From Bradyrhizobium sp. Rc3b (GTDB lineage Bacteria > Pseudomonadota > Alphaproteobacteria > Rhizobiales > Xanthobacteraceae), in contig NZ_FOUS01000008.1 in NCBI RefSeq assembly GCF_900114915.1, positions 310,001 to 374,000 on the forward strand: DNA of 64,000 nucleotides, given 5' to 3'. The notes under the pieces are model-generated. The model saw only the letters and a program-made list of their open reading frames with translations. It searched no databases and was not told where the DNA came from. The translations under genes and the position numbers were made by a program. Positions 1-64,000 of the stretch are shown piece by piece. Within the stretch, counting starts at the first letter, position 1. Each line of letters starts with the position of its first letter.

Positions 1-32
1 AGGCCGGAAATCTTGACGATGGGGTCGGACAT
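1..32 (-). CDS. aapP: AapP, ABC transporter ATP-binding protein (N-terminus only)
   Basis: Only the first ten codons are present (MSDPIVKISG), starting at the ATG complementary to 30-32. The frame opens 11 bases after the stop of the permease gene aapM on the same strand. In rhizobial general L-amino-acid transporters the order is aapJ-aapQ-aapM-aapP, and the last gene encodes the cytoplasmic ATPase that powers uptake. The identification rests on this position; the visible residues are too few to prove the family. Confidence 0.75.
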   Translation of the reverse strand, partial: MSDPIVKISG

Positions 33-43
33 GGTGACCTCGA

Positions 44-1564
44 TCAGTTGCGACGGTGGGCGTTGAGGCGGTGCTCGACGAACAGCGAGTAGCGCGACAT
101 TCCAAAGCAGAAGATGAAGTAGATGATCCCGGCGAAGGCGAAGCCGGTGAACGCGGTCGAAGGCGTCGACCATTTCGGGTCCGAGAACGAGGCCCTGAGC
201 GAGCCCAACAGGTCGAACAGCGCCACGATCGAGACCAGCGATGTGTCCTTGAACAGCGAGATGAAGCTGTTGACGAGGTTCGGAATGACGTGACGCAGCG
301 CCTGCGGCAGCACGATCAGCGAGGTCGTCTTCCACCAGGACAGCCCCAGGGCCGCGGCCGCCTCGCCCTGCCCGCGCGGAATCGCTGCGAGCCCGCCGCG
401 GACGTTCTCGGCCTGGTAGGCGCCCGTGAACAGCGCGATGCCGATCAGCGCGCGGACGAGACCGTCGACGGTGAAATTGCCGGGCAGGAACAGGGGCAGC
501 ATGTAGGTGGCGAAGAACAGCACCGTGATCAGCGGCACGCCGCGCCAGAACTCGATGAAGGCGATCGAGAAGATCCGGATCAGCGGAATGGTGGAGCGGC
601 GGCCGAGCGCCAGCGCGATGCCGATCGGCAGCGAGGTGACGATGCCGGTGACGGAGACCACCAGCGTCACCAGGAGGCCGCCCCACAAATTCGTCGTCAC
701 GACCGGCAGTCCACCGCGATCGAGACCCATCAGCTTGATCACCGCGGCGATGGCGACGAAGGCAGCAATGCTCGAGGCCAGAGCGCGCCAACCCGTGCGC
801 AAGCCGCCGCCGAGGCCGAAGGCGATCAACGACACGACTACGGTCGTGACGGCAAAATCGGCCCAGACCGACTGACCCGCTCCCTGGATCTGATCGCGCA
901 ACCAGGTCAGCGGAAGGATCAGCCAGGAGATCGCCGTGCCGAACAGCACGATGAAATTCCCGACCGCCCACAACAGCGGCGCAACGGCGGACGTCTTGCT
1001 GAAACCGAGCACGGCCTGCCCGGCGCCGATGATGCTCTCGTCGAACAATTCCAGCAGGCCGGCGGTCCAACTGAGGCCAAAGCCCTTGATGCCGCCACCG
1101 TGCAGCAGAAAGAACGCGACCACTGGAAATGCGAAGAAGAACAGACTGGCGTTGAGCCCCTTTGCCGGCAGACGCGGCACGAGCAGTGGCACGAGCAGGA
1201 CCGCCGCAAGGACAAACGCGAGGTTGACCCGCCAGCGCTCGGCCTCGGGATAAAAACCGTAGATCAATTGCGGCAGCTTGGCCTGGATGTAGGGCCAGCA
1301 GGCGCCGACCGCAAAGCCGGCGTTCTCCGCGAGGCACGCCGTGCGGTCCTTGCCGCTCCAGACCGCATCGACCATCAAGAACCTGACCGAGGGAACGATG
1401 GTGAACCACAGCAGCAGGGCGCCGACGATCGTGAGCAGGATGTTGGTGGGCGAGTTGAACAGGCGCGTGCGCATCAGCCCGACAAAGCCCGTGGTCTTCA
1501 TCGGTGCGGGACGCTCGGTGAGCAGGTCGCGGCGGACGAAGCTGCTCGAGGCGATATCGCTCAT
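44..1564 (-). CDS. aapM: AapM, general L-amino-acid ABC transporter permease
   Basis: This is one of the two inner-membrane permease subunits of the broad-specificity amino-acid uptake system. The 506-residue protein is hydrophobic throughout. Its C-terminal third carries the HisMQ-type permease domain with the EAA loop (EAAAALGLSWWKTTSLIVLP) that contacts the ATPase. The N-terminal half is the extra membrane-spanning region typical of Aap permeases, which makes them longer than ordinary HisM proteins (about 230 residues). I chose the ATG at 1564 because it overlaps the aapQ stop as ATGA, a translational-coupling arrangement; an in-frame ATG nine codons upstream lies inside aapQ. Confidence 0.93.
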   Translation of the reverse strand: MSDIASSSFVRRDLLTERPAPMKTTGFVGLMRTRLFNSPTNILLTIVGALLLWFTIVPSVRFLMVDAVWSGKDRTACLAENAGFAVGACWPYIQAKLPQLIYGFYPEAERWRVNLAFVLAAVLLVPLLVPRLPAKGLNASLFFFAFPVVAFFLLHGGGIKGFGLSWTAGLLELFDESIIGAGQAVLGFSKTSAVAPLLWAVGNFIVLFGTAISWLILPLTWLRDQIQGAGQSVWADFAVTTVVVSLIAFGLGGGLRTGWRALASSIAAFVAIAAVIKLMGLDRGGLPVVTTNLWGGLLVTLVVSVTGIVTSLPIGIALALGRRSTIPLIRIFSIAFIEFWRGVPLITVLFFATYMLPLFLPGNFTVDGLVRALIGIALFTGAYQAENVRGGLAAIPRGQGEAAAALGLSWWKTTSLIVLPQALRHVIPNLVNSFISLFKDTSLVSIVALFDLLGSLRASFSDPKWSTPSTAFTGFAFAGIIYFIFCFGMSRYSLFVEHRLNAHRRN

Positions 1565-2766
1565 GCGCCCAGACTCCGGCTGACGCGCCACCCGTAGACG
1601 CTCATGATCGCGCTGGTGAGCAGCGAGATCAGGAGATAGATGCCCATGGTCATCGCGATGATCTCGATCGCCTGCCCGGTCTGGCTCAGCGACGTGCCGG
1701 CGAACACCGAGACGAGGTCGGGATAGCCGATCGCGACCGCCAGCGACGAGTTCTTGGTGAGATTAAGGTACTGATTGGTCAGCGGCGGCACGATGACCCG
1801 CATGGCCTGCGGCACCACGATCAGCCGCAGCGTGTTGCCGCGGCTGAGGCCGAGCGAGGCCCCCGCCTCCATCTGCCCCTTGTGGACGGACAAGATTCCG
1901 GCGCGCACAATCTCGGCGATGAAGGCGGCGGTATAGGTCGACAGCGCCAGCGTCAGCGCCACGAACTCCGGGATGATCCGCGATCCGCCGGCAAAATTGA
2001 ATCCCTTCAGCTGCGGGAGCTCGAAGGTGAAGGGCAGACCGAACACCAACATCGTGGCAAGCGGCAGCCCGAACAGCAGGCCCAGCACGGTGGGCCAGAT
2101 CCGGATCATCCGCCCTTCCTGAAACAGCGCGCGCCGCGCATAGAAGCGCAAGGCCAGTGACGCGGCGATACCGAGCGCCAGCATCGCCAGGAATGGCATC
2201 AGGCCGCTCCCGCCGATCGGGCTAGGAATGACGAGGCCGCGATTGCTGATGAAGGCAACGCCGAGCAGCGAGATGCTCTGCCGAGGATTGGGCAAGGCAG
2301 CCAGCACCGCGAGGTACCAGAACAGGATCTGGAACAGCAGCGGCAGGTTGCGGATGATCTCGACATAGATCTCGCCGACGCGCGACAACAGCCAATTGGG
2401 CGACAGCCGGCACAGCGCGACGATGAAGCCGATCAAGGTGGCGAAGACGATGCCCACCACCGAGACCACGAGCGTGTTCAAGAGCCCGACCACGAACACG
2501 CGCAGGAACGTGTCCGAACCGGTATAGGAGATCAGGGTCTGGTTGACGTCGAAGCCGGCATTATTCCTGAGGAAGCCGAAACCGGCGGCGATGTGCTGGT
2601 TTTCGAGATTGGCGCGGGCATTGGAGACGATCTCATAGCCGATCCAGCCCAGGATCGCCGCGAAGGCAAACTGGACGGCAATGCCGTTCCAGCCTGCCTT
2701 GCCACCCAGAACGCGCCTGATCTTCAGCGCGATCTGGGGTGGCGGTTTTCGGGCCTCGGTGCTCAT
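1561..2766 (-). CDS. aapQ: AapQ, general L-amino-acid ABC transporter permease
   Basis: This 401-residue inner-membrane protein is the partner permease of AapM. It starts with a cytoplasmic tail and a first membrane segment near residues 27-45. A HisMQ-type transmembrane domain follows, split by a long insertion, with the EAA loop (EAGASLGLSRGNTLRLIVVP) near residue 300. The length and the split domain match AapQ rather than simple HisQ proteins. The gene begins 24 bases after aapJ and overlaps aapM by four bases, so the three are co-transcribed. Uptake of many L-amino acids is the known role of the family; substrate range here is inferred. Confidence 0.93.
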   Translation of the reverse strand: MSTEARKPPPQIALKIRRVLGGKAGWNGIAVQFAFAAILGWIGYEIVSNARANLENQHIAAGFGFLRNNAGFDVNQTLISYTGSDTFLRVFVVGLLNTLVVSVVGIVFATLIGFIVALCRLSPNWLLSRVGEIYVEIIRNLPLLFQILFWYLAVLAALPNPRQSISLLGVAFISNRGLVIPSPIGGSGLMPFLAMLALGIAASLALRFYARRALFQEGRMIRIWPTVLGLLFGLPLATMLVFGLPFTFELPQLKGFNFAGGSRIIPEFVALTLALSTYTAAFIAEIVRAGILSVHKGQMEAGASLGLSRGNTLRLIVVPQAMRVIVPPLTNQYLNLTKNSSLAVAIGYPDLVSVFAGTSLSQTGQAIEIIAMTMGIYLLISLLTSAIMSVYGWRVSRSLGA

Positions 2767-2790
2767 GCCGCTGCCAGCGGATCAGGATGA

Positions 2791-3807
2791 TCAGCGGATC
2801 GGCGGCGCGTACTGAAGACCGCCCTTGTTCCAGAGATTGTTGAGGCCGCGATTGATAGCGAGCGGCGAGCCCGCGCCGACATTGCGATCGAACACCTCGC
2901 CGTAATTGCCGACCGCCTTCACGATCCGCACCACCCAGTCCTTGGTCAGGCCGAGTTGTTCGCCGAAATTGCCGTCGGTGCCGAGGACGCGCTTCAACTC
3001 GGGATTTTCCAGCTTCGCTTTCTCGTCGACGTTCTTCGAGCTCACGCCAAGCTCTTCAGCGGTGACCATCGCGAACAGCGTCCACTTCACGATGTCGAAC
3101 CACTGATCGTCGCCGTGGCGCACCATGGGGCCGAGCGGCTCCTTCGAGATGATCTCGGGAAGCACCATGTGGTCGTTGGGATTGGCAAGCTTCAGGCGAT
3201 TGGCGTACAGGCCCGACTGGTCGGTGGTGAAGACGTCGCAGCGTCCGGCCTCATAGGCCTTGACCGTTTCGTCGTTGGTGCCGAACGCGATCACCTCGTA
3301 CTTCATGTTATTGGCTTTGAAGTAGTCGGCCAGATTCTGCTCGGTGGTAGTGCCGGTCTGCACGCAGACCGAGGCGCTGTTGAGCTCGAGCGCCGAATTC
3401 ACCTTGAGCGACTTCTTCACCATGAAGCCCTGCCCGTCATAATAGGTCACGCCGGTAAAATTGGCGCCGAGCGAGGTATCACGCGAGATGGTCCAGGTGG
3501 TGTTGCGCGAGAGCACGTCGATTTCGCCGGATTGCAGCGCGGTGAAACGGTCCTTGGCGGACAGCGGCACGTACTTGACCTTGGTCGCATCGTTGAAGAT
3601 CGCCCCGGCGATCGCCTTGCAGACGTCGACGTCGAGGCCGGTCCAGTTGCCCTTGTCGTCGGGCGAGGAGAAGCCCGGCAGGCCCTGACTGACGCCGCAG
3701 GACAGCATGCCCCGGTCCTTGACCGTCTTGAGCGTTTGCGCGTCGGCGGCTTGGGCGGAGAGGCCGGCGGCGAGAGCAAGGGTGAGAGCCAGGGTTACGC
3801 GTTTCAT
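2791..3807 (-). CDS. aapJ: AapJ, periplasmic amino-acid-binding protein
   Basis: This protein captures amino acids in the periplasm and hands them to the AapQM permease. The ATG at 3807 gives 338 residues beginning with a clear signal peptide (MKRVTLALTLALAAGLSAQA, then ADAQT). It is preceded by an AAAGG ribosome binding site. The mature part has the SBP_bac_3 fold, with features such as DRGMLSCGVSQGLPGFS and a GLDVDVCKAIAGAIF stretch. The open frame continues upstream for 46 codons, but that stretch has no signal-peptide logic and I do not include it. It is the first gene of the aap operon, so the promoter must lie between 3808 and about 4060. Confidence 0.94.
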   Translation of the reverse strand: MKRVTLALTLALAAGLSAQAADAQTLKTVKDRGMLSCGVSQGLPGFSSPDDKGNWTGLDVDVCKAIAGAIFNDATKVKYVPLSAKDRFTALQSGEIDVLSRNTTWTISRDTSLGANFTGVTYYDGQGFMVKKSLKVNSALELNSASVCVQTGTTTEQNLADYFKANNMKYEVIAFGTNDETVKAYEAGRCDVFTTDQSGLYANRLKLANPNDHMVLPEIISKEPLGPMVRHGDDQWFDIVKWTLFAMVTAEELGVSSKNVDEKAKLENPELKRVLGTDGNFGEQLGLTKDWVVRIVKAVGNYGEVFDRNVGAGSPLAINRGLNNLWNKGGLQYAPPIR

Positions 3808-4095
3808 GGGCTTTGGGCCTTTCAAAGTCGTCTCAAGGAACGTTGTCTCAGGATCATCGCTGCCAGGGCCAGGCGTATCAAGGCCAGCCCTGCAAGAGTC
3901 ATGCTGGAAAACCTTGCCGAACACCCGCCGATCCCGGGAGGCCATACCTTAATCCCCGCCGCAGGCGCCCGCCGATATGGCTGTGGCGCAAGGTCCGGTC
4001 AGACGATGGATCGAAGGTCGCGGCAGGCCCCTCAACATGCGGCGACTGAATAGCACCTGCGCATCACAGAACGACTGGCGTGCCGGGTCAAGGGG
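3808..4095. other. Divergent spacer between aapJ and metC
   Basis: The stretch between the start of aapJ and the metC promoter holds no convincing gene. It must contain the aap promoter on the minus strand, but I see no clear -35/-10 pair. I looked for a SAM-type riboswitch on the metC side and did not recognise one. Confidence 0.4.
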
Positions 4096-4125
4096 TTGAC
4101 GGGACTCTTCTGTGTTCTGTTATTA
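4096..4125 (+). promoter_or_regulatory. Putative sigma-70 promoter of metC
   Basis: TTGACG at 4096-4101 and TTATTA at 4120-4125 are separated by 18 bases, a reasonable vegetative promoter. It lies about 70 bases upstream of the metC start. The transcribed leader contains a small GGCC-TTTC-GGCC hairpin at about 4134-4145. The call is from motif inspection only. Confidence 0.4.
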
Positions 4126-4196
4126 ACGACAGCGGCCTTTCGGCCAGCCCGTCAGGCGCCAAGCCCGAGCGGAAACGCGGTTTTGAAAGCAGACGC

Positions 4197-5381
4197 ATGG
4201 ATTCCTCGCACCCCCAAGAGCAGCAGGCCGAGACCCGGCTGGTCACCTCCGGCCGCGACACCAAGGCGCAGAAGGGGTTCGTCAATCCGCCGGTCTTTCA
4301 CGGCTCGACCGTGCTCTACCCGACCGCCGAGGACCTGCACGCCCATCGCGGCGAGTTCACCTATGGCCGTCATGGTTCCCCCACCACCAAGGCGTTCCAG
4401 GAGACGCTGATGGCGCTGGAGGGACCGCAATGCGCCGGCGTCGGCATCGTGCCGTCGGGGCTGTCGGCGATCTCGACCACCCTGCTCTCGGTGCTCAAGG
4501 CCGGAGACCATCTCCTGGTCTGCGACAACGTCTATCGGCCCTCGCGCAATTTCTGCAACGGCATGCTCACCCGCTTTGGCGTCGAGACCAGCTATTTCGA
4601 TCCGATGATCGGCGCCGGCATCGACAAGCTGTTCAAGCCCAACACCCGGGCCGTGCTGGTGGAGGCGCCAGGCTCGCAGTCGTTCGAGATGCCGGACATT
4701 CGCGCCATCGCCGAGGTCGCGCATGGGCGCGGCGCGCTCGTCATCGACGACAACACCTGGGCAACGCCGCTTTATCACCGCTCGCTCGAACAGGGCGTCG
4801 ACATCAGCATGCAGGCCGCCACCAAATATATCGGCGGCCATTCCGACATCATGTTCGGCACCATCTCGGCCAATGCCAAGGCCTGGCCGATGGTCACTGA
4901 AGGCATCCGCCTGCTCGGCGTCTGTGCCGGGCCCGACGATGTCTTCCTGGCGCTACGCGGCCTGCGCACGCTGTCGGTGCGGCTGGCGCAGCATCACCGT
5001 TCCGGGCTCGACATGGCGCGCTGGCTGGCTAGCCGGCCCGAGGTCGCGCGCGTGCTGCATCCCGGCTTGGAGACCGATCCCGGTCACGCGATCTGGAAGC
5101 GTGACTTCACTGGCGCCTCGGGCCTGTTCAGCATCGTGCTGAAGCCGGCCCCGCAGAAAGCGGTCGACACCATGCTGAACACGCTCAAGCTGTTCGGCAT
5201 GGGTTTTTCGTGGGGCGGCTTCGAGAGCCTTGCGATTCCCTTCGACTGCGATGCCTATCGCACCGCGACCAAGTGGTCGCCGGGCGGCCCGACGCTGCGT
5301 CTCCACATCGGTCTGGAGAGCGTCGACGACCTCAAGGCCGATCTCGACCGCGGCTTCGCTGCCCTCAAAGCGGCAATGTGA
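4197..5381 (+). CDS. metC: Cystathionine beta-lyase (PLP enzyme of methionine metabolism)
   Basis: The enzyme cleaves cystathionine to homocysteine, pyruvate and ammonia on the route to methionine. The 394-residue protein has the Cys/Met-metabolism PLP fold. Visible features are YGRHGSPTTKAFQETLMALEG near residue 60, the PSGLSAI segment that contacts the cofactor phosphate, VIDDNTWATP, and ATKYIGGHSD with the Schiff-base lysine at residue 210. I start at the ATG at 4197 because this gives the usual family length; the open frame extends 39 codons further upstream into the promoter region. MetC and cystathionine gamma-synthase are close relatives, but the long C-terminal SWGGFESL signature fits MetC. 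It is transcribed alone, away from aap. Confidence 0.9.
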   Translation: MDSSHPQEQQAETRLVTSGRDTKAQKGFVNPPVFHGSTVLYPTAEDLHAHRGEFTYGRHGSPTTKAFQETLMALEGPQCAGVGIVPSGLSAISTTLLSVLKAGDHLLVCDNVYRPSRNFCNGMLTRFGVETSYFDPMIGAGIDKLFKPNTRAVLVEAPGSQSFEMPDIRAIAEVAHGRGALVIDDNTWATPLYHRSLEQGVDISMQAATKYIGGHSDIMFGTISANAKAWPMVTEGIRLLGVCAGPDDVFLALRGLRTLSVRLAQHHRSGLDMARWLASRPEVARVLHPGLETDPGHAIWKRDFTGASGLFSIVLKPAPQKAVDTMLNTLKLFGMGFSWGGFESLAIPFDCDAYRTATKWSPGGPTLRLHIGLESVDDLKADLDRGFAALKAAM

Positions 5382-5533
5382 GCCTGCTCACAAGGCATCT
5401 CGACTGCGGACGCTCAACGCGCCGCGGGAACGTGCAGTTGGCGTAAACGTTAACGTCGACGCGCCAACAAAAGGTTTGAACCTCAAGCATTTGGCGCTAG
5501 CCTCACCAATCGACTCCAATCCGGACACGGAGC

Positions 5534-7225
5534 ATGGGAACGTTGGTTCTGCTCGATCTGATGGGCGGCGTTGCGCTGTTGCTGTGGGGCCTGCATATGG
5601 TCCACAGCGGGATCTTGCGCGCCTTCGGTCCCGACCTCAGGCGCCTGCTCGGCAAGGCGCTGAGCAACCGCGCCAGCGCTTTCGCCGCCGGCCTTGGCCT
5701 CACCGCGCTGCTCCAGAGCAGCACCGCGACCGCCCTGATCACGAGCTCGTTCGCAGCCGAGGGGCTCGTCAGCCTCGCCGCGGCGCTCGCCATCATGCTC
5801 GGGGCCAATGTCGGCACGACGCTGATCGTGCAGGTGCTGTCGTTCAACATCGCAGCCGTTGCGCCGGTCCTGTTCGTGCTCGGCCTCGTCGCCTTCCGCT
5901 CCGGCCCGCGATCGCGGATCAAGGACATCGGCCGCGTCTGCATCGGCCTCGGCCTGATGCTGCTCTCGCTGCACATCCTGCTCGACACGCTGGCGCCGGC
6001 TGAGAACGCACCGGGCGTCCGCATCGTGATGTCGGCCATCACGGGCGATCCCATATTGTGCATCGTCATCGCCGCCCTCGTCACCTGGGCCGTGCATTCA
6101 AGCGTCGCCAGCGTGCTGCTGATCATGTCGCTGGCCTATTCGCAGTTCATCACGCCCGACGCGGCGCTGGCGCTGGTGCTCGGGGCCAATCTCGGCAGTG
6201 CCATCAATCCCGTGTTCGAGGGCGCCAGGCGTGACGACCCCGCGAGCTACCGCCTGCCGGTCGGGAATCTCGTCAACCGCGTGATCGGGATTGCCCTCGT
6301 CCTGCCCTTCCTCGGCGCGATCGCCGAGCACATGCACGCCTGGCAGCCCGATCTCGCCAGGATGACGGCGGCTTTCCACATCGCCTTCAATGTCGGCACC
6401 GCCGTCGTCTTCATCGGCCTGCTCGACACCATGTCGCGCCTACTCACCCGCCTCCTGCCGGATCGCGTGCAGGAGGCCGACCCAGCCCGGCCGCGCTATC
6501 TCGACGAGACCGCGCTGGAAACGCCGTCGCTGGCGCTCGCCGACGCCGCTCGCGAGACCTTGCGGATGGGCGATCTCGTCGAGGTCATGCTGCGGAAGGT
6601 GATGGCGGCGATGATGACCGGCGACCGTGCGCTGGTCGACCAGGTCTCCAAGATGGACAATTTCGTCGACGGTCTCGACGAGGCCATCAAGCTCTACGTG
6701 ACCAAGCTGATGCGGGGCAGCCTCGACGAGAGCGAAGGACGGCGTGCGATGGAGATCATCTCCTTCGCCATCAACCTCGAACATATCGGCGACATCATCG
6801 ACAAGAGCCTGAGCGAGCTCGCCACCAAGAAGATCAAGCGTCGCTTCCAGTTCTCGGCGGAAGGCGCCGATGAACTCGCCGCCTTCCACAAGCGCACGAT
6901 GGACTCGCTGCGGATCGCCTTCGGGGTCTTCATGTCCGGTGATGCCAACGAGGCGCGCAAGCTGCTGGTGGAGAAAACCGCGCTGCGCAACACCGAGCTC
7001 GCCGCGGTCGAGCGACATCTCGACCGCCTGCGCGAGGGCCGCCCCGAAACCATCGAAACGACGTCGCTGCATCTGGACGTGCTGCGCGACCTCAGGCGCA
7101 TCCACTCGCATATCTGCTCGGTCGCCTATCCCGTGCTCGACGCGGCCGGCGTGCCCTATCGCAGGACGGAGGCGGAGACAGCGGCCCTGCCAACCTCAGG
7201 CGCGGCCTCGGCCTTGCCGCACTAA
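5534..7225 (+). CDS. Na+/phosphate cotransporter with C-terminal PhoU-like domain
   Basis: This is a 563-residue inner-membrane protein of the NptA/PNaS family, which imports phosphate with sodium. The N-terminal 320 residues carry the duplicated transport repeat. The first repeat has LLQSSTATALITS and GANVGTTL; the second has HSSVASVLLIMS and GANLGSAINP, the QSS-type motifs expected to bind Na+ and phosphate. Residues of roughly 345-535 are soluble and helical and resemble PhoU. The ATG at 5534 follows a GGAG ribosome binding site. The gene converges on the LABN gene with only nine bases between stops. Phosphate is the family substrate; other anions cannot be excluded. Confidence 0.88.
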   Translation: MGTLVLLDLMGGVALLLWGLHMVHSGILRAFGPDLRRLLGKALSNRASAFAAGLGLTALLQSSTATALITSSFAAEGLVSLAAALAIMLGANVGTTLIVQVLSFNIAAVAPVLFVLGLVAFRSGPRSRIKDIGRVCIGLGLMLLSLHILLDTLAPAENAPGVRIVMSAITGDPILCIVIAALVTWAVHSSVASVLLIMSLAYSQFITPDAALALVLGANLGSAINPVFEGARRDDPASYRLPVGNLVNRVIGIALVLPFLGAIAEHMHAWQPDLARMTAAFHIAFNVGTAVVFIGLLDTMSRLLTRLLPDRVQEADPARPRYLDETALETPSLALADAARETLRMGDLVEVMLRKVMAAMMTGDRALVDQVSKMDNFVDGLDEAIKLYVTKLMRGSLDESEGRRAMEIISFAINLEHIGDIIDKSLSELATKKIKRRFQFSAEGADELAAFHKRTMDSLRIAFGVFMSGDANEARKLLVEKTALRNTELAAVERHLDRLREGRPETIETTSLHLDVLRDLRRIHSHICSVAYPVLDAAGVPYRRTEAETAALPTSGAASALPH

Positions 7226-7234
7226 AACCTGGGC

Positions 7235-7573
7235 TCAGCGATCGAGCGTCTTCGAGGCGCGGCCGCGGTTCTTGATGATCAGCATGATGTTGCGGATATA
7301 GATGATGGTCGCGAGCGATTGTCCGAGGATGATCACCGGCTCGCGCTTCACGACGCCGTAGACCAGCGTCATCAGTCCGCCGCCCATCGAGCAGAACCAG
7401 AACGCCATCGGCACCACGCTGTTGCCTGCGCGCTCGCTCGCGATCCACTGCACCAGGAAGCGCGCGGTGAAGAACAGCTGCGCGACGAGGCCGAATGCCA
7501 GCCAGAAATCGAACTTGGCGACGAAGACGTCGTAGAGATAATTGCTCAGCGCCTGACCGTATTGAATGATCAT
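7235..7573 (-). CDS. LABN-domain membrane protein (lipid-A-disaccharide synthase N-terminal-like)
   Basis: This 112-residue protein has three hydrophobic segments and the LABN signature (FTARFLVQWIASERAGNSVVP, then FWFCSMGGGLMTLVYG). The domain is named after the N-terminus of some LpxB proteins, but stand-alone copies occur beside GT2 polyprenyl-phosphate sugar transferases. Its start overlaps the stop of the GT2 gene by four bases (ATGA), so the two are translationally coupled and probably act together. A role in moving or stabilising a lipid-linked sugar is plausible. I infer that only from context. Confidence 0.85.
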   Translation of the reverse strand: MIIQYGQALSNYLYDVFVAKFDFWLAFGLVAQLFFTARFLVQWIASERAGNSVVPMAFWFCSMGGGLMTLVYGVVKREPVIILGQSLATIIYIRNIMLIIKNRGRASKTLDR

Positions 7574-8307
7574 GCGTTCACCTCAGTCACATCTGGTGTC
7601 GGCTTCTTGCGGCGGATCAGCCACCATACGCCGGCGAGATCCATGATGCCGATCCACAGCCGGTCGAAGAAGCCGTAGTTGGACACGCCGGAATGGCGCG
7701 GCCGGTCGATCACGTCGACATAGGCGATGTCGTAGCCTTCGCGGCGGACCAGCGCCGGCAGGAAGCGATGCAGCCCGTCGAAATAGGGCATCATCAGGAA
7801 GACCTCGCGGCGGAATGCCTTGAGCCCGCAGCCGGTATCCCGCGTGCCGTCCTTCAAGATGGCGTTGCGGACGCCGTTCGCTATGCGCGACTGGAATTTC
7901 TTGAAGCCGGTATCCTTGCGTCCGACACGCTGCCCCGCAGCGAGGCCGACGCGCCCTGTGCCCTTCTCGACCGCCGAGATCAGGTCGGGCAGGAAGGCTG
8001 GATTGTTCTGGCCGTCGCCATCGAGGGTCGCCACGATCGCTCCGCGCGCCGCGCGCACGCCGCTGCGCACGGCCGCGGACTGGCCGCCTGATCTGGCGTG
8101 GCGCAGTTGGCGCAGATTGCTCCGCTGCGCCATGATCGCCGCGAGCCGTTCGCCGGTCGCATCGGTCGAGCCGTCGTTGACGTAGATGATCTCATAGGCC
8201 CAGCGGCCATCGAGCGCCGCGCCGATCTCCGCGATCAGCGGCGCGATGTTGTCGGCTTCGTTGCGCACGGGAACGACGATGGAAACCGAGGGCTGGGACG
8301 TCGACAA
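7570..8307 (-). CDS. Family 2 glycosyltransferase, polyprenyl-phosphate sugar transferase type
   Basis: The protein resembles dolichol-phosphate-mannose synthases, which load a sugar nucleotide onto polyprenyl phosphate at the cytoplasmic face. The GT-A core is clear: SIVVPVRNEADNI at the N-terminus, YVNDGSTDATGE, the metal-binding DGDGQNNP, and a C-terminal RHSGVSNYGFFDRLW. I place the start at a TTG (8305-8307), giving 245 residues, the normal length for this class. The open frame continues 77 codons further but would overlap the PAP2 gene. With the following LABN protein and the upstream GT83 enzyme it forms a lipid-linked sugar donor/acceptor module. The sugar is unknown; mannose or galacturonic acid are candidates from lipid A chemistry of rhizobia. 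Confidence 0.86.
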   Translation of the reverse strand: MSTSQPSVSIVVPVRNEADNIAPLIAEIGAALDGRWAYEIIYVNDGSTDATGERLAAIMAQRSNLRQLRHARSGGQSAAVRSGVRAARGAIVATLDGDGQNNPAFLPDLISAVEKGTGRVGLAAGQRVGRKDTGFKKFQSRIANGVRNAILKDGTRDTGCGLKAFRREVFLMMPYFDGLHRFLPALVRREGYDIAYVDVIDRPRHSGVSNYGFFDRLWIGIMDLAGVWWLIRRKKPTPDVTEVNA

Positions 8308-8374
8308 AGGCGGCTCGTGGTTGGAAGTGGGCCTGGGACCCCTGGGAACCGGCGGTCCCGGCAGGCAGCCGCTT

Positions 8375-9220
8375 TTATGGGGCGGATGCCCCGCGGGCAA
8401 CCCTTTTGAGATGGCCCGAGACCGCCCCCGGAAGAGGCACAATGGTGCCATCCGCGCGGATGGCAAAACCCAGCCGCCTGGCCGCGAACCAATAGCGGAC
8501 CGCCATGGCGCCGACCGTGCCGACCAGGGCGCCGGCAACGACGTCGCTCGGGTGATGCGCGACCAGCACCAGCCGCGTCAACAGGATCACGATTGCGTAA
8601 GTGAACATGAACACGCGCAGGCGCGGCCACAATGCCGACACGGCAAACGCCAGCGCGAACGCCGCCACGGCATGGCCCGAAGGCAGACTGGCGTAGGCCC
8701 CCGTGCCCTCGAACGGCACGAAGTTGAAGGGATTGGCTTTGCCGCCGACAAACGGACGTCCGCGGCCGATGACATATTTCAGGACCTCGGCAACGAACGC
8801 CGACACGGCAATCGACAGAAACACAAATTGCAGCCGTGTGCCGAGACCGAGGAGCAGCGCGCGGCTTGTGCCGTGAAGCCCGGCCGCAACGAGCGCCAAC
8901 ACCACCAGCAAGCCCCCGAGCACCGAGAGCAGGTACTCGTCCTTGCCGAAATCGGTGAGGATGCGGATCGGCCACAGGCTTGGCGTGCCGCGCGCCGGCA
9001 TCAGCTGGATCTCGGTCTGGTCGAACGCGAGCATCAGCGCGATGACGAGAGCCGCGCCCGTCGCACTGAGCCACAGCGAATGCCGCGCCAGCTTTCGCGC
9101 GGCCTCTGCGCGGCGCGAATGCGAGGGCGTGCGGACGAGCTGCGCCAGCGCGCTCCGGGACACGGCGAGCAATTGCGCGGGATAGCCCGGACGGGGCGCG
9201 GGGCTGGTCGTAACAGGCAT
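8375..9220 (-). CDS. PAP2-family phosphatase (lipid phosphatase)
   Basis: This integral membrane phosphatase has 281 residues and about six membrane segments. The three PAP2 motifs are present: KYVIGRGRP (K-x6-RP), SLPSGH, and TRLVLVAHHPSD. The third begins with Thr rather than the usual Ser. Such enzymes dephosphorylate isoprenyl pyrophosphate, phosphatidate or lipid A phosphates on the periplasmic side. The start at 9220 is one base beyond the GT83 stop codon, so the genes are almost fused in one transcript. In this setting recycling of the polyprenyl carrier or removal of a lipid A phosphate is likely; this is inference. Confidence 0.88.
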   Translation of the reverse strand: MPVTTSPAPRPGYPAQLLAVSRSALAQLVRTPSHSRRAEAARKLARHSLWLSATGAALVIALMLAFDQTEIQLMPARGTPSLWPIRILTDFGKDEYLLSVLGGLLVVLALVAAGLHGTSRALLLGLGTRLQFVFLSIAVSAFVAEVLKYVIGRGRPFVGGKANPFNFVPFEGTGAYASLPSGHAVAAFALAFAVSALWPRLRVFMFTYAIVILLTRLVLVAHHPSDVVAGALVGTVGAMAVRYWFAARRLGFAIRADGTIVPLPGAVSGHLKRVARGASAP

Positions 9221-9221
9221 C

Positions 9222-10964
9222 CTATTCGGTGCCTTCCGAGCGGAAGATCGAGATCGAGATCGCGCGCCCTTGCGAGAAATTGTAGCCGTCGATGCGGGTG
9301 CCAACCTTGTAGCGCAGCCCGATCGCCTCGGCGCGCTGCACGAAGCTCCGCTCCGAACGCTGCTCGATCAGCGCAAAGCGGCAGCTGCCCTGCCTCAGGA
9401 AGTCGGCCGCGCCCGACCCGTCGGTGAGCAGGGTCTGGGTGCCCGTCAGGAAGACGAGGCTCGGCTCGTGATAGCCGGCCGCCGCCGCCTTCGGCCCGAC
9501 GCAGGTGACGTTACGCAAGGCGCGCGCGATCTCGATGCTCGGAAACAGCGGCGTCAGCGACGGCAGCACGATGCCATACACCACCACCGCCAGCATCAAG
9601 GCCGCAACCAGCGCGTTGAGCAGCGAGCGCTCGGCGCGGTTGTTGTCGTAGAGCCACCAGGCGAACAGGCCGAAAATCAGCGATGCCGCGATAAACGGCC
9701 AAGCCACAAAAGCGGGCTGCCGCGTCAGCATCACGGCGCCGACCACCGCGATGATCGAGGTGGCCGCGGGGATCGCGAACCACCAGGCCGAACCGCGCAT
9801 CAGCCAGGAGCGCGACAGCACGCGCCGCTCCACCGCACCGGCGGTGAGGATGGCGATCGCCGGGTACAGCGGCAGCACGTAATGCGGCAGCTTGGTCAGC
9901 ACCGCCTCGAACACGATCCAGGACGGGATCAGCCAGGCCAGCAGAAACTGCGCGCCGGGCTCACGCCGCGCCCGCCACACCGCGGGTGCCGCCATCGCCG
10001 CGAGCGGTGCGCCCGGCCAGAACGTGATCCAGAACAGCGCCAGGTAAAGTCCAGGCGGCGCACCATGGGATTCCTGGGCGCCGATCTTGCTCAGCATGTC
10101 GCCGCCGACGGAATCGGCAAAGAAGGCATCGCCCGCGCGCCAGAAGATCGCGACGAACCAGGGCAGCACCAGCACCAGCATCCACATCAGGCCCCAGACC
10201 GGGCGCAGCTTCCACAGCCAGGAGGCATCGCGGTCCTGGATCGCGAGCGCGGCTATGGTCAGCCCTGCGAACATCAGGATCAGCGGGCCCTTGATCAGGA
10301 TGCCCACCGCAAGCGCGGTCCAGAAGATCGCGGGCCAGCTCCAGGGCGGATGCGTCTCGTCCTCGGCGCGCTGCCAGGACAGATAGGCCCGCGCCATCGC
10401 ACCCATCGCGGCGGTCACGCAGAACAGCAGCATCGCGTCGGTCTTGGCGAGCCGCGCCTCGACGCCGAGCAGCACCGAAGCGCACATCATCAGCGCCGCC
10501 AGCACCGCGGCACGCCGCGTGACGAAGCCGAGCGCGGCCCAATAGGTCATGAGCACGGCGCCGATCGCTCCGAACAGGGACGGCAGCCGGTAGACCCAGA
10601 TCCGCAATTCGGCCTTCGGCAGCTTGAGCATCGAGGCGGCTTCGACCGTCGCCGATTGCAACCAATAGATGCCGACCGGCTTCTTGTAGCGGACGTCCTC
10701 CTGAAAGCGGATATCGACATAGTCGCCGCTCTCGACCATCTGCTTGGTGGCCTGGGCGAACCGCGCCTCGTCGCGATCGATCGGCGGGATCGTGAAGAAG
10801 CCCGGCAGGAACAACAGCAGAGCGCACACGAGCAGGAAGGCAACGGCGCGGGCATGGCTGGCCGTGGCGACATCGAGCATGCGCACGAGCCCGCTGCCCG
10901 GATTTGCAGGCGATTTTGGCTCGCGGGGCGCTCCAAAACGGGGAGTTGGGTAGGTCTCGGCCAT
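9222..10964 (-). CDS. GT83 (ArnT/PMT-like) glycosyltransferase
   Basis: This 580-residue protein has about a dozen membrane spans and the ArnT-type first periplasmic loop IPPIDRDEARFAQA, whose acidic residues are catalytic in the family. GT83 enzymes take a sugar from a polyprenyl-phosphate donor and attach it to lipid A or the LPS core at the periplasmic face; rhizobial RgtA-D galacturonosyltransferases and enterobacterial ArnT are examples. A soluble C-terminal part follows residue 450. It starts 50 bases after pbpC and is followed immediately by PAP2, GT2 and LABN genes, which together supply donor and carrier. The transferred sugar is not readable from sequence. Confidence 0.86.
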   Translation of the reverse strand: MAETYPTPRFGAPREPKSPANPGSGLVRMLDVATASHARAVAFLLVCALLLFLPGFFTIPPIDRDEARFAQATKQMVESGDYVDIRFQEDVRYKKPVGIYWLQSATVEAASMLKLPKAELRIWVYRLPSLFGAIGAVLMTYWAALGFVTRRAAVLAALMMCASVLLGVEARLAKTDAMLLFCVTAAMGAMARAYLSWQRAEDETHPPWSWPAIFWTALAVGILIKGPLILMFAGLTIAALAIQDRDASWLWKLRPVWGLMWMLVLVLPWFVAIFWRAGDAFFADSVGGDMLSKIGAQESHGAPPGLYLALFWITFWPGAPLAAMAAPAVWRARREPGAQFLLAWLIPSWIVFEAVLTKLPHYVLPLYPAIAILTAGAVERRVLSRSWLMRGSAWWFAIPAATSIIAVVGAVMLTRQPAFVAWPFIAASLIFGLFAWWLYDNNRAERSLLNALVAALMLAVVVYGIVLPSLTPLFPSIEIARALRNVTCVGPKAAAAGYHEPSLVFLTGTQTLLTDGSGAADFLRQGSCRFALIEQRSERSFVQRAEAIGLRYKVGTRIDGYNFSQGRAISISIFRSEGTE

Positions 10965-11014
10965 TGGTTCCGCTTACGCTGAAACCGCCATCGCCACAAC
11001 CGCTTAAGGCAGGG

Positions 11015-13234
11015 TCATTGAATTCGAATGACGACTGTGTCCGCGGCGCCCGTGGCGTCGATCACGGTGAGCCGAGCAAAGCCCGGACCGGGCGGATCGA
11101 TCAGGCGCTGGCGACGTCCGTCGATCTCGCCGAGCGCCGTACCGTTAACCATGACGGTCATGGGAAGCACGCCGCCCGCGACCTTGACCGGCATCGCGCC
11201 GCTCTCCTGCCCCCCGGAGCGATCGACGTCGATCCGCGAGCCGTTCAGCGGAAACTGGATATGCAGCGCCTGCTCGCGGCCGGTCCGCACCAGTTCCCCC
11301 ACCGGCCGGAACCGCTTCAGCGGCAACGGCAGCTTGGCGTTGCTGGCAACCAGGGTTCCCCTTGGCGGCTTCGGCAATGCGGTCAGCGTCTTGCCGCTGC
11401 GGGCGAAGGCATCGAACAGGATCGGTGCTGCGGCGACGCGCCCGATCAGGCCGGGAACCGGCGCACCGTCGGGCCGGCCGACCCAGACCCCGATGGTCAT
11501 CCGGCCGTCGAACCCGACCGACCAGGCGTCGCGATAGCCGTACGAGGTGCCGGTCTTGAAGGCGATGCGGTTGTGGGCGGCGTTCTCCGGCGGCGGCGTT
11601 CCCAGCAGCACGTTGCCGACCTGCCAGGCCGCGACCTGATCCAGCAGCCGGAGTGGCTCGCGGTCGTCCTTGTCAGCGATCACCTCGCGCAGCGGCTTGG
11701 TGGTGCCGAGGCGGGCAAAGCCCGTATAGAGCTGGGCGAGATCCTGCAGCGTCACGCCGACGCCTCCGAGCCCCATGGCAAGCCCCGGCGCTTCGTCCTT
11801 GGGCAGGACCAGATTGCCGCCGGCCTGCCGCAGTCGCGACGCCAGCCGGCTCGAGCCGACACGGTCGAGCAGCACGATCGCGGGCACGTTCAGCGAGAGT
11901 TGCAGCGCCTTCCTCACGGGCACCGTGCCCTGGAAGGTCATGTCGAAATTTTCCGGCGCGTAGGAGCCGAAGCGGACCGGCCGATCGTCGATCAGGCTCT
12001 CCGGATGGACGAAACCGTCCTCGAAGGCGAGCCCGTAGATGAAGGGTTTCAGCGTCGAGCCCGGCGAGCGGATCGCACGGGTCATGTCGACCTGCCCTGC
12101 CCGGCTCTCGTCGAAATAATCGGCCGAACCGACGCGTGCCAGCACGTCGCCGCTCTCATTGTCGACCACGATGATGCCGACCGAGATGTTCGGCCCGAGC
12201 GCAATGGCGCGGTCGCGCGCCAGCGGCTCCAGCACCTTCTGCAGGTTCGCATCCAGCGTCAGCTTGATGACCGGCTTATCCTTGAGCGTCGACAGCGCGG
12301 TATCGGACGCATGCGGGGCCAGGATCGGCATCGGCTTGCGCAGTTTTGGCACGGGCACGGCCTTGGCCTGCCTTGCGTCGTCTGCGCTGACCACATGCTC
12401 CTCGACCATGCGATCGAGCACGCGGTCGCGCGCCTTGCGCGCGGCCTCGGGATGGCGGTCGAGGCGGCGCGTCTCCGGTGACTGCGGCAGCGCGACCAGC
12501 AGCGCGGCTTCGGCCAGCGACAACCGCTTCGGCTCCTTGCCGAGATAGCCGATCGAGGCGGCGCGGATGCCCTCGAGATTGCCGCCATAAGGCGCCAGCG
12601 CGAGATAGAGGTCGAGGATCTGCTCCTTGCTCATGCTGCGCTCGATCTCGATCGCGCGCACCATCTGCCGCAGCTTGGCGTAAAGCGAGCGCTGCCGCCG
12701 CGGCTCCATCAGCCGCGCCAGCTGCATGCTGATGGTCGAGCCGCCAGAGACGATGTGGCCGCGCGTCGCAATCTGCAACGCGGCGCGTCCGAGTGCGAGC
12801 GGGTCGAGCCCGTTGTGGGCGTAGAAGCGCTGGTCCTCATAGGCGATCAGCAGCTTGAGATAGGTCGGGTCGACGCTGGATTTGGCATCGACCGGCAACC
12901 GCCAGCGGCCGTCGGCCATGGCGTAGGCGCGCAGCAGCTTGCCGTTGCGGTCGACGATGGTGGTGGAGACGTGCCGTGCCTCGTCGAGCGGGAGAGGTCC
13001 GAGCGAGTAGACCCAGCCGACGAAGCCGACGATGGCCAGGATGAAAGAGAGTGCGAGGGCGGAGAGGATACGAAGGCCGCGGCCCCTTGCTGCGTCATGG
13101 CCGGGCTTGTCCAGGCCATCCACGTTCTTGCCCGCTGCGCCACAGTTCGTGGATGCCCGGGACATTTGCGCGAAGACGCGCTTCGCGCTTTTGCCCGGGC
13201 ATGACGACTGAGTATGTGGCTCCGCTGCGCTCAT
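11015..13234 (-). CDS. pbpC: Penicillin-binding protein 1C (glycosyltransferase/transpeptidase)
   Basis: This bifunctional cell-wall enzyme polymerises glycan strands and has a penicillin-binding domain. In the 739-residue frame a single membrane anchor lies at about residues 55-78. The GT51 domain follows, with AYEDQRFYAHNG (catalytic Glu133) and GGSTISMQLAR. The transpeptidase has STLK at 393-396 and KTGTS later. The C-terminal hundred residues match the PBP1C-specific BiPBP_C domain. It starts 11 bases after the alpha-2-macroglobulin stop, a pairing known from E. coli yfhM-pbpC. Residues 10-48 are encoded by a dispersed repeat element (see 13093-13206). No start codon exists between the repeat and the membrane helix, so the true start is Met1 or Met24, both in or before the repeat. 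Confidence 0.92.
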   Translation of the reverse strand: MSAAEPHTQSSCPGKSAKRVFAQMSRASTNCGAAGKNVDGLDKPGHDAARGRGLRILSALALSFILAIVGFVGWVYSLGPLPLDEARHVSTTIVDRNGKLLRAYAMADGRWRLPVDAKSSVDPTYLKLLIAYEDQRFYAHNGLDPLALGRAALQIATRGHIVSGGSTISMQLARLMEPRRQRSLYAKLRQMVRAIEIERSMSKEQILDLYLALAPYGGNLEGIRAASIGYLGKEPKRLSLAEAALLVALPQSPETRRLDRHPEAARKARDRVLDRMVEEHVVSADDARQAKAVPVPKLRKPMPILAPHASDTALSTLKDKPVIKLTLDANLQKVLEPLARDRAIALGPNISVGIIVVDNESGDVLARVGSADYFDESRAGQVDMTRAIRSPGSTLKPFIYGLAFEDGFVHPESLIDDRPVRFGSYAPENFDMTFQGTVPVRKALQLSLNVPAIVLLDRVGSSRLASRLRQAGGNLVLPKDEAPGLAMGLGGVGVTLQDLAQLYTGFARLGTTKPLREVIADKDDREPLRLLDQVAAWQVGNVLLGTPPPENAAHNRIAFKTGTSYGYRDAWSVGFDGRMTIGVWVGRPDGAPVPGLIGRVAAAPILFDAFARSGKTLTALPKPPRGTLVASNAKLPLPLKRFRPVGELVRTGREQALHIQFPLNGSRIDVDRSGGQESGAMPVKVAGGVLPMTVMVNGTALGEIDGRRQRLIDPPGPGFARLTVIDATGAADTVVIRIQ
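13093..13206 (-). repeat. Dispersed palindromic repeat, family R1, copy 1
   Basis: The element runs from CGTCATGGCCGGG to CCCGGGCATGACG, so its ends are inverted copies of each other. An inner ATCCACG/CGTGGAT pair makes a second stem. A related copy lies at 41567-41689. Both are about 115-125 bases with the same outer and inner arms and a diverged centre. This copy is wholly inside the pbpC reading frame and keeps it open. Confidence 0.85.
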
Positions 13235-13245
13235 TCAATCAGCAC

Positions 13246-16200
13246 TCACTTCGCCGCCCGCACCTCGACCGTGCCCGTGCCCGTCCGGCCGTAGCGCGAG
13301 GGATTGTACATGTCCTCGACATAGGCTTGCGGCAGCACGTATTTGCCGGGCGAGACCACGCGCACGATATAGGCGACGGTGAAGACCGATTTGGAATCCG
13401 AGGCCCGGTCGACCGCCGCCGTGAAGCGATCGTCGCGGAACTCTGTATCCTCAGGCTCCTCGCCGTCCTCGATCCAGTCCAGCGTGCCGCTGTCGCCCGA
13501 TGAGACCAGCTTCGGGTTGTCGATCTCCAGGCCTGCCGGCAGATAGTCGGACACCATGATGTGGCCGTACTCGGGCTTGGCCTCGGTGATCTTTAGCACC
13601 ACGGCAAAGCGCTGGTTCTGCTTGACCTTGCTGATGTCGGCCGGCTTGCCGTCGAGCGTGAAGTAATTGCGCTCGATCTTGAAGCCGTTGGACGCGGCCG
13701 GCTCCGGCGTCACCGGCGAGCCCGACACCGAGACCACCGCCTGCACCGGCGCATCGCCGGTGTTGGTGATCTTCAGCGGCTTGCCGCTCAACGTGTCCGC
13801 CTTGTAGCTGCGATAGAGCGCGGTCTTGACCGGCTGGCCATCCACTTCCATGGACAGGTTCTCCTTGGCCAGCGCCCGCGCCGCCAGCACCAGCCATGCA
13901 TTCTCCTGCGTGGAGGTGTAGGGCGTCAGCCCGCGCGCGGTCTCGACCCGCGACACCGCCTGCGTCAGCGTCGCCTTCGGCGCATTGCCTTCGCTGGCAA
14001 GCGAGACCAAAGCTGCGGCATCGCGAAGCTGCGAGCCGTAGTCGGTGCGGCCGAACTCCAGGACAGGCTTCGGCGCGAGGCTGTCGAGGGCGGCGCCATA
14101 GACCCGCTCGGCGCGGTTGCGGTCGCCGACGAGAGCGAGCGCCGCCGCGAGCTGCGACTTCGCGATCGGGGTTGCGAGGTTGTTCAGCTTGGTGTCGGCG
14201 AGATAGCGGAGATCGCCGATCGGCGCTGCGCCGTTGCGTGCGAGCACATAGAGGCCATAAGCGAGATCGCGCCCGCCGTCCTTCTCCGGCTCGTTGCCGT
14301 TGACGACGGAGTTGCGGATGCGGTCGAGCGCGTTCTTGAACAGGACGTCCGGCACCGCAAAACCCTTTTCGCGGGCGCGGGTCAGGAAGTCCGTCACATA
14401 GGCGTCGAGCCATGCATCGTCGCCGCCGGCCGACCACAGGCCGAACGAGCCGTTCGAACCCTGGCGGGCCAATAGCCGCTCGATCGCATCGCGGATGCGC
14501 TGGTCGACCTCGGTATCCATGGCGAGGTGCGCGCCGGCCGCGAGGTCGTTGACATAGAGCAGCGGCATCGCGCGGCTCGTGATCTGTTCCGAGCAGCCAT
14601 AGGGATAGCGGTCGAGCGCCTTCAGGATCGTCGCCGCATCGAGCGCGGTCGACAGGCTGGCCGAGACCGAGACGCTGCCGGTGCCCGGCACCAGGTCGGA
14701 GAACATGTCCGAGGTCAGCGTCAGGCTCTCGCCTTTCGCCAGGGTCCGGATCGACCGCCGTGCCAGCACCTGCGTCGCCGCCTTGACGTCGAACGCATAG
14801 TGGCGCGCCAGCGCCAGGCCGTTCGGTCCCTTGATGTCGACGTCGAGCGTCGCCTGCCCGGCCGCGGTCGCATCGATTGCGAGCGTGAACGAGTTGCGCT
14901 GCTTGGCGGCGAGCTTGACCGTGGTGGCGGGATTGCCCGTCATCTTCACCGGTCCACCCGTTTTCACGTTGATGACGTAGTCGCCGGCCTGGCCCTCGAC
15001 ATTGTCGATCTCGAGGTTGACCGTGCCGTGGTCGCCGTTGAGCAGGAAGCGCGGCAGCGTCGTGGTCAGCACGATGGGGTCGCGGATCACGACGTCGGTG
15101 TTGGCGCGGCCCAGCTTGGTCGCGGTCCACGCCACCGCCATCACGCGTGCGGTGCCGGCGAACTCCGGAATGTCGAAGCTGACTTCCGCGCTGCCATCAG
15201 AGCCAACCGTGACGATGCCCGAATAGAGCGCCAGCGGCTTTTGCGCGGGCGGCGAACCCTGCAGCTCACCAGCGCCGGCGTCACCGCCGGACTTGATCTG
15301 GCCGCGCGTGCCGGACATGCCGTCGATCAGCTGCCCGTAGAGGTCGCGGATTTCGGCGCTCAGGCGGCGCTGGCCGAGATAGTAATCGTCCGGCGCCGGC
15401 GGCTTGTAATTGGTGAGGTTGAGGATGCCGACATCGACCGCGGCGATGACGATCTTGGCGTCCTCGCCCGGATTGAGCCCGTCGAGCTTGACCGGGATTG
15501 TCAACGCTGCGTTCGGCCGGATCAGCGCCGGCGGCGACAGCTTGACCTGCAAGGTGCGGGCCTGCTTGTCGATGCCGAACCATTTCAGGCCGATCGCCCG
15601 GCCCGGCATGCGCTGGGCCGCGGCATCGAGCGGCCGGCGCAGCGTCGCCACCACGTAAGCGCCGGTGCCCCAGTCCTTGCCGACCGGGAGCTTCACCTGG
15701 GCAGTGCCTTCCTTGACGTCGATCGTCTGCGTCGTCAGCAGGCGGTCGCCGAGCACGTTGATGGTGAGCTTGCCGGCACTGCGGACATTGACCGACACCG
15801 TCATGGTGTCGCCGGAGGAATATTGCGGCTTGTCGATCGAGGTCTCCAGGAGGTCCGGCGTGTCGGCGCTGCCGTCGGAATACCAGCCGACGTCGAACTG
15901 CACCGAGGTCACCGGGCCATCGGCATCGTTCGACTTCACATCGAGCCGGTAGCGGCCCGGCTGGGGGGTGAGCGAAATCCGCGCCGGCTTGTCGGCGGCA
16001 ACCGTCACATCACCGTCGGCCACGCGCGAGGTCGACTTGACCGGCTCGTACTCCCAGTAATTGTTCTGGCGGTACCATTGGTAGCGCGACTCCATCTTCA
16101 GGAGCTCGTAGCGCAGGCCGTCGCGGCGCAGCTTCTCGCCCTCGGGCGAGACGAACACGACATCGAACTCGGCCTTGTCGCCCTCGGCGACGTTCTTGTC

Positions 16201-18450
16201 ACCGAACAGCGGCTTGACGCCGATCAGGGCGGTCGCGGGCGCAACCGGCAGCACGATCTTGCGCTCGACGGCGCGGCCGCCGGTCTCCACCATGCGGACG
16301 AAGATCTGGGCCTCCTGCGGACGCGTCGAGGCCGGCTGCTTGTCCAGCGTCACCGGGAAGGTCGCGACGCCGTTGGCGTCGGCCTCGGGCAGGTTCTCAA
16401 GCGGCGTGCGCTCGTTGGAGGTGGTCTCCTCGTCGGCGACGCCGAACTGGTAGCCGGCAAAGCCCGGACGTTCGCTTGCGGGCGCGACCAGCATGTCGCC
16501 TTCAAGCTGCAGGCCGGACGCGGGCGCGCCATAGAGGAAATGGCCGTCCGCCTTAAGCTCCACTGGAGCGTTAGCTTTGATCAGCTTGTCCTTGGCGGAC
16601 AGGTCGAATTCGATCCGATCGGGAACATAGTCCTCGACCATGAAGGTGGTCTCGCCAACCGAGGAGCCCTTCGGGTCGGTGAAGGCGCGCACCCGCCACG
16701 TCCCGGTCGGAACGGCCGAGTTGAGCGGCACGGACAGCGTACGGCCGCCGGCGCCCTGGTCGGCGAGCGCGGCACGTCGGTATTCGACGCCGTCAGGACG
16801 CTCGATCACCAGCGTCAGCGGTCCGCCGCTGACGGCATTGCCCTGCCCGTCGCGCAACAGCGCGGTGAGATAGACGGTCTCGCTGGAGCGGTAGACGCCA
16901 CGCTCGGCATAGACGAAGGCATCGGCGCCTGCGGGCACCACGCGGCCGGAAACGCCGCGATCGGACAGATCGAAGGCGGAGGACTTCAGGCTTAGGAAGG
17001 CATAATCGGCCTTCTCGCCCGTGACCGTCAGCATCGCCGGCGACAGGCCGCCCTCGCCGCGCGCAAGCCCCGCCTCGAACAGCACGTGGCCACTGTCGTC
17101 GGTCTTGCGGGTCGCCAGGATCTCGTTGTTGCGGGCAACCAGCCGGACCTCAGCCTTGCCGACCGGATCGGTCGAGGCCAGCGAGTTCACGAACACGTGG
17201 ATACCGTCATTGCCGGAATAGGCGGACACCCCGAGATCGGAGACGATGAACCATTGCGTGGCGAGCTGGTAATCGTCGTCCGAGCCCGGGCCCTTGGCGG
17301 CGGCCGTCATCACGTAGACGCCCGGCTGAAGCTCGCCGAGCGCCTGGTCGACCGGGAATGCCGTGGTGACGTCCTGGTTCAGCGTCATCGCGGTCGCGAG
17401 CTCGCCGGTCCAGACCTTCACGCCGCGCTCATCGCCGAGATCGGAGAGCTGGTATTTCGACAGCGTCTTCTGGAAATCGCTGTCGACCACCGTGTTGATC
17501 AGATTGCGGTCGCCGATCCGGAACACGTTGATATTGACCGCAGGCGTGTTGACGCTGACCACGGGAATGCCGCGCTGGCCGGTTCGGGGCAGCACATAAG
17601 CCCGGCTGGTGAAGCGCACGAACGGCTTGCGGTCGCGCACATAGACGTTGAACTCGGCCGATTTCGGCAGCCCCTCCTTCACGGTGGATGGCAGGCCGGC
17701 GCGCAGATTGATGTTGTAGCGCTCGCCGTGCTTCAGCCCGTCGACGCAGAGCTGCTTGCCTTCGGCCGACAGCGCCGGCTTGTCCTGCCCCGCCAGCGCG
17801 AGGTACGGCGCGAAGTCGGTGCGTTTTGCCAATTCCTCGGAAAATTGGAAGCAGGCCCGCGGGCTCGCCGAATCCGAGTCCACGGTGTAGTCGAGCAGCC
17901 GGAAGCCATGCTCGTCGCGCATCTTCTCATATTGGCCGCGGACGTCGGCGACCTCGCGCATGTCGAGCGCCAGCCGCAGCGAATCCAGCGCCGGCCGCCA
18001 AAGCTTGCGCTCCGACAGCGACTTGCCGAGCACCGCAAGCGCGTCGGCCTCCTCGCCCGGATTGCCGGCGCGCAGGTAGGCGATGTAGGCCGCGGTCGAG
18101 GCGCGTTCCAGCAGGAAGGTCTGCTCGCTCGAGCTCTTCGGCGATATCTGGAAGATGACTTTGGCAAGCCGCAGCCAGTTGCCAGCGTCTTCCGGCGTGG
18201 TCGCCGCGATCTGGCCGAGCACCGACAGACCGGTGCGGTAATCGTTGCGCCGGAAGGCGGCGTCGGCGTCCGTCTTCAGCGTCGCGTTGGACTTGGCGAC
18301 GGGCCCCGCCTCGCTCTTGATCTGGGCCTCCAGCTTGATCGCGGAATCGGCGAGGTCGTCGCGCTTGAACGCCTTGTCGGCAGCGTGTGTTGCGCTAAGG
18401 CCGAGCGCCAGCGTGGCGCAGATTGTGACGGCGCGAACAAGACCGATCAT
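13246..18450 (-). CDS. Bacterial alpha-2-macroglobulin with thioester motif
   Basis: This periplasmic protease trap or envelope-protection protein is 1734 residues long. It begins with a signal peptide (MIGLVRAVTICATLALGLSA, cleaved near THA-AD). Unlike E. coli ECAM it shows no lipobox cysteine. Macroglobulin-type MG domains follow, including ERGVYRSSETVYLTALLRDG. An A2M segment (LPRFLLNGD) comes next, then the thioester site GCSEQ with Cys1286 and Gln1289, then a helical thioester domain and C-terminal beta domain. The intact CxEQ means it can in principle cross-link attacking proteases. A GGGAG ribosome binding site precedes the ATG at 18450; the frame is open 95 codons further but without a second signal peptide. 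It is the first gene of the six-gene run that includes pbpC. Confidence 0.92.
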   Translation of the reverse strand: MIGLVRAVTICATLALGLSATHAADKAFKRDDLADSAIKLEAQIKSEAGPVAKSNATLKTDADAAFRRNDYRTGLSVLGQIAATTPEDAGNWLRLAKVIFQISPKSSSEQTFLLERASTAAYIAYLRAGNPGEEADALAVLGKSLSERKLWRPALDSLRLALDMREVADVRGQYEKMRDEHGFRLLDYTVDSDSASPRACFQFSEELAKRTDFAPYLALAGQDKPALSAEGKQLCVDGLKHGERYNINLRAGLPSTVKEGLPKSAEFNVYVRDRKPFVRFTSRAYVLPRTGQRGIPVVSVNTPAVNINVFRIGDRNLINTVVDSDFQKTLSKYQLSDLGDERGVKVWTGELATAMTLNQDVTTAFPVDQALGELQPGVYVMTAAAKGPGSDDDYQLATQWFIVSDLGVSAYSGNDGIHVFVNSLASTDPVGKAEVRLVARNNEILATRKTDDSGHVLFEAGLARGEGGLSPAMLTVTGEKADYAFLSLKSSAFDLSDRGVSGRVVPAGADAFVYAERGVYRSSETVYLTALLRDGQGNAVSGGPLTLVIERPDGVEYRRAALADQGAGGRTLSVPLNSAVPTGTWRVRAFTDPKGSSVGETTFMVEDYVPDRIEFDLSAKDKLIKANAPVELKADGHFLYGAPASGLQLEGDMLVAPASERPGFAGYQFGVADEETTSNERTPLENLPEADANGVATFPVTLDKQPASTRPQEAQIFVRMVETGGRAVERKIVLPVAPATALIGVKPLFGDKNVAEGDKAEFDVVFVSPEGEKLRRDGLRYELLKMESRYQWYRQNNYWEYEPVKSTSRVADGDVTVAADKPARISLTPQPGRYRLDVKSNDADGPVTSVQFDVGWYSDGSADTPDLLETSIDKPQYSSGDTMTVSVNVRSAGKLTINVLGDRLLTTQTIDVKEGTAQVKLPVGKDWGTGAYVVATLRRPLDAAAQRMPGRAIGLKWFGIDKQARTLQVKLSPPALIRPNAALTIPVKLDGLNPGEDAKIVIAAVDVGILNLTNYKPPAPDDYYLGQRRLSAEIRDLYGQLIDGMSGTRGQIKSGGDAGAGELQGSPPAQKPLALYSGIVTVGSDGSAEVSFDIPEFAGTARVMAVAWTATKLGRANTDVVIRDPIVLTTTLPRFLLNGDHGTVNLEIDNVEGQAGDYVINVKTGGPVKMTGNPATTVKLAAKQRNSFTLAIDATAAGQATLDVDIKGPNGLALARHYAFDVKAATQVLARRSIRTLAKGESLTLTSDMFSDLVPGTGSVSVSASLSTALDAATILKALDRYPYGCSEQITSRAMPLLYVNDLAAGAHLAMDTEVDQRIRDAIERLLARQGSNGSFGLWSAGGDDAWLDAYVTDFLTRAREKGFAVPDVLFKNALDRIRNSVVNGNEPEKDGGRDLAYGLYVLARNGAAPIGDLRYLADTKLNNLATPIAKSQLAAALALVGDRNRAERVYGAALDSLAPKPVLEFGRTDYGSQLRDAAALVSLASEGNAPKATLTQAVSRVETARGLTPYTSTQENAWLVLAARALAKENLSMEVDGQPVKTALYRSYKADTLSGKPLKITNTGDAPVQAVVSVSGSPVTPEPAASNGFKIERNYFTLDGKPADISKVKQNQRFAVVLKITEAKPEYGHIMVSDYLPAGLEIDNPKLVSSGDSGTLDWIEDGEEPEDTEFRDDRFTAAVDRASDSKSVFTVAYIVRVVSPGKYVLPQAYVEDMYNPSRYGRTGTGTVEVRAAK

Positions 18451-18858
18451 GGTGGACTCCCGGAAATCGCGGACAGCCGCCCGCTGGCAGCATGAAATGC
18501 GCGGAAAGGTGACGGACTCAAGGCGATGGAACCAAAGGTGCAAATCGTCGCATTCGCCATGGAAAGGCAAGCCCAGAGGAGACCGATCAAGATACCGCCG
18601 CTCACGCCGTCCTGATGGCGCAGCGATACCCGACCCGTCGACCGGCGGCCACATCCCGGAAGCTGGCCAGCGTTCCCGGCGATGTGATCCATCGTCCAGT
18701 CCGCGGCCGCTCAACCCGGCACCCTGACATGCCACCGTCTCGCTTTGTCGCGGCTCTGAGGAAAAGGGTTCGGTTCAGACTTGGCGAAAGACGATATTTT
18801 TCATATTTGGCATGGTAGATGAACCAGCCGGCCTCCCAACGGAGGCTGGCGTAGCGAC
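18451..18858. other. Spacer upstream of the macroglobulin gene
   Basis: About 400 bases separate the macroglobulin start from tRNA-Arg. The region must hold the promoter of the minus-strand operon, but no strong -35/-10 pair stands out. Open frames here have no recognisable domain. Bases 18790-18815 are locally AT-rich. Confidence 0.4.
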
Positions 18859-18935
18859 GGTCCCATAGCTCAACTGGATAGAGTAGCGGATTTCTACTCC
18901 GCGGGTTGCAGGTTCGAGTCCTGCTGGGATCGCCA
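18859..18935 (+). tRNA. tRNA-Arg (anticodon TCT)
   Basis: The 77-base gene folds as a standard cloverleaf with a 7-bp acceptor stem (GGTCCCA with TGGGATC, one G-U pair). The anticodon stem-loop is GCGGA-TTTCTAC-TCCGC with TCT at 18893-18895. The T arm contains GGTTCGAGTCC, and CCA is encoded. It reads AGA codons. No integrase or duplicated 3' end is visible nearby, so this copy does not look like an occupied attachment site. Confidence 0.97.
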
Positions 18936-19052
18936 GTCTCATTAAATCCACCGCCCTTCACGAACGCGTGGGTAACCATACGCCGGCCTTTGAACGGCGC
19001 AGATCAGCCCTATGTATGCGCCGGGCGAATTGCGCCCGCGTTAAGGACTCCG

Positions 19053-19304
19053 ATGCTTCCTACTGAATGGACGAGAATGGCTATCGCATCTGCGGTGGCG
19101 ATCGTCGCGATGTCGTATCTGGCAATCGACGCAGGCGTGGTGAACACCAGTGTGGTCACAAGGCCCATCAAGGTAGCTCAGGCATCGATCATTGGCGCTG
19201 GAATGGGCCAGCATCACCTTGCCTTCGCCGTTCAGGAGTGGGCGCGTCCCAGCCGCGACAACAACGAAAAGCCGGCCCTGGAGCATTGCCTGGCGATCGA
19301 CTGA
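19053..19304 (+). CDS. Hypothetical small protein with N-terminal hydrophobic segment
   Basis: The 83-residue frame starts MLPTEWTRMAIASAVAIVAM and contains one hydrophobic stretch that could be a signal or membrane anchor, followed by a polar tail. I do not recognise a family. A second in-frame Met at residue 9 would put the hydrophobic stretch at the very N-terminus. The opposite strand also has an open frame here, so coding potential is moderate only. Confidence 0.45.
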   Translation: MLPTEWTRMAIASAVAIVAMSYLAIDAGVVNTSVVTRPIKVAQASIIGAGMGQHHLAFAVQEWARPSRDNNEKPALEHCLAID

Positions 19305-19337
19305 TCGAGGCGCCCTCGTCCGCGCAAGCGACGAGAT

Positions 19338-20708
19338 TCATCCTCCGCCACCTGTCGACTGACGAATCTGCCACCAGCACGCAATCGCTGAGGTGAGATC
19401 GCCCCAGACCTCCGTCGGCAAATCCGAGACCGCCACCCGCACACTATATTGGTCCGTGGTCGCGTCGTGAAACCACTCGGTCGCAGCAAAGTCGAAACCG
19501 AAGCTGCCGGCATGGCGAATCGGGAGGCCCTCGGCGCGCAGTTCGTTGCTCATGTCCTCGGCGGCCTGCCGCGCGCTCGCCTCGTCAAGAGGACGCCTGC
19601 CCCGCAAGGTGACGTAGAGACCGTGGGCGAAATGGAGCTCGGCCGAGAGCGCCGGGAGCTTTGCAGCAAAATGGCGGCCCATGCTTCGGCCGTTGCGCAG
19701 GATCGCCGCAACACGCCGCTTCGTGAGGGCCCAGTAGACCGCGCTGCCGACAAAGGGCGGGAAGTGCGCCGGCAACGCCGCGCCGCCGAGAAGCCGCACC
19801 GCGTTGCGGGTTTCGGCTGCAAGACGTGTCCATTCAGGCCGCTCCGCCCGCTGCCGGTCCTCATCCCCCTGCACGAAAACCGCCGAGCCGAGGCGGCCAT
19901 ATTCCGCCCCGAGCGAATCGAGCTTGTTGTGACTTCGCACCAGCACCAGTGGAGTTCCGTATCGTCGGGCCCAGCTCAGGACGCGCCGGACCCGGCCCGA
20001 GCTGCCCGCGAAGCATGTCGTATCGAAAATCACGAGATCGAGACCCGAGCCGTCGCTTCGGATCGCCGCCTCAAAAGCGCCGGCGCGGGAGCAGGAATCC
20101 AACAGAAGAATTTTCGGGGAATTCGCCGAAGCAAACGCATCGCTCAGCGGCAGACTCAAAGCGACGAGCCGCAGATGAGGAACAAGACCCCGGATCAGCT
20201 CCAGTGTCTCGCCATAGGAGCCGGGAAGCACCAGCAAATCGGCCTTCTCGACGATTTGTGCGGAGGCGAGCAGCACGGCGGAGATCGCAGCCATGCCTGA
20301 GGCAGTATAGATCGCCGCGCTCATGCAGCCGCCGTCGAGCTCATAGAAGGAAGGACCGCGCACCGTAAGATCGGCACGCTGGTAATCGTAACTGAACTTG
20401 AAGGGCCCGCTGACGGGATCGGCGGTGTGCGACCAGGCTGTTTCCGTTGCCTTCCACTCGTGCAGCTCGTGCTCTGCCCTGAGCGCCGCAGTGATCTGGA
20501 ATTTGGACCTGACGACCTCGTCGACCGATCGCGGACGCGTCAAATCGAGCCGATGCCTCAGGCAGTCATTCAACAGCCCGAGTTCCCAGTGCTTCCGTTC
20601 GAGATAGGCCTGAATGGTCTCCATGCGCGTCTTGGGCAGATCCGATCGGATGACAACGTACGGAAATCGCCTTGGGTCCAACGCGCGCCCGCTGCAACGA
20701 ACGTCCAT
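19338..20708 (-). CDS. Uncharacterised PLP-dependent-fold (type I) protein
   Basis: The 456-residue protein has the layout of fold-type-I PLP enzymes related to cystathionine gamma-synthase. A phosphate-binding segment TASGMAAISAVLL sits at about 135-147. LDLVIFDTTC has the cofactor-binding Asp near residue 229, and RSHNKLDSLGAEYGRLGS has a candidate Schiff-base Lys262. The spacing resembles that of the real enzyme family, but the surrounding sequence is far from MetB/MetC, and I cannot name a substrate. It stands alone, running toward the small gene at 19053. Its Met1 is only 32 bases from the divergent DUF2171 start; using Met29 (20624) would leave room for promoters. An enzyme or an inactive relative are both possible. 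Confidence 0.72.
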   Translation of the reverse strand: MDVRCSGRALDPRRFPYVVIRSDLPKTRMETIQAYLERKHWELGLLNDCLRHRLDLTRPRSVDEVVRSKFQITAALRAEHELHEWKATETAWSHTADPVSGPFKFSYDYQRADLTVRGPSFYELDGGCMSAAIYTASGMAAISAVLLASAQIVEKADLLVLPGSYGETLELIRGLVPHLRLVALSLPLSDAFASANSPKILLLDSCSRAGAFEAAIRSDGSGLDLVIFDTTCFAGSSGRVRRVLSWARRYGTPLVLVRSHNKLDSLGAEYGRLGSAVFVQGDEDRQRAERPEWTRLAAETRNAVRLLGGAALPAHFPPFVGSAVYWALTKRRVAAILRNGRSMGRHFAAKLPALSAELHFAHGLYVTLRGRRPLDEASARQAAEDMSNELRAEGLPIRHAGSFGFDFAATEWFHDATTDQYSVRVAVSDLPTEVWGDLTSAIACWWQIRQSTGGGG

Positions 20709-20740
20709 CCTGGCCGTTGAGACGGTGCAAGGAGGACAAC

Positions 20741-20968
20741 ATGTCTGAGATCAGAGAGCACATGAAGATCATCGGCAAGGACGGCGCACATGTCGGCACG
20801 GTCGACCGCGTCGAGGGCAATCGCATCAAGCTGACGCGGAAGGACAGCCCGGAAGGTCACAAGGACCATCATCACTACATCGACACGAAATATGTGGGTG
20901 CCGTCGAAGGCGATGTCGTCAAGCTCTCAATGAATGCCGACGCCGTGCCGAAGACGGAAGCCGCCTGA
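20741..20968 (+). CDS. DUF2171 family protein
   Basis: This 75-residue soluble protein begins MSEIREHMKIIGKDGAHVGT and has the compact beta-rich DUF2171/PRC-barrel-like pattern (DGAHVGTVDRVEGNRIKL, then DTKYVGAVEGDVVKL). Its function is unknown; relatives are often linked with stress-induced small proteins. A strong AAGGAGG ribosome binding site lies at 20729-20735. A rho-independent terminator follows the stop codon by six bases, so the gene is monocistronic. Its promoter must overlap the start of the divergent PLP-fold gene. Confidence 0.85.
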   Translation: MSEIREHMKIIGKDGAHVGTVDRVEGNRIKLTRKDSPEGHKDHHHYIDTKYVGAVEGDVVKLSMNADAVPKTEAA

Positions 20969-20974
20969 ACATTG

Positions 20975-20996
20975 AGCCCCTTCGGGGGGCTTTTTG
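20975..20996 (+). terminator. Rho-independent terminator after DUF2171
   Basis: AGCCCC at 20975-20980 pairs with GGGGCT ending at 20991, closing a short loop, and is followed by a T run. It lies immediately downstream of the DUF2171 stop. Confidence 0.85.
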
Positions 20997-21008
20997 TTTG
21001 TTCACGAT

Positions 21009-21073
21009 CCGACTCCGCTTCGTTCCAAAAGCACGAATCGTAATCGCAAAATCGGCGCTGCGCTTTTCTTAAC
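21009..21073. repeat. Dispersed repeat family R3, copy 1
   Basis: The element starts CCGACTCCGCTTCGTTC and ends with TTCTTAAC. It aligns with 48895-48961 and 49260-49325, sharing the TTCGTTC/GAACGAA or ACGAATC core, an AAATCGGCGC-like middle and the terminal TTAAC or CTAAC. This copy has lost part of the palindrome. Confidence 0.7.
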
Positions 21074-21108
21074 ATCGCGTTTCGTCGGATCGATCACGTA
21101 GCCATCGA

Positions 21109-21327
21109 TCACGTAGCCATGGGCACGAGCGTCGGCCGCAGCAGGTACGCGTCGATCGCAGCGTTCGACAACAACAGCCTGCGGCGCTCTCCTCGCAGCA
21201 TCAACCGATCGATCCGGTTCAAGATGAAGCGAGCGGAGTCCTCGTGTTCGCCTGTGAGCAGGCCGGATCGGTCGAGATATTTCCAGGCAATGTCGAAGGA
21301 CTGTGCGCGTAACTCAGGGTCGGTCAT
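21109..21327 (-). CDS. Hypothetical small protein
   Basis: I place the start at MTDPELRAQSFDIAWKYLDR (21327), giving 72 residues; the frame is open for 70 codons upstream, but that part looks non-coding. The protein is soluble and helical with basic and acidic patches (RIDRLMLRGERRRLLLSN). I do not recognise a domain. A tandem duplication of a 15-base unit (CGATCACGTAGCCAT) abuts its 3' end at about 21094-21123. Confidence 0.6.
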   Translation of the reverse strand: MTDPELRAQSFDIAWKYLDRSGLLTGEHEDSARFILNRIDRLMLRGERRRLLLSNAAIDAYLLRPTLVPMAT

Positions 21328-21481
21328 GGACGGCCAACGTCCGCGGGGAACGGAGGTTCCTGAGCGTGAGCGAGGCGTTGCCCCGCGCAACGCCAGGCGT
21401 ATCAAGCAGAGCACAACAAAATGAGCAGCGGCGTGGAACGAGATCACGACCTGGACGTTGGATGGCTTGAAATCAGGTGGT

Positions 21482-21546
21482 GCCGACCTGCCAGCCCCGG
21501 TCGGCTTTGAAGAGCCCCGTGCTTGTCCCCCGAGCACGGGGCTTTC
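21482..21546 (+). ncRNA. Two-hairpin terminator locus, possible small RNA 3' end
   Basis: A hairpin GCCGACC/GGTCGGC at 21482-21505 is followed by a strong terminator, AGCCCCGTGCT at 21513-21523 paired with AGCACGGGGCT at 21533-21543, then TTTC. No plus-strand gene ends here, so the terminator serves an unannotated transcript. It shares the string GAAGAGCCCCGTGC with the locus at 49965-50137. The 5' end is unknown. Confidence 0.4.
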
Positions 21547-21616
21547 TCATGCAGATCAACCTATCGGCCGGGCTCGGCCCGTCATCGTCTGACGCGAAAT
21601 TCCCCTGCGTTTGCCT

Positions 21617-21766
21617 TCAGTCCGCCCGCTCGTCGCGCCGCTCGCGGGCCAGCTCGTGCCAGGCCAGCGCCAACTGGATCAGCCGTTGCCGATCGGCGCC
21701 TTCCGATGCCGCGGCCCGCTTCATCGCGGCCTCCGCTTCGTGCTGTGGGTCGTACTTGGTACACAT
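21617..21766 (-). CDS. Hypothetical 49-residue helical protein
   Basis: The start MCTKYDPQHEAEAAMKRAAA at 21766 gives a short amphipathic helical protein ending in LIQLALAWHELARERRDERAD-like charged sequence. Small proteins of this pattern are frequent in Bradyrhizobium, but their function is unknown to me. The longer open frame upstream is unlikely to be translated because it runs through a region without a ribosome binding site. Confidence 0.55.
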   Translation of the reverse strand: MCTKYDPQHEAEAAMKRAAASEGADRQRLIQLALAWHELARERRDERAD

Positions 21767-22026
21767 GAGACCGACTCTAGCCGGCCATCTGGACAAGCCC
21801 ATGGCAATTTCGTCCGTATGATTGCGGGGTAACGTCGCGTCTGCCGGACTGAGGCAAACGGCCGGCACGACTGCTTCACTGCATGCATGCGCCGATTGCG
21901 AAGCCATTTGGCTGGGCTTTCATCCAGGCGATCTGTGAATTGTGTCACAGTCAGCGACCTGCATCTCGGTTAGACCATATCTCGACGCTCCAGCAGCCCG
22001 CGAAGGCATCGATGGTATTTCCCGTC

Positions 22027-22185
22027 ATGACACAAGAAGCAGCAGCTCCGGCCAACGTCCCGACGCAACGACAAAGGACCGACCTGCTCGGCATCGCCTA
22101 TCTCGGGACCATCGGCATCGTGATGCTGGCCTGGATCGCCGGCCTGGTCTGGGGCGCGATTGCGTTCTTCAACTGGCTCGTGTGA
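22027..22185 (+). CDS. Hypothetical single-pass membrane protein
   Basis: The 52-residue protein has a polar N-terminus (MTQEAAAPANVPTQRQRTD) and one hydrophobic segment of about 25 residues ending FFNWLV. The function is unknown. I chose the ATG at 22027 because the upstream extension lacks protein-like composition. The gene ends about 50 bases before a dispersed repeat. Confidence 0.6.
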   Translation: MTQEAAAPANVPTQRQRTDLLGIAYLGTIGIVMLAWIAGLVWGAIAFFNWLV

Positions 22186-22237
22186 CGCAGGCCGATCCGT
22201 CGCGCTGGCGAGCAAGGCTCGCGGCAGCGATCGTGCG

Positions 22238-22342
22238 CTAAAGCATGATCCGGAAACGTGCGAAGCGGTTTTCCGGAAAGAGCATGCGCAAACAACAACC
22301 GAAAGAGCGATGACGATTCATCCAAATCTCATCGCGCTTTAG
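22238..22342. repeat. Alphaproteobacterial intergenic repeat (AAAGCATGATCCGGAAA type), family R4
   Basis: CTAAAGC at the left end and GCTTTAG at the right end are inverted copies. The interior has the well-known order CATGATCCGGAAA, GCGAAGCGGTTTTCCGGAAA, then GATGACGATTCATCC. I recognise it as a very common Bradyrhizobium/Rhizobium intergenic element; only one copy is in this window. Its right end overlaps the stop of a tiny minus-strand frame. Confidence 0.8.
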
Positions 22343-22431
22343 AACAGGCAGTGCACCACCTGCCCCAGCTTGATCCCGCCGCAAACGATCATGGCCCAAA
22401 GCGCCAGGCTGATCTGGATTGCATCCAGCAT
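22339..22431 (-). CDS. Possible 30-residue membrane peptide
   Basis: The frame MLDAIQISLALWAMIVCGGI continues to a stop TAA contributed by the end of repeat R4. It would be a single hydrophobic segment with a short tail. A GGGGACGTGGGAC purine-rich stretch precedes the ATG. Support is only the plausible hydrophobicity and ribosome binding site, so this is tentative. Confidence 0.35.
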   Translation of the reverse strand: MLDAIQISLALWAMIVCGGIKLGQVVHCLF

Positions 22432-22588
22432 GTCCCACGTCCCCGCGAATCGTTTTCCCAACGTTTTTTCTTTTGAGAATCGCGTGAAGCGGCACCGGGA
22501 GCCAGTGCTATTTTGAGGCAATTGTTGTGCGCCGCCGAATGTCGCGCCGACATACGCATCGAGACAATCGGTTGACGGCACCAGAACA

Positions 22589-22616
22589 AAAGAGGCGGGC
22601 TTTCGCCCGCCTCTTT
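22589..22616 (-). terminator. Rho-independent terminator of the glycine-zipper gene
   Basis: AAAGAGGCGGGC and GCCCGCCTCTTT form a perfect 12-bp stem with a TTTC/GAAA loop. On the minus strand it is followed by TTGTTCT. It lies 24 bases beyond the stop of the gene at 22640. Confidence 0.85.
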
Positions 22617-22639
22617 CAGGTCAGGATGCGACCTCTGCC

Positions 22640-23434
22640 TTAGCGGCACGCCCGCGGATCGGTCGCCACGTACTGCCCGTCCGGATAGCGGTAGTAGCAA
22701 TTGCCCTGCGCCCAGTAGTAGCCGGGCTGAGAGGCGGCGGTGGCACCGGCGATGGCTCCGGTCGCGCCGCCGAGAACCGCGCCCGCGGCAGCCCCTGTGG
22801 CGTTACCCGAGATCAGTCCGCCCAGCACGCCGCCGACGATGGCGCCGCCAAGCGCGCTCGCGCCGGGATCAGCCGGCGGCGGCGGAGGTGGCGGTGCATA
22901 GGCGACCGGAGGCGGCGGCGGGGCATAGGCCACCGGCACGTCGTCGTAATACTCCTCGGAGATGTAGGCGGGCGGACCGGCCATCCGCTGCGGATAATAA
23001 TACCAGACGCCGCCAACGTCCCACCACCAGCCGGAGCGGCCGTTGTGGACTTCGTGGCGCCAGCGCCCACCGTCCCAGGAGCGATTGCCACGATAGGCCT
23101 GTCCGCCCCAGTCGCGCGTCGGAGCGGGACCACGGGCGACATGGCGTCCTGGCGGCGGACCGCCGGCGCCATGCGGACCGGGACCAGCATGAGGCTGGCC
23201 ACCGGGCTGCGGCGCGGGTCGGGCCGCCTGCTGCGGCGCCGGGCCCCTGCGCATGTTCTGACCGTCCGGAGGCGGTGCCCCTGCGCCCGGGCGGGCCGGA
23301 GGCTGGCCGGCGTCCCTTGGTAGCCTTGCGTCCCTCGACGACGGCCCGGCGTCCTGGGCCTGTGCCGAAAGCGCGAGCAACGACGTGGCCGAAACCAGGG
23401 AAATGATGATCTTCATGCGGCTGGACGCACTCAT
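22640..23434 (-). CDS. Secreted glycine-zipper protein, proline/glycine-rich
   Basis: This 264-residue envelope protein starts MSASSRMKIIISLVSATSLL, a signal peptide ending near SAQAQ. It continues with a long Pro/Gly/Arg-rich linker. A WWWDVGGVWYYYP module follows, then a PPPPP stretch, and a glycine-zipper segment (GGAIVGGVLGGLISG, then GAAAGAVLGGATGAIAG), which usually inserts in or packs against a membrane. The C-terminus has two aromatic residues flanking a pair of cysteines. I chose the start at 23434 because GGGG precedes it at a usable distance. Function is unknown; such proteins are outer-membrane or periplasmic structural factors. Confidence 0.8.
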   Translation of the reverse strand: MSASSRMKIIISLVSATSLLALSAQAQDAGPSSRDARLPRDAGQPPARPGAGAPPPDGQNMRRGPAPQQAARPAPQPGGQPHAGPGPHGAGGPPPGRHVARGPAPTRDWGGQAYRGNRSWDGGRWRHEVHNGRSGWWWDVGGVWYYYPQRMAGPPAYISEEYYDDVPVAYAPPPPPVAYAPPPPPPPADPGASALGGAIVGGVLGGLISGNATGAAAGAVLGGATGAIAGATAASQPGYYWAQGNCYYRYPDGQYVATDPRACR

Positions 23435-23517
23435 GCGTGCTTGACCCCTACTCTCTCGAATGCCGTGGTGCCTGGCGCGATAGACGATTCGGATCGCGCT
23501 CGGCTTGATGCCGGCTG

Positions 23518-23547
23518 ACATAGCTGACCTGCTTTGGTCAGCTATGT
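23518..23547. promoter_or_regulatory. Perfect 12-bp inverted repeat upstream of the glycine-zipper gene
   Basis: ACATAGCTGACC and GGTCAGCTATGT are separated by six bases (TGCTTT). The site is 84 bases upstream of the start at 23434 and also beyond the 3' end of the small gene at 23610. It could be an operator or a transcript hairpin; no T run follows it on either strand, so I do not call it a terminator. Confidence 0.5.
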
Positions 23548-23609
23548 CGCGTTACAAATGGTTAAGATCACGGCATTTTTTCGGCTCGACGGGCCGTGCT
23601 GGACCGCTT

Positions 23610-23828
23610 CTAGCGGGCCGGCTCGATCACGTTGCAATTGCTCCGCCCGGACATCAGGCAGTCCTGCATCTTGCTGGCCGCGGTGAGGTCCCGCGCGAGC
23701 CACCAGCCGACACCGAGGATCAGGATCGCGATGATCAAGCCGGCGATCGCGCCACGGCGGTTATCACCGGGTTGGGATTTCGGCTTTTCGCCCCGTTCGG
23801 GCTTGGACTCAAGCTTGGACGTGGACAT
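23610..23828 (-). CDS. Hypothetical single-pass membrane protein
   Basis: The 72-residue protein has a charged, Lys/Pro-rich N-terminal tail (about 25 residues), one membrane segment (GAIAGLIIAILILGVGWWLA) and a short periplasmic tail with two cysteines (DCLMSGRSNC) that could form a disulfide. I recognise no family name. The arrangement suggests an inner-membrane protein with a small oxidised periplasmic loop. Confidence 0.7.
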   Translation of the reverse strand: MSTSKLESKPERGEKPKSQPGDNRRGAIAGLIIAILILGVGWWLARDLTAASKMQDCLMSGRSNCNVIEPAR

Positions 23829-23907
23829 GGCTACCTACCGCGCGGGCGTGCCGGCTTACCACCTCTGCGACGTCCCGTCACATCCCGATCAGCCCAGTTC
23901 GTCGGGT

Positions 23908-24144
23908 TCAGCCTCGGGTCGCCCGGATCGCATCCTTGCGCGAGGTTTCGACCGCCGGGATCGCCTGTTGGAGCCGCGGTGCACAGGTCGTGAGCACGAA
24001 CGCGGTCTGGGTGCATTCCCAGTCGGCACCCAGGACGGCACTCTCGATGGGCTGCGGACGAGCGAGCAGCAGCGCCGCGCCGGCAACGGCTATCAGGGCC
24101 AAGGCGATTGCGAGCGCCTTTTGGTGGAAGCGGAAGAACGTCAT
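23908..24144 (-). CDS. Hypothetical membrane-anchored small protein
   Basis: The 78-residue frame begins MTFFRFHQKALAIALALIAV and has one N-terminal membrane segment and a periplasmic tail with cysteines in WECTQTAFVLTTCAPRL. Like its neighbour at 23610 it is a small anchored protein with two cysteines, so the pair may be related in role. No known domain is visible. Confidence 0.55.
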   Translation of the reverse strand: MTFFRFHQKALAIALALIAVAGAALLLARPQPIESAVLGADWECTQTAFVLTTCAPRLQQAIPAVETSRKDAIRATRG

Positions 24145-24409
24145 GCCCGTGCTCCGTCTCGTATCGGGGCGGACGCTAGGCGTCGCCCGCGTGCTCCCTT
24201 ATGAGGGACATCACAATTCGGCAGTTTTTCCGGGCTACGAGATCGTCGGGGCGGCGATTTTTCGTCTACCTGATCGGCTGCGATTATGGGTGGCTTCGCG
24301 ACGCGCGCCGATGTACACGCTTCTGCGTCGCGTGGCGCCCGCTATGCCCAGCCGACGTACCAACACGCAGTGATGTAGGGCTGAAAGTGAGGAAGACAAG
24401 GTTCGTTCG

Positions 24410-24757
24410 ATGAGTGGATTCAGGGAACCAGGCTTCTCCGACCGACAAAAGGCGGCGCAGGAAGCACGCAAAAATCTTTTGAACAAATTCAAGTCGCAGC
24501 CCGGTCACGACGATCCGGCGGTCGCGGCACGACGCGCCGAGCGCGAGGCCCTCGCGGCCAAGCGCGCCGAGACAAAGGCAGCGCGCGAGGCCGAAAAGGC
24601 CGAGCAGAAGCGTATCGCGGAAGAGGCCGCAGCGGCAGAGGCAGCCCGGATCGCCCGCGAGGCGGAGGAAGCGATCGCCAAGCAGGCTGAAATCGAGGCC
24701 GAGCAGAAGGCCAAGCGCGACGCCCGCTACGCCGCCCGCAAGGCCAAGCGCAAGTAG
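24410..24757 (+). CDS. DUF6481-type highly charged helical protein
   Basis: This 115-residue soluble protein starts MSGFREPGFSDRQKAAQEAR and is then almost entirely Ala/Lys/Glu/Arg in a long helix (AEREALAAKRAETKAAREAE), ending in basic RKAKRK. The FREPGFSDRQKAAQEARKNLL head is characteristic of the DUF6481 family, whose function is unknown. A terminator follows about 40 bases after the stop. Confidence 0.8.
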   Translation: MSGFREPGFSDRQKAAQEARKNLLNKFKSQPGHDDPAVAARRAEREALAAKRAETKAAREAEKAEQKRIAEEAAAAEAARIAREAEEAIAKQAEIEAEQKAKRDARYAARKAKRK

Positions 24758-24798
24758 CATTCCCGGTCGCGTTCAACTGAAGTTGAACTGACTATTCC

Positions 24799-24829
24799 GG
24801 GGCGGTCGACGTGACCGCCCCTGGGTTTT
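24799..24829 (+). terminator. Rho-independent terminator after DUF6481
   Basis: GGGGCGGTC at 24799-24807 pairs with GACCGCCCC at 24813-24821, followed by TGGGTTTT. A separate small palindrome GTTCAACT/AGTTGAAC lies just upstream at about 24771-24788. Confidence 0.8.
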
Positions 24830-24866
24830 CGACGCACGTCCGTCTGCTGCGGACGACAGTCGAAGA

Positions 24867-25112
24867 TCAGTTCTTCTTCATCATCCCGTCGTCCTTCTTC
24901 ATCCCGTCCTTCGACATGTGATCCTTCTTCATGCCGTCGTCCTTGGACATGGTGTCCTTCTTCATCATGCCGTCCTTGGACATCGTGTCCTTTTTCATCA
25001 TGCCGTCATCCTTGCCCATCTTGTCCTGAGCAAAGGCGGCCGGCGCGAGCGCGAGGCCGAGCGAGAGAGCGGCAGCGGAGACGCCGAGCACGATACGGGT
25101 GCGAATGGTCAT
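24867..25112 (-). CDS. Pentapeptide MXKDX repeat protein
   Basis: This 81-residue secreted protein has a signal peptide (MTIRTRIVLGVSAAALSLGL, cleaved after AFA) followed by about ten copies of a MxKDx-type repeat (DKMGKDDGMMKKDTMSKDG). The family is annotated by its repeat; no biochemical role is known. The alternating Met/Lys/Asp composition suggests metal or polyanion contacts, which is speculation. A second Met/Lys-rich secreted protein is at 52240. Confidence 0.88.
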   Translation of the reverse strand: MTIRTRIVLGVSAAALSLGLALAPAAFAQDKMGKDDGMMKKDTMSKDGMMKKDTMSKDDGMKKDHMSKDGMKKDDGMMKKN

Positions 25113-25448
25113 GGATCATCTTTCCTTCGAGATGGTGTTTGTCAGCGACGGACGCCGCTATTCAATCTCGACGGATGGACGCCCCGCATTGTTACCTCGC
25201 CGCGAGATAAATTTTTGACGAGCCTGCTGCGATCCGCCGTTCTAGGCAGGCCGGGGCCTGCGGTGGAAAGCGGATGTGTGCAGCGCAGCACGGTCACCAC
25301 CCCCTTGCCGCGGCATTCGGTCTCGAACTATCAGATGAGAGAATATCGGGTGAAAGACCGGCTAGGATGGGCCTACGTGCCGGTCAGATGACCCGCCCAA
25401 ATCACGCCAACAAGAACCGTTCGAAGAAACGCTCAGAGGGATCACACC
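25113..25448. other. Divergent spacer between MXKDX gene and first TRAP operon
   Basis: This 336-base interval must contain the promoters of the two divergent genes. A TTGACG at 25215-25220 has only a weak -10 candidate 17-18 bases on. I see no gene and no clear operator. Confidence 0.35.
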
Positions 25449-26471
25449 ATGCTCACGCGCCGCCATCTGCTCGCGACCGCGGTCGCCGCACCCGCCATTC
25501 TCCGCTTCGGCACCGGCACCGCGCAGGCCGCGACCACGCTGAAGATCTCGCACCAGTTCCCGGGCGGCACCATCGACAAGGGTGATTTCCGGGACCGGCT
25601 TTGCCGTATGTTCGCTGCTGAAGTCGCTAAGCGCAGCAACGGCGACATCGCCGCCGAGATCTATCCGAACTCTTCGCTGATCAAGACCAACGCGCAGTTC
25701 TCCGCGATGCGCAAGGGCGCGCTCGACATCAGCCTCTATCCGATGCCCTACGCCGGCGGCGAGCTGCCGGAGACCAATATCGGCCTGATGCCCGGCCTCG
25801 TGACCACCTACGACCAGGGCCTGCGCTGGAAGAAGGAGCCGGTCGGCAAGGCGCTGACCGACTTCCTCGCCGACAAGGGCATCATCCTGCTCTCCTGGGT
25901 GTGGCAGGCCGGCGGCGTCGCCAGCCGCTCCAAGCCGATCGTCGCGCCGGAAGATGCCAAGGGCCTGAAGGTACGCGGCGGCTCGCGCGAGATGGACATG
26001 GTGCTGCAGACCGCCGGCGCCTCGGTGCTGTCGGTGCCCTCGAACGAAATCTACGCGGCGATGCAGACCGGCGCCTGCGATGCCGGCATCACCTCCTCGA
26101 CCAGCCTGATCTCGTTCCGTCTGGAAGAGGTCGCAAAGTCCCTGACCTCGGGCGCGGGTGCCTCCTACTGGTTCATGCTCGAGCCGCTGATGATGTCGAA
26201 GGCGATCTTCGACAAGCTGCCGAAGAACCAGCAGGACATCCTGCTCGCGGTCGGCACCGAGCTCGAGGCATTCGGCCGCAAGGGCGCGCAGGACGACGAC
26301 GTCGAGGTCGCCAAGGTCTACGAGAAGGCCGGCGCCAAGGTCTCGGTGCTCGACGCCGCGACCGTCGGCAAGTGGCGTGACATCGCCCGCGACACCGCCT
26401 GGAAGGACTACAGCGCCAAGACCGCGACCTCGGCGAACCTGCTCAAGCTCGCCATCGACGTCGCCGCATGA
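25449..26471 (+). CDS. TRAP transporter substrate-binding protein (DctP type), system 1
   Basis: This 340-residue periplasmic receptor carries organic acids or similar anions to the TRAP membrane complex. It starts with a twin-arginine-like signal (MLTRRHLLATAVAAPAIL), cleaved near AQAA. DctP features include YPNSSLIKTNAQFSAMRKGA and KGLKVRGGSREMDMVL, which carries the arginine that normally binds the substrate carboxylate. AGAGGGA upstream of the ATG is a ribosome binding site. The stop overlaps the next gene by four bases. The substrate cannot be told from sequence; the family takes C4-dicarboxylates, keto acids, sugar acids and others. Confidence 0.9.
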   Translation: MLTRRHLLATAVAAPAILRFGTGTAQAATTLKISHQFPGGTIDKGDFRDRLCRMFAAEVAKRSNGDIAAEIYPNSSLIKTNAQFSAMRKGALDISLYPMPYAGGELPETNIGLMPGLVTTYDQGLRWKKEPVGKALTDFLADKGIILLSWVWQAGGVASRSKPIVAPEDAKGLKVRGGSREMDMVLQTAGASVLSVPSNEIYAAMQTGACDAGITSSTSLISFRLEEVAKSLTSGAGASYWFMLEPLMMSKAIFDKLPKNQQDILLAVGTELEAFGRKGAQDDDVEVAKVYEKAGAKVSVLDAATVGKWRDIARDTAWKDYSAKTATSANLLKLAIDVAA

Positions 26472-27022
26472 GCCATGGTCCGCTTCCGGATCGTGACGAT
26501 CAAACCATCGCTGCCGCAGGGACCGGCCTTGCGGCGGCGATCGATCGCGGTCTTGCCATCCTCAACAGCATCATCGTCGTGTTCGCCGCGATCGCACTGG
26601 TCGCGGCCTGCGCCATCCTGAGCTACAGCGTGCTCAGCCGCGCCTTGTTCAAGGCCGCCAATTACTGGCAGGACGAGGCCGCCGTGTTCCTGCTGGTCGG
26701 CGCGACCTTCATGACGGCCGCCTATGTGCAGCAGAACCGCGGCCATATCGGCATCGAGGCCTTTGTCGGCCTGCTCTCGCCGCTCGCGAACCGGATCAGG
26801 CTCTGGCTGGTCGACGCCTTCACGTTCCTGTTCTGCGCCTTCTTCACCTGGAAGTCCTGGACGCTGGCCCATGAGGCCTATGTCGACGGCCAGGTCTCCA
26901 ACTCGATGTGGTCGCCGCCGCTCGCCATTCCCTATTCGCTGATGGCGTTCGGCATGAGCCTGCTCTGCATCCAGATCCTCGTGCAGCTTGCGCTGCCGTT
27001 TACCGGAGCCAAGCGTTCATGA
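26468..27022 (+). CDS. TRAP transporter small permease (DctQ), system 1
   Basis: This 184-residue protein has four membrane segments and the DctQ order: a first helix, the WQDEAAVFLLVGATFM motif, GHIGIEAFVGLLSP, and a last helix near 150-175. It is the small inner-membrane subunit that joins the large DctM subunit. It overlaps the genes on both sides by ATGA, so the three subunits are translationally coupled. Confidence 0.92.
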   Translation: MSHGPLPDRDDQTIAAAGTGLAAAIDRGLAILNSIIVVFAAIALVAACAILSYSVLSRALFKAANYWQDEAAVFLLVGATFMTAAYVQQNRGHIGIEAFVGLLSPLANRIRLWLVDAFTFLFCAFFTWKSWTLAHEAYVDGQVSNSMWSPPLAIPYSLMAFGMSLLCIQILVQLALPFTGAKRS

Positions 27023-28377
27023 GCGTGTTCGGTATCGGCGTTGCCTACGGCGTTGCGACGCTGCTCGTGATGTTCTCGGGCATGCCCATTGCGTTCGCGC
27101 TCGGCGCGGTCGCGGTCGTGTTCATGGGCATCTACATGCCGGCGGCGTCCCTCGATACGGTGACGCAAAACGTCTACGAGGAAATGGCCTCGATCACGCT
27201 GTTGTCGATCCCGCTCTTCATCCTGAAGGGCGCCGCGATCGGCAAGTCGCGCGCCGGCCAGGATCTCTATTCGGCCCTGCATGCCTGGCTGCATCGCGTG
27301 CCCGGCGGGCTCGGCGTCGCCAACGTTTTCGCCTGCGCGCTGTTCGCGGCGATGGCGGGCTCCTCGCCTGCGACTTGCTCGGCGATCGGTTCGGCCGGCA
27401 TCCCCGAGATGCGCAAGCGCGGCTATTCCGGCGGCTTTGCCGCAGGCATCATCGCTGCCGGCGGCACGCTCGGCATCCTGCTGCCGCCTTCGATCACCAT
27501 GATCCTGTTCGCGGTCGCCGCCGAAAAATCGCTCGGACGGCTCTTCCTCGCCGGCATCGGACCGGGCCTGCTGCTGGTCTCGCTGTTCGGCGCCTACGCC
27601 GTGATCCGCTTCCGTCAGGAATACGCCGCCGCAGAAGCGATCTACAAGAACGGCGGCCCGGAAGCGGCGATCCTCGCCCGCGACGAATACACGCTCGCCG
27701 AACGCTTCAGCGTGCTGCCGCGGGTGATTCCATTCGTGCTGCTGCTCACCGGCGTCATGATCGCGCTCTATGGCGGCTACGCCACGCCGTCAGAGACCGC
27801 CGGCCTCGGCGGCCTGCTGGCGCTGGCGCTCATCGCTGCGATCTACAGCGTGTGGCGGCCGAGCGACCTTGCGCCCATCATGAAGTCGACGATCCGGGAA
27901 TCGACCATGCTGATGATGATCATCGGCATGTCGCTGCTTTATTCCTACGTGATGAGCTATCTGCACATCTCGCAATCGGTCGCCGAATCCATCGTCGCGA
28001 TGCACCTGCCGCGCTGGGAGCTGCTGTTCGCGATCCTCGTCATGGTCGTCGTGCTCGGCTTCTTCCTGCCGCCGGTCTCGATCATCCTGATGACGGCGCC
28101 GATCATTCTGCCACCGCTGCGTGCCGCGAATTTCGATATCATCTGGTTCGGCGTGGTGATGACCATCGTGATGGAGATGGGGCTGATCCACCCGCCGGTC
28201 GGCCTCAACATCTTCGTCATCCGCAACGTCGCACCGGACATTCCCCTGCGCGAGGTAATCTGGGGCACGCTGCCGTTCGTGCTGCTGATGATGCTGGCAG
28301 TGCTGCTGCTGTGCTTCTTTCCGGCGATTTCGACCGGGCTGCCGGATCTGGTGATGGGGCCGGACGGGAGCAGGTAA
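27019..28377 (+). CDS. TRAP transporter large permease (DctM), system 1
   Basis: This is the 452-residue, roughly 12-helix Na+-dependent transport subunit. Characteristic segments are GMPIAFALGAVAVVFMG, SIPLFILKGAAIGKS, AMAGSSPATCSAIGS and the GILLPPSITMILFAV hairpin. A second PP-containing re-entrant loop, GLIHPPVGLNIFVI, is near residue 395. The start at 27019 overlaps the dctQ stop. The polar stretch around residues 205-235 is an insertion relative to the shorter DctM of system 2. A dispersed repeat follows the stop. Confidence 0.93.
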   Translation: MSVFGIGVAYGVATLLVMFSGMPIAFALGAVAVVFMGIYMPAASLDTVTQNVYEEMASITLLSIPLFILKGAAIGKSRAGQDLYSALHAWLHRVPGGLGVANVFACALFAAMAGSSPATCSAIGSAGIPEMRKRGYSGGFAAGIIAAGGTLGILLPPSITMILFAVAAEKSLGRLFLAGIGPGLLLVSLFGAYAVIRFRQEYAAAEAIYKNGGPEAAILARDEYTLAERFSVLPRVIPFVLLLTGVMIALYGGYATPSETAGLGGLLALALIAAIYSVWRPSDLAPIMKSTIRESTMLMMIIGMSLLYSYVMSYLHISQSVAESIVAMHLPRWELLFAILVMVVVLGFFLPPVSIILMTAPIILPPLRAANFDIIWFGVVMTIVMEMGLIHPPVGLNIFVIRNVAPDIPLREVIWGTLPFVLLMMLAVLLLCFFPAISTGLPDLVMGPDGSR

Positions 28378-28393
28378 CGGCAATCACGGCGGC

Positions 28394-28487
28394 CGTAGGG
28401 TGGGCAAAGCGAAGCGTGCCCACCATTCGCGATTGCGGTCACGGAGAGATGGTGGGCACGGCGCTACGCGCCTTTGCCTACCCTACG
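28394..28487. repeat. Dispersed palindromic repeat, family R2, copy 1
   Basis: CGTAGGGTGGGCAAAGCGAA at the left is mirrored by CGCCTTTGCCTACCCTACG at the right. The inner GTGCCCACC and GGTGGGCAC also pair. Copy 2 is at 33310-33431 in the same orientation. The right end overlaps the last codon and stop (TAG) of the gntR gene. Confidence 0.9.
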
Positions 28488-29175
28488 ACTGCTCTTTCCG
28501 TCGCACCTTCGGCGCGACCACGCTGCCGGCCACCACCTGCAATAGATCCTTGCGCACGGCTTCGATGTGCCGCTCCAGGAAGCGGCAGGCTTCCTCGACC
28601 TTCTGTGCGCGGCAGAGCGCGATCATATGGGCGTGCTCCTTTTCGGCCGTCCCCATCGCTTTGGTGTTGGAGAGCTGCAGCCGAGTGTAGCGGTCGCTGG
28701 TCTGGAGCAGCGACAGCACGATCGCCCGCGTGCGCGGCTGCGGAGCGTGAACGTAAAGCGCCATGTGGAAGTCGGCGTTGAGCTGTCCCCATTCACTGAC
28801 GTTCTTCGCCTTGATCGCCTTCTCGAAGCGCTTGTGGATGTCGTCGAGCCCGTCGAAATCGTCAGCGCTGAAACGCGGCGCCGACTGCGCCAGCAGCCGC
28901 GGCTCCAGGATGCAGCGCAGATCGAACACGTCGTTGATCTCGTCCAGCGACAGCTCCGAGACGATGGCGCCCTTCTGCGGCACGATCCGCACCAGGCCTT
29001 CAGCCTCGAGCTGGAATAGCGCCTCGCGGACAGGAATGCGGCTGACGCCATAGGCCTCGCCAAGCGCATCCTGCCGCAACTGTGATCCGGCCCGATAAGT
29101 ACCGTCGAGGATCGCCTGCCTGAGCTGGTCGACGATCGCGGCCGACAGGGTGCGATGCTTCAGAGGCTGTTTCAT
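28483..29175 (-). CDS. GntR-family (FCD subfamily) transcriptional regulator
   Basis: This 230-residue regulator has a winged-helix DNA-binding domain at residues 8-75 (LRQDALGEAYGVSRIPVREA, the GntR recognition helix) and an FCD effector domain with the Asp/His residues that often bind metal and a carboxylate ligand (FDLRCILEP, HMALYVHA, EHAHMIALC). The ATG at 29175 follows AAGG. It is divergent from TRAP system 2 and lies back to back with system 1. It probably represses one or both and is released by the transported acid. The end of repeat R2 supplies its stop codon. Confidence 0.9.
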   Translation of the reverse strand: MKQPLKHRTLSAAIVDQLRQAILDGTYRAGSQLRQDALGEAYGVSRIPVREALFQLEAEGLVRIVPQKGAIVSELSLDEINDVFDLRCILEPRLLAQSAPRFSADDFDGLDDIHKRFEKAIKAKNVSEWGQLNADFHMALYVHAPQPRTRAIVLSLLQTSDRYTRLQLSNTKAMGTAEKEHAHMIALCRAQKVEEACRFLERHIEAVRKDLLQVVAGSVVAPKVRRKEQS

Positions 29176-29320
29176 CTGACCTTCTGTTGTCCTTCCCGAC
29201 TCGTCCGGCCGAAGCGGTCTCTCTCTTGCATGTCGGGCGCTCCAGCAAAAGCCGGGCGTCCCACAAAGCAGCGTGCCCAGCAAAAGCGCGGCCTGCCGCA
29301 GAAATGACCGCAATCTCCGT

Positions 29321-29367
29321 TTGACACCCAAATTGTATAAATTATACATTTGTCGATAGCACGACAA
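29321..29367 (+). promoter_or_regulatory. Promoter with overlapping GntR-type operator for TRAP system 2
   Basis: TTGACA at 29321-29326 and TATACA at 29343-29348, 16 bases apart, form a good sigma-70 promoter. The perfect palindrome TGTATAA-A-TTATACA (29334-29348) covers the -10 box, an ideal position for repression by a GntR/FCD protein. A second palindrome, TTGTCG/CGACAA with a 6-base spacer, follows at 29350-29367. The adjacent divergent gntR is the obvious binding candidate. Confidence 0.7.
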
Positions 29368-29391
29368 TTTTCGGGGTGTGGGGCCTCTTTC

Positions 29392-30015
29392 ATGATCGAG
29401 CAGACGATCCCGGCCAGCCGCGCGTTCAGCGTTCGACGGATGGTCATTCGCGCCTCCAGCGCCCTGCTCGCCGTGGAGCGCCTGGCGCTGATGGGCCTGA
29501 TGTACGTGCTGACCGGCCTGATCCTGGTGAACGTCGTCACCCGCTACGCGCGCTTTCCGATCTACTGGATCGATGAATCCGCTGTTTATTGCGTGGTCTG
29601 GCTGACCTTCATCGGCGCCTCCGCGATGACGCGGCTGCGGCTCGACTTCGCGGTCACCATGCTGACGGAGCGTCTTTCGGCGCGACACCAGAAGATCGCA
29701 AAGGTGATCTCGACTGGCCTCGTCGTGGTGTTCGGCGCCGCCCTGATCGTCACCTGCGTGCTCTGGATGGATCCGATCGGCCTTGCCCGCGCCGGCTTCG
29801 ACGGGCGCAAGCTCGCGGCCGAAACCTTCAACTTCCTCTACACCGAGCACACCCAGACGCTGAACTGGCCGACCTGGGTGCTCTACCTGACGCTGCCGAT
29901 CTTCGCGGTGTCGATGACCGTTCACGGCCTCGCCAATTTGCTGGAAGATCTCGGGCTGGTGCCGCGCATGCCGCCAAAGGGCTTCCAGCTCTCCGAGCTC
30001 GACGGGGTCAACTGA
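29392..30015 (+). CDS. TRAP transporter small permease (DctQ), system 2
   Basis: This 207-residue protein has four hydrophobic segments with the DctQ pattern (YWIDESAVYCVVWLTFIGAS, then RLDFAVTMLTERLS). It begins about 45 bases after the promoter -10 element, so the 5' leader is very short. The stop overlaps the next gene by one base. Sequence differs considerably from DctQ of system 1, so the two transporters are not recent duplicates. Confidence 0.9.
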   Translation: MIEQTIPASRAFSVRRMVIRASSALLAVERLALMGLMYVLTGLILVNVVTRYARFPIYWIDESAVYCVVWLTFIGASAMTRLRLDFAVTMLTERLSARHQKIAKVISTGLVVVFGAALIVTCVLWMDPIGLARAGFDGRKLAAETFNFLYTEHTQTLNWPTWVLYLTLPIFAVSMTVHGLANLLEDLGLVPRMPPKGFQLSELDGVN

Positions 30016-31280
30016 TGATCACGTCGGCGGCCTTTATGGTTTTCATGCTGGTCGGCGTGCCGATCGGCCTCTGCCTGTGCCTCGCCGGCCTCGTCTACAT
30101 TGCGGCATCCGGCAATCCCGTGCTGTTCCAGTCCTATCCGCTGCAGCTGTTCGGCGGCGTCGACAGCTACGGCCTGATCGCGATTCCCCTCTTCATCCTG
30201 ATCGGCGAGATCATGAATGGCGGCGGCATCACACGGCGCATCGTCGACATGGCGATGGCCTTCGTCGGCTCGCTCAAAGGCGGGCTCGCCTACGTCAACA
30301 TCCTCGCCAATATGTTCATCTCCTCGATCCTGGGATCGGCGACCGCGCAGGTCGCGATCATGGCCCAGATCATGGTGCCGGAGATGGAGAAGAAGGGTTA
30401 CGACAAGACGTTTGCGGCGGGGCTGACCGCTTATGGCGGCATGCTCGGCCCCATCATCCCGCCCTCGGTGATGTTCGTGGTCTACAGCGTGCTCGCGCAG
30501 GTCTCGGTCAGCGACATGCTGATCGCAGGCATCGTGCCGGGCGTCATCCTCACCGTGATGTTCTGCCTCGTCATTGCCCTGATGGGCTATGTCTACAATT
30601 ATCCGCGCGCGGATTATCAGACGCCGCGCCAGCGCGTCATGACGATCCTGCGGACGTCGCCGACGCTGCTGATCCCGGTCGTCATCGTCGGCACGATTCT
30701 GAGCGGTCTCGCCAATGCGACGGAATCCGCCGCGGTCGGCGCTGTGGCCGCCGCACTCGTCGGAAAATACTGGACCAGGGAGTTCGAGTTCTCGCAGCTG
30801 CCGCAGATGATGCTGCGCAGCGCGATCTATTCGGCGATCGTGCTGTTCCTGGTCGCGGCCGCCGCGGTGTTCTCCTGGGTCCTGATCTTCGGCAAGGTGC
30901 CGCAGGAGACGGCTGCCTGGATCCAGACGGCCGCCAAAGACCCGGTCAGCTTCATGCTGATCTGCAACGTCATCCTGCTTGTGATCGGCACTGTCATCGA
31001 CGGCATTCCCGGCCTGATCATGACGGTGCCAATCCTGCTGCCTGTTGCGACCGAGGTCTATCACATCGATCCCCGGCATTTCGGCGTCGTGGTGGTGATC
31101 AATCTCGTGCTCGGCCTGCTGTCGCCGCCGGTCGGGCTCTGCTTTTTCGTCGCGGCCGCCGTCACCGGCGCCAAGCCCGGCAAGATGTTCATGGTGACGC
31201 TGCCCTTCTTCGTCATCTCCTGCGTCCTGCTGGTGCTGCTCTCGCTCTATCCGTCGCTCTCGCTGATCCTCATCAAATAG
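30015..31280 (+). CDS. TRAP transporter large permease (DctM), system 2
   Basis: This 421-residue transport subunit is a DctM of standard length. It has GVPIGLCLCLAGLVYI at the N-terminus, AIPLFILIGEIMNGGGIT, GSATAQVAIMAQIM, GMLGPIIPPSVMFVVYS and LGLLSPPVGLCFFVAA. The ATG at 30015 is placed by TGATG overlap with dctQ. The paired PP re-entrant loops that form the transport site are intact. The binding-protein gene comes after the permeases here, the reverse of system 1. Confidence 0.92.
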   Translation: MITSAAFMVFMLVGVPIGLCLCLAGLVYIAASGNPVLFQSYPLQLFGGVDSYGLIAIPLFILIGEIMNGGGITRRIVDMAMAFVGSLKGGLAYVNILANMFISSILGSATAQVAIMAQIMVPEMEKKGYDKTFAAGLTAYGGMLGPIIPPSVMFVVYSVLAQVSVSDMLIAGIVPGVILTVMFCLVIALMGYVYNYPRADYQTPRQRVMTILRTSPTLLIPVVIVGTILSGLANATESAAVGAVAAALVGKYWTREFEFSQLPQMMLRSAIYSAIVLFLVAAAAVFSWVLIFGKVPQETAAWIQTAAKDPVSFMLICNVILLVIGTVIDGIPGLIMTVPILLPVATEVYHIDPRHFGVVVVINLVLGLLSPPVGLCFFVAAAVTGAKPGKMFMVTLPFFVISCVLLVLLSLYPSLSLILIK

Positions 31281-31304
31281 GCCCGTTCAAAAGGAAGCCC
31301 GACC

Positions 31305-32288
31305 ATGCCGCTTACACGCCGCCGCTTTCTCGCCACCAGTGCCGCCGCATCGGTGTTCGCACCGTCGCTGGCGCTCGCCCAGGCCAAGGAATTCCGCCTC
31401 GGCCTGATCACTCCGAACGGCCATTCCTGGAACAAGGCCGCGCTAAAATTCGGTGACGATCTCAAGGCCGCAACCAACGGCCGCCTGACACTGACCGTGT
31501 TCCACTCCGGCCAGCTCGGCAACGAGCCCGCGATGATGCAGCAATTGCAATCCGGCGCGCTCGACATGGGCTTCATCCAGGCCGCCGAGCTCGGCTCGCG
31601 CGTGCCGCACATCGCCGCGATCAACGCGCCCTACATCGTGCGCTCGACGCCGGCGGTGGCGAAATTCGTGCGGCATCCGGCGGCAGTGAAGCTGTTCGAG
31701 GTGCTGCCGCAGGAGACCGGCACCATCGGCCTCGGCTGGGGCATCACCGGCATGCGCGCGGTGTTCTCGTCGAAGGATTTGACGACGCTCGCCGACATCA
31801 AGGGCATGAAGCTGCGCATCAACCCGACGCCGGTCTATCGTGATTTCTATTCGTCCCTCGGCGCAGCGCCGACACCGATCCCGACGCCGCAGGTGTTCGA
31901 CGCGATGGCCAACGGCCAGGTCGACGGCCTCGAGGCCGATCTCGAATTCTCCTGGAACCAACGCTTCGACAAGGTCTCCAAGGTGATCCTGCAGATGAAT
32001 GCCGTCTTCATGCCGATGGCGGCCGTCGTTTCCGGCCGGGTCTGGCAGTCGCTCCCCGCTGCCGACCGCGAGCTGATCGCCAAGACTGTCAAGGCGACTC
32101 TGGATGCGCAGATCGACGAACTCGCCGGCAACGAGCCCGCGCTGATCGAGAATTTCAAGAACGCGCCGATCCCAATCCGCCAGGTCCCGGCGGGCGACAC
32201 CGAGGCCGTCATCGCCGAATTCGACAAGATCTGGCTGCCCAAGGCACCGGTTCTCGCCGAGCTGCGCAAGGTCGGCGCGACGCTCTGA
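31305..32288 (+). CDS. TRAP transporter substrate-binding protein (DctP type), system 2
   Basis: This 327-residue periplasmic receptor starts with a twin-arginine-type signal (MPLTRRRFLATSAAASVFAP) and is cleaved near LAQA. DctP signatures are FHSGQLGNEPAMMQQLQSGA and IKGMKLRINPTPVYRDF, with the ligand-binding Arg of the KLRI motif. AAAAGGAAG precedes the ATG. It lies in the operon of system 2 and is followed by a DapA-family enzyme that may act on the imported compound. Substrate is unknown. Confidence 0.9.
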   Translation: MPLTRRRFLATSAAASVFAPSLALAQAKEFRLGLITPNGHSWNKAALKFGDDLKAATNGRLTLTVFHSGQLGNEPAMMQQLQSGALDMGFIQAAELGSRVPHIAAINAPYIVRSTPAVAKFVRHPAAVKLFEVLPQETGTIGLGWGITGMRAVFSSKDLTTLADIKGMKLRINPTPVYRDFYSSLGAAPTPIPTPQVFDAMANGQVDGLEADLEFSWNQRFDKVSKVILQMNAVFMPMAAVVSGRVWQSLPAADRELIAKTVKATLDAQIDELAGNEPALIENFKNAPIPIRQVPAGDTEAVIAEFDKIWLPKAPVLAELRKVGATL

Positions 32289-32362
32289 TCGCACCCGCCA
32301 TCCTCTTCACCGCGCCCGGCGGATCCAGCCCCCCGCCGGCAATCTTACCTGGAGTCAAATCA

Positions 32363-33289
32363 ATGAGCCGCCGCGTTTCCTGGGAAGGCGTCTTCCCGGC
32401 CGTCACCACCCAATTCCACGACGATCTCTCGCTCGACATCGATGCAACCGCGAAAGTGATGGATGGGTTGATCCGCGACGGCGTCTCGGGCCTGATCGTC
32501 TGCGGCTCGGTCGGCGAGAACACCTCGCTGGAGCGCAAGGAGAAGGTCGCGATCATGGAGACGGCGAAGTCGGTCGCCGCCGGCCGCGTGCCCGTATTGT
32601 GCGGCATCGCCGAATTTACCACGGCGTTTGCGGTCGAGACGGCGAAGGAAGCCGCGCGCGTCGGCATCGACGGCGTGATGGTGATGCCGGCCCTGGTCTA
32701 TTCGTCCAAGCCGCACGAGACCGCGGCGCATTTCCGCGCCGTCGCCTCCGCGACCGACCTGCCCGTGATGCTCTACAACAATCCGCCGATCTACAAGAAC
32801 GACGTCACCCCGGACATTCTCGCCACGCTCGCCGACGTCGAGACCGTGGTCTGCTTCAAGGATTCGTCCGGAGACACGCGGCGCTTCATCGACACCAGGA
32901 ACATGGTGGGTGACCGCTTCGTGCTGTTCGCAGGCCTCGACGACGTCATCGTCGAGAGCATCGCCATGGGCGCCGTGGGCTGGGTCTCCGGCATGTCGAA
33001 CGCCTTCCCGCGCGAAGGCGAGACGCTGTTCCGTTTGGCCAAGGCCGGCCGCCTCGCTGAGGCTATGCCGATCTACGAATGGTTCATGCCGCTGCTGCAT
33101 CTCGATGCGCGCCCCGACCTCGTCCAGTGCATCAAGCTGTGCGAGCACATCATGGGCCGCGGCACCGCGCTGACCCGCCCGCCGCGCCTCGCGCTGCTGC
33201 CGCAGGAGAAGGCCGAGGTCGAGGCCATGATGGCCAAGGCGCTGAAGAGCCGGCCGCGCCTGCCGGATGTGGGTCTGAAGGCTGCGTGA
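32363..33289 (+). CDS. DapA/NAL-family Schiff-base aldolase or lyase
   Basis: This 308-residue TIM-barrel protein carries the family's catalytic residues: Tyr138 in YNNPP and Schiff-base Lys166 in VCFKDSSGD. The substrate loop reads GSVGENTSL instead of the GTTGE of true dihydrodipicolinate synthases, so lysine biosynthesis is unlikely. Relatives cleave or dehydrate 2-keto acids (sialate, keto-deoxy-sugar acids, pyrroline-hydroxycarboxylate). It lies 74 bases after the binding-protein gene, so it is likely the catabolic enzyme for the compound taken up by TRAP system 2. No epimerase or dehydrogenase of a known hydroxyproline or sugar-acid route is beside it, so I do not name the substrate. 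Confidence 0.82.
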   Translation: MSRRVSWEGVFPAVTTQFHDDLSLDIDATAKVMDGLIRDGVSGLIVCGSVGENTSLERKEKVAIMETAKSVAAGRVPVLCGIAEFTTAFAVETAKEAARVGIDGVMVMPALVYSSKPHETAAHFRAVASATDLPVMLYNNPPIYKNDVTPDILATLADVETVVCFKDSSGDTRRFIDTRNMVGDRFVLFAGLDDVIVESIAMGAVGWVSGMSNAFPREGETLFRLAKAGRLAEAMPIYEWFMPLLHLDARPDLVQCIKLCEHIMGRGTALTRPPRLALLPQEKAEVEAMMAKALKSRPRLPDVGLKAA

Positions 33290-33309
33290 AAGCAGGTCCC
33301 GTAGTCTAG

Positions 33310-33431
33310 TAGGGTGGGCAAAGCGACTTGTCCGCCGTAGCTCGAAGAGCGAAGGCGGAAGCGTGCCCACCACCTGTCTCGATCATAAAAAGATGGTGGG
33401 CACGGCGCTAGGCGCCTTTGCCCACCCTACG
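33310..33431. repeat. Dispersed palindromic repeat, family R2, copy 2
   Basis: The element has the same ends as copy 1 (TAGGGTGGGCAAAGCGA and CGCCTTTGCCCACCCTACG) and the same inner GTGCCCACC/GGTGGGCAC pair. It contains an extra segment at about 33327-33359 with its own TCCGCC/GGCGGA stem. It lies between two convergent genes and could form a large hairpin in either transcript. Confidence 0.9.
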
Positions 33432-33457
33432 GCACCTGCGCTTACAATGGCGAAGAC

Positions 33458-34369
33458 CTACGAAGCCGCCCGCTTCTTCTTCGCATTCAGCGCGGACGCC
33501 ACCCGGCTCACCGGCGGCTTGCCCAGCACGCGGCTCATCTCGTTCGTCGCGGCCAGCAGCTTGTCCATGTCGATGCCGGTCCTGACGCCCATGCCCTCGA
33601 GCATGTAGACGACGTCCTCGGTCGCGACATTGCCGGTCGCTCCCGGCGCGTAGGGGCAGCCGCCGAGGCCGCCGGCGGCAGCGTCGATGACGCGGACGCC
33701 CTCCTCCAGGCCGGCATAGAGATTGGCGAGCGCCTGTCCGTAGGTGTCGTGGAAATGCATTGCGAGATTGGCGGCGGGAATGTTGGCGGCAACCGCGCGC
33801 AGCATCGCCTTGGCCTTTTCAGGCGTGCCGACGCCGATGGTGTCGCCGAGGGAGACCTCGTAGCAGCCGAGATCCCACAGCGTCTTGGCGAGATCCGCGA
33901 CGGCCTTCGGTTTGATTTCACCGTCGAACGGACAGCCGAGCACGCAGGAGATATAGCCGCGCACCTTGACGCCATCAGCCTTGGCACGAGCCAGCACCGG
34001 CTTGAACCGATCGATGGACTCCGCAACGGTGCAATTGATGTTGGCGCGAGAAAATCCCTCGGAGGCCGCGGCGAACACCGAGACCACTCTCGCGCCCGCG
34101 GCGCGCGCTGCGTCATAGCCCTTCTCGTTGGGCACCAGCACGTGGAATTCGGCGCCCTTGATGTGGTTCACGCCGCGCAGCACGGCATCCGAGCTCGCCA
34201 TTTGCGGGATCGCCTTGGGCGAGACGAACGCCCCGACCTCGACCGTATCGAGCCCGGCCGCGACCAGCGCCTCGACGAAGGCGATACGGGCTTCGACGCT
34301 GACGGGCGTCTTCTCGTTCTGGAGGCCGTCGCGCGGCCCCATTTCGATGATGCGGACGGGGTCGCTCAT
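33458..34369 (-). CDS. mvaB: Hydroxymethylglutaryl-CoA lyase
   Basis: This enzyme splits HMG-CoA into acetoacetate and acetyl-CoA, the last step of leucine degradation. The 303-residue TIM barrel has the expected catalytic Arg13-Asp14 in GPRDGLQNE, the metal histidines in MHFHDTYGQ (205 and 207), and the signature loop GGLGGCPYAPGATGN with Cys238. Its start is one base past the mccA stop, and it is the last gene of the leucine operon. The downstream side is closed by repeat R2. Confidence 0.94.
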   Translation of the reverse strand: MSDPVRIIEMGPRDGLQNEKTPVSVEARIAFVEALVAAGLDTVEVGAFVSPKAIPQMASSDAVLRGVNHIKGAEFHVLVPNEKGYDAARAAGARVVSVFAAASEGFSRANINCTVAESIDRFKPVLARAKADGVKVRGYISCVLGCPFDGEIKPKAVADLAKTLWDLGCYEVSLGDTIGVGTPEKAKAMLRAVAANIPAANLAMHFHDTYGQALANLYAGLEEGVRVIDAAAGGLGGCPYAPGATGNVATEDVVYMLEGMGVRTGIDMDKLLAATNEMSRVLGKPPVSRVASALNAKKKRAAS

Positions 34370-34370
34370 G

Positions 34371-36374
34371 TCACTCTCCCGCAGGTTCGACCACCGCGAG
34401 CTCGACGCCCTCCTGCACGATGTCGCCGACCTTGCACTTGATGGACTTCAAGACGCCGGCATAGGGCGCGCGCAGCGTCTGCTCCATCTTCATCACTTCC
34501 AGCGTCAGGATCGGCGCGCCCTTCTCGAGCTTGGCCCCCTCCTCGGCCAGCACGGCGACGACGGTGCCCGGCAGCGGCGCCGCGATCTTGTCCTCGCCGA
34601 TATGCTCCTCGCTCTCGCCGCCGAACGGATCGACCCAATGCAGGTCGAAGCGGCCGTTGCGCGTGCGCAGGTAAAGCTCATGGCCGGCGACGACCGCGGC
34701 GACCGACGATTTGACGCCGTCAAGCGTCAGGTCGAAGCCGCCGTCGCGCGGCGCGATCGCAAATGCCAATTCGCGTTCGCCGATGATCAGCGTCGACGGA
34801 CCGCTGCCGTAGTTCAGCACGATCTTCTGCTCGGGCCCGTGCCCGACACGAAAGGCAAAGCTGCGCTGGCGGCGGCCGACCGGCTGCCAGCCAAAGGTCC
34901 GCCAGGGCGAATTCGCCTCCGCCTGCGCCGCCTGTCGTTCGTCGCTGATAATAGCGGCCACCGCGGCGCACAGCTCGAGCTCACCCGGCGCCGGCGCGGC
35001 CTGTGTCAGCACCGCCAGCTCACGCTCGATGAAGCCGGTGTCGATCGCATTCGTCCGTACCTTCGGATGCGTCATCAGCGCCGACAGGAACGGGATGTTG
35101 GTGACGATGCCGCGGACGTCGGACTCTTCCAGCCCGCGGTTCAGGCGCTCGATCGCAACGTCCCGCGTTGGCGCCCATGCGATCATCTTTGCGAGCATGG
35201 CGTCGTAATACGGCGAGACGCTATCGCCCTCGCGGTAGCCGGCGTCGATGCGCAGGCCACCGGTCTCGGCGGGCAGCCGCCAGGTCGAGATCCTGCCGAC
35301 CGACGGCATGAAGTTCTTGGTCGGATTCTCCGCGTAGACGCGCGCCTCGACCGCGTGGCCGTTGAGCTTGATCTCGTCCTGCTTCAACGGCAGCGCCTCG
35401 CCGAAGGCGACGCGCAGCTGCCATTCGACGAGGTCGACGCCTGATATCAGCTCGGTCACGGGATGCTCGACCTGCAGACGCGTGTTCATCTCGATGAAGA
35501 AAACGTCCTTGCCGTCGGAGACGAACTCGATGGTGCCGGCACCGACATAGTTCACCGCGCCTGCGGCCTTTCGCGCGGCGGCACAAACCGCCTCGCGCTG
35601 CGCTGGATTGAGCGTCGGCGACGGCGCCTCCTCGATCACCTTCTGGTGCCGGCGCTGCAACGTGCATTCGCGCTCGAACAGCGAGAGCAGATTGCCGTGG
35701 CTGTCGCCGATGATCTGCACCTCGATATGCCGGGGATTGTCGACATATTTCTCGATCAGCATGCGGTCGTCGCCGAACGCGGCCTTGGCCTCTCGCTTGG
35801 CGCTGACGATCGCGGGCGCAAGCTCATCGGCCGAGCGCACGATCCGCATGCCGCGGCCGCCGCCGCCGGCGGAGGCCTTCACCAGGATGGGAAAGCCGAT
35901 CTTGTCGGCCGCCTTCGAAAGCGTCGCCTCGTCCTGGGCCTCGCCGTGATAGCCCGGCACCAGCGGCACGCCGGCCTTCTCCATCAGCTCTTTCGAGCCG
36001 GACTTCGAGCCCATCGCCGTCATCATCCCGGCGGTCGGGCCGACGAACACCAGCCCTGCATCGAAGCAGGCCCGTGCGAATTCGGCATTCTCCGACAGGA
36101 AGCCGTAGCCGGGATGCACGGCCTCGGCGCCGGTCTTGCGCGCGGCCTCGATCAGCCGCTCGACATTGAGATAGCTGTCGCGGGCCCGCGCCGGCCCGAG
36201 CAGCACGGCCTCGTCGGCGAGCGCGACATGCATCGCATCGCGATCGGCCTCGGAATAGACCGCGACCGTGCGCAGGCCCATGGCGCGTGCGGTGCGGATG
36301 ACGCGGCAGGCGATCTCGCCGCGGTTGGCGATCAGGAGGGTGCGAAAACGGCGGTAGAGCTTTGAGCGGTCCAT
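34371..36374 (-). CDS. mccA: Methylcrotonyl-CoA carboxylase, biotin-containing alpha subunit
   Basis: The subunit carboxylates its own biotin with ATP and bicarbonate for the conversion of 3-methylcrotonyl-CoA to 3-methylglutaconyl-CoA. The 667-residue protein has biotin carboxylase at residues 8-455 (LLIANRGEIACRVIRTA, ATP loop KASAGGGGRGMR, EMNTRLQVEHPVTE). A linker domain follows, and the C-terminal biotinyl domain has LEVMKMEQT (Lys629). I start at the ATG at 36374, four bases after mccB, rather than at an upstream ATG inside mccB. The neighbours identify it as MCC rather than acetyl- or propionyl-CoA carboxylase. Confidence 0.94.
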   Translation of the reverse strand: MDRSKLYRRFRTLLIANRGEIACRVIRTARAMGLRTVAVYSEADRDAMHVALADEAVLLGPARARDSYLNVERLIEAARKTGAEAVHPGYGFLSENAEFARACFDAGLVFVGPTAGMMTAMGSKSGSKELMEKAGVPLVPGYHGEAQDEATLSKAADKIGFPILVKASAGGGGRGMRIVRSADELAPAIVSAKREAKAAFGDDRMLIEKYVDNPRHIEVQIIGDSHGNLLSLFERECTLQRRHQKVIEEAPSPTLNPAQREAVCAAARKAAGAVNYVGAGTIEFVSDGKDVFFIEMNTRLQVEHPVTELISGVDLVEWQLRVAFGEALPLKQDEIKLNGHAVEARVYAENPTKNFMPSVGRISTWRLPAETGGLRIDAGYREGDSVSPYYDAMLAKMIAWAPTRDVAIERLNRGLEESDVRGIVTNIPFLSALMTHPKVRTNAIDTGFIERELAVLTQAAPAPGELELCAAVAAIISDERQAAQAEANSPWRTFGWQPVGRRQRSFAFRVGHGPEQKIVLNYGSGPSTLIIGERELAFAIAPRDGGFDLTLDGVKSSVAAVVAGHELYLRTRNGRFDLHWVDPFGGESEEHIGEDKIAAPLPGTVVAVLAEEGAKLEKGAPILTLEVMKMEQTLRAPYAGVLKSIKCKVGDIVQEGVELAVVEPAGE

Positions 36375-36378
36375 CGCA

Positions 36379-37983
36379 TCACATCCTGAACAGGCCGAAT
36401 TTTGTCGGCTCGATCGGCGCATTCGACGCCGCCGAGAGGCCAAGGCCGAGCACGAGGCGAGTATCGGCCGGGTCGATGACGCCGTCGTCCCACAGCCGCG
36501 CCGTGGCATAATATGGGTGCCCCTGGCTCTCATATTGCGCGCGGATGGGCTCGCGGAATTTGTCTTCCTCTTCCTTCGACCAGCTATCGCCCTTGGCCTC
36601 GATATTGTCGCGGCGGACCTGGCTCAGCACCATCGAGGCCTGCTCGCCGCCCATCACCGAGATGCGCGCGTTCGGCCACATCCAGAGGAAGCGCGGTGAG
36701 TACGCCCGGCCGCACATGCCGTAATTGCCGGCGCCGTAGGAGCCGCCGATCACCACGGTGAATTTCGGCACCGAGGCGGTCGCGACCGCCGTCACCAGCT
36801 TGGCGCCGTCGCGCGCGATGCCGCCGGCCTCGTATTTCTTGCCGACCATGAAGCCAGTGATGTTCTGCAGGAACACCAGGGGAATGCCGCGTTGGCAGCA
36901 CAGCTCGATGAAATGAGCGCCTTTCAGTGAACTCTCACTAAAGAGAATGCCGTTGTTGGCGATGATGCCGACCGGATAGCCCCAGATATGGGCGAAGCCG
37001 CAGACCAGCGTCGTGCCGTAGAGCTTCTTGAATTCGTCAAACTCGGAGCCATCCACGACGCGCGCGATGATGTCGCGCACGTCGAACGGCTTTCTGCCGT
37101 CGACCGGCACCACGCCGTAAATCTCCTCCGCAGCAAACAGCGGCTCACGCGCCGGATGCATATTGAGGTTCGGCCGCACCGACGGCTTCAGCGTGCCGAC
37201 GATGCGCCGGGCGATGCCGATCGCGTGCGCATCGTTCTGTGCGTAATGGTCCGTCACGCCCGACTGGCGCGAATGCACGTCGGCGCCGCCGAGCTCCTCG
37301 GCGCTGACGACCTCGCCGGTCGCGGCCTTCACCAGCGGCGGGCCGCCGAGGAAGATGGTGCCTTGGTTGCGCACGATGATGCTCTCGTCCGACATCGCGG
37401 GGACATAGGCGCCGCCGGCGGTGCAGGAGCCCATCACGATCGCGATCTGCGGAATGCCCTGGGAGGACATCTGCGCCTGGTTGTAGAAGATGCGGCCGAA
37501 ATGCCGCTCGTCCGGGAAGATCTCATCCTGCAGCGGCAGGAAGGCGCCGCCGGAATCGACCATGTAGACGCAGGGCAGATTGTTCTGCCGCGCCACGTCC
37601 TGCGCACGCAGATGCTTCTTCACGGTCATGGGGTAATAGGTGCCACCCTTGATCGTGGCGTCGTTGGCGACGATCATGCATTCGCGCCCCGAAATGCGCC
37701 CCACGCCCGTCACGACGCTCGCCGAATGCACATCGCCGCCATAGAGGCCGTAGGCCGCGAGCGGTGACAGCTCCAGGAACGAGGTGCCGGGATCGACCAG
37801 GAGGTCGACGCGCTCGCGTGCCAGCATCTTGCCGCGCGAGGTGTGGCGGTTGCGCGAGACCTCGCCGCCACCGCCGGCGACCTGGCTGAGCTTTTCACGC
37901 AAGTCCGCGACCAGGGTGCGCATCGCCTCGGAATTGCGCGCAAAGTCGGATGAAGACGGATCGATGCTGGAATGGAGCGGCAT
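36379..37983 (-). CDS. mccB: Methylcrotonyl-CoA carboxylase, carboxyltransferase beta subunit
   Basis: This 534-residue crotonase-fold subunit transfers CO2 from biotin to 3-methylcrotonyl-CoA. It has both halves of the carboxyltransferase, including [36 protein letters not shown] and a late [16 protein letters not shown] oxyanion region. Length and motif set match MccB rather than PccB. It lies 24 bases downstream of ivd and four bases before mccA, so the carboxylase subunits are made from one message. Confidence 0.94.
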
Positions 37984-38007
37984 GTTGATTCCAATGAGTG
38001 AAGGTTT

Positions 38008-39180
38008 TTAAGCCGTCTCGGACATCAGTTCGCGGCCGATCAGCATGCGGCGAACTTCGGACGTCCCCGCGCCGATCTCGTACAGCTTGGCGTCGCGCCA
38101 CAGACGCCCCACAGGGAATTCGCTGGTATAGCCGACGCCGCCGAGCGCCTGGATCGCCTCGCCGGCCATCCACGTTGCCTTCTCCGCGGAATAGAGGATC
38201 GCCGCGGCCGCATCCTTGCGCAAGCTGCGGGCGTGGTCGGCGCGGTCGCAAGCGCGTCCCACCGCATAGACATAGGCGCGCGTGGCCTGCCACGTCGCGT
38301 ACATGTCGGCGAGCTTGCCCTGCATCAGCTGGAAATCGCCGATCGGCTGGCCGAACTGCTTGCGCTCGTGCATGTAGGGCACGACCGCGTCCATGCACGC
38401 CGCCATGATCCCGAGCGGGCCGCCCGACAGCACCGCGCGCTCATAGTCGAGGCCGGACATCAGCACCTTGACGCCCTCACCCACCTTGCCCATCACATTC
38501 TCCTCCGGCACCTCGCAATCGTCGAAGAACAAGGGATAGGTGTTGGAGCCGCGCATGCCGAGCTTGTCGAGATGCTGGCCGTGGGTGAAACCCTTGAAGC
38601 CCTTCTCGACGAGGAAAGCCGTCATGCCGCGCGGGCCGGCCTCCGGATCGGTCTTGGCGTAGACCACCAGCACGTCGGCGTCGCCGCCATTGGTGATCCA
38701 CATCTTCGAGCCGTTGAGGACGTAGCGGTCGCCGCGCTTGTCGGCGCGCAGCTTCATCGAGACCACGTCGGAGCCGGCGCCCGGCTCGGACATCGCGAGC
38801 GCGCCGACATAGTCGCCGGAGATCAGCTTCGGCAAATAGCGCTGGCGCTGCGCGTCATTGCCGTTGCGGCGGATCTGGTTGACGCAGAGGTTGGAATGGG
38901 CGCCGTAGGACAGCCCCACGGCAGCGGAGCCGCGCGAAATCTCCTCCATGGCGACGATGTGGGCGAGATAGCCCATGTTCGAGCCGCCATATTGCTCCGG
39001 CGCGGTCATGCCGAGCAGGCCAAGGTCGCCGAAGCGCTTCCAGAGGTCTGCGGGGAACAGATTGGCCTTCTCGATGTCGGCCGCGCGCGGGGTGATCTCG
39101 GCCTCCACGAAGGCGCGAAGCGTGTCGCGCAACATGCCGACGTCTTCGCCCAGATCGAAGTCGATGCTCGGGATGTTCAA
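38008..39180 (-). CDS. ivd: Isovaleryl-CoA dehydrogenase
   Basis: This FAD enzyme oxidises isovaleryl-CoA to 3-methylcrotonyl-CoA and passes electrons to ETF. The 390-residue acyl-CoA dehydrogenase has [11 protein letters not shown] and [19 protein letters not shown] for FAD binding. The catalytic base is Glu247 in [16 protein letters not shown], the position specific to isovaleryl-CoA dehydrogenases; short-chain enzymes have it in the C-terminal region. The start is a TTG (39178-39180) with a GGAGG ribosome binding site seven bases away. It is the first gene of ivd-mccB-mccA-mvaB. Confidence 0.94.
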
Positions 39181-39303
39181 GGCGATTCCTCCGTATTTTG
39201 GGGACCGAACCTAGCGGGGTCAGGGCCCTCTTGCGGTCGAAAAGGTTGCATTTTCCGCCAAACTTGGCGAGGATTTTCCCGAGAGAATTTCCAAAGGTTC
39301 GCA

Positions 39304-40332
39304 ATGCCCTTTCAAGCCGCAACCGCGATCCCGCGCCGCGCCGTCACCCCCGCCGCCTTCGTGCGGGGCGTGGTTGCCGCCTATGCGCGATACGGACGGG
39401 ATCCGGCCGAGGCGTTGCAGCGGGGTCAGGTAGCGCCAGACCTTGTCAATTCTCCGGACGGGCGGGTCACGGCCGCCCAGTTCGAGGCCCTGGCGGGCCA
39501 TGCCATGCGCGAGCTCGACGACGAGGCGCTCGGCTGGTTCTCGCGCCGCCTGCCCTTCGGCACCTACGGCATGCTGTGCCGCGCCTCGATCACAGCGCCT
39601 ACGCTGGAGGTGGCGCTCAAGCGCTGGTGCCGGCATCACCGCCTGCTCACCGAGGACGTGCTGCTCGATCTCGAGCTCAGTGAGGAGACCGCCGTGGTCT
39701 CCATCCGGGAGCTGCGCGATCTCGGGCCCTTACGCGAATTCTGCCTGGTCACCCTGCTCCGCTACGTGCTCGGCTTCTCCTGCTGGGCCGTCGATTCCCA
39801 GATCGCGCTCCGCGCGGCGGAGTTCCCGTACGCGGAGCCCGGCCATGTCTCGGTCTATCCGACCATCTTTTGCCGGACCGTCCGCTTCGATGCGGACCGC
39901 GCCGCTATCATCTTCGACAAGCATTATCTCTCGCTGCCGCTGACGCGCAGCGCCGCCGATCTCGACAACATGCTCAAGGGCGCGCTCAGGCTGACCGTGC
40001 TGCCTTATCGGCGCGACCGGCTGCTGGTCGAGCGTGTCCGCCGCGTGCTCCGCAATGCGCGCGGACGCAGTCTTGGTGCCGAGGACGTCGCGAGCGAGCT
40101 TGCGCTCTCCACCCGCACCATGCACCGGCGCCTGCGCGAGGAGGCCACCTCGTTGCGCGATCTCAAGGAAGAGGCAAAATTCGAACTGGCAAAACAGGAG
40201 CTGATGCGAGGCCGCACGCCGATCAAACGCATCGCCGAGATCGCGGGCTTCCGCAACGAGAAGAGCTTTTCCCGCGCCTTCCGCACCTGGACCGGTGCCT
40301 CGCCGCGCGAGTTTCGCGGCCGGTATCGCTGA
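39304..40332 (+). CDS. AraC-family regulator divergent from the leucine-catabolic operon
   Basis: This 342-residue regulator has an N-terminal AraC_binding_2-like (OruR/ArgR-type) sensing domain of about 220 residues and a C-terminal AraC DNA-binding domain with two helix-turn-helix units (LGAEDVASELALSTRTMHRR and PIKRIAEIAGFRNEKSFSRA). It is transcribed away from ivd across a 123-base spacer that must contain both promoters. It therefore probably activates the operon in response to a leucine-derived acid or CoA ester; the effector is inferred only from position. Confidence 0.9.
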   Translation: MPFQAATAIPRRAVTPAAFVRGVVAAYARYGRDPAEALQRGQVAPDLVNSPDGRVTAAQFEALAGHAMRELDDEALGWFSRRLPFGTYGMLCRASITAPTLEVALKRWCRHHRLLTEDVLLDLELSEETAVVSIRELRDLGPLREFCLVTLLRYVLGFSCWAVDSQIALRAAEFPYAEPGHVSVYPTIFCRTVRFDADRAAIIFDKHYLSLPLTRSAADLDNMLKGALRLTVLPYRRDRLLVERVRRVLRNARGRSLGAEDVASELALSTRTMHRRLREEATSLRDLKEEAKFELAKQELMRGRTPIKRIAEIAGFRNEKSFSRAFRTWTGASPREFRGRYR

Positions 40333-40365
40333 GACACGCCCGCTGTCGCATCACTGTCATGAATT

Positions 40366-40402
40366 TGCGGCCTCCAAGATGAACTCTCGGAGGCCGCAGT
40401 TT
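40366..40402. terminator. Bidirectional terminator between araC and DUF3551 genes
   Basis: TGCGGCCTCC and GGAGGCCGCA form a 10-bp stem with a 13-base loop. TTT follows on the plus strand and AAATTC/GAATTT flanks the other side. It lies between two convergent genes. Confidence 0.7.
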
Positions 40403-40421
40403 CGAAACCCGTCTTCAGGCG

Positions 40422-40715
40422 TTAATTCGAGTTGGTCTGCGCGCCCGGGCGAAGCTTGGTGCGCGACTGCTTCGGCTGATAGGCCAGCGCGTCGTTCGAG
40501 GTCTTCGCGCCGCCGCTCTGCGAGCAGGTGCCCCCGATCCCGCCCGCCGCAGCCCGGCAGGCTTCCATCGTCGGATAGCCGCAGCCATGAGCGGCCTGGG
40601 CGCCGTTGGTGATGCAGTACTCTTCCGCCTGCGCGGCGGGTGCGGTCATCATGAGAAACGCCGATGCAAACAGCGTCGCAGCGGATGCGACAATCGTCTT
40701 CGAGGTCGAGGTCAT
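40422..40715 (-). CDS. DUF3551 secreted protein
   Basis: This 97-residue protein has a signal peptide ending AAQAEE and a compact cysteine-containing core (EYCITNGAQAAHGCGYPTME, then CRAAAGGIGGTC). The four cysteines and the GYPTMEACRAAAGG pattern are the DUF3551 hallmark. The family is strongly expanded in Bradyrhizobium and has no known function. The tail after residue 70 is polar and probably disordered. Confidence 0.85.
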   Translation of the reverse strand: MTSTSKTIVASAATLFASAFLMMTAPAAQAEEYCITNGAQAAHGCGYPTMEACRAAAGGIGGTCSQSGGAKTSNDALAYQPKQSRTKLRPGAQTNSN

Positions 40716-40958
40716 GGTGTCTTGTCCAGCTTCAGGGGTCCCACAAAAGAGTCCTCAGGATGCGACGCAGGCTGAGGTTCACCCCTTGCATCTAGGCGGC
40801 GCACCGAGACCGGCAATCACGTCTCAGCGCATCGCAGGACTTCCAAAATCACATGTCACAGTTATGTGAGTTAATCAGCATTATAGTGCTGACGTCGAAG
40901 ACACGTAGCGCGGTCCGATTTTTCGCGATCGTGGAGTAACGGCGCCTGGAGCGTTCCC

Positions 40959-41450
40959 CTATCCCGCCGATACCGCCGCGACGTCCTGCAGAGGCAGCGG
41001 CACATCCTTCGCGACGCCCAACACCGGAAAGCTGCGGACGTTCTTCACGTCAGGCATTGCCGCGAAATGCAGCAGCTGCTGGCGCATGCTCTCGACGCTC
41101 GGCGCCACGCATCTCAGGAGATAGTCGGTGTCGCCCGAAATCCGCCAGCATTGCTGGATGCGCGGGATCGCAGCGATCGAGCTCTCGAACGCCTCCAGCA
41201 CCGGCTGGGCCTGGCTGCCGAGCTGGATCGAGACGAACGAGACCACCTCATAGCCGAGCCGCCGCTCGTCGATGACGGCCCGCACCGCCCGGATCACGCC
41301 GCGGCTGAACAGCGATTTCAGCCGTCGCAGGCAGTTGGGCGCGGACACGCCGACGCGCAGCGCCAGCTCGTTGTTGCGGATACGCCCGTCCTGCTGCAGC
41401 TCGGATAATATCTTCAGATCGACGCCGTCGAGCTGGTCACGCCCCGCCAT
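40959..41450 (-). CDS. Lrp/AsnC-family transcriptional regulator
   Basis: This 163-residue regulator has an N-terminal helix-turn-helix (LDGVDLKILSELQQDGRIRN, then RVGVSAPNCLRRLKSLFSRG) and a C-terminal RAM domain that binds amino acids and drives oligomerisation (QQCWRISGDTDYLLRCVAPS). The start at 41450 follows GGTGGGGT. An open frame of 108 extra codons runs upstream through repeat R1 and is not credible as protein. The regulator stands alone, so its targets are unclear. Confidence 0.9.
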   Translation of the reverse strand: MAGRDQLDGVDLKILSELQQDGRIRNNELALRVGVSAPNCLRRLKSLFSRGVIRAVRAVIDERRLGYEVVSFVSIQLGSQAQPVLEAFESSIAAIPRIQQCWRISGDTDYLLRCVAPSVESMRQQLLHFAAMPDVKNVRSFPVLGVAKDVPLPLQDVAAVSAG

Positions 41451-41566
41451 ACCCCACCCCGTCGTGGTCCCGATGTCAGGACCAGCGAAGCACGTGGCGG
41501 AATTGGTGCCAAGGGTCCGAACCCGGGGCGCGGCGCTATGGCGTTCGGGAGGAATGCCTCCACGAC

Positions 41567-41689
41567 CGTCATGGCCGGGTTGACCCGGCGATCCACGTTC
41601 GTTCACGCCCACCCAAAACGTGGATGCCCGGGCCTCTGCCTCGCCGAAGCGACTTCGGCCGCGCAGGCGGGACGAGCCCGGGCATGACG
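41567..41689. repeat. Dispersed palindromic repeat, family R1, copy 2
   Basis: It starts CGTCATGGCCGGG and ends CCCGGGCATGACG, with inner GATCCACGTT and ACGTGGATG arms, as in the copy at 13093-13206. The region between the inner and right arms carries a further CCGAAGCGACTTCGG hairpin. It lies between the Lrp gene start and the NDUFS4-like gene end. Confidence 0.88.
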
Positions 41690-41727
41690 AGAACATCACG
41701 TCGTTTGAAGTCGAAGCAGCCGCCTTC

Positions 41728-42033
41728 TCAATGCGTCCAGGGCTCGCCGCGACGGAACGAGAAGTTGTCGGCATAGGCGACTGGGCGGCGGATTGAATCC
41801 TGCGGTTCGATCACCTGGTAGGCGATGCCCTTGCGCTCGCAATAGGCGACCGCCTCTTCCTTGCTGTGGAAGCGCAGCGTGATCTGCTGCTTCATGTCGC
41901 CCGACGAGGTCCAGCCCATCAGCGGCTCGACCGCGCGGGGCTGCTCCGGCTCGTAGTCGAGCTGCCATTCCTTCGCCTTGGACCGGCCGGATTGCATCGC
42001 GTTCTTGGCGGGTTTGAAAATGCGTGCGGTCAT
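41728..42033 (-). CDS. ETC complex I subunit, NDUFS4-like
   Basis: This 101-residue protein belongs to the family of the 18-kDa accessory subunit of NADH:ubiquinone oxidoreductase, found in alphaproteobacteria and mitochondria. Conserved features are RIFKPAKNAMQSGRSKAKEW, LMGWTSSGDMKQQITLRF and YADNFSFRRGEPWTH at the C-terminus. It stabilises complex I near the NADH-binding module on the cytoplasmic side. It is not next to nuo genes here, which is usual for alphaproteobacteria. Confidence 0.9.
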   Translation of the reverse strand: MTARIFKPAKNAMQSGRSKAKEWQLDYEPEQPRAVEPLMGWTSSGDMKQQITLRFHSKEEAVAYCERKGIAYQVIEPQDSIRRPVAYADNFSFRRGEPWTH

Positions 42034-42286
42034 TGGCGGTCCGGCCTCTTCGTCTTTTCGTTCGATTTCGATGCGTCACGGTAGCAGTTGGTGGAAACCT
42101 CAGGGATAGTATACAGACACCGACTGGGAACTGATCGGTGATTCCGGCCCCGGGCACCCCTCACCACCGGTATAGTCATTATGCTGCACCGTGACAATTG
42201 CGTACCCACCTTTCGCGCTGGGGCCCGCCCGGCGGCACTGCTTCGACGACATCAGCGTAACCGCCCCTCCCGAAAGCTCCCGTCGC

Positions 42287-43462
42287 ATGGCCTTCCTGAA
42301 CATCAACGCCACGCTCCCTGAAAAAGGCCGTGACCTCAGGCTCGACCTGTTTCGCGGGGTCGCGAACTGGGCGATCTTCCTCGACCACATCCCCGACAAT
42401 GTCGTGAACTGGGTCACGACGCGCAATTACGGCTTTTCCGACGCCGCCGACTTGTTCGTGTTCATCTCCGGCTATACCGCCTCGTTCGTCTATGCGCGGA
42501 TGATGCTTGAGCGCGGCTTCCTGGTCGGCGCCACCCGGCTGACCAAGCGGGTCTGGCAGCTCTACGTCGCCCACATCATCCTGTTCGTGATCTATATCGC
42601 CTCGATCAGCTATCTGGCGCTGCGCTTCGGCGATAGCGAGATGATCAACGAGTTCAACGTCGCCGGCTTGGTCGACAACGCCACCGAGACGCTACGCCAG
42701 GGCCTGTTCCTGCGCTTCAAGCCGCTCAATCTCGACGTGCTGCCGCTCTACATCGTGCTGATGGGCCTGTTCCCGCCGGTGCTGTGGTTCATGCTGCGCA
42801 AGCCCGATTTGACGATGGTGCTGGCGATCGTGCTGTGGCTGGCGGCGCGTCACTTCGGCTGGAATCTGAACGCCTATCCGGCAGGCCAGTGGTACTTCAA
42901 CCCGTATTGCTGGCAGGTGCTGTTCGTGTTCGGCGCCTGGTGCGCGATGGGCGGCGCGCGGCGCTCGATGACGCTGATCAACGCGCCGATCACGCTCTAT
43001 CTCTGTCTCGGCTATCTCTTGTTCGCGCTGGTCATGACCATGGCCGGCCGCTTCCCCACATTCGGCGGCATGTTCCCGGAGTGGCTGTTCTCGGCCTTCA
43101 ACCCGAACGACAAGACCAACCTTGCGCCCTACCGCTTCATCCACTTCGTCGTGATCGTGATCCTGGTGATCCGCTTCGTGCCAAAGGAATGGCCGGGGCT
43201 GGAATGGAAGGTGTTCGATCCCCTGATCGTCTGCGGCCAGCAGTCGCTCGCCGTGTTCTGCGTCGGCGTGTTCCTGTCCTTCGTCGGCCATTTCGAGCTG
43301 TCGATGAGCTCGGGCTCGCTGCTCGCACAGATCTTCGTCAGCGTTGCCGGCATCGCGATCATGACGACGGTGGCCTATTACATCTCGTGGTCGAAGAAGC
43401 AGGACAAGCCGCTGAAGCCACCGCCGCCCAAGCCGGCGACAGCCCCGGCGCAAGCGGCCTGA
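42287..43462 (+). CDS. OpgC-family membrane protein
   Basis: This protein of 391 residues has about ten membrane segments and the OpgC family head (EKGRDLRLDLFRGVANWAIF, then LDHIPDNVVNWVTTRNYGFS). In enterobacteria OpgC adds succinyl groups to osmoregulated periplasmic glucans. Bradyrhizobium makes cyclic beta-glucans, so a role in decorating these is plausible but unproven. A Pro/Lys-rich tail (LKPPPPKPATAPAQAA) ends the protein. I chose the ATG at 42287 because it sits just before the conserved head; the frame is open 32 codons upstream and no ribosome binding site is convincing for either. Confidence 0.82.
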   Translation: MAFLNINATLPEKGRDLRLDLFRGVANWAIFLDHIPDNVVNWVTTRNYGFSDAADLFVFISGYTASFVYARMMLERGFLVGATRLTKRVWQLYVAHIILFVIYIASISYLALRFGDSEMINEFNVAGLVDNATETLRQGLFLRFKPLNLDVLPLYIVLMGLFPPVLWFMLRKPDLTMVLAIVLWLAARHFGWNLNAYPAGQWYFNPYCWQVLFVFGAWCAMGGARRSMTLINAPITLYLCLGYLLFALVMTMAGRFPTFGGMFPEWLFSAFNPNDKTNLAPYRFIHFVVIVILVIRFVPKEWPGLEWKVFDPLIVCGQQSLAVFCVGVFLSFVGHFELSMSSGSLLAQIFVSVAGIAIMTTVAYYISWSKKQDKPLKPPPPKPATAPAQAA

Positions 43463-43475
43463 TCCGGGAACGCCT

Positions 43476-43503
43476 GGCGGTTGAAGCGCGACCTTCAACC
43501 GCC
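43476..43503. terminator. Strong hairpin downstream of opgC
   Basis: GGCGGTTGAAG and CTTCAACCGCC form a perfect 11-bp stem with a six-base loop, 14 bases after the OpgC stop. There is no T run on the plus strand, so it may be a terminator of limited strength or an RNA-stabilising hairpin. Confidence 0.55.
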
Positions 43504-43572
43504 ATGGCCGAGATCGACGGCCTCAGCAAAAGCCCAAGGCGCGATGATGGTTCATTCCGAGCTCGTCGCGCT

Positions 43573-43767
43573 TCACGCGGCTTCTTCGCCGTCGAACTCG
43601 GTGAATTTCTTGTAGATCCAGTCGCGGCCGTCATGGCGGCGCCAGACCTTGCCGACCACGAGCTGCCCGTTGATCGAGCGACGGGGCACGAACACGGTCC
43701 AGAGGTGCCAGATCTCGCTCCAGCTCGATTGCGGACCGGCGGTTTTGAAGTTGCGATCGAAAGACAT
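43573..43767 (-). CDS. Hypothetical 64-residue protein
   Basis: The protein starts MSFDRNFKTAGPQSSWSEIW and is rich in Trp, Arg and Lys (SINGQLVVGKVWRRHDGRDW). It lacks a signal or membrane segment. Conserved-looking spacing of tryptophans suggests a small folded domain, but I recognise no family. Confidence 0.6.
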   Translation of the reverse strand: MSFDRNFKTAGPQSSWSEIWHLWTVFVPRRSINGQLVVGKVWRRHDGRDWIYKKFTEFDGEEAA

Positions 43768-44527
43768 GACGCAGAACTCACAGGATATGCGCGCTGCGAC
43801 GAACCGTGACCTTGTGTGAGCACGACTTGCAGGCAGCCCGTCGCGAGCCGGAATCGATCTGATAACGATCGCCGAAGCGGCCGCAACAACCGCTCATCCT
43901 TAACCTAACCAGTCAACCTTACTTCGCGCGGCCTGGGGCCGAGATCGGTTGAAAGCCGGCGCCGATTTATCTACAATACGCGCGCGATTTGAGAATGACC
44001 GCGCCATCTTGGGCGCGTGGCGATTTGATTGAGCTGACGTCCAATTTTGTGAATTGAAATTTCGAGAATCTCGTCAGGGCGACCACAATGAATTTGCAGT
44101 GTGAACGTCTGCGCCTGGCGCTGCGATCGACGCCTCCTGCGCCAATCGCAAGGATGCCGGCGCATGAGCTGCCGAAAGCCGCCAACGACAACCACGGGAT
44201 TTGGCCCCTGCTGCCGTTTCCGCTCGGCTGGTACGCCTCGAGCTGAGGGGGCGGATCCGAAAGGCGACACCTGAAAAGCGCAACGCCGCGCAAGCGGAAT
44301 ATCATCGCTTGGCGGCGTCCGTTTAGACATTGGGCGCTGAAATCCCCAACACACTTATGTCTATGGCGACAGCCAAAGGTTCGATCCGGCGTCGGCAATT
44401 CTGTCCCGGTCCGCGAGGGCGCAGTGGCCTGAAACATCGCGAAGAAATCGCGGGGACGCCGTAAGCCCTGCCTGTCAGATCACGTCGGAGGTCGCAGGGA
44501 AAAGCCTAGGAGATTCACCCCCAGAAC
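43768..44527. other. Long intergenic region, relatively AT-rich
   Basis: This 760-base stretch has no frame I accept as coding; overlapping open frames on both strands are short and Arg/Ser-rich. It contains TGGGCGCTGAAATCCCC at 44331-44347, a motif found twice more in inverted arrangement at 49964-50093. It could hold an unannotated RNA or a decayed gene. Confidence 0.5.
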
Positions 44528-44604
44528 TGGTCGGGGCAGCTGGATTCGAACCAACGACCTGCAGTACCCAAAACTGCCGCGCTACCAGGCTGCGCTATAC
44601 CCCG
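44528..44604 (-). tRNA. tRNA-Pro (anticodon TGG)
   Basis: On the minus strand the 77-base gene reads CGGGGTATAGCGCAGCCTGG at the 5' end. It has an anticodon stem-loop GCAGT-TTTGGGT-ACTGC with TGG, a T arm with GGTTCGAATCC, acceptor TGCCCCG, discriminator A and encoded CCA. All four stems pair. The 3' side shows no repeated attachment sequence. Confidence 0.97.
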
Positions 44605-44695
44605 AATGTCCGGCGAGCCCCGTCGATACACGCTTCCCAAGGCGCCAGCAAGGCTTCCAAGGCGCCGTCAAGCCCCGAGGCGCCCGCCTGCCCGC

Positions 44696-45181
44696 CTATT
44701 TGCTGCCGAACAGCGGATGGCCGACGCGGTCGCCGGGGCGGATGCCGTATTTCTGCGCCGTTCCCGCCACCACCTCCAGCACGGCCCTGGCGGGCCCCCG
44801 GGACGAGATGATCTTGGTCGACATCGGTTCGGTATTCTCGGCGATGCGCAGGATGCGGCCGTCGGCGCGGATGAAGATCATGTCGAGCGAGACATAGGTG
44901 TTCTTCATCCACATCGACACCTCCTGCTCGGGATTGAAGTCGAACAGCATGCCTTTGCCGTCCGCCAGCTCCTTGCGGTACATCAGGCCGGTCTGCTTCT
45001 CCTCCTCGGTCGTGGCTACTTCCACCGAGAACACCTGCACGCCGTTCTTGGTGACGATCTCGAGCGGCTGGAAGCTGGCGGCGCCGGCCGGCGCGCCGGC
45101 AACGACACAGCCGGCGATAACGAGGACGGCGGCAAGCCAGCCCTTCAGAGCGGACCAGACAGCCTTACGATCAGGATTCAT
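44696..45181 (-). CDS. DUF192 family exported protein
   Basis: This 161-residue protein has an N-terminal signal or membrane segment (residues 10-34) and a single DUF192 domain. Visible hallmarks are EKQTGLMYRKELADGKGMLF, MWMKNTYVSLDMIFI and AVLEVVAGTAQKYGIRPGDR. The family is a small beta-barrel of unknown function often exported to the periplasm. It lies between tRNA-Pro and the cold-shock gene, both on the same strand, with 90 and 169-base gaps. Confidence 0.9.
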   Translation of the reverse strand: MNPDRKAVWSALKGWLAAVLVIAGCVVAGAPAGAASFQPLEIVTKNGVQVFSVEVATTEEEKQTGLMYRKELADGKGMLFDFNPEQEVSMWMKNTYVSLDMIFIRADGRILRIAENTEPMSTKIISSRGPARAVLEVVAGTAQKYGIRPGDRVGHPLFGSK

Positions 45182-45350
45182 GGGGGCACTCGAGGCGTGG
45201 GACTGGACCAGTCCTTACGCGGCGGTCGCCGGAAAAGCCAGAGGCGCACCGGTCTGCCGACGCGGCCCTGCTCACGATTGCGGGAAATGAAGCTTGGGGG
45301 ATTTGAAAGACTGCGGGGACTTGGAGGCTAGAGCGCGAGTCTCCCCGCGC

Positions 45351-46028
45351 TTAGTGCGACTGCAATCCCGGCGATCCGGTCTCGGGATGGATCTCGGCCG
45401 CCATCATGCCCTTCGAGCCGGGCCCGAAGCGGACCAGGACATACTGGCCGGGCCTGAGCTCGGTCATGCCGAAGCGTCGCAAGGTCTCCATGTGCACGAA
45501 GATGTCGGGTGTGCCCTCGCCGCAGGTCAGGAAGCCGAAGCCGCGCAGCCGATTGAACCATTTGACCTGGGCCCGTTCCAGCCCGCTGGTCGCGGTGACG
45601 GTGACATGGGTACGCGGCGGCAGCATCTGCGCCGGATGGATCGCGGTCGACTCGTCCATCGAGACCACGCGGAACGCCTGGTAACCCTTGGCGCGCTGGA
45701 TGCACTCGACGACGATGCGGGCGCCCTCATAGGCGGTCTGGAAGCCGTCGCGCCTAAGCACGGTGACGTGCAGCAGCACGTCCGGCCAACCGTTGTCGGG
45801 AACGATGAAGCCATAGCCCTTGGAGGCGTCGAACCATTTGATGACGCCGTGGACTTCGACGAGATTGGCGCTGGTCTCGCCGAGCCCGCTGAACGGACTG
45901 AGCCCGCTCTCGCGACCGGCGCTGCCGTGCTCGCCCGGCGTGATCCGCCCGGGCGATGCCCCCTGCCCGGGAACCCCGAGCTTCTTGGACTCAAATCCGT
46001 CCGACGACCCCATAACCCCGGACCCCAC
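45351..46028 (-). CDS. Protein with two cold-shock domains
   Basis: The 225-residue protein contains two CspA-type RNA/DNA-binding domains. The first (about residues 58-125) has GVIKWFDASKGYGFIVPD, and the second (about 150-215) has AQVKWFNRLRGFGFLTCGEG and DIFVHMETL. Both keep the aromatic RNP motifs. The first 55 residues are Gly/Ser-rich and probably disordered. Double-CSD proteins are typical of alphaproteobacteria and act as RNA chaperones. A second Met at residue 6 (46013) is an alternative start. Confidence 0.9.
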   Translation of the reverse strand: MGSGVMGSSDGFESKKLGVPGQGASPGRITPGEHGSAGRESGLSPFSGLGETSANLVEVHGVIKWFDASKGYGFIVPDNGWPDVLLHVTVLRRDGFQTAYEGARIVVECIQRAKGYQAFRVVSMDESTAIHPAQMLPPRTHVTVTATSGLERAQVKWFNRLRGFGFLTCGEGTPDIFVHMETLRRFGMTELRPGQYVLVRFGPGSKGMMAAEIHPETGSPGLQSH

Positions 46029-46210
46029 ACTGTCATGCGACCCGCCTCAGCAGCGGCATCGAATCACGCGTCTTTCGAGAACCTTCTCAACTGGACGCGA
46101 CGCGAATCTTTCGACTCAAAAGATAACACTCCCGGTTGCGAGGCATAGACAAAAAAGAGATTCGCCGGAACCTATGAACAGCTTGCACAGCCGCGAATCA
46201 AATTGATGCC

Positions 46211-46972
46211 TCAATTGGCGACAAAGGGCCCGAGCGCTTCGCCGATGTCGTGATGGATGACGAGATCGGCAATGTCGTCCTGTTCGGTCGCCTCGCGATT
46301 GATGATCACCAGGCGTGCACCGGCGTTCTTTGCCATCATCGGAAAGCCCGCCGCGGGCCAGACCACGAGCGAGGAACCGATCGCAATGAAGAGGTCGCAG
46401 GCTCGCGAGAGCGCGGTGGCGCGCTGCATTTCATCATCGGGCATCATCTGGCCGAAGGAGATCGTGGCGGTTTTCACCGGCTCGTCGCACGCGGTGCAAT
46501 TAGGCGCGAGGCCGTCGTCGTCGAAGCGACGCCTCACCCAATCGAGCGGATAGGCCTGCCCGCATCCAATGCAGCGCGCATAAGTGGTATTGCCGTGAAG
46601 TTCAACTACGTCCTCCCCGGCGAAGCCGGAGGCCTGGTGCAGATTGTCGATGTTCTGGGTGATGACGGCGGGAACCTTGCCGGCACGGTAGAGCGAGGCC
46701 AGCGCCCGATGGCCGCGGCCGGGTTTCGCCGCCGCGAAGACCTCCTCCATCGCAAAACGGCGGCGCCAGGATTCGTCCCGCGCTGACTGGCTCGCGACGA
46801 ATTCGTCGAACGGGATCGGACGGTTGCGTGTCCAAATTCCGCCCGGCGAGCGGAAGTCGGGAATGCCGCATTCGGTCGAGATGCCGGCGCCGGTGAACGG
46901 CACGATGACCCTCGCCTCGGCAATCATGTCGCCGAGCCGTTCAACGCCGCTTTGAAGATCCGATGCAATCAA
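46211..46972 (-). CDS. cobB: NAD-dependent protein deacylase (sirtuin, CobB-like)
   Basis: This 253-residue sirtuin removes acyl groups from lysines while consuming NAD+. The NAD-binding GAGISTECGIPDFRSPGG is at residues 28-45, followed by TQNIDNLHQASG, catalytic His126 in ELHGNTTYARC, four zinc cysteines (134, 137, 159, 162) and GSSLVVWPAAGFP. The start is a TTG (46970-46972) with GGGAGG six bases upstream; a later ATG would remove a helix that the family usually has. Substrate acyl type cannot be read with certainty. Confidence 0.92.
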   Translation of the reverse strand: MIASDLQSGVERLGDMIAEARVIVPFTGAGISTECGIPDFRSPGGIWTRNRPIPFDEFVASQSARDESWRRRFAMEEVFAAAKPGRGHRALASLYRAGKVPAVITQNIDNLHQASGFAGEDVVELHGNTTYARCIGCGQAYPLDWVRRRFDDDGLAPNCTACDEPVKTATISFGQMMPDDEMQRATALSRACDLFIAIGSSLVVWPAAGFPMMAKNAGARLVIINREATEQDDIADLVIHHDIGEALGPFVAN

Positions 46973-47209
46973 TCGCGGCCTCCCGATTCGTCCTGCCTGA
47001 CAGCATCATGCGCAAGCGGCAAGACTGTTGACGCTCTTATCAAGTGCCAACGCGAAGCGCTCGGCAATTTTTTCCGACCTTCGCATATCACAATCCTGCA
47101 ATGCCTCCTCCCCATTGACGCCCCATTCAGGAGCCCCAATGGATGTGTCAATGCGACTCAAGATGATGCGGCGGCAGTGCTTGAGTTAAGTAAACCCGAG
47201 GGGATGGTC

Positions 47210-47374
47210 ATGACCGAAGACGAAGAACGCAAAGCTCGTGAGCGCGATGAAATCGCAGCCCGTGTCGCCGCCTTCCGTGCCACGCAGGAAAAATTCAAGC
47301 GCGAGCGCGAAGAATATTTCGTGTCGACCCTGGAGAACGCCCGCAAGGTCGAACGGCCCTCGCTTTGGCCGTAG
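47210..47374 (+). CDS. Hypothetical charged helical protein
   Basis: The 54-residue frame MTEDEERKARERDEIAARVA continues as a highly charged helix and ends VERPSLWP. An ATG two codons upstream is an alternative. It is closed by a strong terminator 28 bases later. The composition is that of a small coiled-coil protein; no family is recognised. Confidence 0.6.
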   Translation: MTEDEERKARERDEIAARVAAFRATQEKFKREREEYFVSTLENARKVERPSLWP

Positions 47375-47402
47375 TTCACGTCCCGATCAATGCACGTGAA
47401 AA

Positions 47403-47427
47403 AAGCCCGGAGCATCGCTCCGGGCTT
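47403..47427. terminator. Bidirectional rho-independent terminator
   Basis: AAGCCCGGAGC and GCTCCGGGCTT enclose the loop ATC, with A-rich sequence on the left and TTTT on the right. It serves the plus-strand gene ending at 47374 and the minus-strand gene ending at 47443. Confidence 0.9.
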
Positions 47428-47442
47428 TTCGCTTGAGAGTGG

Positions 47443-47733
47443 CTACCAATGGCGCCAGTGGTGATGGCGCCGGTAGTACGGTCCGCCGCCGTAATAGGCG
47501 TAGGAGCCCGGCCCGTAATAATAGTCGGGGCCGTCATAATAGCCGTAGCGCGGGCCGTAATAGCCGTAGGGATGGGACGCTGCGACCGCACCCGCGGTGA
47601 TCGCGCCGGCGGCGAGGCCGAATGCGAGGCCCGGGCCGATGCCGCGCCCGCGCGCCTCGGCAGGCGCAGGGGCCGCAACCGCGGTCACGCCAACGGCTGC
47701 GACGGTGGCCAGAACTGCCAGTGTTTTCTTCAT
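47443..47733 (-). CDS. Secreted Gly/Tyr-rich protein
   Basis: This 96-residue protein begins with a signal peptide (MKKTLAVLATVAAVGVTAVA, cleaved near AEA). A glycine-rich hydrophobic segment (GLAFGLAAGAITAGAVAASH) follows, then a Tyr/Gly/His tail (repeated YYGP, ending HHHWRHW). GGAGGAGAG precedes the ATG at 47733. Similar surface or envelope proteins occur in many Bradyrhizobium species with unknown function. The terminal His/Arg cluster might bind metal, which is speculation. Confidence 0.8.
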   Translation of the reverse strand: MKKTLAVLATVAAVGVTAVAAPAPAEARGRGIGPGLAFGLAAGAITAGAVAASHPYGYYGPRYGYYDGPDYYYGPGSYAYYGGGPYYRRHHHWRHW

Positions 47734-47849
47734 GCTCTCCTCCTTCGCGTCTCGCCGAGATAACCACGAGCGCCAGCGATGGTTGCGCGCAGGGCGCGGA
47801 ACCGGGCGGGGCAAAAAAAGCCGATGCGGGCGGAACGAAATCGCCGGCC

Positions 47850-47944
47850 AGCGATTGCCTCCTCAAGTGCGGGAGCCTCCGCCATCCGGGTTGAGGCAAC
47901 AGCACGAAGCCCCGTCAGCATCTCCGCGATGCTGGCGGGGTTTT
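47850..47944 (+). ncRNA. Possible small RNA with CCTCCTC loop and strong terminator
   Basis: A stem TTGCCTC (47855-47861)/GAGGCAA (47893-47899) presents the anti-Shine-Dalgarno-like CCTCCTC at 47858-47864. A small GCGGGA/TCCGC hairpin lies inside. It is followed by a terminator, CCCCGTCAGCATC at 47910-47922 with GATGCTGGCGGGG at 47928-47940, then TTTT. No plus-strand gene ends here. Rhizobial and Rhodobacter sRNAs with CUCCUCCC loops are known, which motivates the call. Confidence 0.35.
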
Positions 47945-48014
47945 CAGTTTCACGGGAGCAGATGGCAGCAGACGAGGATTGCTGCCAGCGGGGCGAACGA
48001 TCGAGGAGGAGAGT

Positions 48015-48245
48015 TTGCCGTTATCTGCTTTGCTGGCCCGTATCCGCAGGCTGGTTCCCCGATCCGAAGATCAGCACTACGACGAGATCGTTCGCAGCTT
48101 CGGTGTTGGCGCGCTGCACCCGCCGCCGACGCCGATGAGCGACGGCGAGCTGGCGCGGGCGATCGCCGAGTTCCTGAAAGAGCAGCCGTCGAGCGAATCC
48201 GTCGCGACCCTCGGCCGCCGGCTCGACCCCTCTTCTCCGCTCTGA
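48015..48245 (+). CDS. Hypothetical small protein, TTG start
   Basis: The 76-residue protein starts at TTG 48015, preceded by GAGGAGGAGAG. The sequence has SALLARIRRLVPRSEDQHYD, a HPPPTPMSDGELARAIAEFL helix and ends GRRLDPSSPL. It is soluble and I recognise no domain. It is followed 38 bases later by another small gene on the same strand. Confidence 0.6.
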   Translation: MPLSALLARIRRLVPRSEDQHYDEIVRSFGVGALHPPPTPMSDGELARAIAEFLKEQPSSESVATLGRRLDPSSPL

Positions 48246-48283
48246 GTTCCTTCGAGTTCCTTCACGGGAGCAGGGAACCAGGA

Positions 48284-48457
48284 ATGCGCGCGGACGTTGA
48301 ATCCCTCTTCGGAGAGCGGAAGAGGCCCGACATGCCCGCGTGGCTCGAAGTTTTGCTCAATCTGTCAGGCTATGCCGGTTTCGTGGCGCTCGCCTCGCGC
48401 GGCACCGCGGGCCCGCAGGTGCCGGCCGACGATCGCGTCTACAGCGACGATCGCTAG
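48284..48457 (+). CDS. Hypothetical 57-residue protein
   Basis: The frame MRADVESLFGERKRPDMPAW contains one moderately hydrophobic segment (WLEVLLNLSGYAGFVALAS) and a polar tail ending VYSDDR. The ATG follows AGGAACCAGGA. It is likely co-transcribed with the gene at 48015. No family known to me. Confidence 0.5.
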   Translation: MRADVESLFGERKRPDMPAWLEVLLNLSGYAGFVALASRGTAGPQVPADDRVYSDDR

Positions 48458-48465
48458 CGCCGCCT

Positions 48466-48663
48466 TTAATTGGCGTGCGCCGCCTGACCCGCCGTGCGCA
48501 CCAGCCGGTCGGCCTTGACCGCGACGCGCGCGTCCTCGAGCTGCGGCCGCAGCGAGAAGCTGATCACCACGAAAGCGAGACAGAACAGCGCGCCGACGAT
48601 GGCGACGCGCCGGTAGGTCTGTCGGTCGCCTTGGTAAAAGGACGGCTCTGAAAAAGGTGTCAT
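48466..48663 (-). CDS. Hypothetical single-pass membrane protein
   Basis: This 65-residue protein starts MTPFSEPSFYQGDRQTYRRV, followed by one membrane helix (AIVGALFCLAFVVISFSL) and a polar tail. The PSFYQGDRQTYRR head looks like a recurrent Bradyrhizobium family of small inner-membrane proteins, as far as I can recall. Its function is unknown. It converges on the gene ending at 48457. Confidence 0.65.
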   Translation of the reverse strand: MTPFSEPSFYQGDRQTYRRVAIVGALFCLAFVVISFSLRPQLEDARVAVKADRLVRTAGQAAHAN

Positions 48664-48894
48664 GATAAAAATGCTTCTTGGCAAAGGTCGTTTCTTGCTT
48701 GTCCTTGCCAGACACCTACCGCAACGAGCGCCAATCGCAACGCGATTAGGCTTTTAACCTAACCGAATAGGGTTATCGGCTTCCGCGCAAATGATCGTTA
48801 GGAGTTTGCGGAGTGCCTGGGATTTCCAGCGAGCCGCTTGCCATATCGCAGGAAGCCGAAGCGACCGCAGCCTGGCGACCGGCTTTGTTCCAGC
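48664..48894. other. Intergenic stretch before repeat R3 copy 2
   Basis: I see no gene or clear promoter here. The interval continues into repeat R3 (48895-48961) and the short spacer before the gene at 48991. Confidence 0.35.
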
Positions 48895-48961
48895 TTCGAC
48901 ACCATTTCGTTCTCGAAGAACGAATCGGAATCGAAGAAATCGGCGCGGAGCAACTCTTAAC
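48895..48961. repeat. Dispersed repeat family R3, copy 2
   Basis: The core ATTTCGTTCTCGAAGAACGAAT forms a near-perfect hairpin. It is flanked by TTCGACACC on the left and GGAATCGAAGAAATCGGCGC on the right, ending CTCTTAAC. It matches the copy at 49260 over its full length with scattered differences. Confidence 0.82.
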
Positions 48962-48990
48962 AAAACGTGCGCGCAGGCACGATGATCGGC

Positions 48991-49137
48991 TCACGGCGCA
49001 TCAGGAGACGAGGCCTCGGGAGATTTCGATCCCGGCGGCGGCACTTGCGGCACTGACGGTTTGCCTTTGCGCAAGCGCGGGTGCCGATCGTACCAGAACA
49101 CTTTCGCGATCTCGGCGAGAAACCAGCACGCATTCAT
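48991..49137 (-). CDS. Possible 48-residue protein between two R3 repeats
   Basis: The frame MNACWFLAEIAKVFWYDRHP begins at 49137 and ends in a Pro/Ser-rich tail. The Trp/Phe-rich head and basic RLRKGKP motif look protein-like, and small proteins of this form occur in Bradyrhizobium. The evidence is composition only. Confidence 0.35.
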   Translation of the reverse strand: MNACWFLAEIAKVFWYDRHPRLRKGKPSVPQVPPPGSKSPEASSPDAP

Positions 49138-49259
49138 CTCGCTCTCCCTCGCCTCACTCCTTACGGAGAAGGCGCGGACGCGACTGTGCGAAGCATCACG
49201 CTGTCTCGTTTTGATGCGTGTGGCCGCATCGCGTGCGTCAGGCGCGACATGTTCTGCAT

Positions 49260-49325
49260 CCGACTCCATTTCGTTCTCAAAGAACGAATCGGAGTCGGAA
49301 AAATCAGTGCGAAGCGATTCCTAAC
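49260..49325. repeat. Dispersed repeat family R3, copy 3
   Basis: This is the best-preserved copy. CCGACTCC-AT-TTCGTTC pairs with GAACGAA-TC-GGAGTCGG around the loop TCAAA, giving a 15-bp stem with a central mismatch. The right end, GATTCCTAAC, overlaps the stop codon of the minus-strand zinc-ribbon gene at 49321. Confidence 0.88.
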
Positions 49326-49521
49326 GATCGATGAAAGCGCGCGACGCAACCTCTTCAGCGATGTAGCTCGGCACAATCTTCGGCGGCAGGAATTTCGACA
49401 CGACCGCAAACACGATGACGATCTCGCGGCAAGGTTCGCATCGAAAGCTGTTGGCGGAAGTCGCCATCATCGGCTTGGCGCATCGCGGGCAAGTCATGCA
49501 GGCCGAACGCTGACGGCACAT
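49321..49521 (-). CDS. Small zinc-ribbon-like protein
   Basis: The 66-residue protein has CPRC (MTCPRCAKPMMATSANSFRC) and CEPC, a four-cysteine pattern that should bind one zinc. A hydrophobic segment follows (VIVFAVVSKFLPPKIV). I prefer the ATG at 49521 because AGGA lies six bases upstream; the Met eight codons later is an alternative. The function is unknown; such proteins may be anchored metal-ribbon adaptors. The stop codon lies inside repeat R3. Confidence 0.62.
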   Translation of the reverse strand: MCRQRSACMTCPRCAKPMMATSANSFRCEPCREIVIVFAVVSKFLPPKIVPSYIAEEVASRAFIDR

Positions 49522-49694
49522 GTTCGTTCCTGAATCATCAGCGGCGAATGCTCGCAGCAGCGACCACACCCCGCCAAGACGGACTTCAAGTTGGTCGCCT
49601 CGTCGCCCCTACGAAGCCGCCCGACCAAGCGCGAGCCGTCAGACCAGACGGCGCCTGCCGTATCCCTGGCGTTGTCGGCGTCCGCCGGAGCAGA

Positions 49695-49832
49695 TCAAGC
49701 CGGCCGCTTCACTTTTTCCTTTTCCGAGAAGCATTCCAGGATCTGGATCCGGAGCTCTTCCGCGGCCGGGCCCTCGAGCTTCCTGAGCTCGTTCCAGAGC
49801 CTGATCACTTCGCGCTGTTTTTCGACGGTCAT
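49695..49832 (-). CDS. Hypothetical 45-residue helical protein
   Basis: Read directly from the minus strand: MTVEKQREVIRLWNELRKLE continues as an amphipathic helix, and the protein ends EKEKVKRPA before a TGA. The ATG at 49832 is preceded by GGGAGGTGA, a strong ribosome binding site. Its pattern (EVIRLWNELRKLEGPAAEEL) is clearly protein-like. Function unknown. Confidence 0.62.
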   Translation of the reverse strand: MTVEKQREVIRLWNELRKLEGPAAEELRIQILECFSEKEKVKRPA

Positions 49833-49964
49833 GAGTCACCTCCCAAGCGGACCTTAAGGCGGCTCACTAGAACAAAATGAGAACAAAAAGTCCAGCCCGT
49901 CGCGTGCGATTTCCCGCCCTATCGCGTTGAACCTTTTCAACGCCGCCTGGACCCATTGAAGCTG

Positions 49965-50137
49965 GGGATTTCAGCGCCCAGTCATATGGCAGCGCTGCGG
50001 TGAACGAACATATTCCGTCATCGCGGCGCTGTTGCTTTTTGGACTTTCAACTTTAAGTTAGAAATACGGCTGGCGGCCAGGCGCTGAAATCCCAACGCCG
50101 TCAGCCAGAAGAGCCCCGTGCGAAAGCGCGGGGTTTT
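49965..50137 (+). ncRNA. Structured RNA candidate with alternative pairings and terminator
   Basis: GGGATTTCAGCGCC (49965-49978) is perfectly complementary to GGCGCTGAAATCCC (50080-50093). Between them CGCTGCGGTGAACG (about 49993-50006) can pair with CGTCATCGCGGCG (about 50017-50029) in a 13-bp stem. The 3' arm of the long stem also lies inside a competing hairpin, GGCTGGCGG (50069-50077) with CCGTCAGCC (50098-50106). A terminator AGCCCCGTGC/GCGCGGGGTTTTT ends the element at about 50136. There is no gene inside. The mutually exclusive pairings are typical of a switch or sRNA. Confidence 0.5.
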
Positions 50138-50287
50138 TCTTTGAAGGCAACGGCTGCCTGCCAGGTGCAGCGGGTCGTAGCCACGGGAACGAATCTTCCA
50201 ACCTTCGCATTGACCGGCCGAATGAGGCGGTGTCCCGCGTTACCACGTCCGACTCCGGAGCCGGTGCTCTTCATCATCGAGGCGCCG

Positions 50288-50466
50288 ATGATCTGCGAGT
50301 TCTGTGAGACCGAGATCCCGATCGGCCTTTCGCGGTCTGCCCGGCTTGCGGGAAACCGCAGAGCGCGCCGGGACAAACCGACCGGCGCGCTTTGTGGTTC
50401 GTCCTGATCGTCGTGGTGATGTTCGGCATCGCCGTCGCCGAGCATCACCTTGTCTTCAGCCATTGA
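50288..50466 (+). pseudogene. Small zinc-ribbon membrane protein, frameshifted
   Basis: The frame opens MICEFCETEIP with a CxxC. After codon 11 the protein-like sequence continues only in the -1 frame: DRPFAVCPACGKPQ, then a membrane segment (ALWFVLIVVVMFGIAVAEHH) and a stop at 50464-50466. Together this gives a two-knuckle zinc ribbon and one membrane helix, about 60 residues. The shift is at about 50320, consistent with loss of one G. No upstream start exists for the second frame. It may be a true pseudogene or a sequencing error. Confidence 0.55.
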
Positions 50467-50507
50467 TCGTTGCGGCATCGCTCCGCCGCAACGACATCGC
50501 CGGCACC

Positions 50508-50804
50508 TTAGACGGCGTCCTTGGCAACCTTCAGCGGCGAGGCCTTGACCGACTTGCTCGCCGGCTTGGCCGCGAACTGCATCGGCTCCTTGGTGAAGGG
50601 ATTGACGCCCATGCGGGCTTCGGTCGCCGGCTTGTTCACGACCGACATCTTCACGAAACCGGGAATGACGAACTCACCGGACTCGTTGAGCTCCTTGTAA
50701 CCGACCGTCGCCATGTACTCGATCACCGACTTCACGTCGTTCTTCGAAAGCTGCGTGCCCTCGGCAATTGCATCAATCAATTGAGTCTTCGTCATCTTCG
50801 CCAT
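50508..50804 (-). CDS. HU-family DNA-binding protein
   Basis: This 98-residue histone-like protein has MTKTQLIDAIAEGTQLSKND at the N-terminus and the beta-arm region (GEFVIPGFVKMSVVNKPATEARMGVNP, shortened here to the key GFVKM and MGVNPFT parts). HU and IHF arms usually read GFGxF and GRNPxTG; here GFVKMSV and MGVNPFTKEP differ, so it belongs to the divergent HU-like group. A basic Ala/Lys tail (KPASKSVKASPLK) may add DNA contacts. AAGGAA precedes the ATG. Confidence 0.9.
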   Translation of the reverse strand: MAKMTKTQLIDAIAEGTQLSKNDVKSVIEYMATVGYKELNESGEFVIPGFVKMSVVNKPATEARMGVNPFTKEPMQFAAKPASKSVKASPLKVAKDAV

Positions 50805-51028
50805 GTCTGAATTCCTTTTGTGCGCGCGAGCAACTCTGCTGGGGACGCGGCCTGAAGCGCGGGGGCGCGCTGATTTCATGCCAGAGGTCATGAAGTGACG
50901 GGGCTTAGAACCCATCGAGGCCGAAAACGCAAGCAGGGCTTCTGCGGGGTTCCCTACTTCCTGTGAAGATGCCGCAGGACCTTCCGATTTCCGTTTGAAC
51001 CATTTTTACGGCTGGCGCGTCATATCAT

Positions 51029-51084
51029 TGAAGTCCCTAAGCTTCACCCCACAGAGAGCCCCGCTTCCCCCAGGCGGGGTTTTC
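51029..51084 (+). ncRNA. Hairpin plus terminator, possible small RNA or leader
   Basis: TGAAG/CTTCA (51029-51046) forms a small stem-loop. A terminator CCCCGC/GCGGGG (51059-51079) with TTTT follows. It lies between the HU gene (opposite strand) and the gene at 51152. It may be an RNA that starts near 50990 or a transcription-attenuating leader of the downstream gene. Confidence 0.35.
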
Positions 51085-51151
51085 GCTTTTGGGGGCATGG
51101 TAGAACGGCCCGGCTGCCTATAATGGTCTGAAGGTTGCTCGTGGGGTGCTC

Positions 51152-51643
51152 ATGAAGGTCGCTATCGTCATCGCAGGTTTGATCGTTGTCGCCGTCGCTG
51201 CCCTCGTCGCGATCCAGCCGAGCTTCCTGAAGCCTGCGTCCCTCGCCCTCGTGAAGAAGTCCGACATCTTCGGCTTCTCGCCCGGGATGACATTCGACGA
51301 GACCAGCAAGCTCGTCAGTCAACGCCGCTATCTCTGCCGCCGGAGCCGCGACTCCTACACCTTCGAATGCGACATCAACGGCGCCAAGGTCACGGTCGAC
51401 AGCGAGGAGGTCGACGCCAGGCACCCGATCTGGCGCGTCAAGGCGGAGTTGAACAATCCGGGGGCGCAGGACGCTGCCGTCAAATCGATCTCCGATCAGT
51501 TCAACGCGCAACCCATCAAGGAGCGAGAGGGATGGACATGGATCGTCGGCCGCGGGCTCAAGCTGAGTTATGACGGCCTCGCCCTAGACCTCGTGGACGA
51601 GGCCGCGGAGGCCCGGCTTCGCAAGGAGGAAGCAAAGCGCTAG
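51152..51643 (+). CDS. Hypothetical exported or anchored protein
   Basis: This 163-residue protein begins with one membrane segment (MKVAIVIAGLIVVAVAALVA) and has a soluble extracytoplasmic part with two cysteines (YLCRRSRDSYTFEC). The FGFSPGMTFDETSKLV motif resembles the small SPOR/Bam-associated 'GMT' type folds only vaguely, so I name no family. The ATG at 51152 is preceded by GTGGGG; a GTG two codons upstream is possible. Confidence 0.72.
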   Translation: MKVAIVIAGLIVVAVAALVAIQPSFLKPASLALVKKSDIFGFSPGMTFDETSKLVSQRRYLCRRSRDSYTFECDINGAKVTVDSEEVDARHPIWRVKAELNNPGAQDAAVKSISDQFNAQPIKEREGWTWIVGRGLKLSYDGLALDLVDEAAEARLRKEEAKR

Positions 51644-51756
51644 AGCGTGAAGTCACCTCGTCGTGAAACTTGTGGCTCGGCACGCCTTGTTGACACTTCA
51701 GTAACCCAACGCCGCCAAGCTCCATTCAGTCTCGTTGCGTTTGGAGTATCCCCACA

Positions 51757-52059
51757 GTGCTGGATTTTGACGAGCTGCGTGAACTCGCGGCTGATGTTCG
51801 TGTTTTCGTCGACGTCGCCGAGGACAAGGCCGAAGCACTCAGGGCCGTCATCGCGGCCTATGACGTGGTGCTGGCGATCTTCCCCACTGACGAGGGCATG
51901 GGCCTTCACGTTATCAAGGGCAGCCAGATCCTGGACAAGATTGCAAAATCGCGCAGCCATGCGATCTACAGCCACACGGCGATCGCGGTCCCCGACCTGC
52001 AACACGCACAAGCGCTCAAGCTGCTGACGGCCCCGGTCGAACAACGGATTGCGGCCTAG
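51757..52059 (+). CDS. Hypothetical protein, GTG start
   Basis: The 100-residue soluble protein begins at a GTG (51757), with TTGGAG ten bases upstream. The sequence LDFDELRELAADVRVFVDVA, then AIFPTDEGMGLHVIKGSQIL, alternates strands and helices as in a small alpha/beta fold. I recognise no family. It is 113 bases after the preceding gene and may share a transcript. Confidence 0.65.
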   Translation: MLDFDELRELAADVRVFVDVAEDKAEALRAVIAAYDVVLAIFPTDEGMGLHVIKGSQILDKIAKSRSHAIYSHTAIAVPDLQHAQALKLLTAPVEQRIAA

Positions 52060-52239
52060 TTGCAGGCGGCGACGACGTCGGCGGCCCCAGGCAGCTCGCC
52101 CCAGCGCAAGAACGCACGCCCGCCGACATATCGCGGGCGGCGACTTCCGGCGTCGGAGAATTCTTTCCTCCTGAACGTCAAACCGAGGAACATGGCTTCC
52201 GCGTTCCCGTTGGCCCATGCAACCAACGAGGAGCTTGCG

Positions 52240-52506
52240 ATGAAGAAGTTCATGATCGCGACCGCCGCACTCGGTCTCATGTGCGGCTCCGCCTTTGCCC
52301 AGACCGGCCCCGCCCCGCAGTCCGACAACATGCAGAAGCCCGGCATGAAAAACCCGAACAAGGGCTCGATGACCAAGGGCACGACCGGGATGAGCAAGGA
52401 CGGCATGAGCAAGGGCGGAATGGTGAAGCCCGACGCCTCCGGCCAGGGCGGCTCCGGCCCGGGTAGCGACCAGGGCGGCACGAAGACCCGCAGCAACGTG
52501 AAGTAA
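52240..52506 (+). CDS. Secreted Met/Lys/Gly-rich repeat protein
   Basis: The 88-residue protein has a signal peptide (MKKFMIATAALGLMCGSAFA) followed by degenerate Met-Lys/Ser-Lys-Asp-Gly units (GMSKDGMSKGGMVKPDASG) and a Gly/Ser tail. It resembles the MXKDX protein at 24867 in composition but not in exact repeat. A GAGGAG ribosome binding site precedes the ATG at 52240. Function unknown. Confidence 0.75.
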   Translation: MKKFMIATAALGLMCGSAFAQTGPAPQSDNMQKPGMKNPNKGSMTKGTTGMSKDGMSKGGMVKPDASGQGGSGPGSDQGGTKTRSNVK

Positions 52507-52671
52507 GCCGGCGTTCGGCACGGCTGACTGCGTCGCTCCCCACGGAACGGCGCGCTCGTACCGATTGCTTCAGCGGCCGTTGCGGTCGAGTCCTGTCGAG
52601 GCAGGGCAATCGCATCCGAAGATCAACGTGGCGAGAAGCTCGCCTGCGGTGATCTCTCACGATTGCCCTCG

Positions 52672-52836
52672 TCAGTGCCCGAGCAACAAGACCGCAGTGC
52701 CGATCACAATACAGCCAAAGCCGAAGATCGCCGTCACGATCTCGACGACGTTTTCCAGACCGAAGAATCTGACGACGGCGCTCCATGCGGCAGACAGGAG
52801 GATATCCACGATCGCGCTGAGCACGGCTTGGAGCAT
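52672..52836 (-). CDS. Hypothetical 54-residue membrane protein
   Basis: Read directly from the minus strand: MLQAVLSAIVDILLSAAWSA is followed by a short linker (VVRFFGLENVVE) and a second hydrophobic helix (IVTAIFGFGCIVIGTAVLLL) ending GH. Two membrane helices with a compact loop make this a convincing small inner-membrane protein. The ribosome binding site is weak. Confidence 0.6.
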   Translation of the reverse strand: MLQAVLSAIVDILLSAAWSAVVRFFGLENVVEIVTAIFGFGCIVIGTAVLLLGH

Positions 52837-53112
52837 ATGGATGGGTCGCGCCGGCGGAGTTGGGGTTCAACCGCAACCGTCGCAGAGCAGTCCAGAGGGA
52901 CCTTGGCCGCGATAGGGCTGCTCAGGTCATTTGCCATCGCTAGCCCGCCTACTCCGCGGCTCCAGTCCATGCTCGGCTGGCTCGGTTCACCAACCTTTCC
53001 CCTTCGCACACATTTGCCCCGCCCCCTGCCCCTCCTCCCACTTTCCTGCTATCTCCTACTCCCGCCGCCCCGGCCCAAAGCAAAACCCTCCGAACGTTAG
53101 GGAGCAACAACC

Positions 53113-53565
53113 ATGCGATACCTCCACACCATGCTGCGCGTGCGCAATCTCGATGTCGCGCTGAAATTCTATGTTGATGCTTTCGGGTTGAAGGAGGTGC
53201 GGCGGATCGAGAACGACAAGGGGCGGTTCACGCTGGTGTTCCTGTGCTCGGCGGACGATCTCGAGGCGCTGAAGACGCAGCCGCAGACGCGCGGTGCGCC
53301 GCTGGTCGAGCTCACCTGGAATTGGGACGAGGAGAAGTACGGCGAGGATCGCTTCTTCGGCCATCTCGCCTATGAGGTCGACGACATCTACGCCACCTGC
53401 GCGCAGTTGATGAAGGCCGGCGTCACCATCAACCGTCCGCCGCGCGACGGCAACATGGCCTTCGTCCGCTCGCCGGACCTGCACTCGATCGAGCTGCTGC
53501 AGAAGGGCGAGCCGAAGCCGCCGCAGGAGCCCTGGGCATCGATGCCCAATACCGGCCATTGGTAA
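53113..53565 (+). CDS. VOC-family protein, lactoylglutathione-lyase-like (glyoxalase I)
   Basis: This 150-residue protein has the paired beta-alpha-beta-beta-beta VOC fold. It has RYLHTMLRVRNLDVALKFYV at the start, ELTWNWDEEKYGEDRFFGHL with metal-ligand Glu/His candidates, and FVRSPDLHSIELLQKGEP. These match glyoxalase I, which converts the methylglyoxal-glutathione adduct to lactoylglutathione. The motif LTWNW-(x)-GHLAYEVDDI is typical of that enzyme. It is followed 69 bases later by a tiny membrane gene. Confidence 0.85.
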   Translation: MRYLHTMLRVRNLDVALKFYVDAFGLKEVRRIENDKGRFTLVFLCSADDLEALKTQPQTRGAPLVELTWNWDEEKYGEDRFFGHLAYEVDDIYATCAQLMKAGVTINRPPRDGNMAFVRSPDLHSIELLQKGEPKPPQEPWASMPNTGHW

Positions 53566-53634
53566 GGCCCCGGCAGGAACAAGCTTTCGCGCCCGACGTT
53601 CTCTCTTCAACGAAGCCGATTGGAGGAGGATGTG

Positions 53635-53715
53635 ATGGCGAGAGGGCTGTTGCTGTGGATGCTTGGCGTGCCGATCCCGGTGATCATTCTGTTGTGGCTG
53701 TTCTTCGGCCGCTGA
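53635..53715 (+). CDS. 26-residue membrane peptide
   Basis: The frame MARGLLLWMLGVPIPVIILL ends WLFFGR. A strong GGAGGAGG ribosome binding site at 53622-53630 and a terminator 35 bases after the stop support it as a real tiny gene. I recall similar MARGLLLW-type peptides from other alphaproteobacteria, without a known role. It is a single membrane helix. Confidence 0.7.
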   Translation: MARGLLLWMLGVPIPVIILLWLFFGR

Positions 53716-53750
53716 CGACGGGTTCAAGTTTGCGAGTTGTTTTGCAACGA

Positions 53751-53776
53751 AAGCTTCGCCTCGGGCGGAGCTTTTT
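53751..53776 (+). terminator. Rho-independent terminator after the 26-aa peptide gene
   Basis: AAGCTTCGCC at 53751-53760 pairs with GGCGGAGCTT at 53764-53773, with one G-T pair, followed by TTTTT. Confidence 0.75.
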
Positions 53777-53866
53777 GCATGAGAGGCGCGCCGCAATCGC
53801 GCATCGCTCCGAACGGCGAATTCCGCTATCACCCGCGGCAAGCGACAACGCCGCGGGAGACGCCTC

Positions 53867-54505
53867 ATGCCTGACACCAAGCTGACGATCTGGGGCCGTG
53901 CCAATTCGGTCAACGTGCAGAAGGTGCTGTGGTGCCTCACCGAGCTCGCTTTACCCTATGAGCGTATCGACGCCGGCATGAGTTACGGCCGGACCCGCGA
54001 GGCCGATTATCTCGCGATGAACCCCAATGCACGGATCCCGACGCTGGTCGAGGGCGACTTCGTGCTGTGGGAGTCCAACTCGATCATGCGCTATCTCTGC
54101 CTCGCGCATGGAAGCGGCACGCCGATCTATCCGGAGGCGCCGAAGAGCCGCGCATCGGTCGATCGCTGGCTCGACTGGACATTGTCGACGTTGCAGCCGG
54201 TCGACCGCCCGGTGTTCTGGGGCATCGTGCGCACGGCCCCCGCCGAGCGCGACATGATCCAGGTGCAGCGCGATGCCGATGCCGCCGCCGAGGTCTGGGC
54301 GATCGCCGACCGCCTGCTCTCCTCGCGCCGCTTCATCGAGGGCGATGCGTTCACGCTCGCGGACATCGCGCTCGGCTCCTATGCACGGCGCTGGCTCGGC
54401 GTCGAGGGCATCACCCGGCCGGCGCAGCCGCATCTGACGCGCTGGCTCGCCGAGCTCGGCAAACGGCCCGGTTTTGCACAGCATGTCGCACCACCGATGT
54501 CGTGA
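53867..54505 (+). CDS. Glutathione S-transferase family protein
   Basis: The 212-residue protein has a thioredoxin-fold N-terminal domain (LTIWGRANSVNVQKVLWCLT, cis-Pro in NARIPTLVEGD, and the glutathione-binding WESNSIMRYL). A helical C-terminal domain with FIEGDAFTLADIALGS follows. The active-site position is Ser/Asn rather than Tyr, as in theta- or beta-like bacterial GSTs. Detoxification by conjugation is the family role; substrate unknown. GGAGA lies upstream of the ATG. Confidence 0.9.
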   Translation: MPDTKLTIWGRANSVNVQKVLWCLTELALPYERIDAGMSYGRTREADYLAMNPNARIPTLVEGDFVLWESNSIMRYLCLAHGSGTPIYPEAPKSRASVDRWLDWTLSTLQPVDRPVFWGIVRTAPAERDMIQVQRDADAAAEVWAIADRLLSSRRFIEGDAFTLADIALGSYARRWLGVEGITRPAQPHLTRWLAELGKRPGFAQHVAPPMS

Positions 54506-54632
54506 ACCGGCAGCGCTGCGCAAGCTGCGGCGAGAGCGCGATGAATCCGCGTTTTGGCGCAATTCTGCGGCGTCAGCTCAGCACTTGACGCTACTGTGCA
54601 TGGGGTTGTTTTCGCGTTTTTTAGTTTTGGCT

Positions 54633-54800
54633 TTACCGCCAGCCGCGCTCAACCATCAGCACGCAAACGATCAGCACCAGGGTCACCGCCGCGGTCGCCA
54701 GCCGCGCCGTCCAGCTCAAGCCGCGGCCGACCCACCAGAGCAGCGCGCAGTACATCAGCAGGGGAACGATGAGGTCGAGGCGCAGCAGGTCCACCGGCAT
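54633..54800 (-). CDS. Hypothetical 55-residue membrane protein
   Basis: Read directly from the minus strand: MPVDLLRLDLIVPLLMYCAL begins the protein and two hydrophobic helices follow, ending MVERGWR and TAA. It starts six bases after the stop of the porin-like small gene at 54807, so the pair form an operon. The composition is convincing for a small membrane protein; no family recognised. Confidence 0.6.
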   Translation of the reverse strand: MPVDLLRLDLIVPLLMYCALLWWVGRGLSWTARLATAAVTLVLIVCVLMVERGWR

Positions 54801-54806
54801 GGGCCT

Positions 54807-55052
54807 CTAGCGCCTCACGGTGGTGTCGATGCTGATCGAGCCACCGATCTTCACGCAGGTCCCGGTGCCCTCGACCATGACGAAGCGCGGGCCGAAAGTG
54901 GCGCAGGAGCCCGCCCGTGCCTTCCCGGCCGCGCCTTTCAGCGACAGGGCCTTGCCGGCCTGCGGCCGCTCCGCTGGCGGCAGACGCAAGGCCTCTGCCG
55001 CGGCGGCGGATGTGGCGAGCAAGGAGATCAGGATGAGGAGCGGCGTGCGCAT
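54807..55052 (-). CDS. Small secreted protein with Porin_2-like N-terminal motif
   Basis: The 81-residue protein has a signal peptide (MRTPLLILISLLATSAAAAE) and ends SCATFGPRFVMVEGTGTCVK-IGGSISIDTTVRR. The C-x-x-[FY]-G-x-x-F-x-x-x-x-G-T-x-T-C-[LV]-[KR]-[IV]-G-G pattern is what alphaproteobacterial Porin_2 proteins have just after their signal peptide. Here the frame stops where a porin barrel would begin. It may be a porin remnant or a stand-alone plug-like protein. It precedes a tiny membrane gene by six bases. Confidence 0.7.
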   Translation of the reverse strand: MRTPLLILISLLATSAAAAEALRLPPAERPQAGKALSLKGAAGKARAGSCATFGPRFVMVEGTGTCVKIGGSISIDTTVRR

Positions 55053-55108
55053 GGCGGCGTTCTAGCCCGGAGCGGTGCCGGGCGCCATCGGGGCGGCCGC
55101 GGCCGCGA

Positions 55109-55363
55109 TCAGATGAACTTGATGCCGGCTGATTTGCCGCGGCGCCAGACCACCTGGCAGCTCCGCCCGGTGCGCGCGTCGCGTGCGAAGGCGAGCCGGA
55201 TCACGCCCGGGAGCTGACTCGCATCCTCGTCCAGCGTGATCTTGGCGCCCGAATCCGAGATGTCCTGGACCAGGCAATGCCGTGCGGCGAAGCCACCGTC
55301 GAGCGTGATCCAGGCATGCTGCGACAGCAGCTTGCGGGCTGCGCGCTTTTTCGGCGGTGGCAT
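55109..55363 (-). CDS. PilZ-domain protein (small)
   Basis: The 84-residue protein is a single PilZ barrel. RAARKLLSQHAWITLDGGFA carries a diverged RxxxR region, and the second motif is CLVQDISDSGAKITL (D/NxSxxG). The fit to the second c-di-GMP motif is good, while the first is partly lost, so ligand binding is uncertain. It stands alone upstream of tRNA-Glu on the opposite strand. Confidence 0.85.
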   Translation of the reverse strand: MPPPKKRAARKLLSQHAWITLDGGFAARHCLVQDISDSGAKITLDEDASQLPGVIRLAFARDARTGRSCQVVWRRGKSAGIKFI

Positions 55364-55590
55364 TGGCGAAAGATCTCCTATTCCAGCGCTACTCAGGGAA
55401 CCCTAAGAAACCGTTGAAATCGCCTCCGGATCACCCCGGGGGCCGGCGCTGTCCACCGGGGCCAAAAGACCGGCCCCGGACGGCTTGCCGGGAGCCGGAA
55501 AGGCCACTATACGTTCGCCCGCTGCAAGCCGCCGGGCCCGACTCGGCCGGCCAGCGGCCGTGCCGGGAACAACGGCAGGGCCCTGCGTTT

Positions 55591-55665
55591 GCTCCCTTCG
55601 TCTATCGGTTAGGACGCCACCCTTTCACGGTGGAGAGAGCGGTTCGATTCCGCTAGGGAGCGCCA
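55591..55665 (+). tRNA. tRNA-Glu (anticodon TTC)
   Basis: The 75-base gene has acceptor GCTCCCT/AGGGAGC with discriminator G and an encoded CCA. The anticodon arm is CCACC-CTTTCAC-GGTGG with TTC, and the T arm is GCGGTTCGATTCCGC. No integrase is nearby. Confidence 0.97.
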
Positions 55666-55796
55666 GTGCACGCGACGGCGATAGATGGCGCCGCAATGGG
55701 CCGCCAATGACAGCCCGGCTGCAATTTCCCCCGCTCCCGCATGAACCTCCCCGCTGCTCGCCACCGACCAACGTCAGTTGGAACCGGTCCAGGCCC

Positions 55797-56483
55797 ATGG
55801 CGCAGTGTAACCCCGAGATAGAACGTTCGTCCGCCGCGTCCGCAATGACGCCGCGCCTTCCGCCGTGGCTAAGCCATCCTCGCCAGCATCCATCGGACCG
55901 GCGCGCCAAAATGCTGGAGCACATGGCGCGCGACAGATCGCTGCCGCAGCGTCACGCAGATTCTGCGCCGGCGGCGCTCGTGCCATCAAGCAGCAGCGCC
56001 AAGAACGCAATCAGCGATATTCTCGGCGACGTCATCGGCCACGTAATCCTGTTCGGTATCCTCGCCCTGCTCTTCCAGTCGCGCATTCCGCTCTATCTCG
56101 GCGCGTTCGTCGTCCTGACCGACGGCGAGCGCATCGAAAGCGCGCTGGCAACAATCGGTATTCGCCTCGAACCCGAAACGATCGGCCCCGACATCGTCAA
56201 GCGCTCGGCATTCTGGTTCGGCTGGTTCGCGTTGCTCGCCGCCTTGAAAGGCTCCGTCCCCGCCTGGCTCGCGCCATGGATGCCGCCGGCCGAGTCTTGG
56301 TCTTTCATCGCCGGCATCGCCCTCCTGCTCGCCATTGTCGAAGCCTTCACGGCGCTGGCGATGCGGCGCGCGTTGCCGCCGTTGGGATTGGAGATCAGCC
56401 CGAACGGACTGGTCTGGACGACGATCCAGTTCGCCATGGCCATGGGCTCGCTGGCTTTGCTGGTGCTGTTCGGATCAATCTAG
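55797..56483 (+). CDS. Hypothetical four-helix membrane protein
   Basis: The protein has an Arg/Ser/Pro-rich cytoplasmic N-terminus and four membrane segments (IGHVILFGILALLFQ, FWFGWFALLAALKGSV, SFIAGIALLLAIVEAF, IQFAMAMGSLALLVLF). I do not recognise a family. The start is uncertain: ATGs at 55707, 55797, 55845 and 55911 are all in frame and none has a good ribosome binding site. I use 55797 as a compromise, giving 228 residues. Confidence 0.6.
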   Translation: MAQCNPEIERSSAASAMTPRLPPWLSHPRQHPSDRRAKMLEHMARDRSLPQRHADSAPAALVPSSSSAKNAISDILGDVIGHVILFGILALLFQSRIPLYLGAFVVLTDGERIESALATIGIRLEPETIGPDIVKRSAFWFGWFALLAALKGSVPAWLAPWMPPAESWSFIAGIALLLAIVEAFTALAMRRALPPLGLEISPNGLVWTTIQFAMAMGSLALLVLFGSI

Positions 56484-56698
56484 GCGCCGCGGCGCGTCGT
56501 TGCTTCACTGTGCCATCAATGACGTTGTTGTGAGACGGCCTGCAGCATAACGGGTCCTTATGCCGCGCTTTCAGCCGGGCGAGCGAGGCGCGCATTTACC
56601 GGAAATTTACCCCTGCTCCTGCGCGCCAGTATCATTTGCTTAGAATTTGACCGCTACCGTGGAATTACGGAAGCAATCCCGAACATCATTGGCACCTC

Positions 56699-57325
56699 AT
56701 GTCCGTCGCAGAGTTCCTCAGGCAGCGTGCAGTGGACGTCACGGTCAGCGGCAGCTACTCGCTGCCCCGCTGGTATGATTGCGAGGGCAAGCTGCGCAGC
56801 TTCGCCTGCCGCACCAAGCGCGTCTCGCCCTTCCGCATGATCGTGGACGTGCCCGTCGTCGGCAAGGTCGGCGAGCGCCTCACCTCCTACTTCCAGGATT
56901 TCGGCGAATTCCAGTGCACGATCAGCGCGACGCTTAAATCGGGCTTCCTGATGGAGCTCGACATGACGCGGGCGCGGCGCGCCTGGATGTCGGAAAAGCT
57001 GACCTGGCTCGAGAAGAAGCAGAAGGATGCCAGCGTCCAGGAGCTGCGGAACGACGCGCGTTTCGTACCGCAGGTCTCGCACACGTTCCTGACGCTCGCC
57101 AACGGCAGCAGCCATCCGTGCTTCATCATCGACGTCTCCACGGCTGGCGTCGCGATCTCCTGCGAATACGATCCGCCGGTCGGAACCCCGCTAGCGGTCG
57201 GCGCCTGCGTCGGGCGCGTGATCCGCAAGTTCGAGCACGGTTTTGCGGTCAAATTCGCCGAAAAACAGGCACGCGATGATCTCGTCCGCCTGATCGTCCG
57301 CACGCCCTTGCTGCAGTCGGCCTGA
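56699..57325 (+). CDS. PilZ-domain protein (two-part, 208 aa)
   Basis: The 208-residue soluble protein has an N-terminal PilZ-like (YcgR-N or degenerate PilZ) half with CRTKRVSPFRMIVDVP and a C-terminal half with ELRNDARFVPQ and CFIIDVSTAGVAISC. The RxxxR signature is missing from the second half, where RNDARF is in its place; the DxSxxG signature (DVSTAG) is kept. Binding of cyclic di-GMP is therefore plausible but not certain. It is monocistronic and 122 bases before the desaturase. Confidence 0.82.
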   Translation: MSVAEFLRQRAVDVTVSGSYSLPRWYDCEGKLRSFACRTKRVSPFRMIVDVPVVGKVGERLTSYFQDFGEFQCTISATLKSGFLMELDMTRARRAWMSEKLTWLEKKQKDASVQELRNDARFVPQVSHTFLTLANGSSHPCFIIDVSTAGVAISCEYDPPVGTPLAVGACVGRVIRKFEHGFAVKFAEKQARDDLVRLIVRTPLLQSA

Positions 57326-57447
57326 AGCCGGCCCGATCAATCTTAACTCTTTTTTAACTAAATACTGGAGATGGCGACCCCTGCGCGGTAGGGTGTGACC
57401 CGGTACGTCCGCAATCACTGCGGGCCTTGAGTATTGGAAGCCCCGGA

Positions 57448-58437
57448 ATGTCCATCGCCGACGCCGAGTTCGCCCCGGCAGAGATCGCGCTGAAGCCGCA
57501 GCTTCCACCCGGCGTCGTCACCGAAGGGCCGCTGGTCCAGGCCAAGCTGCGCGAGAGTTATCTCCTGCTCGGCATCCTCTATGTCGGCGCGGTCGCCGGC
57601 ATCATCTGGGCCGTGACGCAAGGCGTCGGCAAGGTCGAGCTGTTCACGTTCGCTTGGATGTTCGCGCTGACGACGTTCGGCATCGGTGCCGGCATGCACC
57701 GCCTGTTCGTCCATCGCAGCTTCCGTACCGGCCCGATCATGCGTGTCTTCTTCTGCGCCATCGCCCAGATGGCTGTGCAGGGCTCGATCGCCAAGTGGGT
57801 CGCCAACCACCGCCGCCACCATCTCTACGCCGATGACGTCGGCGACCCTCACAGCCCGCAATTCGACGGCTTCGGCAATCGCTATGTCAGCGCGTTCAAG
57901 GGCTTCCTGCACGCCCAGGGCAGCTGGGTGTTCGACCAGGCGACCACCGACAACGAATACTATGCCAAGGACATCCTCGCCGATCCGATCGCGATGTTCT
58001 TCGTGCGCACGCGCTGGGTCTGGTACGGGATGTCGGCAGTCTTCATCCCCGGCGTGATCGGCTACACATTCGGCGGCGTGCACGCCATGATCGGCTGCGT
58101 GCTGTTCTCCGGCCTGCTCCGCGCCTATCTGCTGATCCTCACCAGCCAGCTCACCGGGTCGGTCTGCCACGCCTACGGCTATCGCCGCTTCGACGTCGAA
58201 GACGCCTCGACCAACGAGTTCGTGACCACGATCCTCACCTTCGGCGAGGGTCTGCACAACAACCATCACCGCTTCCCGCGGGACGCCTACATCTCGCACG
58301 CCTGGTGGGAGATCGATCTCAACGGCCTGATCATCCTGGGCCTGGAAAAGATCGGCCTCGTCCACGACGTCTTCCACGCCTCGCACCGTCAATTGGAGCG
58401 GGCGGCCGAAGCAGAGGCGGCCTCGACGGCGCGCTGA
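57448..58437 (+). CDS. Acyl-CoA/acyl-lipid desaturase (membrane fatty-acid desaturase)
   Basis: The 329-residue integral membrane protein introduces a double bond in acyl chains using a di-iron centre. The three histidine boxes are HRLFVH (84-89), HRRHH (121-125) and HNNHH (270-274), the pattern of delta-9 stearoyl-CoA-type desaturases. A fourth metal-region histidine is at 241. Membrane helices flank the boxes as expected. I use the ATG at 57448; a TTG seven codons upstream is in frame. In Bradyrhizobium it could make cis-vaccenate-type or oleate membrane lipids, inferred from family. Confidence 0.9.
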   Translation: MSIADAEFAPAEIALKPQLPPGVVTEGPLVQAKLRESYLLLGILYVGAVAGIIWAVTQGVGKVELFTFAWMFALTTFGIGAGMHRLFVHRSFRTGPIMRVFFCAIAQMAVQGSIAKWVANHRRHHLYADDVGDPHSPQFDGFGNRYVSAFKGFLHAQGSWVFDQATTDNEYYAKDILADPIAMFFVRTRWVWYGMSAVFIPGVIGYTFGGVHAMIGCVLFSGLLRAYLLILTSQLTGSVCHAYGYRRFDVEDASTNEFVTTILTFGEGLHNNHHRFPRDAYISHAWWEIDLNGLIILGLEKIGLVHDVFHASHRQLERAAEAEAASTAR

Positions 58438-58574
58438 ATCGGCAGGCAGCGGCCTCCGACAGGCCGTCTTGCCTCCGCATCGCCGCCCTATCGCGGCCCC
58501 ATTGCGGGATCAGCTTTTGAACGTCCGTGCCTCCAGGCCGGGCGTCATTTGCAGACTCGCGATCGGGGGACCGA

Positions 58575-58832
58575 ATGGCAGTCGACAAAGTTACGGTGGA
58601 CAAGATCACCTGGGACAGGGTCGGCCGGGTCACCGAGCCCGGACGCTACATGTACACGTTCGGCTGGCTCACCATCACCGCCGGCGATCTGGAGATCTGG
58701 AAGATCTACCCGCAGGCCGCGTTCACGCTGCTGGCGCAACCGGGCGAGGCTGACACATCCGTCGGCGAGGAATTCCATCTCGGCGCCTTCGACGTGGCTC
58801 CCGGGGCGCCGCTGCCGTTCACCACGCACTGA
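58575..58832 (+). CDS. Hypothetical 85-residue protein
   Basis: The protein (MAVDKVTVDKITWDRVGRVT, then YMYTFGWLTITAGDLEIWKI) is soluble and beta-rich, with a C-terminus ending PLPFTTH. GGGGGA precedes the ATG at 58575. I recognise no family, though the composition is protein-like and compact. Confidence 0.65.
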   Translation: MAVDKVTVDKITWDRVGRVTEPGRYMYTFGWLTITAGDLEIWKIYPQAAFTLLAQPGEADTSVGEEFHLGAFDVAPGAPLPFTTH

Positions 58833-58890
58833 GGGCGGAAAGCGCCGGCCGTTGCGGAACGCATGGCATGGGCGTTGCTTTATCATCGCC

Positions 58891-59046
58891 ATGCTACATG
58901 TCCCCGCGGTCGACCAGGCTTTCCTGTTGTTGCTCATCGTCGTCTGTCTCGGCGCGTGCCTCGTCCGCGCCTTCTGGGAGCTCGAGCAGTCGCGGGCGCG
59001 CCGGATCGCCTCGCCGCCCCGCGAGGGCCCAACGAAGCGCAGCTAG
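58891..59046 (+). CDS. Hypothetical 51-residue membrane protein
   Basis: The frame MLHVPAVDQAFLLLLIVVCL holds a single hydrophobic helix of about 20 residues followed by a basic cytoplasmic tail (RARRIASPPREGPTKRS). It is 58 bases downstream of the preceding gene and may be co-transcribed. Function unknown. Confidence 0.5.
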   Translation: MLHVPAVDQAFLLLLIVVCLGACLVRAFWELEQSRARRIASPPREGPTKRS

Positions 59047-59329
59047 CTGGCCTGCCCCGGCGCACGGCTACGCCGTGAATCGAAGAAACTCACGCATTTC
59101 CTTGATACGGCTTGCCAATCGCGCCTCAGCTCGGCGGCACGGGCGTTATCATGGATGACGAGCACGTTCTGTCATGCAATTGATTACGCTTGCATTCTAC
59201 GGCGCGGCGGGCGACGGCAGATGAACGAAGGCTGTCGCACTCGTTAAGCGAGCCGACAGCAAGCGCATGACACATGGTCGCATCGGTGAATGTAGATAAG
59301 CGGATCAAGGGAACCTATTTTCGGCGCCG

Positions 59330-60370
59330 ATGTACCTGATTGAAGCATTGCCCACCGTCATCGGAACGGCCGCCATCGCCCCGGCGCTGCTGATGCTGTG
59401 GCTTGTCATCGCCGCCGAGGAACGTCCGGGACCGCCGGCCCAGGTCTGGACCGCGTTCCTGTTAGGGGCGGCCAGCATCTCGCTGCTGGGCCTCGCCCGC
59501 GCCCCCTTCGCCAAGATGGTCGCCGCGCCCGACGACCCCTGGGCGGCGCTGGCCATGCATTCGATCTTCGGCGTCGCGCTGCCTGAGGAAGCCGTCAAGG
59601 TGATCGCCATCGTGGCGATCTCCTCGACCAAGCGGCGGACCTTTGCCAATCCGATGGACACCGTGGTCTATGGCGCCGCGGTCGGCCTCGGCTTCGCCGC
59701 TTACGAGAACCTAGCCTATCTGGTCCAGCACGCCGAGATGTGGCGCTCGCTGGCCGCCTTGCGCAGCGTGCTGACCGTGCCGTTCCACGGCGCGCTCGGC
59801 ATCATCGCGGGCGCCTACCTGACGATCGCGCGCGCCGGCACGGCGCTGGGCGCGAACCGGCACCATCGCGACTGGGCCCGCCTCTCCAGCCGCCTCCTGA
59901 TGCTGGCCGGCCCGCTCGCGCTGCATTCGGCCTTCGACTTTCCGCTGCTGACCCTGCAACGAATGCCCGACCTCAATCCGACGCTGCGGATGTGGCTGGG
60001 CGCCTCCAGCCTCTTGATCGGCTTCAGCTCGATCGCCTTCGCGATCCGCCTGGTCCGGCGCGTCGCCCGCCATCATGCACCCCGGACCGACGTCGCGCGG
60101 GAGCGGCTCAGCCAGCTTCGGCGGATGTGGGCGCTGCTGCTCGCCGGCGGCGGCGTCGGCTTTCTCGGGCTCGCCTTCGTGCTGACCTCGATCCATCACT
60201 GGCTCATCAACCCCGAGCGCAATCTGACGCTGGCCCTGATCCCGATCGGCTTCGTCTCGATCCTGCTCGGCCTGGCGCTTCTGATTGTCACAACGGCGAT
60301 CTATGTTCTCGGCCGCAACCGCATCCGCACCAGCGCGGAAGGTTTTTCCTCGGCGCCCGGCGGCGGGTGA
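59330..60370 (+). CDS. PrsW-family glutamic-type intramembrane protease
   Basis: This 346-residue membrane protein has the four conserved elements of the PrsW/CPBP-like glutamic protease family: PEEAVK (Glu86-Glu87), FAAYEN (Glu126), PFHGALG (His153) and HSAFD (His199, Asp203). All are predicted to sit in membrane helices and form the active site. In Bacillus PrsW cleaves an anti-sigma factor; whether this protein does so is unknown. No sigma/anti-sigma pair is adjacent, so targets are elsewhere. Confidence 0.85.
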   Translation: MYLIEALPTVIGTAAIAPALLMLWLVIAAEERPGPPAQVWTAFLLGAASISLLGLARAPFAKMVAAPDDPWAALAMHSIFGVALPEEAVKVIAIVAISSTKRRTFANPMDTVVYGAAVGLGFAAYENLAYLVQHAEMWRSLAALRSVLTVPFHGALGIIAGAYLTIARAGTALGANRHHRDWARLSSRLLMLAGPLALHSAFDFPLLTLQRMPDLNPTLRMWLGASSLLIGFSSIAFAIRLVRRVARHHAPRTDVARERLSQLRRMWALLLAGGGVGFLGLAFVLTSIHHWLINPERNLTLALIPIGFVSILLGLALLIVTTAIYVLGRNRIRTSAEGFSSAPGGG

Positions 60371-60439
60371 GCCGCGGGATGGCGAGCGCGCCGCGTGCAT
60401 ACTAGATTGAGCGCTGACCTTTCGATCTGGAGCCTGCCG

Positions 60440-61018
60440 ATGACGTCGCCCGAGGATTTTTCACGGCTGCAATCCATCATGAGCCAGACGGTCAAGGCGC
60501 ACTGGAAGGCTTTCCTGTTCGAGGGCATCCTGCTCGCAATTCTCGGCGTCGCGGCGCTGATCCTGCCGCCGCTGGCAAGTCTTGCGATCACGATCTTCCT
60601 CGGCTGGATGTTCTTGATCAGCGGCATTGGCGGGCTGATCGTGACCTATTGGGCGCGCAGCACGCCGGGCTTCTGGTGGTCGCTGATCTCGGCTGCGCTC
60701 GCCGTGCTCGCCGGCATGCTGCTGCTGGCCCGGCCGATGCAGGCCGTGCTGACGCTGACCATCGTGGTCGGCGCCTACTTCCTGGCCGAGGGCGTCGCCA
60801 CCATCATGTACGCACTGGAGCACCGCCGCGAGCTCAGCGGCCGCTGGTCGTGGCTGCTGATCTCGGGCCTTGTCGACATCGCGATCTCCTTCATGGTGAT
60901 CACGGGACTGCCGAGCTCGGCGGAATGGGCCATCGGCGTCCTCGTCGGTATCAACCTCCTGTTCGGCGGCGCCAGCCTGATCGGCCTGGCGCTGGCGGCA
61001 CGCAACAGCAACACCTGA
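60440..61018 (+). CDS. HdeD-family acid-resistance membrane protein
   Basis: The 192-residue protein has about six membrane helices with the HdeD pattern (WKAFLFEGILLAILGVAALI, IFLGWMFLISGIGGLIV, GYFLAEGVATI-type segment and a final GVLVGINLLFGGASLIG). HdeD protects E. coli from acid at high density; related proteins are widespread with unclear roles. I start at the ATG at 60440. It is upstream of the DAHP synthase attenuator but separated by its own promoter region. Confidence 0.85.
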   Translation: MTSPEDFSRLQSIMSQTVKAHWKAFLFEGILLAILGVAALILPPLASLAITIFLGWMFLISGIGGLIVTYWARSTPGFWWSLISAALAVLAGMLLLARPMQAVLTLTIVVGAYFLAEGVATIMYALEHRRELSGRWSWLLISGLVDIAISFMVITGLPSSAEWAIGVLVGINLLFGGASLIGLALAARNSNT

Positions 61019-61086
61019 CCCGCCTCGTCACCTGCCGCGCCGATTGGGGGGTGACAATCCGCTGATGGCGCGCTATATGCCCTTCC

Positions 61087-61167
61087 ATGATCACCGTCGC
61101 CACCAGCTATTTTTGGTACTTTAGCTACGACAGCTCGCTGGCGGCAGGAGGATCGCGCTCAATCTGA
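61087..61167 (+). CDS. Aromatic-rich leader peptide of the DAHP synthase gene
   Basis: Read directly: the 26-codon frame MITVATSYFWYFSYDSSLAA ends GGSRSI then TGA. Seven codons in the stretch 61108-61128 are Tyr, Phe, Trp, Tyr, Phe, Ser, Tyr, i.e. six aromatic codons within seven. Such a peptide senses charged Phe, Tyr and Trp tRNAs by ribosome stalling. It lies directly before overlapping RNA hairpins and a terminator (see next entry). No ribosome binding site is strong, which is common for leader peptides. Confidence 0.85.
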   Translation: MITVATSYFWYFSYDSSLAAGGSRSI

Positions 61168-61216
61168 ATATTGAAGCAAACGTCCCAACAAGCCGCCAGA
61201 CCTGGCGGCTTTTTTA
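61099..61216 (+). promoter_or_regulatory. Transcription attenuator controlling the DAHP synthase gene
   Basis: Three overlapping pairings are visible. Segment 1, GCCACCAGC (61099-61107), pairs with segment 2, GCTGGCGGC (61137-61145), with one mismatch. Segment 2 (CTGGCGGC, 61138-61145) also pairs perfectly with segment 3, GCCGCCAG (61192-61199). Segment 3 pairs with segment 4, CTGGCGGCT (61202-61210), forming the terminator with the T run at 61210-61216. Stalling at the aromatic codons (61108-61128) would cover segment 1, free segment 2 and allow 2:3 antitermination. This is the classical attenuator logic. Confidence 0.85.
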
Positions 61217-61251
61217 TTGGCCGGCAGGTTCGAAACAAACAGGAGCCCGCC

Positions 61252-62337
61252 GTGCTGAGCACGACCGACGATCTTCGTATCCGCGAATTGAAAGAGCTGA
61301 GCACGCCGGAAGAGGTGATGCGGGAAGTCCCGCGCACGCTCACCGCGACGCGCGTCGTGATGGCGGCGCGCAACGCCATCCACGCCATCCTCAATGGCCA
61401 GGACGACCGCCTGCTGGTCGTGGTCGGCCCCTGCTCGGTGCATGACCCCAAGGCCGCGCTGGAATATGCCGAGCGCCTCGCGAGCTTGCGCGAAGAGCTC
61501 GCCGACCAGCTCGAAATCGTGATGCGGGTCTATTTCGAGAAGCCGCGCACCACAGTCGGCTGGAAGGGCCTGATCAACGATCCCGATCTGGATGGCAGCT
61601 TCGACATCAACAAGGGCCTGCGGCTGGCGCGCAACGTGCTGTCGGCGGTGAACAATCTCGGCCTGCCCGCCGGCACGGAATTCCTCGACATGACGACGCC
61701 GCAATACATCGCCGACCTCGTGTCCTGGGCCGCGATCGGCGCGCGCACGACCGAGAGCCAGATCCATCGCGAGCTGGCCTCGGGCCTGTCCTGCCCGGTC
61801 GGCTTCAAGAACGGCACCGACGGCAATGTGCGGATCGCGGCGGACGCCGTGAAGTCGGCCTCGCATCCGCATCACTTCATGGCGGTGACGAAGCTCGGCC
61901 GCTCGGCGATCGCCTCGACCGCGGGCAACGAGGACTGCCACATCATCCTGCGCGGCGGCAGCAAGCCGAACTATGACGCGGCAAGCGTCGCGGCCGCCTG
62001 CAACGAGCTGACCAAATCCGGGGTCGCGCCGCTGGTGATGGTGGATGCCAGTCACGCCAATTCGAGCAAGAAGCCCGAGAACCAGCCGCTGGTGGCGGCC
62101 GACATCGCCGGCCAGATCTCAGGCGGCGAAGGCCGCATCATGGGCGTGATGATCGAGAGCAACCTCGTTGCCGGCCGCCAGGACGTCGTGCCGGGCAAGC
62201 CGCTCACCTACGGCCAGAGCATCACCGACGGCTGCATCGATTGGCCGACTACGGCGACCGCGCTCGAGCAGCTCGCCGACGCGGTGGAAATCCGCCGCAA
62301 CGCCCGGCGCGCCGGACTGCAGGAGCGCTCGGCCTAG
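61252..62337 (+). CDS. aroG: 3-deoxy-7-phosphoheptulonate (DAHP) synthase, class I
   Basis: The enzyme condenses phosphoenolpyruvate and erythrose-4-phosphate in the first step of aromatic amino-acid synthesis. The 361-residue protein has VVVGPCSVHDPKAALEYAER near residue 60, KNGTDG and the late GRIMGVMIESNL, all of the class I (AroFGH) type. The start is a GTG at 61252 with AGGAG six bases upstream, after the attenuator; an upstream ATG at 61171 lies before the terminator hairpin and is not credible. The gene symbol is chosen by class; the feedback specificity (Phe, Tyr or Trp) is not readable. Confidence 0.92.
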   Translation: MLSTTDDLRIRELKELSTPEEVMREVPRTLTATRVVMAARNAIHAILNGQDDRLLVVVGPCSVHDPKAALEYAERLASLREELADQLEIVMRVYFEKPRTTVGWKGLINDPDLDGSFDINKGLRLARNVLSAVNNLGLPAGTEFLDMTTPQYIADLVSWAAIGARTTESQIHRELASGLSCPVGFKNGTDGNVRIAADAVKSASHPHHFMAVTKLGRSAIASTAGNEDCHIILRGGSKPNYDAASVAAACNELTKSGVAPLVMVDASHANSSKKPENQPLVAADIAGQISGGEGRIMGVMIESNLVAGRQDVVPGKPLTYGQSITDGCIDWPTTATALEQLADAVEIRRNARRAGLQERSA

Positions 62338-62364
62338 TTCAGAGCGCACGCGCGTTCGCTCTCC

Positions 62365-62392
62365 TCACTTCTCCCCCAACGGGGAGAGGTGA
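62365..62392. terminator. Hairpin between aroG and the next convergent gene
   Basis: TCACTTCTCCCC and GGGGAGAGGTGA form a 12-bp stem with a CAAC loop. The sequence resembles the CTCCCC...GGGGAGAGG hairpins scattered in alphaproteobacterial genomes. It lies 27 bases past the aroG stop. Confidence 0.7.
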
Positions 62393-62397
62393 AAGGA

Positions 62398-62655
62398 TCA
62401 GCAGCCGCGGCAGATGCTCTTGATCTTCCGATCGAGCTCCGCATCTTCCTTGTTCGCGGGGGTGTTCGGATTGCTCAAATTCTTCTCGCTCGGCACGTCA
62501 GCCGCGCGCGGCTGGCGGTGACCGACCGGTGCCGGCAACACCCCAGAGGTTCCGCCGCTGCCGCCGGATGTCGATCCCTTGGAACCGCCGGTCTGTGCTG
62601 CCGCCGTGCCGCCAAGCAAGACCACGAGCGATGCTGCCACCATGATCTTCTTCAT
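62398..62655 (-). CDS. Hypothetical secreted protein
   Basis: The 85-residue protein has a signal peptide (MKKIMVAASLVVLLGGTAAA), a Gly/Ser-rich linker and a C-terminal region (PSEKNLSNPNTPANKEDAEL) ending in RKIKSICRGC with two cysteines. GGAGAAG precedes the ATG at 62655. The terminal CxxC-like ICRGC suggests a metal or disulfide role, untested. No family recognised. Confidence 0.65.
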   Translation of the reverse strand: MKKIMVAASLVVLLGGTAAAQTGGSKGSTSGGSGGTSGVLPAPVGHRQPRAADVPSEKNLSNPNTPANKEDAELDRKIKSICRGC

Positions 62656-62698
62656 TCTTGCTTCTCCGTTCTCGAACCGGCGCGCTCTCCAACACCGC

Positions 62699-63793
62699 TC
62701 ACGTCTCGGGCGGATAGAGATGAACGTCGCCGCAATAGTCCACGATACGATAGCGCGTTTCGGCTTCCGCATCACCCGCATGGGGTGCGGTATTATGCGG
62801 CGCCAGGACGTAGCTCGGCCCCACCGGGGATTTGCCGGCGCCCCCGGGAATGTCGATGACATAGTCCGGCTGACATAGCCCTGACACCCGCCCGCGCAAC
62901 TGCCGCATCAACTCCTGCCCCTCCGCCAGCGTCGTGCGCAGATGCGCCGTGCCCGGCGCGAGGTCGCCGTGATGCAGATAATAGGGCTTGATCCGGCATT
63001 CGACGAAAGCTCGCATCAAATCCGACAGAGCGGCAATGTTGTCATTGACCCCGCGCAACAGCACGGACTGGCTCACCAGGGGAATTCCGGAATCGACGAG
63101 CCGCGCGCACGCGGCGCGCACCGGTCCCGTCAGTTCGCGCGCATGATTGGCATGCAGCGCCACCCAGGTGGCCGCGCCCTCGACCTTGAGCGCCGCAACC
63201 AACTCGTCGCTGATGCGCGCGGGATCGGCCACGGGCACGCGGGTGTGAAGGCGGATGATCTTGACGTGATCGATTGCCGCGAGTTCGGCCATGATCTCGC
63301 CCATCCGGCGCGGCGACAGCATCAGGGGATCGCCACCGGTCAGGATCACTTCCCAGATCTCGTGATGCGAACGGATGTAATCGATCGCCGCGCGATAGGC
63401 GCCGTCCGACAGCGCGCTGTCCTTGCCGGGGCCCACCATCTCGCGGCGGAAGCAGAAGCGGCAATAGACCGCGCAGACGTGAACGAGCTTGAACAGCACT
63501 CGATCGGGATAGCGATGCACGATCCCTGCGACCGGCGAGTGCGGATGATCGCCGATCGGATCGGCGTCCTCGCCCGGCTGCATCTCAAGCTCCGCGGCGC
63601 TCGGAACGAATTGCCGTGCGATGGGATCGTCGGGGTCGGATGTATCGATCAGTTCGACCAGCGCCGGCGTGATCGCCACAGCATAGCGTGCGGCAACGCG
63701 TTCGAGCGCCGGCAGCGCTGCTGCAGGCGCCAGACCTTCGGCGACGAGCTCAGCCGGCTCGCGCAAAGTGCGTGCAAGGTTCGTTTTCGTCAT
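62699..63793 (-). CDS. epmB: EF-P lysine 2,3-aminomutase EpmB
   Basis: The enzyme converts L-alpha-lysine to (R)-beta-lysine for attachment to elongation factor P. The 364-residue radical-SAM protein has the 4Fe-4S motif CAVYCRFC (Cys107, 111, 114), ILTGGDPLMLSP and the PLP lysine in GGAGKSPVGP (Lys321). It lacks the long C-terminal extension of lysine-catabolic KamA, so it is EpmB. Its start overlaps the stop of the upstream epmA by four bases, and this coupling supports the assignment. Confidence 0.9.
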   Translation of the reverse strand: MTKTNLARTLREPAELVAEGLAPAAALPALERVAARYAVAITPALVELIDTSDPDDPIARQFVPSAAELEMQPGEDADPIGDHPHSPVAGIVHRYPDRVLFKLVHVCAVYCRFCFRREMVGPGKDSALSDGAYRAAIDYIRSHHEIWEVILTGGDPLMLSPRRMGEIMAELAAIDHVKIIRLHTRVPVADPARISDELVAALKVEGAATWVALHANHARELTGPVRAACARLVDSGIPLVSQSVLLRGVNDNIAALSDLMRAFVECRIKPYYLHHGDLAPGTAHLRTTLAEGQELMRQLRGRVSGLCQPDYVIDIPGGAGKSPVGPSYVLAPHNTAPHAGDAEAETRYRIVDYCGDVHLYPPET

Positions 63794-64000
63794 GTCTCAC
63801 TAGACGCTTCATTTGCAGGTGGCGTCCAAACTACTTGATCGATCCGCGATGCGCCGCTTGCCAGCATCACCAGCCGGTCGAGGCCGAGGGCGACGCCGCT
63901 GGCCTCCGGCATTGCCGCAACTGCGGCCAGAAAGTCCTCGTCGAGCGGATAGGCCTCGCCGTAGCGGCGCTGCTTCTCCGTCATCGATTCCGTGAAGCGT
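63790..64000 (-). CDS. epmA: EF-P--lysine ligase EpmA (C-terminal part, cut by window edge)
   Basis: The visible 69 residues end a GenX/PoxA-type lysyl-tRNA-synthetase-like ligase. GEAYPLDEDFLAAVAAMPEA is followed by SGVALGLDRLVMLASGASRI, which is motif 3 of class II synthetases with the ATP-binding Arg in GLDRLVM. The enzyme attaches beta-lysine made by EpmB to a conserved lysine of EF-P. The upstream part is outside the window. It overlaps epmB as ATGA. Confidence 0.88.
   Translation of the reverse strand, partial: RFTESMTEKQRRYGEAYPLDEDFLAAVAAMPEASGVALGLDRLVMLASGASRIDQVVWTPPANEASSET

Follow-up and report, generated by a model that had tools for sequence, protein, structure and literature searches.

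DAHP synthase supplies all three aromatic pathways. Phe codons are typical of classical phe leaders. That a single leader can sense more than one amino acid has a precedent in the E. coli ilv leader, and in E. coli trp attenuation segment 2 is masked by a ribosome that has reached the stop codon. The AroR leader of C. glutamicum reportedly goes back to Neshat et al. 2014, as cited in a review. As far as the excerpted literature goes, AroR, which precedes the DAHP synthase gene aroF and for which aromatic codons and ribosome stalling are described, is the closest described leader of a DAHP synthase gene (PMC11802643). The likeness to the locus reported here is that a leader peptide with aromatic codons controls, or in the present case would control, a DAHP synthase gene by ribosome stalling; the differences are that C. 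glutamicum is an actinobacterium and that its leader is given as Phe-Tyr-Phe, Trp being unmentioned in the excerpts of the source, and the two are likened by description and not by enzyme family or RNA. For the alphaproteobacteria, excerpts of the literature describe trpL of S. meliloti as a leaderless sORF belonging to the trp attenuator rnTrpL/peTrpL (PMC10117765), and report a trans function for peTrpL and a B. japonicum counterpart, Bja-peTrpL (PMC10117765, PMC7298713). In those excerpts the two trp systems resemble the aroG leader as alphaproteobacterial attenuators, with a leaderless trpL in S. meliloti, and differ from it in their consecutive Trp codons, in preceding trpE, and in the trans function reported for peTrpL, the like of which is not known for the aroG leader.

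The window is the whole stretch of 64,000 nucleotides that was analysed, and the features described below lie on its forward strand unless stated otherwise. The aroG gene (61252-62337) encodes a type I (AroFGH) DAHP synthase of 361 aa with a GTG start (TIGR00034, 530.9 bits against a cut-off of 173.2). An earlier note, made from the sequence alone, had placed the true start at the GTG after the terminator, and this was borne out by the relatives: GTG is the start in 111/112 distinct Bradyrhizobium-type upstream regions, and a Shine-Dalgarno-like 4-mer, represented in the window by AGGAG at 61241-61245, is present in 112/112. The gene start to annotate for aroG is thereby settled as GTG 61252. 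Downstream of aroG, a KamA-family radical SAM protein (TIGR03822, lysine-2,3-aminomutase-like) is encoded on the reverse strand at 62702-63793. The genome also holds a type II DAHP synthase (PF01474; G000:C22:283650-284963, locus L230), near which no aromatic-dense short ORF was found; one weak candidate lies far upstream.

A leader peptide ORF precedes aroG at 61087-61167. As read directly from the sequence, its start is ATG 61087 and its stop is TGA 61165-61167; the predicted translation is a peptide of 26 aa, MITVATSYFWYFSYDSSLAAGGSRSI. Codons 8-14 of this ORF (61108-61128) are TAT TTT TGG TAC TTT AGC TAC, which give the control run Y F W Y F S Y, six of the seven being aromatic, as the earlier note had counted. 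When short frames with at least five aromatic codons in eight were collected from both strands of the window, two were found, and only one of them, the aroG leader, has a terminator within 130 nt downstream. The short ORF rich in codons for the end products of the pathway that is expected of an attenuator is therefore present.

The aromatic codons are conserved in relatives, as had been anticipated. In 68 distinct Bradyrhizobium-type leaders, Trp at window codon 10 and Phe at codon 12 are invariant (68/68 each), codon 9 is Phe in 48 and Tyr in 20, codon 14 is Tyr in 56, Phe in 9 and another residue in 3, codon 8 is aromatic in 42, and Asn replaces Tyr at codon 11 in one. Tyr and Phe are thus exchanged at the variable control positions, and the variation of the leader is codon-like, with in-frame changes of length alongside the Tyr/Phe exchange. 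Phe, Tyr and Trp occur together in the control run of 114/114 Bradyrhizobium-type, 48/49 other alphaproteobacterial and 9/9 xanthomonad distinct leaders, and in just 11/30 distinct betaproteobacterial leaders, the other 19 having Phe and Tyr without Trp; these groups, which were also used for the promoter, were assigned manually according to record titles and kinship labels.

Judged from this codon content, it is plausible that one RNA senses Phe, Tyr and Trp: all three residues recur throughout the Bradyrhizobium-type leaders and in nearly all other alphaproteobacterial ones, Tyr and Phe replace each other where the control run varies, and the enzyme feeds all three pathways. Attenuation could also be real and answer one or two aromatic amino acids only, most likely Phe or Trp, with the other codons being passengers or acting through the nascent peptide. 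The invariance of Trp and of one Phe codon, and the betaproteobacterial control runs that lack Trp, point in that direction, as does the Phe-Tyr-Phe leader AroR, which according to the excerpted account answers Phe and not Tyr (PMC11802643); we consider this narrower response a strong contender whose chances fall a little short of even.

The predicted promoter of the leader has a -35 element, GTGACA, at 61051-61056 and, after a 17-nt spacer, an extended -10 element, GCTATATG, at 61072-61079, in which the hexamer TATATG (61074-61079) carries a GC extension (GCTATA) and which ends 7 nt before the leader ATG. A -35/-10 pair whose end falls 4-10 nt ahead of the leader ATG was found in 107/112 distinct Bradyrhizobium-type upstream regions and in 0/2240 shuffles, in which the 33 nt immediately preceding the first aromatic codon stayed unshuffled. 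With a looser rule and full shuffling, the promoter was found in 114/114 Bradyrhizobium-type leaders against 3/2280 shuffles, and the looser rule found it in 46/49 other alphaproteobacterial leaders against 0/980 shuffles. The same rule detected this alphaproteobacterial type in 0/9 xanthomonad and 1/30 betaproteobacterial distinct leaders; among the xanthomonad leaders inspected, four have TATCAC or TATCAA at a distance of 7-8 nt from the ATG and lack a good -35 element. The predicted promoter type conserved in the alphaproteobacteria, GTGACA-N17-GCTATA ending 6-8 nt before the leader ATG, is new in this analysis. A map of B. japonicum transcription start sites gives GCTATA as the extended -10 of its 'motif III', and according to the excerpted text the GC extension was tested there (PMC4842269). 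A Shine-Dalgarno-like 4-mer stands before the leader in 5/112 distinct Bradyrhizobium-type upstream regions, in contrast to its presence before every aroG, and the window leader has none. Because the promoter ends about 7 nt before the ATG and a Shine-Dalgarno sequence is lacking, the alphaproteobacterial leader mRNA is predicted to be leaderless or nearly so, with a start at about 61086-61088, within about 2 nt of the ATG, and not near 61050 as had been proposed.

An intrinsic terminator is predicted before the first structural gene at 61190-61215, with its stem formed by 61190-61198 and 61203-61211 and its T run at 61210-61215. Segment 2, CTGGCGGC (61138-61145), which lies within the leader ORF and forms the 5' arm of the antiterminator, is complementary to segment 3, GCCGCCAG (61192-61199), at 8/8 positions, all Watson-Crick; segment 3 is common to the antiterminator and the terminator. 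The earlier note had drawn both of these pairings, with coordinates that hold to within a base or two, and had called its three pairings nested; they are instead mutually exclusive alternatives. Its third pairing, 61099-61107 with 61137-61145 (8/9 paired, with one A.C mismatch), is not supported by covariation. In an alignment, A1, of 48 leaders picked for diversity from 171 distinct leaders, it was paired in 56.0% of cells, no better than controls, its pairing being reached by 42/500 shuffles and its covariation score by 114/500, and a slide of +3 was better. Its place is taken by a longer predicted protector hairpin in the minimum free energy fold, in which segment 1 (61089-61102) pairs with 61139-61154.

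The full leader folds at -44.8 kcal/mol, compared with -33.6 +/- 3.4 kcal/mol for shuffles (z -3.26; 0/200 as low), and the minimum free energy fold of 61087-61214 contains this protector and the terminator. Positions 61130-61201, from which segments 1 and 4 are absent, fold into the 2:3 antiterminator (z -2.70; 0/200 shuffles as low). When segment 4 was kept and segment 1 removed, the fold was unremarkable (z -1.23; 22/200 shuffles as low) and its centroid was the antiterminator. Across the 171 distinct leaders, the predicted folds contained the terminator in 165 and an upstream-paired segment 2 in 161; once segment 1 was omitted and the RNA truncated ahead of segment 4, 170 were predicted to form the antiterminator. 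Complementarity within single GC-rich spacers is only mildly unusual: p <= 0.05 was obtained for 2:3 in 122/171 and for 1:2 in 48/171 leaders, and p <= 0.01 in 19/171 and 2/171, respectively.

In A1, segments 2 and 3 are paired in 85.4% of cells (slid versions at most 60.8%) with a covariation score of 0.084 (slid at most 0.044), and 0/500 shuffles were as high on either measure; the pair at column 80 is unpaired in 31/48 rows. Segments 3 and 4 are paired in 94.0% of cells, with 11 double-changed cells, all at one position, and again 0/500 shuffles were as high in pairing or score. The measures that best withstand relatedness, namely the number of doubly changed pairs and the number of further pair types, do not exceed the shuffles for either helix: for 2:3 they are 3 against a shuffle mean of 2.0 (126/500 as high) and 7 against 7.2 (363/500), and for 3:4 they are 1 against 1.0 (489/500) and 7 against 7.0 (488/500). 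Among 46 distinct segment triplets, Watson-Crick pairs numbered 295 for 2:3 (shuffle mean 272.8, maximum 287; 0/2000) and 319 for 3:4 (shuffle mean 278.9, maximum 295; 0/2000), counts that were probably lowered by visibly displaced anchoring in L058, L060, L161, L196 and L216. At two positions of 2:3, G-C is changed to A-U on both sides in the separate lineages L009/L010 and L092/L227, and segment 4 there keeps its G, for which a G.U pair is possible in the terminator; with segment 4 unchanged, these two-sided changes are explained by the 2:3 pairing and not by 3:4. L009 and L010 branch apart from other members of the family in the AroG tree. Since the core GGCGG/CCGCC hardly varies, only a small number of positions and events underlie the covariation. 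The compensatory changes that had been expected in the segments thus occur to some extent in 2:3 and 3:4 and are not supported for segment 1 as it was drawn, and the mutually exclusive 2:3 antiterminator expected of an attenuator is present, tempered by the conservative covariation counts.

Named relatives with 94-96% identity in AroG point to Bradyrhizobium as the genus, and AroG was found in 111/117 of its genomes. The leader was present in 110/110 same-genus upstream regions, G430 being left out on account of its fragmented gene, and the terminator was recognized in 109 of these by an automated finder and in the last one (L186) by eye. Across 229 aroG loci, with some genomes present twice in two collections, an aromatic-dense short ORF lies upstream in 214, that of L096 being doubtful, and the leader extends to betaproteobacterial and xanthomonad relatives. 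The 15 loci without such an ORF are from gammaproteobacteria, other betaproteobacteria and one Melainabacteria-labelled MAG, and include Pantoea, Vibrionaceae, an ectothiorhodospiraceal MAG, Methylotenera, Thauera, Azoarcus, Chitinimonas, Ferrovum and one betaproteobacterial MAG; one of the 15, L073, has only 49 nt of upstream sequence. By a stricter rule the leader was in range at 208/229 loci and was accompanied by a terminator according to the finder at 196/229. The finder misses loops of 10 or more and A/U-extended stems; of the 12 leaders that escaped it, all excluded from the 171 distinct leaders, 11 by eye have GCCGCC...GGCGGC followed by a T run, and L089, on a Chloroflexota-labelled MAG contig, has a hairpin that no T run follows. 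In a quick AroG tree built on 68 selected rows, of which 67 were counted (L096 omitted), at least 4 gains or losses of the leader are required.

Full-length AroG occurs in 39/297 Hyphomicrobiales genomes, a 40th match (G258) being an 80-residue stretch with an E-value of 7.9e-4. A covariance model of the leader, R1, matched 39/39 of these genomes, and part of this agreement is built in, because the 48 leaders used for R1 included some from the same genomes. Four more Hyphomicrobiales genomes were matched without aroG, three before tyrS and one (G181) in the terminator part only. Among 398 genomes of the phylum, 48 were matched by R1, 47 before aroG and one before pheST. AroFGH itself is commoner (225/398 genomes of the phylum at 1e-60), so the leader marks a subset of AroFGH genes: of the best 38 AroG matches (E <= 6.9e-154), 37 are accompanied by an R1 match, the exception being G781, and 10 more R1 matches lie below. 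The genome under study has one strong R1 site, before aroG, at 134 bits; a second copy of the leader was sought there, and the other 19 matches score 21.7 bits or less. Within the family, type I aroG is patchy (10/100 genomes, 4/47 genera), and the leader is attached to it in all ten, which suggests that aroG and the attenuator travel together.

All features except the codons and segment 2 would fit a plain terminator, and an HdeD-like ORF on the same strand ends upstream at 61018, so that the hairpin could be the terminator of that gene or a constitutive premature terminator, with the aromatic ORF incidental. This is very unlikely, given that the promoter conserved in 107/112 distinct upstream regions sits between the HdeD-like ORF and the leader, that leader and terminator accompany aroG in every Hyphomicrobiales genome with a full-length AroG (39/39) and across classes, and that two lineages show covariation between segments 2 and 3 with an unaltered segment 4.

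Rfam 15 was searched for known leader families, as the earlier note had suggested, and at gathering score none was found on the window leader, the window yielding three tRNAs only, or on 19 other leader-bearing loci (16 aroG, 3 tyrS). RF01859 (Phe_leader), which resembles the aroG leader in combining an aromatic leader peptide with a terminator, scored 25.9 bits where gathering requires 55, and the match spans just 61151-61218, which excludes the aromatic codons; RF00513 (Trp_leader), likewise a family of leader-peptide attenuators, scored 19.6 bits against 41. An enterobacterial pheST leader (L299:258-381), the leader peptide gene of which we take to be pheM, served as the positive control for R1; of 20 related loci it was the only one matched by an Rfam family, Phe_leader scoring 84.3 bits there. 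A ligand-sensing device of the riboswitch or T-box type with a chance ORF would suit the structured and conserved 5' region, but it is hardly credible when the leader stays below the gathering score of every Rfam family and the variation is codon-like. In a full-text literature search no account of this proteobacterial aroG leader was found; an earlier prediction is possible, the comparative study of proteobacterial attenuators by Vitreschak et al. 2004 being outside the scope of the search. For this reason the novelty of the aroG leader among ribosome-mediated attenuators of known type is provisional, and it is absent from Rfam 15 at threshold.

The aroG leader is very probably a ribosome-mediated transcription attenuator, and the interpretation given in the earlier note is supported. 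This reading builds on the observed anatomy and conservation of the leader, on the pairing of segment 3 with segments 2 and 4 and some covariation, and on the thermodynamic feasibility and the conserved promoter; stalling, termination and the response to amino acids would follow from them in the following way. Transcription would begin at the leader ATG or no more than about 2 nt away from it, and ribosomes would load on the leaderless mRNA. With an ample supply of charged Tyr-, Phe- and Trp-tRNA, the ribosome would move past the aromatic codons, segment 2 would be covered or held by segment 1, segment 3 would pair with segment 4, and RNA polymerase would halt at 61210-61215. In shortage, a ribosome stalled on the aromatic run would cover segment 1, segment 2 (61138-61145) would be free to pair with segment 3 (61192-61199), the terminator would not form, and aroG would be transcribed. 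The stop codon lies about 20 nt past segment 2 and 25 nt before segment 3. A ribosome that has reached the stop would therefore leave segment 2 unmasked, in contrast to the E. coli trp leader, and termination in plenty would probably depend on the protector or on the passage of the ribosome over segment 2, and not on one waiting at the stop.

A Tyr-rich leader (e.g. MIKTAATFVYFYYVTSIPAAA) was observed before tyrS in 5/297 Hyphomicrobiales genomes, all in one family, f41 (L282:332-397, L283:309-374 and L284:326-391; also L305 and L306), with a segment 2 and a terminator of the same kind as in the aroG leader. The gene is identified as tyrS by TIGR00234 in the three tested loci, and three of the five leaders went into the model that was used. 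Lacking Trp, this leader looks like a relative of the aroG leader that was put to a second use, and no such tyrS leader was found among the matches listed in the literature search. A more far-reaching proposal, to which we give a slim chance, would combine a leaderless 'OR gate' for three aromatic amino acids across the alphaproteobacteria with this aroG, action in trans by the RNA of about 125 nt (about 61087-61215) and the 26-aa peptide, as with rnTrpL and peTrpL in S. meliloti, and a Tyr-shifted re-use for tyrS in the one Hyphomicrobiales family.

As a very probable attenuator, the aroG leader would provide a control mechanism for the entry of carbon into the shikimate pathway in bradyrhizobia and in many other alpha- and betaproteobacteria. 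Its predicted leaderless layout would make it a clean natural system in which to study how ribosomes loading without a Shine-Dalgarno sequence stay abreast of RNA polymerase, and how one leader might weigh three amino acids.
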